DNA from: a virus
Length of the DNA stretch: 24,595 nucleotides
Direction: 5' to 3' (one strand)
Virus record (IMG/VR): IMGVR_UViG_3300028840_003821
Location: 1-24,595 of that record
Part shown: piece after piece, positions 1-24,595 of the stretch
How positions within the stretch are numbered: the stretch's first letter is position 1
Layout of the letters: the number at the start of each line of letters is the position of its first letter
The notes under the pieces: generated by a model
Seen by the model: the letters and a program-made list of their open reading frames with translations, nothing else
Databases searched by the model: none
Told to the model about the DNA's origin: nothing
Made by a program: the position numbers and the translations under genes

Positions 1-84
1 GTAACTAATAAAGTTCTGGATGGGATGATTAGGATGATCGAGGAACGGAGAGAAAGAGGTCGTAAAATTTTAAGATGCACTTGA
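1..84 (+). CDS. C-terminal end of an upstream gene (partial)
   Basis: Frame 1 is open from the first base and ends at a TGA at 82-84; the other two plus frames stop within the first few codons. The visible tail reads VTNKVLDGMIRMIEERRERG then RKILRCT. It is highly charged and probably helical. The stop lies inside the 16-bp palindrome at 75-90 and is 13 bases before the terminase start. A gene just upstream of the large terminase is often the small terminase subunit, so that is the positional guess, but only 27 residues are visible and the family cannot be recognised. Confidence 0.5.
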   Translation, partial: VTNKVLDGMIRMIEERRERGRKILRCT

Positions 85-90
85 GTGCAT
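75..90. repeat. 16-bp perfect palindrome, copy 1 (ATGCACTTGAGTGCAT)
   Basis: Seven-base arms ATGCACT / AGTGCAT flank a TG centre. As RNA it can fold into a six-base stem with a UUGA loop. The same 16 bases recur at 11408-11423 and 22112-22127. Here it contains the stop codon of the upstream gene and ends 7 bases before the terminase ATG, occupying the place where a Shine-Dalgarno sequence would normally be. It could be an operator for a dimeric DNA-binding protein or an RNA hairpin affecting terminase translation. Confidence 0.9.
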
Positions 91-97
91 TTGAATT

Positions 98-2869
98 ATG
101 GAAAACGAAAAGATAAATGCTGATGATGTGCTAGAGGGGCTAACCCAAGAGGAGAGGTTGGCTCTTCAGGTAATTCTGGATGACGTTCAGGGGAAGGGTC
201 AGTCTGACATCCTTTCTACCATGATGGATTTGGATTTTGAGTTTGCGCTTCCAGATATGGAGACATTCTTGCTTGATCCATATTTCATGGGTGAAACGGG
301 GAGAATGATCTATCCAAAACTGATCGATGATTTGGTGGAGGTATTCGAGGGGTCGTATTATGAGATCCATCTGGCCGGGGGAATCGGTTGGGGCAAGAGT
401 ACGGTAGCCGAGTTTATCATGGCTAGGATGATTGCTGAGTGCTGGTCACGGAGGGAACCGGCCTCGGCTTTTGGGCTTATGCCGGGTACCACTATTTCAT
501 TCGTGAATATTTCGGTTTCTGAGGCCCAGGCCCGGAGGGTAATTTTTAAGGGTCTCTATCAGAAATTGGCCCGGTCCCCATTTTTCAGGGAACACTGTAG
601 GCCGGATCCCACGGTGGTATCTGAGCTTAGGTTTCCAAAAAATATATGGATGGCTCCGGTGGCCTCTACTGATAAGTCGGTCCTAGGGTTGGATATTCAT
701 AGTGGCATTATGGATGAGACCAACTTCATGTCCGTGGTGGAGAAGTCCAAGTCTATGGGTCGGGGTGGAAAAAGGTTTGATCTGGCTGAGACAATTTTTC
801 ATGGGATGATGTCCAGGATGAAGTCCAGGTATATTTCAGCGGGGACTATTCCAGGTAAACTTATCCTTGTGTCCTCCAAGACCTACCCAGACACTTTTAT
901 GGAGAAGAGGATTCAGGAGGCCAGGGAAAGGGAAGAAAAGGGGGTATTTATCAGGGAGTACTCAACTTGGGGTCCAAAACCGGCGGGGACATATTCTGGC
1001 CGCAAGTTCTACATTGAGGTGGGGGACATGGCCAGGATGTCCAGGGTCATATCTGAGGATGAGGCTAAAAAGGCTTTTGGGAGAGTGGAAAAGGTACCCA
1101 TTGAATTTTTGCCGGAGTTCGAGAGGGATACCGATCAGGCAGTTCGTGATTTGCTCGGAGTTGCTACGGCGACAATAAACCCGTACATAAAGGATTTCAG
1201 TAAGGTGATGTTGGCGATTGATGGCCGGGAACATCCATTTACGGCTGAGGTAACCAATTTGGTGGATGAGGCTTCTTTCATAGAAACCAAAATGGTGACC
1301 TTGGATAAGATGACTTCTAAGAAAGAGCCAATTCTGAATCCTGAGTCTCCCAGGTGGGTCCATGTGGATCCATCGATTTCTGGGGATGCTACCGGTTTGG
1401 CTATGGGGCATATTGCTGGGTTGATCGAGGTAACCAAGAGGTCAGAGGATACAGATACTTGGATTGTGGATGAGGCCCCTCTTTATGTGATGGATTTTAT
1501 GATCAGAATAATTCCTCCTATTGGGGATGAGATATCATTCTCTGGAGTACGGGAATTAGTTTACCAATTGAAAAATTTAGGTTATCCTATAAAGGGGGTA
1601 TCCTATGACTCCAGGTTACTGAGTGCTGAGACACTTCAGCATTACCGGTCCAGGGGATACCAGACTGAGTTGATATCAGTTGAAAAGGAGACTGAGTACA
1701 ACATTTTGAAAACAGCGTTCTATGAAAAGAGGGTAAGGATGTATCATTATAAACCAGTTCTTGAGGAGCTTCGTAGGCTTGAGGCTGATCCTAAGAGTAA
1801 GAAGGTAGATCATCCTACCGGGGGTTGTTTTGTTGGTGAAACTAGAATTCCTTTGTTGGATGGTACAATGCCTATGATTAAGGATCTTGTAGGAAAAGAA
1901 TTTTGGGTGTATTCATGTAAACCTGATGGAAAGATAGTTCCAGGAAAAGCTAGAGGGAAAGAGACTAAAAAAACAAGGGAATTTGTAGACGTTGTATTGG
2001 ATTCTGGAGCAGTTGAAAGGTGTACCCCAGATCATCTTTGGATGCTAAGAGATGGGAGTTATAGACAAGCTAAAGATTTAAGGCCAGGAATCAATAGGTT
2101 AATGCCGATAAACAGGACGTGGCCGGTTAATGGTGGATATGAGAGATTAACTAATAAGGATAAGGTAAGGATTTTAACTCATTGGATGGTTTTGGGAGGT
2201 GATTCTGTTATCGGTAACAATGAATGTGTGCATCATATAAACGGTAATAAATTAGATAATAGACCGGAGAATTTAGTTATTGTCAACAAAAGTGACCATG
2301 CACGGGAGCATACTATCAGGAGGTACAGAGAGGATAATGAGTATAAGAATAAAGTGATTTCAGGATTACAGAGATTTAATCTTAGTGAAAGAGGGAGAAA
2401 AATTCATTCTGATGCGATTAAAAAAACCGTTCAAAATATGTCGGGTGATAAGTTGGTATCTAGAGCCAGGAATAGAGACAATTTTAGGAGTGATGTAACA
2501 TTAGCTGAGGTGATCATGGCATATAAAGATGGGGCAGAGAATCCTAATCAAGCCGCTGGCATGTTGAATTGTGGAAGAAATGTTATAATTAGAGTTATGA
2601 GGGATAGTGGTATTGAATCGTGGGGGGAATTCGTGGAAAAAGAAAAAGGGGTAAATCATAAAGTAAGGGCTATAATTCCAGTTGAGTTAGATGACCAAAT
2701 TCCTGTTTATGATTTGGAGGTTGATGAATTCAATAATTTTGCGTTATGTTCTGGAGTATTCGTCCATAATTCCAAGGATACGGCTGATGCCGTGTGTGGA
2801 GTAGTGGTGGGGCTTTCCAGGTATCTCACGATCAAGAGCCGTGGTAAAGTATCAGTGACGGTGTTATAA
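98..2869 (+). CDS. terL: Large terminase subunit (DNA packaging ATPase/nuclease) interrupted by an intein
   Basis: This is the motor that drives DNA into the prohead and cuts it. The N-terminal ATPase part shows a Walker A (AGGIGWGKST, residues 93-102) and a Walker B (IMDE, 204-207). The C-terminal RNase H-like nuclease part shows HVDPSISGDATG with D424, then SYDSRL with D504. The last acidic motif (SKDTADA, D894 and D897) lies after the intein. Residues 577-891 are the intein; removing them joins DHPTGG to SKDTADAV and leaves a 608-residue protein, normal for the family. The ATG at 98 has no good Shine-Dalgarno sequence, so translation may depend on the gene ending at 84. The stop overlaps the next ATG by one base. 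Identity is firm; the start is fairly firm. Confidence 0.95.
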   Translation: MENEKINADDVLEGLTQEERLALQVILDDVQGKGQSDILSTMMDLDFEFALPDMETFLLDPYFMGETGRMIYPKLIDDLVEVFEGSYYEIHLAGGIGWGKSTVAEFIMARMIAECWSRREPASAFGLMPGTTISFVNISVSEAQARRVIFKGLYQKLARSPFFREHCRPDPTVVSELRFPKNIWMAPVASTDKSVLGLDIHSGIMDETNFMSVVEKSKSMGRGGKRFDLAETIFHGMMSRMKSRYISAGTIPGKLILVSSKTYPDTFMEKRIQEAREREEKGVFIREYSTWGPKPAGTYSGRKFYIEVGDMARMSRVISEDEAKKAFGRVEKVPIEFLPEFERDTDQAVRDLLGVATATINPYIKDFSKVMLAIDGREHPFTAEVTNLVDEASFIETKMVTLDKMTSKKEPILNPESPRWVHVDPSISGDATGLAMGHIAGLIEVTKRSEDTDTWIVDEAPLYVMDFMIRIIPPIGDEISFSGVRELVYQLKNLGYPIKGVSYDSRLLSAETLQHYRSRGYQTELISVEKETEYNILKTAFYEKRVRMYHYKPVLEELRRLEADPKSKKVDHPTGGCFVGETRIPLLDGTMPMIKDLVGKEFWVYSCKPDGKIVPGKARGKETKKTREFVDVVLDSGAVERCTPDHLWMLRDGSYRQAKDLRPGINRLMPINRTWPVNGGYERLTNKDKVRILTHWMVLGGDSVIGNNECVHHINGNKLDNRPENLVIVNKSDHAREHTIRRYREDNEYKNKVISGLQRFNLSERGRKIHSDAIKKTVQNMSGDKLVSRARNRDNFRSDVTLAEVIMAYKDGAENPNQAAGMLNCGRNVIIRVMRDSGIESWGEFVEKEKGVNHKVRAIIPVELDDQIPVYDLEVDEFNNFALCSGVFVHNSKDTADAVCGVVVGLSRYLTIKSRGKVSVTVL
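1826..2770 (+). mobile_element. Intein with HNH homing endonuclease inside the terminase gene
   Basis: 315 residues from C577 to N891 form an in-frame insertion. Splicing blocks are visible: block A starts CFVGETRIPLLDG, block B contains CTPDHLWMLRDG, block F reads VYDLEVDEFNNFALCSG, and block G ends VFVHN followed by extein S892. The central part carries an HNH nuclease motif VHHINGNKLDNRPENLVIV (H712, H713, N715, N727) followed by DHAREH. A basic stretch and a helix-turn-helix-like tail (about 790-855) resemble the DNA-binding modules of phage HNH endonucleases. The insertion point is the conserved HPxGG/SKD nuclease motif. Base composition is visibly more AT-rich than the flanking extein, consistent with separate origin. 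All splicing residues look intact, so it is probably active. Confidence 0.93.
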
Positions 2870-3135
2870 TGCCTATTGATGGAAACGTGCGGAAAATTTT
2901 TAAGCCTTCCGAGGATAAGATTAAGGCTTGTAGGTTTTGTGGTAAAGAGGTTCGTGAGAATGATAAGTTTTGCTGGAATTGTGGAAAGGCGGTTTTAGGA
3001 GAATGGGTTATTCAATGCCAGAATTGCAAGAGGTTATTCAAGACCGTAAAGCCGGAGGAAAGAAAAATCTGCAATAACTGTGAGCGTGAAAATATGAGGT
3101 CAGGAAATACTCCTGGTTTATTCAAGTTGAGATAA
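2869..3135 (+). CDS. Small double zinc-ribbon protein
   Basis: An 88-residue protein with eight cysteines in four pairs: C21/C24 and C35/C38 form one CxxC...CxxC ribbon, and C50/C53 with C68/C71 form a second. The N-terminus is basic. The ATG overlaps the terminase TAA by one base and there is no separate ribosome site, so it is probably translated by coupling to the terminase. Its place between terminase and portal suggests a packaging or head-assembly accessory role, but zinc ribbons can bind DNA, RNA or protein and the sequence does not decide. Function unknown. Confidence 0.8.
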   Translation: MPIDGNVRKIFKPSEDKIKACRFCGKEVRENDKFCWNCGKAVLGEWVIQCQNCKRLFKTVKPEERKICNNCERENMRSGNTPGLFKLR

Positions 3136-3146
3136 GGGAGGGAATT

Positions 3147-5912
3147 ATGGCTGATAAGAGGAGAGGAAAACGCGGTAAAAAGACTAGAGAGGTTGTGGAT
3201 AAAACTATCCATGAATCTGAAAATGTAGTGGTCAAGGTATTAGAGTTTGGCGGGGATAGAAATCCAGACCGGGGTACATCTAAGCAACTTCCCCCAGATC
3301 TTTTTGAGCCGTTGATAGTGAATGGAGAGGTAATTCGTCCTCCTTATAATCCGTTGATGTGGGCGTTACTTTTAGAGCAGAATACCCGGGTCAATAGATG
3401 TGTTCATACTATGGCTCTAAATACGGTGGGCCATGGTTTTGCTTTTGAGTCGATGATCGAGAGCAAGAGTTTCATAAAAAAGAATCGTAAGAATATTGAG
3501 GAAGAGAGAGCCAGGGTAGCTCCATTGTTTAGGTTTCCTAATAATGAACAATCTTTTGAGGAGATTTTAATTCATATCAAGATTGATGAAGAATCTCAGG
3601 GACAGGGATATATGGAGGTGAGCCGGGATGGAAAGGGTGATATTGACGGGTTCTATCATGCCCCTGGGCATACCATTAGGGTCCGGGCTGGTGACATTGA
3701 TGGGTATGTGCAAATGAGGACTACCTATTCCGGGGAGTTATCTTCTTTTCCAGGACAAACTGCCGTGGATGGTGGAGTAAGTAAGGTTTACTTTAAGAGG
3801 TTTGGCGATCCAAGAGTTATTAATAAGGATACGGGTGAGGTAGTTAAAGAAGGTTTACCAATAGAAGATAGGGCCAATGAGTTGATCATGTTTAAGATCT
3901 ATTCTCCACGGTCCTCTTATTACGGGGTACCGAGGTATGTGACTACTGCTCCGGCGATTGCTGGAAATCGTTTGGCTCAGTTAAGGAATGTGAGTTTTTT
4001 TGAGAATGATGCCGTTCCCCGTTTAGCGGTTATAGTGCAGGGAGGTAGACTTGATGCCGAGGCCGTAGAGACAATCAGATCATTTATCGAATCTAAAGGG
4101 AAAGGGGTAATGAATGCCAGCCGGGTAATGATTCTTCAACCTGAGAAAGCAGAGGGTGTGCCGGTTGATGAATCCCAAAGAACGAGAATTGAATTGATGC
4201 CGTTGACCGTAGGGGTAACTGAAGATGCCTCATTTACGCGGTACCTGATGCTGAACAATGAGGATATCAGGGAAGCATTTGGGATAGGTAAAATCTTTTT
4301 GGGAACTGTAGACGATGTGAACCGGGCGTGTTATTCAGATGATACGGAGACTTTAACAAAAGGTGGGTGGAAAAAATTTGAGGAATTGACTGGTGATGAG
4401 GAAGTATTAGCAGTAAATCCTAAGACTGGTGAAGGGGAGTACCTTAAGCCAGATAAACTTTGCGTATATCCATATAAAGGGAAAATGATTGAGGTTGAAA
4501 ATAGGGGGACTTCTTTTAAAGTAACTCCTGATCACAAAGTTCTCTTTAGGTCCGGCACTGATGATAAGTGTTCCTGGAAGGAGAGTACCGCAGAAAAAAT
4601 GGTTGGGTATAAAAGGTTTAGGGTTAGAGTATCGCCTAAAAATGTTAGTAATGGTGATGAACAAGAATTTTTCATTCTTCCTGGTGTAGATGTTAAAAAT
4701 GGAGCTAACGATGTTTGTAAAGAGAGAAATAAAGGGCCTTGGAAGATCCCCATGGAAATGTGGAGTAAATTTATAGGTTATTTTGTTTCAGAGGGGTTTA
4801 TAGGTGACCATGAAAAAAATGGTAATTATGTGATAGGGATTTCTCAGAATGAGGAGGTCTATCCTGAAAAAGTGGAAGAGATAAGGAGTATGCTTTGTGA
4901 TTTTCCTTATACATTTTCAGAGAGTTGTTATGAGGATGGAATGGTTAGATGGACAATTTCTTGGAAAGCCCTCTGGATGTATTTAAATGATAATTGTGGT
5001 AGGGGTGCAATTAATAAGAGATTGCCGGTTGGGTGGAGGAATTGGGATTTTAATTCTTTGGAAAGATTGTTTTGGGCTATGATTGACGGTGATGGACACA
5101 TTTATCCAGATAGGGGTACTATTTCTGGAAATTATTTTAGCATCTCAAAGCAATTGGCTGATGATTTTCAAGAACTTTGTGTCTTGACAAATAGACGTGG
5201 GCAGATAAGGGTAGCGCAAGATCGTAGACCTAACCGTAGAATTGGGTACGTGATTAATTGGGCTGAAAGAGATAGAATTTCTGTTTACCAGGATTCTTGC
5301 AGAGAAGTTGAGTATGATGGTAATGTTCACTGTTTTTCACTTCCAAAACATCATTTTTATGTGACCAGAAGAAATGGAAAGTTGGCAATTCAAGGTAATA
5401 GTGCTTACACTTCAAAGCAAGTAACCACTGAGCAAGTTTTTGAGCCGGAGAGTAAACGATATGAATATAGGATTAATGCCACTATCATGCGGGACTTGAA
5501 TGCTGAGTATACTAGGTTTGTTTTAACGAGACCTAAGACAATCGATTTAACTCAGGAGGCTATGGCCTTTGCTACTCTTGCGGCGGCGGGTGGAATTACT
5601 CCTAATGACATTCGCTCATTGTTAGGGTACGATCCATTTTCCGGTAATTGGGCTGATACTCCGTTACCTCTTATTAAAGAGGGAATTCTTGAGGGCCAGG
5701 ATATGCAACCTCAGACACCGGAGGGAGAAGGGGGCGTGGTTGCCCAGGATGGAGAGGAGGATATGGAATCTAAGGTAGTTTCTTTGGCGGTTTCTAGAGC
5801 TAATAAGGTTTATCGTGATGCTACTGGATTTTCCGGGACTTTGAATCTAATAGCTGAGGGAAAGCCTGATGAAGTCATGAAATCCCTTCAAGAAATAAGT
5901 GAAAAGTCTTGA
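3147..5912 (+). CDS. Portal protein interrupted by an intein
   Basis: The portal forms the dodecameric channel at the head vertex through which DNA enters and to which terminase and neck bind. The extein resembles the lambda/PBSX-type portal family: LFEPLIVNGEVIRPPYNPLMW near the start, then YSPRSSYYGVPRYVTTAPAI and NVSFFENDAVPRLAVIVQGG in the clip/stem region, and FGIGKIFLGTVDDVNRA before the intein. Residues 395-751 are the intein; removal gives VNRA-SAYTSKQVT and a 564-residue portal. A ribosome site (AAGGGAGG) precedes the ATG by a few bases. The C-terminal tail (about 835-870) is acidic and glutamine-rich. Family assignment rests on motifs and on the position between terminase and protease. 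Confidence 0.9.
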   Translation: MADKRRGKRGKKTREVVDKTIHESENVVVKVLEFGGDRNPDRGTSKQLPPDLFEPLIVNGEVIRPPYNPLMWALLLEQNTRVNRCVHTMALNTVGHGFAFESMIESKSFIKKNRKNIEEERARVAPLFRFPNNEQSFEEILIHIKIDEESQGQGYMEVSRDGKGDIDGFYHAPGHTIRVRAGDIDGYVQMRTTYSGELSSFPGQTAVDGGVSKVYFKRFGDPRVINKDTGEVVKEGLPIEDRANELIMFKIYSPRSSYYGVPRYVTTAPAIAGNRLAQLRNVSFFENDAVPRLAVIVQGGRLDAEAVETIRSFIESKGKGVMNASRVMILQPEKAEGVPVDESQRTRIELMPLTVGVTEDASFTRYLMLNNEDIREAFGIGKIFLGTVDDVNRACYSDDTETLTKGGWKKFEELTGDEEVLAVNPKTGEGEYLKPDKLCVYPYKGKMIEVENRGTSFKVTPDHKVLFRSGTDDKCSWKESTAEKMVGYKRFRVRVSPKNVSNGDEQEFFILPGVDVKNGANDVCKERNKGPWKIPMEMWSKFIGYFVSEGFIGDHEKNGNYVIGISQNEEVYPEKVEEIRSMLCDFPYTFSESCYEDGMVRWTISWKALWMYLNDNCGRGAINKRLPVGWRNWDFNSLERLFWAMIDGDGHIYPDRGTISGNYFSISKQLADDFQELCVLTNRRGQIRVAQDRRPNRRIGYVINWAERDRISVYQDSCREVEYDGNVHCFSLPKHHFYVTRRNGKLAIQGNSAYTSKQVTTEQVFEPESKRYEYRINATIMRDLNAEYTRFVLTRPKTIDLTQEAMAFATLAAAGGITPNDIRSLLGYDPFSGNWADTPLPLIKEGILEGQDMQPQTPEGEGGVVAQDGEEDMESKVVSLAVSRANKVYRDATGFSGTLNLIAEGKPDEVMKSLQEISEKS
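4329..5399 (+). mobile_element. Intein with LAGLIDADG (DOD) homing endonuclease inside the portal gene
   Basis: 357 residues from C395 to N751, followed by extein S752. Block A starts CYSDDTETLTKGGWKKFEEL, block B has SFKVTPDHKVLFRS, and the C-terminal blocks read YDGNVHCFSLPKHHFYV then LAIQGN. The penultimate residue is G rather than the usual H, a variant seen in some phage inteins. Two LAGLIDADG-like helices are present: FIGYFVSEG (542-550, acidic E549) and LFWAMIDGDG (641-650, acidic D649), so the nuclease looks intact. It belongs to a different endonuclease class from the terminase intein, so the two were probably acquired separately. The region is more AT-rich than the portal extein. 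Confidence 0.92.
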
Positions 5913-5913
5913 C

Positions 5914-5943
5914 TTGACAAGTAGACCTTTTTTAGGTTACACT
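5914..5943 (+). promoter_or_regulatory. Possible sigma-70-type promoter
   Basis: A perfect -35 TTGACA at 5914-5919 is followed after 18 bases by TACACT (5938-5943), a four-of-six match to TATAAT, in one of the few intergenic stretches of the window. It starts two bases after the portal stop and would transcribe the two small genes and, past the terminator at 6438, the protease and capsid genes. The downstream TATATA run could serve as an alternative -10 but with poor spacing. Confidence 0.4.
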
Positions 5944-6007
5944 ATATATAGTAGTTTGGATTGGACGGATACAATTTTGAAAGGAACTAATTAAGGAGGA
6001 TTTAACA

Positions 6008-6190
6008 ATGGCTAAAAATCAGAGTGCTCTTACTCAGCCTACTCCGGGACCGACCTCCCAGAGGAGCAATTCGGTGATTGATACGGGGATGCAGAATAAC
6101 AATGCGATGCAGTCTCCCGATTCTAAGGCTTCTAACAAAACTCCCAATCTTACTGCAAGAACCCAGAAACGCTCTGGGCGGGAAACTTAA
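6008..6190 (+). CDS. Small hypothetical protein rich in polar residues
   Basis: 60 residues with no recognised family. It starts MAKNQSALTQPTPGPTSQRS and is rich in S, T, N, Q and P with a basic C-terminus (TARTQKRSGRET), so it is probably unstructured. The start is well supported: AAGGAGGA at 5993-6000 stands 7 bases before the ATG. It is the first gene after the putative promoter and before the terminator, which suggests a virion or assembly accessory product made at its own level. No membrane segment is visible. Confidence 0.7.
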   Translation: MAKNQSALTQPTPGPTSQRSNSVIDTGMQNNNAMQSPDSKASNKTPNLTARTQKRSGRET

Positions 6191-6203
6191 GAGGTAATAT
6201 GAA

Positions 6204-6398
6204 TTGAGCCGGAGGAATGATATTTTCTTCGGTAAGGCCACAAACAGTTTAAGAAAATTATGTGGCCAACCTGGGTTTCATGGTGAGGTAGCAGTAAGAT
6301 TAAAGATCCAGGATGGAGTTGTCCAAACGGGAGAGGTGGAGAAATCCACCAGGAAATCAAAGAATCAGATGATTGTTGAGAAAATCCGTTTGGATTAA
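6204..6398 (+). CDS. Small hypothetical protein (weak DUF2292-like resemblance)
   Basis: 64 residues from a TTG start at 6204 with GAGGT eight bases upstream; the ATG at 6217 is out of frame and gives only a short open frame. The central part, FHGEVAVRLKIQDGVVQTGE, reads as a short beta-hairpin followed by a basic tail, and resembles the pattern of small DUF2292 proteins (glycine, beta strand, QDGxVV). That match is from memory and weak. It lies between the polar 60-residue gene and the tandem hairpins at 6403-6473. The unusual start makes the exact N-terminus uncertain. Confidence 0.55.
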   Translation: MSRRNDIFFGKATNSLRKLCGQPGFHGEVAVRLKIQDGVVQTGEVEKSTRKSKNQMIVEKIRLD

Positions 6399-6402
6399 AA
6401 TA

Positions 6403-6420
6403 GCCGGTATCACACCGGGC
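6403..6420 (+). other. Small GC-rich hairpin upstream of the terminator
   Basis: GCCGGT (6403-6408) pairs with ACCGGGC (6414-6420) around ATCAC, with one bulged G. It lies 5 bases after the preceding stop and is followed by CATTTT. It could be a weak first terminator or part of a tandem structure with the stronger hairpin at 6438. Confidence 0.45.
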
Positions 6421-6437
6421 CATTTTGGTACCAAGAG

Positions 6438-6473
6438 AGCCGCTAAGGGGAAAGTTCCCTTTGGCGGCTTTTT
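6438..6473 (+). terminator. Rho-independent terminator / possible attenuator
   Basis: AGCCGCTAAGGGG (6438-6450) can pair over 13 positions, including two G-T pairs, with CCCTTTGGCGGCT (6457-6469) around the loop AAAGTT. A run of T (6469-6473) follows at once. It stands three bases before the ribosome site of the protease gene, leaving no room for a promoter downstream, so it probably tunes read-through into the capsid genes. Confidence 0.85.
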
Positions 6474-6487
6474 CTGTGGAGGATAGG

Positions 6488-9400
6488 ATGGAAAAAAGAT
6501 TTGAATTTGGCCTTGAGGTATCCAAAGCTAGAATCGATGAAGAGGGTAGGATGATAGTTACTGGCTATGCTTCTGACACCATTAAGGATAAGCAGAGGGA
6601 TAAGTTCGATACTCATGCCATGAGACAAATGTTAGGTTTAGTTCGTGAAGGTGTGCCTCTTATGACTTCCCATAAAGATTCTTTCGGTTTCGGAGAATCT
6701 TTGGATGGTAAGTTGATACCGGTAGAGGGGGGAGGATTTGGATTAGAGGTTGATTTTTATCTTAAGCCTCAGTATCCCCAGTCTCAAGAGCTTTTCAATG
6801 AAGTCAGATCCGGTGAGTGCTCTAAGCAACTTTCCGTTGGAGGTAATTTAAATAAAGACAATCCTCATTCAGCGTATATGTTGAACGATGGTACAAGAGT
6901 TCTTCACGATTTTTCCCTTGATCATTTTTGCACTACCCGTCCTAATAAGGCGGCTAATCCCAGGACTCATTTCAAAGAGGCGGTATTTAAATCATTGGAA
7001 GAGAATGGTATGACCGAGGAGGTATGGAAGTCCCTTGTGGTTGATGATGATACAGCTAAGGCTTTGAGTGATGAAGGCGGCGATATTGAAAAGTTCTTTT
7101 TTATGATGCCGGGAACGGGTAGCAATCAGATGGATGGAAGTAGAGATGAGGATGATGAGCTTTCCGGGGAAAATCGAACTATCAAGGATCTCCCATCATT
7201 CAAGGCAATGAGTGACCATGGTTATAATGCCTATGTAGCACCTCTTTTTTGGGAGGGTGATCCTATTGTCAGTGCTCTTAAGGGAGCAAGGCGTAAAAAT
7301 AGAAATATTCTGGAGAAGATCGATACTTATCCCGTGGATGAAGTGGCTGAGTACATGAAGAAAGTAGGTATTAAGAATCCTCAGTCCGTTGCAGAGAAGG
7401 GCAAGGTTGGTCTTTATGCGGCCATGCTTGGCGCTGAAAATCTGGATGATAGGAATGTGGGCCTTGATCCTACCATGACTAAGCCGGTTAGGTACGTCAG
7501 AGTTTTTTCTTCTCAGATAAACAATGAGGATGAATCAGTCCTTGATGATAAGGGGCTTCTGAAAGGCGGTGGGTTTCTTTTCACCAAAGAGGGACGGAAA
7601 GTTCCTGGTGAAGAGGGATATTCTCAGTTCTGGAGGGTGCCTACCGTGATGGAGGCTAAAGTTCTAATCCCCGATGCCGTGGATAAGCTGGATGAGATTA
7701 TAACGGAGAAGGGGGATGATTTTGGGGTGGAGAAAACCGGGATAGATCTTGAGGAGATACAGGTGATGCCGTTTGGAGTAAGAAAATTTAAGTTGAGGAC
7801 ACTATCGACTGAGGATCATTCTCATGAATTGAGGCTTCATGTGGACCCTGATGGGGACATTATGGATGGTTATACATTCCAGGGGGCTTCAGATTTTGCT
7901 CATGGTCATAGGACGTATAGAGAGGATCATGTGCATAACATTATAGATCAAGGCGGTGTGAAAGTACTGAGTGTGGCTCAGGACCATATCCATGATTTTG
8001 TATTTCCAGAGGTTGGAAGGGGGGTAGTAATGGAAAAAAAGGTTAATCAAAGATCCGTTAAAGAAGGCGGTTATTTTACCGTAGGGCCTAAAGGTGGTGG
8101 GGCTGAGGTATTTGAGGAGACCCCTAAATCATCTGATTTTAGTCAGATTGGTAATCCGTCTTATGCCTTACTTATAGATAGGGGAGATGATCAAGCTATC
8201 CGTCAACTAGGAAAAGTGTCCAGGACTGAGGCTAATAAGGCCGGTTTAGGTGCTACTAAAGAAGGTGTCAATAAAGTAACCGTTGGCAGGAGTATAGGTA
8301 AGACCGGAAAACGCCTTATCTATAGGATGTTGACTGAGTTCTCTCCAGAAACTAAGGAAAAAGAGAAGGTGGTAACTTTTAGAGCTTATCCAATGGCTAC
8401 TACAAGACGGTGGAGTTTTACTGGCCGGGAAGGGGACGCCATTTTGGATCAATTTGGGGGTGAAGATTCTCAGAGAGCGTGGCAAGCCTATGCTAATGCC
8501 CATGGATGGTATGATTCGGCGGTTGATACTGGTAATGATCCTCCCAGAGTTAAGGGAGCATACTCATTACCCCATCATAAGCTGGAAAATGGGGAACTGA
8601 GGACATATCCGGGCGGTGTCATAGCGGCTACGGCGGCTATCAACGGTGCCCGTGGTGGTGTTACCCGTATTCCAGAGGGGGATAGAAGGGCAGTTTATAA
8701 CCATTTGGCTCGGCATTACGGTCAAATGGATATGACTCCTCCACCTTACCGTGGGGGAAAAGAGGGAAATAAGGAGCTTGATGAGGGCTACATAAAGGAA
8801 TTCATCGAGTTTCACAAGGATGAAAACGATTTGGATGTCAGTTGGATCTTGGATTATTTCCAAGAGGAATCCACCAAAGAAATTAACGAGGAGGTAAGTA
8901 AAATGGGTGGAGAGGAAAAGAAAACTAAGGATGCCGGGGTTGATCCCGCCACCACTGAAGAGGTGAAGGATGCCCCGGCCAGTGAGGAGACAGTTGTGGA
9001 AGAGCCTACTAAAGAGGCTCCGAAGGAAGATGTTTCCTATGATCGGGAAGCCGAGGGCCTTGGTCGTAAACTTTTGACTGCTTTGGGCCTTAGAAAGGGT
9101 GCTTCCCCTAAAGTGGAAAGGGCAAATGCTCTTTTGGAATCGGCTAAGGATGCCCTGGATAGCGTTGAAATAGAGGATTCTGATGCGGTACCTCTTATTT
9201 CCAGCGTGGTTGGGGTATTGACTGGGCTTAAAGCCAAGATTGAGGACGGGAAGATTGACCTGGAGAATCTTCCTGAAAAGGAAGCCAAGATTATACGGGC
9301 TTTTCTTGGGGATGATCTGAGTAAGGTTGCTCCTAAAGAGGAAACCGTGGAGGCTCCTGAGACTTCGGATGCTGAGGATAAAAATGACCTTAGCAACATG

Positions 9401-9826
9401 ACTATTGATGATGTTGCTACCAAGGTCGGGGAAACCCTCTTGCCTCAGATCAAAGAACTTTTGAATGCTCCCAAAGAGGATGATACTGGCGATGCTCCCC
9501 AGGATGAGGGTGATGCTCCCAAAGAGGGTGATGAAGATGCCTCTGATCAACCTCCTGATGGTGATGCTCAGAAGGATGAAAAAGAACCGGAGAGTAAGGA
9601 TACAGAAGAGACTGAGAAATCAGATGATTCTGAGGTGGAAAAATCTGATGATAAATTATCTCAGATTCTTGATCTCATGAATGGCTTGCATTCCAGGGTT
9701 GAAAAGATAGAAACGGTGTCTGGAGTGAGTAAGTCTCTCGATGGACAGGAAGTTCCTACCGCTAAGAAGGGAACTTTTACGGGTGCGTTATTTAATCCTC
9801 ATGCTCGTAAGAAAATGGGGAATTAA
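6488..9826 (+). CDS. Prohead protease - scaffold fusion, unusually long
   Basis: The product guides capsid assembly and then digests the scaffold and capsid tails. Residues about 1-170 resemble an HK97-type (S78) prohead protease: VTGYAS and D-rich start, SHKDSFGFGES with H62, KQLSVGG with S116, and LHDFSLDHF with D141 in the place where a glutamate is usual. Residues 444-506 are histidine-rich (HSH, HGH, HVH, HIH). Residues 689-744 contain LPHHKLENG, GARGGV and AVYNHLARHY, a segment seen in some phage protease fusions. From about 806 on it is acidic and coiled-coil-like, ending with a scaffold signature LHSRVEKIETVSGVSKSLDG. The ATG at 6488 has TGGAGGA just upstream; an open frame to a TTG at 6425 runs through the terminator and is not used. 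At 1112 residues it is several times longer than usual proteases. Confidence 0.85.
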   Translation: MEKRFEFGLEVSKARIDEEGRMIVTGYASDTIKDKQRDKFDTHAMRQMLGLVREGVPLMTSHKDSFGFGESLDGKLIPVEGGGFGLEVDFYLKPQYPQSQELFNEVRSGECSKQLSVGGNLNKDNPHSAYMLNDGTRVLHDFSLDHFCTTRPNKAANPRTHFKEAVFKSLEENGMTEEVWKSLVVDDDTAKALSDEGGDIEKFFFMMPGTGSNQMDGSRDEDDELSGENRTIKDLPSFKAMSDHGYNAYVAPLFWEGDPIVSALKGARRKNRNILEKIDTYPVDEVAEYMKKVGIKNPQSVAEKGKVGLYAAMLGAENLDDRNVGLDPTMTKPVRYVRVFSSQINNEDESVLDDKGLLKGGGFLFTKEGRKVPGEEGYSQFWRVPTVMEAKVLIPDAVDKLDEIITEKGDDFGVEKTGIDLEEIQVMPFGVRKFKLRTLSTEDHSHELRLHVDPDGDIMDGYTFQGASDFAHGHRTYREDHVHNIIDQGGVKVLSVAQDHIHDFVFPEVGRGVVMEKKVNQRSVKEGGYFTVGPKGGGAEVFEETPKSSDFSQIGNPSYALLIDRGDDQAIRQLGKVSRTEANKAGLGATKEGVNKVTVGRSIGKTGKRLIYRMLTEFSPETKEKEKVVTFRAYPMATTRRWSFTGREGDAILDQFGGEDSQRAWQAYANAHGWYDSAVDTGNDPPRVKGAYSLPHHKLENGELRTYPGGVIAATAAINGARGGVTRIPEGDRRAVYNHLARHYGQMDMTPPPYRGGKEGNKELDEGYIKEFIEFHKDENDLDVSWILDYFQEESTKEINEEVSKMGGEEKKTKDAGVDPATTEEVKDAPASEETVVEEPTKEAPKEDVSYDREAEGLGRKLLTALGLRKGASPKVERANALLESAKDALDSVEIEDSDAVPLISSVVGVLTGLKAKIEDGKIDLENLPEKEAKIIRAFLGDDLSKVAPKEETVEAPETSDAEDKNDLSNMTIDDVATKVGETLLPQIKELLNAPKEDDTGDAPQDEGDAPKEGDEDASDQPPDGDAQKDEKEPESKDTEETEKSDDSEVEKSDDKLSQILDLMNGLHSRVEKIETVSGVSKSLDGQEVPTAKKGTFTGALFNPHARKKMGN
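8888..8895 (+). promoter_or_regulatory. Internal ribosome binding site for a scaffold-only product
   Basis: GAGGAGGT lies seven bases before an in-frame ATG at 8903 inside the protease-scaffold gene. This strength and spacing match those of the capsid and tube genes in the same window. Confidence 0.7.
8903..9826 (+). CDS. Internal in-frame start giving scaffold protein alone
   Basis: This 307-residue product would begin MGGEEKKTKDAGVDPATTEE in the same frame as the protease gene. Known phages (for example lambda C/Nu3) make the scaffold from an internal start in the protease gene so that many scaffolds are produced per protease. Here the start falls exactly at the change from the folded domain to the acidic, repeat-containing region, and has its own strong ribosome site. 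The C-terminus carries a short coiled-coil (about LSQILDLMNGLHSRVEKIE) and a basic end (NPHARKK), where scaffolds usually bind the capsid protein. The start is inferred, not demonstrated. Confidence 0.65.
   Translation: MGGEEKKTKDAGVDPATTEEVKDAPASEETVVEEPTKEAPKEDVSYDREAEGLGRKLLTALGLRKGASPKVERANALLESAKDALDSVEIEDSDAVPLISSVVGVLTGLKAKIEDGKIDLENLPEKEAKIIRAFLGDDLSKVAPKEETVEAPETSDAEDKNDLSNMTIDDVATKVGETLLPQIKELLNAPKEDDTGDAPQDEGDAPKEGDEDASDQPPDGDAQKDEKEPESKDTEETEKSDDSEVEKSDDKLSQILDLMNGLHSRVEKIETVSGVSKSLDGQEVPTAKKGTFTGALFNPHARKKMGN
9464..9534 (+). repeat. Short imperfect repeats in the scaffold coding region
   Basis: Units around AATGCTCCCAAAGAGG, GATGCTCCCCAGGATG and GATGCTCCCAAAGAGG encode three DAP/NAP-x-E/D motifs in the acidic linker. 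They look like a small expansion by replication slippage. Confidence 0.6.
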
Positions 9827-9847
9827 TCAAATTTTAGGAGGTTTAAA

Positions 9848-11161
9848 ATGGGCAGTGTAAATGAAGAACTTATTGAAAAAACATTAGAATCTTCGGATTT
9901 TTTTGCTGGGGGTCAGATTAATTCTACCCAGCAAAGTGAATTCGTGAGATTGGTTAAAGACTTTTCGGTGATGATCGGGATGGTTCGGTTTGTGGATATG
10001 CCCACAAAGACTTATCAGATCGATAAAATTCATCTTGGAGAGCCTATTACTAGGGGTATTGATGAGAATACTGATGCTCTGACTAATCTGGCTCAGCCTA
10101 AGATGAATCAGATCACGTTGACTACCTCTAAGATCAAAACGGCTTATGCTATTACTACGGAGGCTCTTCAGGTGGCTCTTACTCAGGCCGATCTTGAGGA
10201 TACAGTCATGGAAATGGTAACTAAGAGGTACTCTACGGATGTGGAGATCTTGGCCATTTCCGGTGATGATTCGGTTACGGGTACTACTCCGTATGATTCT
10301 TTGGTTAAGGTATTGGATGGTTGGAGAATCCTTACCAATGATGCTCAGATCGTAAATGCTGGTGGTGCTGAGATTGCCAAGTCTCTTTGGACGGAAGCCT
10401 TGAGGAAAATGCCTCAGCAATATCTCCAGGATCCAGATCTCAGGTGGTTGATGAGCAGAATCCTTAATATCGATTGGTTGGATACCATTGCGGATCGTGA
10501 GACCGCTCTTGGTGATGCGGCTTTTCGTGGTGATGCTCCTCCGATTCTTGGTGTACCGGCGTCAATCATACCTCTTATTCCGTCTGATTTGTCGGTGAGT
10601 GTGGCTGATGCTACTTCGGCTACGGTTGTGGGTACTCAGTACGGTCCTTTTGAGATTCGTACCGGCACTAATGATCTCATCAATATCGACGTAGATAATG
10701 GTGGTGCTCATGAGATGACCTTACCCCAGGGCGTGTGGGAGGCTATTAGGATAGCGGCCTTTATCAATGCTGATTCTACCTTTGCGGCGGCTGGATTGGT
10801 GGCTTCGGATGATGACGGTAAGCTCAAGTTGGTGTCCGCGTCTAGCACGGGTACGGCGTCTGAGATCGATATTCAGGCTACTTCTACTCCGGCACAGGCG
10901 GCTTATACTACTTTGGGTTTAACCGTTGCAGTTACTACGGGTGCGGCGGCTGGTGCTGGTACTGAGGATCTTGGTACCTTTGTTTGGCTGGCTAATCCGA
11001 TGAATTTCATCTTTGGGATGCTTGACCAGACTCGTATCTTCTCTGAATTCAATAAGGATTACGATAGGGTAGAGGTGGTCATGTATAACGAGGTTGCGGT
11101 TCAAGTGGAGAATCTTGAATCCATCGTGCGGATCGATAACATTAAGCGTAAATCGCTTTAA
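9848..11161 (+). CDS. Major capsid protein (HK97-like fold expected) with an inserted beta-rich domain
   Basis: This is the building block of the head. Support comes from its position after protease/scaffold, the strong AGGAGGT ribosome site, and motifs of the phage capsid family: ITLTTSKIKTAYAITTEAL (E-loop/spine region), DLEDTVMEMVTKRYSTDVE, DLRWLMSRILNIDWLDTIADRETALGD, then ILGVPASIIPLIP and near the C-terminus VEVVMYNEVAVQVENLESIV. Between PLIP (about 245) and TFVWLANPMN (about 377) lies an extra segment of about 130 residues. It reads FEIRTGTNDLINIDVDNGGAHEMTL with a later FINADSTF and a GKLKLVSASSTGTASEIDI stretch, like the IN-type motif of flagellar hook proteins. It is probably an outward-facing decoration domain. 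The N-terminus looks short, and no long scaffold-like delta region is evident. Confidence 0.9.
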   Translation: MGSVNEELIEKTLESSDFFAGGQINSTQQSEFVRLVKDFSVMIGMVRFVDMPTKTYQIDKIHLGEPITRGIDENTDALTNLAQPKMNQITLTTSKIKTAYAITTEALQVALTQADLEDTVMEMVTKRYSTDVEILAISGDDSVTGTTPYDSLVKVLDGWRILTNDAQIVNAGGAEIAKSLWTEALRKMPQQYLQDPDLRWLMSRILNIDWLDTIADRETALGDAAFRGDAPPILGVPASIIPLIPSDLSVSVADATSATVVGTQYGPFEIRTGTNDLINIDVDNGGAHEMTLPQGVWEAIRIAAFINADSTFAAAGLVASDDDGKLKLVSASSTGTASEIDIQATSTPAQAAYTTLGLTVAVTTGAAAGAGTEDLGTFVWLANPMNFIFGMLDQTRIFSEFNKDYDRVEVVMYNEVAVQVENLESIVRIDNIKRKSL

Positions 11162-11179
11162 TTGAGATGGAGGTATTTC

Positions 11180-11632
11180 ATGGCTAAATTCACGGTAAAA
11201 CGGGAAAATACAAAGTTTGTTGAGTGCCCTTCTGGGTCTAAATATTACTTTGTTGCAGAAAATCCCATCGAGGTTAAGAGTGAGGATGTGGAATACTTCC
11301 GGTCACGTAACAAGGATTTTATAGAGACTGGAGATGAGAATTCTTCTACTTTAGATAGGAAGGGGTCTTTGGCCCCTTCCGATTCTAAGGTTTTGGACTC
11401 TGATTCGATGCACTTGAGTGCATCTGCTCCGAAAAAGGCCAAAAAGGTGAAAAAAGGCTATGATCTTGACAATCTTGAGGTTGATGAGATTATTGAGAAT
11501 GATATGTTCAAGAAGCAGTCAGAGGGTCCATGGACGTGTCCGGTGTGTGGTAAGACGGGACTCCAGACTAAGGGCGGTGTCAGGTCTCATGTAGGGTCAG
11601 GAGCTTGTATTAGGGCGGCTAAGGGAGAGTAA
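11180..11632 (+). CDS. Small structural-type protein with a C-terminal C2HC zinc finger
   Basis: 150 residues. The N-terminal 50 (MAKFTVKRENTKFVECPSGS onward) look like the small beta domain often encoded right after capsid genes. A low-complexity linker (about 52-95) is serine- and lysine-rich and contains the residues MHLSA encoded by palindrome copy 2. The C-terminus carries C120-x2-C123, H137 and C143, a C2HC-type finger. The ATG at 11180 is chosen because GATGGAGGT lies just before it; an in-frame TTG at 11162 has no ribosome site. The stop overlaps the next ATG by one base. The role could be head decoration or nucleic-acid contact during packaging. No firm family. Confidence 0.75.
   Translation: MAKFTVKRENTKFVECPSGSKYYFVAENPIEVKSEDVEYFRSRNKDFIETGDENSSTLDRKGSLAPSDSKVLDSDSMHLSASAPKKAKKVKKGYDLDNLEVDEIIENDMFKKQSEGPWTCPVCGKTGLQTKGGVRSHVGSGACIRAAKGE
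11408..11423. repeat. 16-bp perfect palindrome, copy 2 (ATGCACTTGAGTGCAT)
   Basis: Identical to the copies at 75 and 22112, but inside a coding region, where it encodes MHLSA in the unstructured linker of the zinc-finger protein. The flanks differ from the other copies, so the repeated unit is just the 16 bases. Confidence 0.9.
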
Positions 11633-12612
11633 TGGATTTTAAGTACATTACTCTGACTCGGCTTCGGGATGTGCTTAAAATTTCTGCAACTAACTTGCCC
11701 GATGCCGAGGCTTTGGCTTTGATTGAAGAGATCTCAGAATCTTTGAATAGCTTGACCGGTCAGTTTTTTCAACCAAAAATTGAGTTTCATCCGGCTTCTG
11801 GGAAAGGGGATAGGCTTGTCCATAGGTCAGACTTAAACCCAATTATCAATCTTATATCGATAAGTGTTGATTATGATAAGACATTTGTTAAACCATCAGT
11901 ATGGGAGACAATGTTCGGTATCCGGGGAAGAACTCATGTATACGATATTTCTAGGGTTGAAGTAACCCCCGATTCTGGATATCGTTTAGTTTCCTTGATT
12001 TCTGGGGAATTTCCGGCTGGATCTGGGAATGTGACTTTGAATGGAGTATTTGGATGGCTCCAGAATCGGAAGTTATTTCAAACTGAGTTAGCCGCTGAGT
12101 TAGCGGTGGATGCTACGACAATTACGGTTAATGAGGTTTCCAATTCTACTGGGTGGGTTGAAGTTGGGGATTTTGTAACTATTACGGTTACTGATGCTAC
12201 GGCTTCTAATCCTGCCAGGGTTTATAATGACATTATTAAGGCTATAGATACCTCTGGGCCTAATCCGGTGTTGACCGTTGATAAGGTACAGGACATGGCG
12301 GGGGTATTTCCAATTGCTTCTGGAACTACCGTGAATGTTTATGGGAGGTTTCCCAGAGCGTTGGTTGAAGTCATGGATGCCTTGATTTTGAGAGCGTGGG
12401 AAGAAAGTCCACTGAATCCGAGTGGGTCAGGTGGTAGTGGTAGTATAACGGATAGGTTGATTTCAGAGAAGGTTGACAATTATAGTTACCAGTTGGAATC
12501 AAAGTCAGTTCAATCAAGTAGGTATGGAGGTCTTGGTGCTATTACTGGCTCAGTTCGGTTAGATCAGACGATCAGGCAGTACTCACGTCCTCCTATGGTG
12601 GGGTTTGTATAA
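11632..12612 (+). CDS. Head-tail connector/adaptor-like protein with an inserted beta domain
   Basis: The N-terminal part (ITLTRLRDVLKI, then DAEALALIEEISESLNSLTG) has the helical layout of gp6-like head-tail adaptors that bind under the portal. Strands such as NPIINLISISVD and FPAGSGNVTLNGVFGW follow, and the helical arm returns at PRALVEVMDALILRAWEE. Residues about 154-240 are an extra module with the pattern DATTITVNEVSNSTGWVEVG, a beta fold also suggested in the sheath of this window. The gene starts on an ATG overlapping the previous stop, with AAGGGAGAG upstream. Assignment is by pattern and position after the capsid gene; fold not proven. Confidence 0.7.
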   Translation: MDFKYITLTRLRDVLKISATNLPDAEALALIEEISESLNSLTGQFFQPKIEFHPASGKGDRLVHRSDLNPIINLISISVDYDKTFVKPSVWETMFGIRGRTHVYDISRVEVTPDSGYRLVSLISGEFPAGSGNVTLNGVFGWLQNRKLFQTELAAELAVDATTITVNEVSNSTGWVEVGDFVTITVTDATASNPARVYNDIIKAIDTSGPNPVLTVDKVQDMAGVFPIASGTTVNVYGRFPRALVEVMDALILRAWEESPLNPSGSGGSGSITDRLISEKVDNYSYQLESKSVQSSRYGGLGAITGSVRLDQTIRQYSRPPMVGFV

Positions 12613-13064
12613 TGGGTCGTGGTTGGCCAATGAGGTGGAATCCTAAGCCGGTCAAGATTCGGAGATTGAATCGGACTGCTTCCGTGGGAAATAGCCTATT
12701 GGATGATGATTTTGGGGACGTGTTCGGGGGCGTGGATATACCGTTGGATGGTACAATAGAACTTCAGGCCCAGGTAGCGTATAAAAAGAGGGATGAGCGT
12801 GATTTCGGTCTTGGGGGAGATGCTCTACGGGCTGATGGGCATTTGGCGTTCACTACTGACTACCTTCAAGATGCTGGATATAATCCATTTGGAAGTACCA
12901 TATTGGATAAGGGTGATAGGATAGTGGAGATAGACGGGGTAACCGTGGATTATAGGATCATAGAGTTCAGGCCGGGGGGCCATTTAAAAACGGCTGGTAA
13001 TACTCCCATCCTATTTTTGGCTTACTTTCAGTCTCCTATGGATGAGAATCCGAAGGTTACGTAA
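12612..13064 (+). CDS. Probable head-completion (stopper-like) protein
   Basis: 150 residues. After a basic start (MGRGWPMRWNPKPVKIRRLN) the protein is mostly beta. The later KGDRIVEIDGVTVDYRII followed by LFLAYFQSP fits the small beta-barrel stopper/head-closure proteins encoded after the adaptor. The ATG overlaps the adaptor stop by one base and there is no strong ribosome site, so expression is coupled. No specific family was recognised; the position between the adaptor and the fibre-like cluster is the main argument. Confidence 0.55.
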   Translation: MGRGWPMRWNPKPVKIRRLNRTASVGNSLLDDDFGDVFGGVDIPLDGTIELQAQVAYKKRDERDFGLGGDALRADGHLAFTTDYLQDAGYNPFGSTILDKGDRIVEIDGVTVDYRIIEFRPGGHLKTAGNTPILFLAYFQSPMDENPKVT

Positions 13065-13074
13065 GGGGTGAGTG

Positions 13075-13413
13075 ATGGCTAATCTTAGTAAAGAGTGCGT
13101 TATTCCGGCGGGAAGTCAATTTACCGGAACTAGTGAAACCAACGGTTTGTTTATATTTCAAAGTGTTTCCGGGATTGATATCTATAGAATATCCTTTATT
13201 TTAGGGTCAGAATCAAAAGACTTAACCGTTGAGATTGTCGATAAATATGACAGAGATCGAGGTAAGCCGTATGAAAATTTGGCTTTCGCTAATACTCGTG
13301 TCGATCTGGTCGGGTTGATTTCGTTGGGTCCAGGAGAAAGGCTTAAAGTAACTTCTGCTAGTGCAACGAGTGAGATGAAGGCTTTTATTCTTTACAAGGA
13401 TTTAAAGGGTTAA
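13075..13413 (+). CDS. Hypothetical virion protein, beta-rich
   Basis: 112 residues from the ATG at 13075, preceded by AAGGGGTG; an in-frame GTG three bases earlier sits too close to that site. The sequence alternates short hydrophobic and polar stretches (NGLFIFQSV, IYRISFILG, SKDLTVEIVD, KAFILYKDL), typical of a small jelly-roll or Ig-like virion protein. Cysteine is almost absent and no membrane segment is seen. It leads the adhesin-like cluster and may be a decoration or fibre-anchoring protein. Function not recognised. Confidence 0.6.
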   Translation: MANLSKECVIPAGSQFTGTSETNGLFIFQSVSGIDIYRISFILGSESKDLTVEIVDKYDRDRGKPYENLAFANTRVDLVGLISLGPGERLKVTSASATSEMKAFILYKDLKG

Positions 13414-13417
13414 TAGC

Positions 13418-13837
13418 ATGACTGTAGGATATTACAATTTCATTGAAATTATTGATGGTATTCCAGTTCTTGCTAATGCTGGAGAAGAAGCCATTGAAAC
13501 TAGCAGTTCTTATTTGCTGGATACTACATTCAATTCGGATTCAGGTTGGACGGATTTGGATCTTAGCGGAATTGCTCCTCCTAGAGCTAAGGGTGTTAAG
13601 TTGTATGTTACCGTTAATGAATCAGGGTCCGTAGGAGATGTAAATAGTAAATTTCGCTTAAGAAAAGATAGTACCAAGACCGCTGAATCTGAAATTCGTA
13701 CTATTTATCCACAAGCTACGGGGAGAACTATGGTCGGGACTTTTGAAATTGAATTGGATAGTGATAAACATATTGAGTATCGTGCCCAGCCTCATACGGT
13801 CCTTACGGTTAATATATCCTTGGATGGATGGGCTTGA
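13418..13837 (+). CDS. Adhesin/decoration-like protein built from two shared modules
   Basis: 139 residues. The N-terminus carries VGYYNFIEIIDGIPV, identical to the start of the next gene. From about residue 30 on, the protein matches the C-terminal module of the gene at 16314: SDSGWTDLDLSG against SDSGWITLDLSG, GVKLYVTVNESG against GVKLEVRVQESG, RKDS in both, and IEYRAQPHTVLTV against IEYRAEPDTSLSV. It thus looks like a docking peptide joined to a beta sandwich. The start ATG lies five bases after the previous stop, with only a weak ribosome site. Probably a minor head or neck decoration; the function is inferred from architecture. Confidence 0.65.
   Translation: MTVGYYNFIEIIDGIPVLANAGEEAIETSSSYLLDTTFNSDSGWTDLDLSGIAPPRAKGVKLYVTVNESGSVGDVNSKFRLRKDSTKTAESEIRTIYPQATGRTMVGTFEIELDSDKHIEYRAQPHTVLTVNISLDGWA
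13424..13468 (+). repeat. 45-bp repeat encoding the shared docking peptide, copy A
   Basis: Encodes VGYYNFIEIIDGIPV. It pairs with 13867-13911; the two differ at six positions, all silent. Confidence 0.85.
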
Positions 13838-13857
13838 TTGTTTAAGGGAGTGATTAT

Positions 13858-16329
13858 ATGCCGGTAGTCGGATATTACAATTTTATTGAGATTATAGACG
13901 GCATTCCAGTTTTCGAGGGTGGTGGAGGTGGTGTAACCCTTCCTGAAGTGAAGTCCGAGATAGGTAAATCTATCTCAGACAGGTTAATTCAGGTGTCCCC
14001 TGATTTTTCAACAAGTGATACTTATGGAGAGTATCCTACTATGGGTCAGGGATTATCAAGGGCTAATTCGCTTGCTACCAGTTATGGAGAGCCGTGGGAA
14101 GTGGTTGCCCGTGCTGGAGAATACGCGGAAGAAAATTTATTAATTGGGGATAAGGTGACTTTAAGGGGGGAGAAGTCATCGATATTAAAGGGGGTAGCTA
14201 GTCCTACGGCTGGGAATCCAATTGTTGAGATGAATGGTGATTCGCGGTTGTTGAATATGTATTTTAGGCCGCAAGGTGACAACCCAACTGGATCAATCAT
14301 TAAGGTGAATAACACCAGTATTGGGGATTACCCCATAATCAGTGGAGTTACCGTTATTGCCCTTGTGGAATCAGTTGATTGGCATTCAGTTCTTGAGGTG
14401 AGTGAACTTGGTGTTGGGGTTGTTTTAGTGTGCTTAAATTCGTCTCTTGTGTTTTATAATCCGTCAAATATAGATTATATAATCAAGGTGATAGGAAATT
14501 CCGTTGGATTCTATTTGAACAATGCTCTAATAGGGTACGATGCTGATGCGTTGTACTACCATTCTAATGGGTCTCTTGGATCATTTCAGACATTATATAC
14601 TATTAACGGAGGTCTTTTATTGGATCCCGTAGGTAATTTGCCGGTTCAAACTGGGTCTTATATTGGGGGAGAGGTATCTAATTGTTCCGGTGCATATGAA
14701 GAATTCAGTATTGGTGCTGGGATAGATTCAATTGGATTGACGCCATCTGGTAGTATGGAGCAAGAGCAGTACCCACAATCAGGTGCCTCAAAAGGGACTG
14801 TAAGGGATGCTTTAATAAATATAAAATCTAATGCCATATTTACCCAGAATCAGGCTGATAATAATTCGGCAAATATAGCTATTATGGCGGCTAATATGGA
14901 TTTTAAACTGGCTGAAGCTGGGGGTGAATTCCAGGGAATGTTAGTTGAGGATTTCTCTGATTCTACCGATATTGATGCTACTCCATCAAATTTATACACC
15001 ATTGAGGGTGGATTTGCAAAATCTGAGGTGGAGGTTACCGAGGATGATTTTGAGAGCTATGCTGATACTACGGCATTGAGAGCGGTTTGGGTTCCGAGTG
15101 ATGCAATTCAATCACCTAATACTCTGGAGGTTGGTGGAGCTTATGAGGGTAGTAAATGGATGGAGTGCGTTTATAACGGAGTTCCAAGTAATAATGATTC
15201 TTGGTTAAGAACTTATGCCTCAAATCAAGATTGGTCTACCTTTAAAAAATTTAGCTTGGCACTTAAAGTTTTGTCAACAAATCCATTTGTTCCGTTGACT
15301 TTTATATTGTATGATGCCGATGGGAGACAGGCTTATATACCTCAAGATGATTATGGTGTTGGGGATTGGAGACTATTAGAATTTGATTTCAGTCAATTTG
15401 CCATTGATCCTGGTTTTAAATTTTTTGCAGTTAAGCAAGTACGGATTAGGTTAGGAATAACTGCCGGTATTACTGGATCTTTTGGGGTTGATCTTATTAC
15501 GAGAGAATATACCGGGAAAAATTCTGGAAGAACGGTAGATGCAATGGATTCTACTACGGGATGGGCTGGTACTGGGATTTCGATAGGAGTAGGGACTTCT
15601 AATCCGCGAGAGGGGTCAGGGTATATTACATTTACCGTTCCGGTTGGTGCATTTAGTTTGACTAGAACTTGGCCTGGAAGCGGGACTTATGCGAATATTT
15701 TAAGCACTGATAGTGCGTTTGTTATTTGGGGTAGAGCTAGGAATGTGGTTTCTCCTGGATTTATAAATACCGGAGAATTGGAATTGACTGATGAGAATAG
15801 CCAAGTAATAGCGGCAAAATGCACTAAAGAAATTGTGGGTGAAAAGGTATGGGAATCTACTGATGTCGAATGGGATAAATTAATATTCTATATGACTGAT
15901 ATGGGGAGAAGGGCAGGGTCTAGTCCGTTTGATTTTTCAAAGATAGTAAAAGCCAAGTTTACTTTTGTAGGATCTGGTGGTACATGGGATTGGGATTTAG
16001 ATTTCTTTGAGGCTGGTGATTTAAGTAGAATTCAATCTAAGACATTAGAAATTGGTGAAGATTTCAATCAAGTCAAGATTTTTTGTCCTAATTCCGCTGA
16101 AACTAGGTTTATGATAGATTTAGTGGCAACGGTAGTAGAGACAGATCCTTTTGATTGGAATCATGAGGCTGGTTTTGCAGGCAGTACTCAGTTCGGGTTA
16201 AGGTCTGATGACTTTGGTGATTGGTTGGATTTAGAATGGGTTGGTTCTACTAAAGGTGTGAGATATAGAATTCTTAGTGAGGATAAAAATTTATATGACG
16301 GGGTATCTATACTTTGGAGAAATATTTAA
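13858..16329 (+). CDS. Large fibre/adhesin-like virion protein
   Basis: 823 residues. The first 18 residues repeat the docking peptide of the previous gene, followed by a glycine run. Residues about 45-125 resemble the opening of a pectate-lyase-type beta-helix (YPTMGQGLSRANSLATSYGE then VVARAGEYAEENLLIGDKVTLRG), and repetitive short strands follow to about 290. A helical, perhaps trimerising stretch lies near 315-360. From about 395 two carbohydrate-binding-like jelly-roll segments appear: DDFESYADTTALRAVW to about 560, and one starting near TVDAMDSTTGWAG. The C-terminus (NLYDGVSILWRNI) is beta. An AAGGGAGTG ribosome site precedes the ATG. Likely binds a surface glycan, but lytic residues were not identified. 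Confidence 0.7.
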   Translation: MPVVGYYNFIEIIDGIPVFEGGGGGVTLPEVKSEIGKSISDRLIQVSPDFSTSDTYGEYPTMGQGLSRANSLATSYGEPWEVVARAGEYAEENLLIGDKVTLRGEKSSILKGVASPTAGNPIVEMNGDSRLLNMYFRPQGDNPTGSIIKVNNTSIGDYPIISGVTVIALVESVDWHSVLEVSELGVGVVLVCLNSSLVFYNPSNIDYIIKVIGNSVGFYLNNALIGYDADALYYHSNGSLGSFQTLYTINGGLLLDPVGNLPVQTGSYIGGEVSNCSGAYEEFSIGAGIDSIGLTPSGSMEQEQYPQSGASKGTVRDALINIKSNAIFTQNQADNNSANIAIMAANMDFKLAEAGGEFQGMLVEDFSDSTDIDATPSNLYTIEGGFAKSEVEVTEDDFESYADTTALRAVWVPSDAIQSPNTLEVGGAYEGSKWMECVYNGVPSNNDSWLRTYASNQDWSTFKKFSLALKVLSTNPFVPLTFILYDADGRQAYIPQDDYGVGDWRLLEFDFSQFAIDPGFKFFAVKQVRIRLGITAGITGSFGVDLITREYTGKNSGRTVDAMDSTTGWAGTGISIGVGTSNPREGSGYITFTVPVGAFSLTRTWPGSGTYANILSTDSAFVIWGRARNVVSPGFINTGELELTDENSQVIAAKCTKEIVGEKVWESTDVEWDKLIFYMTDMGRRAGSSPFDFSKIVKAKFTFVGSGGTWDWDLDFFEAGDLSRIQSKTLEIGEDFNQVKIFCPNSAETRFMIDLVATVVETDPFDWNHEAGFAGSTQFGLRSDDFGDWLDLEWVGSTKGVRYRILSEDKNLYDGVSILWRNI
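13867..13911 (+). repeat. 45-bp repeat encoding the shared docking peptide, copy B
   Basis: Same 15 residues as 13424-13468 with six synonymous substitutions and no amino-acid change. Confidence 0.85.
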
Positions 16330-17048
16330 ATGATAAGGATTTAGTTTCAAATGTCATTGGAGAATTGGAGATAAGCGTGGGAGTTGAAAGTAAAAAAAGA
16401 GATGTTACGGTTGGAGCACAATTTCCTATTGTGGCTAATAGTGGGTTAAATGTAACTATTTTGGGTGGTAATGTAAACAAAAGTAATTGTTCTTGTGCGG
16501 TTGACTCAAAGAGTTTAGCATTGACCGCTAATTCATCCAATTATGTATATATTGATTGGGCTACTAATATTATATCTTTTAACACAACGGGTTTTCCAAG
16601 TTGTTGTATTGCGTTGTGGGAGATTGTTACTGATGCTTCATCCGTAACTGCAAAGATTGATAATAGATCAGTTTTGAGAGCATCAATGCACAGTAAAATT
16701 ATGACTAAAAGTTCTTGGTTATTGAATCAGGCTTTTACTTCTGATTCTGGGTGGATAACTCTTGATTTAAGTGGTGATGCTCCATGTGGGGCCACTGGAG
16801 TAAAACTGGAGGTTAGAGTGCAAGAATCCGGTACTCCAGGTAATTCTGTTAAGTTTTCTTGTAGGAAAGATAGCTCTGAATCCGGTGCTTCTGAGTCTCA
16901 GTGTATTTGGCCTCAGATTTCCGGGGCCACACATTCAAGGTTGATGGGAATCGGATTGGATGATAATCAGTGTATAGAGTATCGGGCAGAGCCGGATACT
17001 TCATTGTCAGTGTCGGTTGGTTTGTCTGGATGGGAATTTGGGGGGTGA
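16314..17048 (+). CDS. Fibre-tip-like protein, two beta modules
   Basis: Up to 244 residues. A first module (about 30-130) has a receptor-binding-protein pattern: strands, then NYVYIDWATNIISF, CCIALWEIVTD and a final KIDNRSVLRA, as in many phage fibre-tip proteins. The second module (about 134-240) matches the protein at 13418 (see that entry). The start is uncertain: a TTG at 16314 overlaps the end of the large fibre gene by 16 bases and has GGGGT about ten bases upstream, while a GTG at 16377 has GGAG at normal spacing and would lose 21 residues. It lies in the -1 frame relative to the fibre gene. It is rich in cysteine for a fibre (five in the first module). Confidence 0.65.
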   Translation: MEKYLNDKDLVSNVIGELEISVGVESKKRDVTVGAQFPIVANSGLNVTILGGNVNKSNCSCAVDSKSLALTANSSNYVYIDWATNIISFNTTGFPSCCIALWEIVTDASSVTAKIDNRSVLRASMHSKIMTKSSWLLNQAFTSDSGWITLDLSGDAPCGATGVKLEVRVQESGTPGNSVKFSCRKDSSESGASESQCIWPQISGATHSRLMGIGLDDNQCIEYRAEPDTSLSVSVGLSGWEFGG

Positions 17049-17052
17049 AAAG

Positions 17053-17421
17053 TTGAAAAGAATTTATATTTCTATGGTAGTAGTTTTATGTTGTGGTTGC
17101 ACTGATCCGGTTGGCACTGCTAGGGCTATTGAGGAGCCTTTTTGGGCTAATATTAGGGTAATATTAGAGTACGGTGGATTTCCGGCGGTAATACTCTTAT
17201 TTGGATATTTGTATTTACGTAGTCTCATGAAGGAGTATGGAAAACAATTAGCTTCTATGCAAGTTCAAGTTGCAAAACAGCAAGAGGCAATGAATACCAT
17301 CATGATCAACAACACGGAAGCCCTAGCACGATTAGGTACTGCTATGATGATGGGGTGCCCGTTAATTCGTAACCAACTTACTCTTGAGGCAGGTGAAAAT
17401 GAAACGGAAAAAAGTGGGTAA
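17053..17421 (+). CDS. Small membrane protein with lipobox-like signal and one transmembrane segment (holin/spanin-like?)
   Basis: 122 residues from a TTG at 17053 behind GGGGGTGA. The N-terminus (KRIYISMVVVLCCGC) looks like a lipoprotein signal with C16 as a possible modified cysteine, although the lipobox position -3 is C rather than L. Residues 41-55 (GGFPAVILLFGYLYL) form a transmembrane helix, and 56-90 a charged amphipathic, coiled-coil-like stretch. The layout after the signal (amphipathic helix, one TM, charged tail) recalls small phage holin-like proteins of the BhlA type. Finding it amid structural genes is unusual. Lysis, membrane-anchoring and superinfection roles are all possible; the function is a guess. 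Confidence 0.55.
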   Translation: MKRIYISMVVVLCCGCTDPVGTARAIEEPFWANIRVILEYGGFPAVILLFGYLYLRSLMKEYGKQLASMQVQVAKQQEAMNTIMINNTEALARLGTAMMMGCPLIRNQLTLEAGENETEKSG

Positions 17422-17626
17422 TGATAGAACCCCTGAATTGGAAAATTCTCTTGATGATCATTATAAGGCCATGCGTATTTTCAGGAAACTTCCAGAAGGA
17501 GAGTTTACGGTGAAAAGCATGGATGAAATTCAATCGATTATAGACGAGAAAAAAGAGGTTGTTCAAGGCCAAAATGGGGGAAAGTTTGGGAAGTTAATTA
17601 AGATCATTTTCAAAGGGAGAAAGTGA
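17399..17626 (+). CDS. Small basic hypothetical protein
   Basis: 75 residues from the ATG at 17399, behind GAGGCAGGTGA; it overlaps the end of the membrane-protein gene by 23 bases in another frame. The sequence starts MKRKKVGNDRTPELENSLDD and has a helical middle and a basic hydrophobic end (KFGKLIKIIFKGRK) that could contact membrane or nucleic acid. Its stop overlaps the next ATG by one base. No family recognised. Earlier in-frame TTG (17384) and GTG (17393) starts cannot be excluded. Confidence 0.55.
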   Translation: MKRKKVGNDRTPELENSLDDHYKAMRIFRKLPEGEFTVKSMDEIQSIIDEKKEVVQGQNGGKFGKLIKIIFKGRK

Positions 17627-18105
17627 TGCCAGGGATTGTTTCCATAAAAAAATTTGGTCCATGGGCCGCGTTTTTGGCGGTACCCAGAAAAGCCAGGAAA
17701 GTGCTTCATCAGGCCGTGGAGAGTACAGTCAATAAGCAAGCTCAGTCTTTGGGTGATCAAATAAAGAGGACTATCCAATCTGGGGGGGCTGGTGGTCCTG
17801 CATTAAGTCCTATTACCAGGGCTAAAAAGGGGCATGGTACAAAATTAGTTGATTCTAATGAGTTGGCTTCTAGTATAGAGGTAACCCCGGCTCAGACAAA
17901 TGGCCAGGATGGTTTTGTGGGCATTCCCAAGGGCCGTGGACATAGGGGAGGGCTATCTTTGGAGCAATTGGCGGCTATCCATGAGTTTGGTACCGCAAGA
18001 ATACCGGCCCGGCCATTTATAGGGCCTACGTTGAAAAAATTTGTGCCGAAGTTACAAAAATCAGTGATAAAGGTATGGGATAAGTCAGTAAAAGGATTGA
18101 TGTGA
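17626..18105 (+). CDS. HK97 gp10-like neck/tail-completion protein
   Basis: 159 residues. The diagnostic stretch near the C-terminus, LAAIHEFGTARIPARPFIGP, matches the EFG...ARPF signature of the gp10-like putative tail-component family, which sits at the head-tail joint. The N-terminal half is basic and helical (PRKARKVLHQAVESTVNKQA), with a glycine-rich loop after it. The ATG at 17626 overlaps the previous TGA, with AAAGGGAG upstream. It begins the tail part of the gene order and is followed by a coupled gene. Family confidence is good; the precise place in the particle is inferred. Confidence 0.8.
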   Translation: MPGIVSIKKFGPWAAFLAVPRKARKVLHQAVESTVNKQAQSLGDQIKRTIQSGGAGGPALSPITRAKKGHGTKLVDSNELASSIEVTPAQTNGQDGFVGIPKGRGHRGGLSLEQLAAIHEFGTARIPARPFIGPTLKKFVPKLQKSVIKVWDKSVKGLM

Positions 18106-19313
18106 TGGCAACATTGACAATGAATCCAGAGGATGTGGGAGTTACCGTTGATTCTGATATTGCGGTAGCAGATGGATTTATTCGTCTTATGGCTTATGAT
18201 CAAAATGGTGATGCGGATGATGTGGTTTTGAATCCAGCGGCTCGGTACGCTAATAGTGGGGAGTTTGAGTTCAGGAATCTTGAGGTGAGTGCTTTGAGGA
18301 AAGTGTGGGGGTCTGATGGTTCATGGTCTACTCCTGGGGATTCTCAGATTAAGTTCTATGTTTCCAGTGATGGGGGATCTACTTATAGTAGTGCTATTAC
18401 ATACAATCCAAAAGAGCTTTGGAGATGGTTTGAGGATCAGGGGGACATTGCTCCGGCACAGATTAGATTGAAGGCTGAGTTGATTGCTTCCTCTGATAAT
18501 AGGCATACTCCGTTTTTGGGAATGATTCTTTTTCATGTTGAGGCTGATTATGATTTGATTGAGGATGTGGCCAGGACGTTGAGAAAACGTATTTATGACT
18601 ATGCGGTGCCTAAGATTAGCTGGAATTTTGAGCATCTTGGAGGTAATAGTTTTACTCTCAATAGTTCGTTCAATTCTGCTACTTTGGTTGTCCAGAGGGC
18701 TGAGATTAGGGATGGTAATTTGGTTTCATCGTATAATCCTACTACTGGATTGGTGACATTAACTACTTCCATTCCTGAAGGGGATAGGTTGGAAGTTCAA
18801 GGAGAAATGATTAATGTGGCTACGTTTATTCAGCATGTTAATAATGATTTCGTTCAATCCCGTGCCCCTTATTATTTGGTAAGGGTGATAGAGGCGGCTG
18901 AATATGAAATGCGGAATACGGGGAATGAGACTGAAAAAAAGATGAATTTTACTTCAGAGGATTACTTGGGCCGGATAATGGAAATTCCGATTACTAGGGA
19001 TGTTTCTATTGCCGTTGATGCGGTTTCTGTTAGGGAGGTTGAGGCGTATAATATGGCCAGGGCGGTCAGGGATCTATTTACTAGAGATGATTTATCCGGT
19101 ATTTGGCAATCCAGAGGTCTTGGTTATTTTTTGGATATAGTGGGTGTTGAGCCTATCTTTAATGCTACGGTGACAGATGAAGAGTTCCATGATTTCCAAG
19201 TTCGTGCTATAATTAGTGGTAAGGAATATTCAGATTCTTTCAAAGAATCTACTTTAGCCACGGAGTTTGAAATTATTGTAAACAATAGAGAAAAGGTGGA
19301 GGTGACCGGATGA
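18105..19313 (+). CDS. Neck/tail protein with a tail-terminator-like C-terminal part
   Basis: 402 residues. The first 150 are beta-rich (GEFEFRNLEVSALRKVW, SDGGSTYSSAITYNPKELWR). The C-terminal part (about 310-400) starts with a helix (VEAYNMARAVRDLFTRDDLS) and ends with strands (FHDFQVRAIISG, LATEFEIIVNN), a layout like tail-terminator proteins that cap the tube and sheath. The order gp10-like, this gene, small gene, sheath supports a completion role. It overlaps its neighbours at both ends (ATG over the previous TGA, and a 4-base overlap downstream). No specific family identified; the long N-terminal domain would be unusual for a plain terminator. Confidence 0.55.
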   Translation: MATLTMNPEDVGVTVDSDIAVADGFIRLMAYDQNGDADDVVLNPAARYANSGEFEFRNLEVSALRKVWGSDGSWSTPGDSQIKFYVSSDGGSTYSSAITYNPKELWRWFEDQGDIAPAQIRLKAELIASSDNRHTPFLGMILFHVEADYDLIEDVARTLRKRIYDYAVPKISWNFEHLGGNSFTLNSSFNSATLVVQRAEIRDGNLVSSYNPTTGLVTLTTSIPEGDRLEVQGEMINVATFIQHVNNDFVQSRAPYYLVRVIEAAEYEMRNTGNETEKKMNFTSEDYLGRIMEIPITRDVSIAVDAVSVREVEAYNMARAVRDLFTRDDLSGIWQSRGLGYFLDIVGVEPIFNATVTDEEFHDFQVRAIISGKEYSDSFKESTLATEFEIIVNNREKVEVTG

Positions 19314-19594
19314 ACAAGGTAAAGAATGTAGGACGGGGTATTCTATCTTTGAATCTTCCGACTGGGGGATTACATATAGCTCCCAAGGGCATTGTGGAGT
19401 TGGATGATAAAGAGATGAATGCTAATGAGGTCAAGAAACATTTGGCTAAAAAGAGGTTAAAGATTGTGGATGTGAAGAGTGCTCCGAGACCTTCTCCAAA
19501 ATCTTCACCTAAACCAATTGTTTCAAGCATAAAGTCTGATTCTTTGGATGATGAGGAAAAAGATGACAAATCCAAAGAATCTAAAAAGAAATAA
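19310..19594 (+). CDS. Small sheath-adjacent protein
   Basis: 94 residues. The N-terminal 55 (VKNVGRGILSLNLPTGGLHI then APKGIVELDDKEM) form a small beta domain, and the rest is a charged S/P/K/D-rich tail ending in lysines. Small proteins at this place directly upstream of the sheath are common in contractile-tailed phages (compare Mu gp38). The N-terminal pattern is also reminiscent of the start of the zinc-finger protein at 11180. The ATG overlaps the previous stop by four bases and has GGTGGAGGTGA upstream. The function is not known. Confidence 0.65.
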   Translation: MNKVKNVGRGILSLNLPTGGLHIAPKGIVELDDKEMNANEVKKHLAKKRLKIVDVKSAPRPSPKSSPKPIVSSIKSDSLDDEEKDDKSKESKKK

Positions 19595-19606
19595 AGGAGG
19601 TTGGAG

Positions 19607-21586
19607 ATGGTTCAGTACAATAGTCTAGCTCCTGGAGTGCATGTTCGGGAAGTCGATGTCATTAGGACAGTGACGGGAGTTCCCGTTAATGTAAGTGGAA
19701 CATTTGGAACCTCTCAGAGAGGGCCAGATGATAAAATGCAGTTTGTTTTCAGTTTCGATGATTACGAACTTAAATATGGAGGATTTTATGGCGGTTCATA
19801 TCTTCCGTATTTGGTAAGAGGATTTTTTGAGCAGGGCGGTACTGCTTTAAAGATTGGAAGGGTAACTGGTTCTGGGGCCGCTAAATCTAGTGGTACAGTC
19901 AATGCTCAAGGTGGTGCGGCGGCTACTATTGATCTCGATGGTAAGTATTACGGTGAGTACGGAGATAATCTGAGGGTGACTTTCGAGAGGGTAAAAACTA
20001 CTATTGCGGTTGCTACTACTGCCGTAGATACTGAGATTGAGGTTGCATCCGTAGCTTCTTTTGAGGTTGGAGATGCAATAATCATCGATGACGGTACAAA
20101 TACCTACGAGGGATTGGTAGTCGAGATAGATGCCGCTAATTCTCTTTTGAAATTGTCTTTGGCCGTGGGAGCCATCTTTGCAATTGGAGTAGAAGTCAAA
20201 ACTTCTACGTCTCATAGGGCCAAGACTTTTATAGTTGAGGGTTTCGATGCCGGTGAATCCTCGGTAGATTTTAAAGTCGTGTCCTCGGCTGGTCTCCAGG
20301 TTGGAGATCTGATTTTTGCGGCTACCGGAGACATTTCTGGGAACTATATGTTTACGGAAATGAGGATTACGGCCATCAATGGATCTTATATTACGGCTGA
20401 TGTGGTGAACGAGGATAATAGTACTACTACGGCCATGCCGGTGGATGCTCCAGTGGTAGTTCAGGGGTTTAACATGACCGTGGAATATCAAGGATCCTCC
20501 GTTCTTTACGAGCACATTTCTTTAGAGGATGAGAATGAGATCAATTTTGTTGATGTGAGATTCTCTGGGGATCAGAATGAGTCAGATCTTATTGAGGTTA
20601 CCGATGCTAATAATGTAGAGTCGGTAACTTGGCGAATATTGGCTTATCCGGGACCGGTTGTTGGGAGTTTGACTGGTGGTGCAGATGGCTCGGCTCCAGC
20701 CGATACAGATTATTTGGGTACTACTTCTGGAAAGACCTATAAACACGGTATCCTCCTTCTCGATGATAATCAGGACGTGAATACTTTTGCTATTCCTGGG
20801 ATCAGCACTAAAGCGGTAATTTCGGGATGTGATGTTTATGCTGAGAATCATAAGATGGATTATGTTGGAGATTGTCCGTTGGCGGCTGATACCAGAGATG
20901 AGCTTCTCGAATTCAGAAATCTTACGCTCGGTATTGACACTTCATACACTGCTATTTATGCCCCTTGGCATAGGGAAGAAAATCCGTTGGTACCGGGGCA
21001 GAAAGTTGAGCTTCCTCCTTCAGTTCGAGAGCTAGGGGTATATTCCAGCGTTACGGCCAGGAAGGGAGTGCATAAGGCTCCTGCCAATGAGATTTTCAGG
21101 AATGTTATAGAGCTTGTGGCTAATTTCGAGGAAGCGGATTATGCGGTACTCAATGAGTCCGGTGTGAATATGATCAGGACGTTTCCTGGACGTGGTATAA
21201 GGGTGTTTGGATCAAGAACGCTGTGGTCTGGCCGGGACGGTAAGCAATTTGTTTCAGTAAGACGATTGGCAAACTATGTGGAGAGGTCAATTGCTAACTT
21301 AGCATTTGAGTTTTCTTTTGGAGTGATTAGTGAGGATCTTTGGAGCCAGCTACAAGGTGAGATCAATGCGTTTCTGAGGAGTCTTTGGAAGGCCGGGATG
21401 CTCTATCCTCGGAGTGACTTTAATAGAGCGGCTACCGTAATAATTAATTCTACCTTGAATCCAGAGGATGTCATTTTAGCTGGAAGGGTAAGGGGTAAAG
21501 TTGCCTTTAATCCTCCCCCTCCGGCTGAGAAGATTGAACTGGATGTTGCACTTTGGCAGGGTGGATCAACAATTACGGAATTATAA
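19607..21586 (+). CDS. Contractile tail sheath protein
   Basis: 659 residues, similar in length to other large sheaths. The N-terminus SLAPGVHVREVDVIRTVTGV and the phrase GTFGTSQRGP are typical; KYGGFYGGSYLPYLVRGFFEQGG follows. The C-terminal part shows the family core: GVNMIRTFPGRGIRVFGSRTL, VSVRRLANYVERSIANLAFE, LWSQLQGEINAFLRSLWKAG. Residues about 131-270 are an insertion of two beta modules with the pattern SFEVGDAIIIDDGTNTYEG and GLQVGDLIFAATG, probably on the outside of the sheath. The ATG at 19607 has AAGGAGGT five bases upstream. It shows the phage has a contractile tail. Followed 13 bases later by the tube. Confidence 0.95.
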   Translation: MVQYNSLAPGVHVREVDVIRTVTGVPVNVSGTFGTSQRGPDDKMQFVFSFDDYELKYGGFYGGSYLPYLVRGFFEQGGTALKIGRVTGSGAAKSSGTVNAQGGAAATIDLDGKYYGEYGDNLRVTFERVKTTIAVATTAVDTEIEVASVASFEVGDAIIIDDGTNTYEGLVVEIDAANSLLKLSLAVGAIFAIGVEVKTSTSHRAKTFIVEGFDAGESSVDFKVVSSAGLQVGDLIFAATGDISGNYMFTEMRITAINGSYITADVVNEDNSTTTAMPVDAPVVVQGFNMTVEYQGSSVLYEHISLEDENEINFVDVRFSGDQNESDLIEVTDANNVESVTWRILAYPGPVVGSLTGGADGSAPADTDYLGTTSGKTYKHGILLLDDNQDVNTFAIPGISTKAVISGCDVYAENHKMDYVGDCPLAADTRDELLEFRNLTLGIDTSYTAIYAPWHREENPLVPGQKVELPPSVRELGVYSSVTARKGVHKAPANEIFRNVIELVANFEEADYAVLNESGVNMIRTFPGRGIRVFGSRTLWSGRDGKQFVSVRRLANYVERSIANLAFEFSFGVISEDLWSQLQGEINAFLRSLWKAGMLYPRSDFNRAATVIINSTLNPEDVILAGRVRGKVAFNPPPPAEKIELDVALWQGGSTITEL

Positions 21587-21599
21587 AGGAGGTAATTAA

Positions 21600-22112
21600 A
21601 TGGCTGAATTTCTTTATGGGAAAAGGGTGGATCCGTACCGTGGTTTTCGTTTCCGGGTGCTTGACGTATCTGGAAATGATCTCGGTGGTTTCACTACGGT
21701 TTCCGGGTTGAGGGATGAGACTGAGGTTGTAGAATATCGAGAGGGGATTGACGGTATTACGGCCAGGAAATTACCTGGGTTTACATCCTCAGACAACATT
21801 GTTCTGGAAAAAGGGTTAGCTGTAGGTACTGAGATTCAGGATTGGAGGGATGAAGTCTGGGATGCTCAGGCTGATAGTACCCAATTGCCGGATGCTGAGT
21901 TTAGGAGAGACCTTATTATCCAGCTTCTAGATCAGCGGGGTGTTGTGGTCAAGGAATGGAAAATCCTTGAGGCATGGCCTTCGGTTTATGAGATTGATAC
22001 AATGGATGCCAATTCGTCTGATGTCCTTTTGGAGAGGGTTGAGTTGGCGAATGAGGGCCACTATTTGATGAGTAGTGGTGGGGGATTGACCGGAGCTACT
22101 CCGGGAGGTTAA
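21600..22112 (+). CDS. Tail tube protein
   Basis: 170 residues. The opening PYRGFRFRVLDVSGNDLGGF, then TVSGLRDETEVVEYREG and LPGFTSSDNIVLEKG, is the signature of the gp19/gpFII-type tube family of contractile tails; DWRDEVWDAQ and the C-terminal VLLERVELANEG complete the pattern. It polymerises into the inner tube through which DNA passes. AAAGGAGG lies just before the ATG. The C-terminus is glycine-rich (SSGGGLTGATPGG). The stop codon shares its last base with palindrome copy 3. Confidence 0.95.
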   Translation: MAEFLYGKRVDPYRGFRFRVLDVSGNDLGGFTTVSGLRDETEVVEYREGIDGITARKLPGFTSSDNIVLEKGLAVGTEIQDWRDEVWDAQADSTQLPDAEFRRDLIIQLLDQRGVVVKEWKILEAWPSVYEIDTMDANSSDVLLERVELANEGHYLMSSGGGLTGATPGG

Positions 22113-22127
22113 TGCACTTGAGTGCAT
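22112..22127. repeat. 16-bp perfect palindrome, copy 3 (ATGCACTTGAGTGCAT)
   Basis: Begins at the last base of the tube stop codon. It lies in the 78-base gap between tube and chaperone genes; the rest of that gap (22128-22190) shows no other feature apart from the chaperone ribosome site. Like copy 1, it marks a gene boundary. Confidence 0.9.
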
Positions 22128-22190
22128 TTCCTTGATTGCATCCCTAAAATCTGAGAAATTGGGTTACGGGGAGTAAATGAGGAGGAAAAT

Positions 22191-22967
22191 ATGGATCAGG
22201 AAATTAAACTTTTTAAGGAGCCTATAAGAGAGCGGCAATTTACGCTTCCTTGTGGGCTTCTTTTTTCGGGTGAGTTGATTAAAGAGGTATCTTTGACGCC
22301 GATGACTGCTAAGGACAGGAAGGAGGCGGCTGACCCGGCTATGAGAAATAACGGGGGTAAGTTGATATCTAAGCTATTGGCCAATAGAATCACCAAGATA
22401 GGTGAGGAAAAGCCCACGATGGATATGATAAGGAGGATGTTGACTGCTGACCGTGATTTCTTACTTCTTAAACTTTGTGATATCACTTATCCAAATAAGC
22501 CTATAGAGGCAACATTTTCTTGCTCTAATAGCAGATGCGGGGAAAAGTTTGATTTGGAGATACCATTGGATGAAATTGAGGTTCTAGAGATGCCGGAGGA
22601 GTACCAGGATAACATTTATCCAGGGAAGAATGTGAGGTATTTCGATTTCGATTTGCCGGAATGGGAGGTGAAAGCTAAGTTTCAATTCCCGGATGGTAGA
22701 ATTCAGGAGGCAGTTGCTACTAGACTCAGGCAAAATATGGCTGAGGGGGAGCAAATAATATTCTCCAAGATGATTTTAGAGTGGAATGGGATAAGTTCTA
22801 TAGCGGTAGCTCAGTTGGATACTTTTCCCATGGAGTTGATCTCTGAGATTGAAAAGGCAGTTTCAGGGCATACTTATGGTCCTAAGTTTAACAAATCTAT
22901 GATTTGCCCGTCTTGTGGGCAGGAGAATGAAGGAGGTCTTGATATTTCAGGTTTTTTGTTCAGGTAG
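22191..22967 (+). CDS. Tail assembly chaperone, short form (zinc-site containing)
   Basis: 258 residues between tube and tape measure, the place of the G-type tail assembly chaperone. Layout: N-terminal strands (FTLPCGLLFSGELIKEVSL), a helical part with MIRRMLTADRDFLLLKL, and a four-cysteine site made from C111/C116 and C239/C242. It recalls the baseplate/tail chaperone-type proteins of myophages (T4 gp26-like pattern), which have a Cys pair after the first helical part. A GAGGAGG site precedes the ATG. Near its end are a Shine-Dalgarno-like AAGGAGGT and a T TTT TTG slippery site, so a minority of ribosomes should make the longer form. Assignment is by position plus frameshift; fold not proven. 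Confidence 0.75.
   Translation: MDQEIKLFKEPIRERQFTLPCGLLFSGELIKEVSLTPMTAKDRKEAADPAMRNNGGKLISKLLANRITKIGEEKPTMDMIRRMLTADRDFLLLKLCDITYPNKPIEATFSCSNSRCGEKFDLEIPLDEIEVLEMPEEYQDNIYPGKNVRYFDFDLPEWEVKAKFQFPDGRIQEAVATRLRQNMAEGEQIIFSKMILEWNGISSIAVAQLDTFPMELISEIEKAVSGHTYGPKFNKSMICPSCGQENEGGLDISGFLFR
22930..22958 (+). promoter_or_regulatory. Programmed -1 ribosomal frameshift signal
   Basis: T TTT TTG at 22952-22958 is in the correct phase (GGT TTT TTG in the zero frame). The -1 frame is open from there to 23200. AAGGAGGT at 22930-22937 stands 14 bases upstream, inside coding sequence with no credible start for it, like the internal Shine-Dalgarno sequence that stimulates -1 slippage in dnaX. Only a tiny hairpin (TGAG/CTCA, 22972-22983) is seen downstream. 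P2-like phages use the same heptamer for their tail chaperone. Confidence 0.8.
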
Positions 22968-23200
22968 TCTCTGAGCCAACTCATGCGGTGAATTATGATA
23001 AAATGGTGTTTCAGATTGGGTGTGAGTTGCATTGGTCGTGGAGAGAATTGATTGATATGCCTTTACAAGATCTGGAGCAATATTATGAATGGCTCATAGA
23101 GAAAAAGCAAGAAGAGGAAAAGCAGTTGGAAAAATCGAGGTCCAGAAATAGGCAATCTTCTAAGCCCGTTAGACGCGGGGGAAGATTCAGGAGGAGGTAA
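22958..23200 (+). CDS. -1 frame extension of the tail assembly chaperone (long form 22191-23200)
   Basis: About 80 residues added to the chaperone by frameshifting, giving a long form of about 336 residues. It reads VQVVSEPTHAVNYDKMVFQI, then HWSWRELIDMPLQDLEQYYE, and ends in a strongly basic SRSRNRQSSKPVRRGG tail. In known phages this extension recruits tube protein while the N-terminal part coats the tape measure. Independent initiation at the GTG at 22988 is unlikely because no ribosome site precedes it. The stop is directly followed by the tape measure ATG. Confidence 0.75.
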   Translation, partial: VQVVSEPTHAVNYDKMVFQIGCELHWSWRELIDMPLQDLEQYYEWLIEKKQEEEKQLEKSRSRNRQSSKPVRRGGRFRRR

Positions 23201-24595
23201 ATGGGAGCTTTAAGTATGGCGACGGATAAGATGAGTGCCCCTTTAGGTCGTATTACAGGTAGATTAGAAAAGTTAAACAAAGAATCTAGGCAAACTGGTA
23301 TGGGCATGGGAATGCTAGGAGGAGCTTTTACGGCGGCTGGTTATGGCATGTCAAAGATCATTACCTCTGGAATTAAGGATGCCGTGGAGTATGAGGGTCA
23401 GTTAAAAAAATTGGGGTCTATTACTGGATGGGGTAGTGAGAAGGTGGAACAATTAGGTAAAGACTTTGATAAAATGACTGCTACATTACCTCTTTCGTCT
23501 TTTGAGCTTGCTAACATGGCTATAATGGCCTCTAAATTGGGTATTGCCGCTAAAGGTGATGTTGCGGGGCTTAAAAAGGTAGCTTTTGAGGCTTCGATGC
23601 TCGGCAAGGCCTTGGGTTTTAGTGAAGAACAAACCGTGGCCATGATTGGACGGTTAGGTACGGTATATAAATTGATGAGTAAAGAGGACATTTTTAGAAA
23701 TATGAGTAAAGAGGCTCAAGTTGCCTTTAAAAAGATGTCTGAGGCTCAACAAAAAGCATTTTTGGCTGAGAAATTGGCTAAAAATATGGCCGGGGTTGGA
23801 GCGGTTCTTACTCAAATGTCATATGCTTCATCCGTTAGTGCTGATTATCTGACTGATGTGGCTTTGAGATCAGGTGCGGCTGGTCAGGCTTTACAATTGA
23901 CTGTAGGTGACGTTACGGCTATGGCTGGAATGATGGGTGATGCCGGTGCTCAAGCCCAGGCCGCAGGATCAAACATGGGAAATTTGTTTAGCATGGTAAA
24001 TAAAAATGCCGCTAAATATGCTGATTTTATGGGTAAAGCCACGGGGGGCGGTAAAAAGATGGCCCAGTCTTGGGAACAATTGAGGAAATCTAATCCCAGG
24101 GAGGCTTTTATTCAATTCATGGAAGTTCTAGGTGCTCAAAAGCAGAGAGATCTTCAGGGATTCTCTACTCTCACATCACAATTAGGGTTTAATTCTATCA
24201 GGTTAGAGAGGGTGGTTGGTGCTCTTGCTGATAATGCGATAAAGGGTGAAAATGGGATGAGTCGTCTTAGGGGAATGATGGATTCCGCTAATGATACCTT
24301 CGCAAAAGGTACGGCTACTCAGGAGGCTTATAACAAGATTGCCCAGGGTACCGGGTTGAGGTGGAGTGTTTTAACTGGCTCATTGCGGAACATCTCAAAA
24401 GCCATTGGAAAGGTGTTCTTACCTCTAATTAATAGGGTGTTGGGAGTGTTTATAGATCTGGCCGCGAAGGTGCTTGATTTGGATGATAGTGTAATAGCAA
24501 TGGGAGGAGCTATTTTGGCTGGAGTAGCGGCATTTTCAATTATTGCTGGGGCCGTTCTTTTAGCTACGGCGGCGGTGATAATATTCGGATCGGCA
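23201..24595 (+). CDS. Tape measure protein (N-terminal part, cut by window end)
   Basis: 465 codons are open to the last base with no stop. The ATG at 23201 lies just behind GAGGAGGT. The content is typical: alanine-, glycine- and methionine-rich helices (GMGMGMLGGAFTAAGYGMSK), LGSITGWGSEKVEQLGKDFD, an AMAGMMGDAGAQAQAAGSNM repeat-like helix, and near the window end a long hydrophobic stretch (VIAMGGAILAGVAAFSIIAG onward), as in tape measures that later form a membrane pore. The protein fixes tail length and is packed inside the tube by the chaperone encoded just upstream. Confidence 0.92.
   Translation, partial: MGALSMATDKMSAPLGRITGRLEKLNKESRQTGMGMGMLGGAFTAAGYGMSKIITSGIKDAVEYEGQLKKLGSITGWGSEKVEQLGKDFDKMTATLPLSSFELANMAIMASKLGIAAKGDVAGLKKVAFEASMLGKALGFSEEQTVAMIGRLGTVYKLMSKEDIFRNMSKEAQVAFKKMSEAQQKAFLAEKLAKNMAGVGAVLTQMSYASSVSADYLTDVALRSGAAGQALQLTVGDVTAMAGMMGDAGAQAQAAGSNMGNLFSMVNKNAAKYADFMGKATGGGKKMAQSWEQLRKSNPREAFIQFMEVLGAQKQRDLQGFSTLTSQLGFNSIRLERVVGALADNAIKGENGMSRLRGMMDSANDTFAKGTATQEAYNKIAQGTGLRWSVLTGSLRNISKAIGKVFLPLINRVLGVFIDLAAKVLDLDDSVIAMGGAILAGVAAFSIIAGAVLLATAAVIIFGSA

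Follow-up and report, generated by a model that had tools for sequence, protein, structure and literature searches.

A 15-residue N-terminal peptide carried by two adjacent genes in the head/neck block of a contractile-tailed phage is a probable docking anchor

Why do two neighbouring phage genes start with the same 15 residues, each time in front of a different body? The question arises from the window analysed here, the whole 24.6-kb stretch (24,595 nt) of virus record IMGVR_UViG_3300028840_003821, where the two copies and the adjoining linker were located as follows.

13424-13468, + strand: putative anchor peptide, copy 1, VGYYNFIEIIDGIPV, residues 3-17 of the 139-aa gene 13418-13837
13867-13911, + strand: putative anchor peptide, copy 2, VGYYNFIEIIDGIPV, residues 4-18 of the 823-aa gene 13858-16329
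13912-13932, + strand: linker FEGGGGG behind copy 2, assigned from the sequence; Gly-rich linkers also follow the peptide in the related phages L004, L005 and L029

Silent divergence of the two peptide copies

A preliminary description of this DNA had reported two 15-residue copies with six silent differences, and both position and count proved exact. The copies differ at 6 of 45 bases, all six of them silent third positions (in codons for V, F, E, I, D, and G), and no residue is changed. Both ORFs (13418-13837 and 13858-16329) begin with ATG preceded by a Shine-Dalgarno-like AAGGG. The DNA likeness between the two genes drops on both sides of the peptide, which is preceded by MT in the shorter and by MPV in the longer protein, and followed by LANAGEE versus FEGGGGG. 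No further match to VGYYNFIEIIDGIPV with up to eight substitutions was found in the six frames of the window.

The silent divergence of the copies (pS) was 0.62 without any replacement, a value that is based on approximately 9.7 synonymous sites with a standard error near 0.16 and places the silent sites near saturation. For six random point mutations in the peptide stretch, the probability of an all-silent outcome was 1e-4 to 4e-4, depending on the transition bias, and is indicative because the 15-residue limits were drawn where the residues agree. Fresh duplication and chance as origins of the copies were ruled out by this probability and the silent-only drift at pS 0.62. Between phages, silent divergence amounted to 0.65-0.86 in the stretches compared, close to that of the window copies, and 7-9 of the 15 peptide residues differ between this phage and L004/L005. 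Two paralogous domains within the window (the body of 13418-13837 and the C-terminus of 16314-17048) exhibited a silent divergence of 0.70 at a protein identity of only 49%. Since the pS of the copies is near the between-phage level while their residues are unchanged, both must have kept one and the same phage-specific sequence over a long period. Thus, the duplication is old, as the preliminary description had assumed, and the purifying selection that it considered for the peptide is borne out by the purely silent divergence. The simplest cause of the shared residues is a common partner.

Head/neck setting and related phages

PHROGs matches to portal, capsid protein, neck protein, tail sheath, tail tube, and baseplate hub were obtained in the window; the phage is therefore contractile-tailed. 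The L004 homologue of 11632-12612 matched a head-tail adaptor family. Because the two peptide genes are placed between this adaptor/closure block and the neck gene 17623-18105, they are assigned to the head/neck part of the structural module.

Several further features of the module were recorded. The terminase (98-2869, 923 aa) and portal (3147-5912, 921 aa) genes contain large insertions resembling inteins; the terminase insertion matches HNH endonucleases, and the portal insertion opens with CYSDDTETLTKGG and closes with HFYVTRRNGKLAIQGN. Terminase and portal of L005 are short forms (596 and 556 aa). The protein encoded after the capsid gene (window 11177-11632) has a zinc-finger-like C-terminal motif, CPVCGKTGLQTKGGVRSHVGSGAC, that is kept in the relatives. 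A lipoprotein-like small membrane protein is encoded amid the structural genes (window 17053-17421, L004 16123-16563, L005 16646-17047), and its family has a conserved YGGxPAVILLFGYLYLRSLMKEYG segment with 57-70% identity.

Related phages were retrieved from IMG/VR by capsid-protein searches (79-100, 59, 51, and 42-45% identity). The peptide was not found at other N-termini within the window; in these relatives, diverged forms (EGFFNYIVIEDGVPV, EGFFNYVIIEDGVVV, and IDYDAFKVILDGVLL) were found at the start of fibre genes at the same place of the locus; the genes directly follow a small conserved protein whose window counterpart is 13072-13413. In L004 (and L007) as well as in L005, a single peptide-bearing gene was found, and EGFFNYVIIEDGVVVAPGGGGG and EGFFNYIVIEDGVPVAIGSGGG open fibres of 566-567 aa; the fibre gene of L006 is identical to that of L005. 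In L029 (59% capsid identity), IDYDAFKVILDGVLLGTGGGGGG opens a 565-aa fibre. With leave-one-out profiles that omitted the tested phage, the peptide was re-found at rank 1-2 of 23,950-29,378 six-frame positions per phage, including the window peptide (rank 1-2 of 26,023). The pattern across phages consists of aromatics, followed by I/V-x-I/V-x-DG-I/V-x-V/L and a Gly-rich linker, and its N-terminal place is constant. Free variation in relatives, which would have spoken against a conserved function, was thus half seen: 7-9 of 15 positions do change, but the changes follow this pattern and the peptide keeps its N-terminal position throughout.

Two more relatives gave tentative matches. In L033, the 10-residue core of MGMIKIIDGVTELG ranked 3 of 29,008 and was not significant with 13 residues; in L035, NAVQIQGIPV near the fibre N-terminus ranked 5 with a 10-residue core and was lost with 13. 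By sequence alone both matches are weak, that of L035 being the weaker, and it is their place alone that lends them weight. When all of IMG/VR was scanned with a degenerate DNA pattern, only contigs of this clade were retrieved, with one match each, and three matches in a cellular genome collection were not at the start of fibre genes. A widespread motif was ruled out, as the degenerate scans found the peptide only in this clade. In L004, L005, and L029, the peptide is present on one gene only; its presence on two proteins is seen in this one genome.

The two peptide-bearing genes and a third gene related to one of them are as follows.

13858-16329, + strand: 823-aa putative fibre with anchor peptide, glycine linker, and long body, encoded where L004, L005, L029, L033, and L035 have their fibre genes
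13418-13837, + strand: 139-aa gene with anchor peptide and one beta-rich domain, 49% identical over 127 aa (E 4e-33) to the C-terminus of 16314-17048
16314-17048, + strand: gene with a C-terminal domain paralogous to the body of 13418-13837, assigned by sequence comparison

No significant homologues of either peptide-bearing protein were detected in IMG/VR, INPHARED, Pfam, PHROGs, or PDB sequences. When whole-fibre profiles were compared with the window fibre, only peptide and glycine linker aligned (L004/L005, E 7e-4; L029/L033, E 0.06), and the fibre bodies of both profiles gave no alignment beyond them. Among the relatives, fibres of different lineages have mainly their C-terminal parts in common. 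As far as these alignments tell, anchor and body evolve apart, and the body behind the peptide is exchanged. The fibres of L004 and L005 have two tandem repeats of ~38 residues (F/VxDxGxxxGxAxILDxxGxG...) between linker and body (residues about 24-105), which are missing from the window fibre.

Comparison within the window marks the short gene 13418-13837 as a chimera, in which the peptide is joined to a domain of the kind encoded two genes further downstream; the peptide is therefore located on two unrelated bodies in one genome. No IMG/VR relatives of this domain were found, and the body of the short protein has no recognisable relation to the small proteins of L004, L005, or L033. Its AlphaFold model (mean pLDDT 48.6) was too poor to use and contained strands at low confidence. 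One loose, sub-threshold match of the short protein was to a Vibrio phage (E 3). The proposal of a portable tag in the preliminary description agrees with these results: the peptide behaves as a portable N-terminal anchor, since the same kind of peptide stands before unrelated bodies and the short gene combines it with a domain paralogous to that of another gene.

Every relative encodes, after the fibre, a member of a ~70-aa family (YDYTK... LDAGNKTILDGIIA) that the window lacks, gene 16314-17048 being present instead.

~70-aa YDYTK family members: L004 15311-15559, L005 15196-15864, L029 12163-12378, L033 14354-14569, L035 16890-17093

The L005 member has an extra C-terminal domain (222 aa). 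The family may represent another small anchor module.

A predicted jelly-roll protein as candidate socket

Directly upstream of the first peptide gene lies the gene of a small protein that is the best candidate for the common partner.

13072-13413, + strand: candidate socket, 113-aa protein of a predicted jelly-roll family, directly upstream of the peptide gene; the fold was predicted for the L033 member

Using a profile, the family was found in the window, L004, L005, L029, L033, and L035, and each time the fibre or peptide gene follows directly. It was absent by profile from L031, L034, and L036-L039, which have no fibre gene between the closure and neck genes. Thus, the six lineages with a fibre at this place have the family and the six without it lack it; L030 was left out of this count as it ends too early. 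In Streptomyces phage LukeCage (a capsid relative, about 31%), no fibre is annotated after the capsid gene and no jelly-roll profile match was obtained.

The L033 member, not the window protein itself, was modelled as a beta-sandwich (residues 1-112, pLDDT mostly 75-86). The best fold match of this model was the cement protein of Helicobacter phages KHP40/KHP30 (PDB 7dou, 7dn2), with Z 9.9, rmsd 2.6, 103 aligned residues, and 11% identity to the trimeric KHP40 protein, and other jelly-rolls, several of them unrelated, lay within 1 Z unit of it, the pentameric phage protein YomS among the matches with Z 9.2. In L033, the jelly-roll family protein is fused in frame to the peptide-like MGMIKIIDGVTELG and a small domain (12137-12862); by eye, no Shine-Dalgarno-like sequence precedes the internal ATG. 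The neighbouring L033 fibre is without anchor, and its homology to that of L029 begins at residue 57 (30%, E 1e-63). The model of the fused protein was reliable only in the jelly-roll part and gave no placement of the peptide on it. We tentatively propose the 13072-13413 product as the socket, an assignment slightly less likely than not.

Docking model, alternatives, and known systems

Two head/neck appendages probably share this peptide as their N-terminal docking anchor. We infer its presence in the virion, its binding to a common site, the identity of the socket, the stoichiometry, and a co-evolution of peptide and socket. The long fibre (13858-16329) and the short one-domain protein (13418-13837) would both attach through the peptide, most likely as non-covalent oligomers, to one kind of site, located on either the head or the head-tail neck. 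The best socket candidate is the jelly-roll, cement-like 13072-13413 product, by itself or in combination with capsid or neck proteins. The peptide would insert into the socket, and the flexible linker, Gly-rich in the fibre, would let the body project; fibre and short protein would then share, or compete for, equivalent sites. The need for both proteins to fit the proposed single socket would keep the residues of the two copies identical and leave only their codons free to drift. Between phages, the peptide would change and the fibre body could be replaced wholesale. A self-contained head/neck system, in which a swappable plug moves among fibre, one-domain protein, and socket fusion on a jelly-roll socket and mixed appendages compete, is conceivable but on the unlikely side.

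Instead of the jelly-roll, the neck/head-closure ring (e.g. the product of 11632-12612 or that of 12612-13064) could be the docking site, which would make the two proteins neck fibres or whiskers. The location of their genes between the adaptor/closure block and neck gene 17623-18105 is compatible with this, and lactococcal neck passage structure proteins, encoded in the head-neck region, keep a near-identical N-terminus while the body is exchanged (PMC10684548). However, adaptor/closure genes are also present in the fibre-less L031, L034, and L036-L039 and therefore, unlike the jelly-roll gene, do not accompany the peptide; we consider neck docking rather unlikely. A peptide acting as co-oligomerisation strand, either forming hetero-oligomers of short protein and fibre or nucleating trimers, would make contact to the particle unnecessary. 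Identical hydrophobic, strand-like peptides within one genome are in line with such a role, and relatives with a single peptide gene could make homo-oligomers. The fibre would then need another attachment, yet peptide and linker are the sole N-terminal part common with its counterparts, and the adjoining jelly-roll gene would be left unexplained; this role is clearly unlikely.

Instead of a shared partner, recurrent recombination, either of one gene with the other or with a relative, might account for the identity of the residues; repair by recombination had been offered in the preliminary description next to selection. Phage structural genes are mosaic and the short gene is itself a chimera, but such repair is not needed: DNA copying between the two genes would have erased the silent differences as well, yet pS is 0.62. 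Moreover, the DNA likeness stops at the peptide edges, and a relative acting as donor would itself have to possess this peptide, which merely shifts the constraint. Recombination is accordingly very unlikely as the cause. Even less credible is a role in leading, targeting, or cleavage, with the peptide absent from the mature virion. The extreme N-terminal position in both proteins would suit it, but by eye there is neither a basic start nor the long hydrophobic core typical of signal peptides, a flexible linker follows the peptide as in appendage anchors, and the constraint acts on residues, not on bases.

The docking anchor favoured here resembles several known systems. In the dual receptor-binding proteins of phages K1-5, K1E, and SP6, an N-terminal hepta- and undecapeptide bind the adapter gp37, and short N-terminal anchor peptides were modelled for Klebsiella KP32 and KP34 viruses (PMC6872550). 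As in the K1-5/SP6/KP34 kind, a group-specific N-terminal peptide (seven to a few tens of residues) precedes exchangeable bodies, and two putative appendage proteins are encoded. Unlike K1-5/SP6/KP32, where the tail and an adapter or T4gp10-like domain are involved, the genes here belong to the head/neck block and the peptide is identical on both proteins. No T4gp10-like or gp37-like adapter domain was found by Pfam/PHROGs in the neighbouring proteins of the window, which is a fragment and in which distant versions could be missed. The crAss001 head fibres gp21 and gp29 are anchored through N-terminal residues 1-38 and 1-58 in a pocket of capsid and auxiliary protein (PMC10172136). Both systems comprise two different appendages with short N-terminal anchors, putative ones in the present case; the crAss001 N-termini differ and occupy different hexon pockets, whereas those studied here are identical, and no sequence relation was found. 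Unlike in the neck passage proteins, the conserved part comprises only ~15 residues plus linker, and no sequence relation was detected; neither peptide protein matched neck passage structure or neck fibre families in PHROGs, Pfam, or INPHARED. In adenovirus, a short aromatic-rich N-terminal fibre peptide with a flexible linker plugs into the jelly-roll penton base vertex protein. The likeness to this fibre tail peptide is an analogy, and no relation is claimed.

By analogy, the system would work like these N-terminal anchors, and no homology to the K1-5/SP6, crAss001, or neck passage systems was detected. It is set apart by identical plugs on a fibre and a one-domain protein, by the co-travelling jelly-roll gene, and by a location among the head/neck genes of a contractile-tailed phage. 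The locus belongs to a clade of contractile phages whose appendages have no match in current family libraries, and it offers a candidate for a minimal natural plug and socket (15 residues and a 113-aa protein). With two copies in one genome whose residues are kept the same although silent sites are near saturation, it constitutes a clean natural experiment. If the socket is confirmed, the peptide would provide a small tag with which proteins could be attached to such particles, and the locus would show how copying of the plug alone gives a phage its second appendage.
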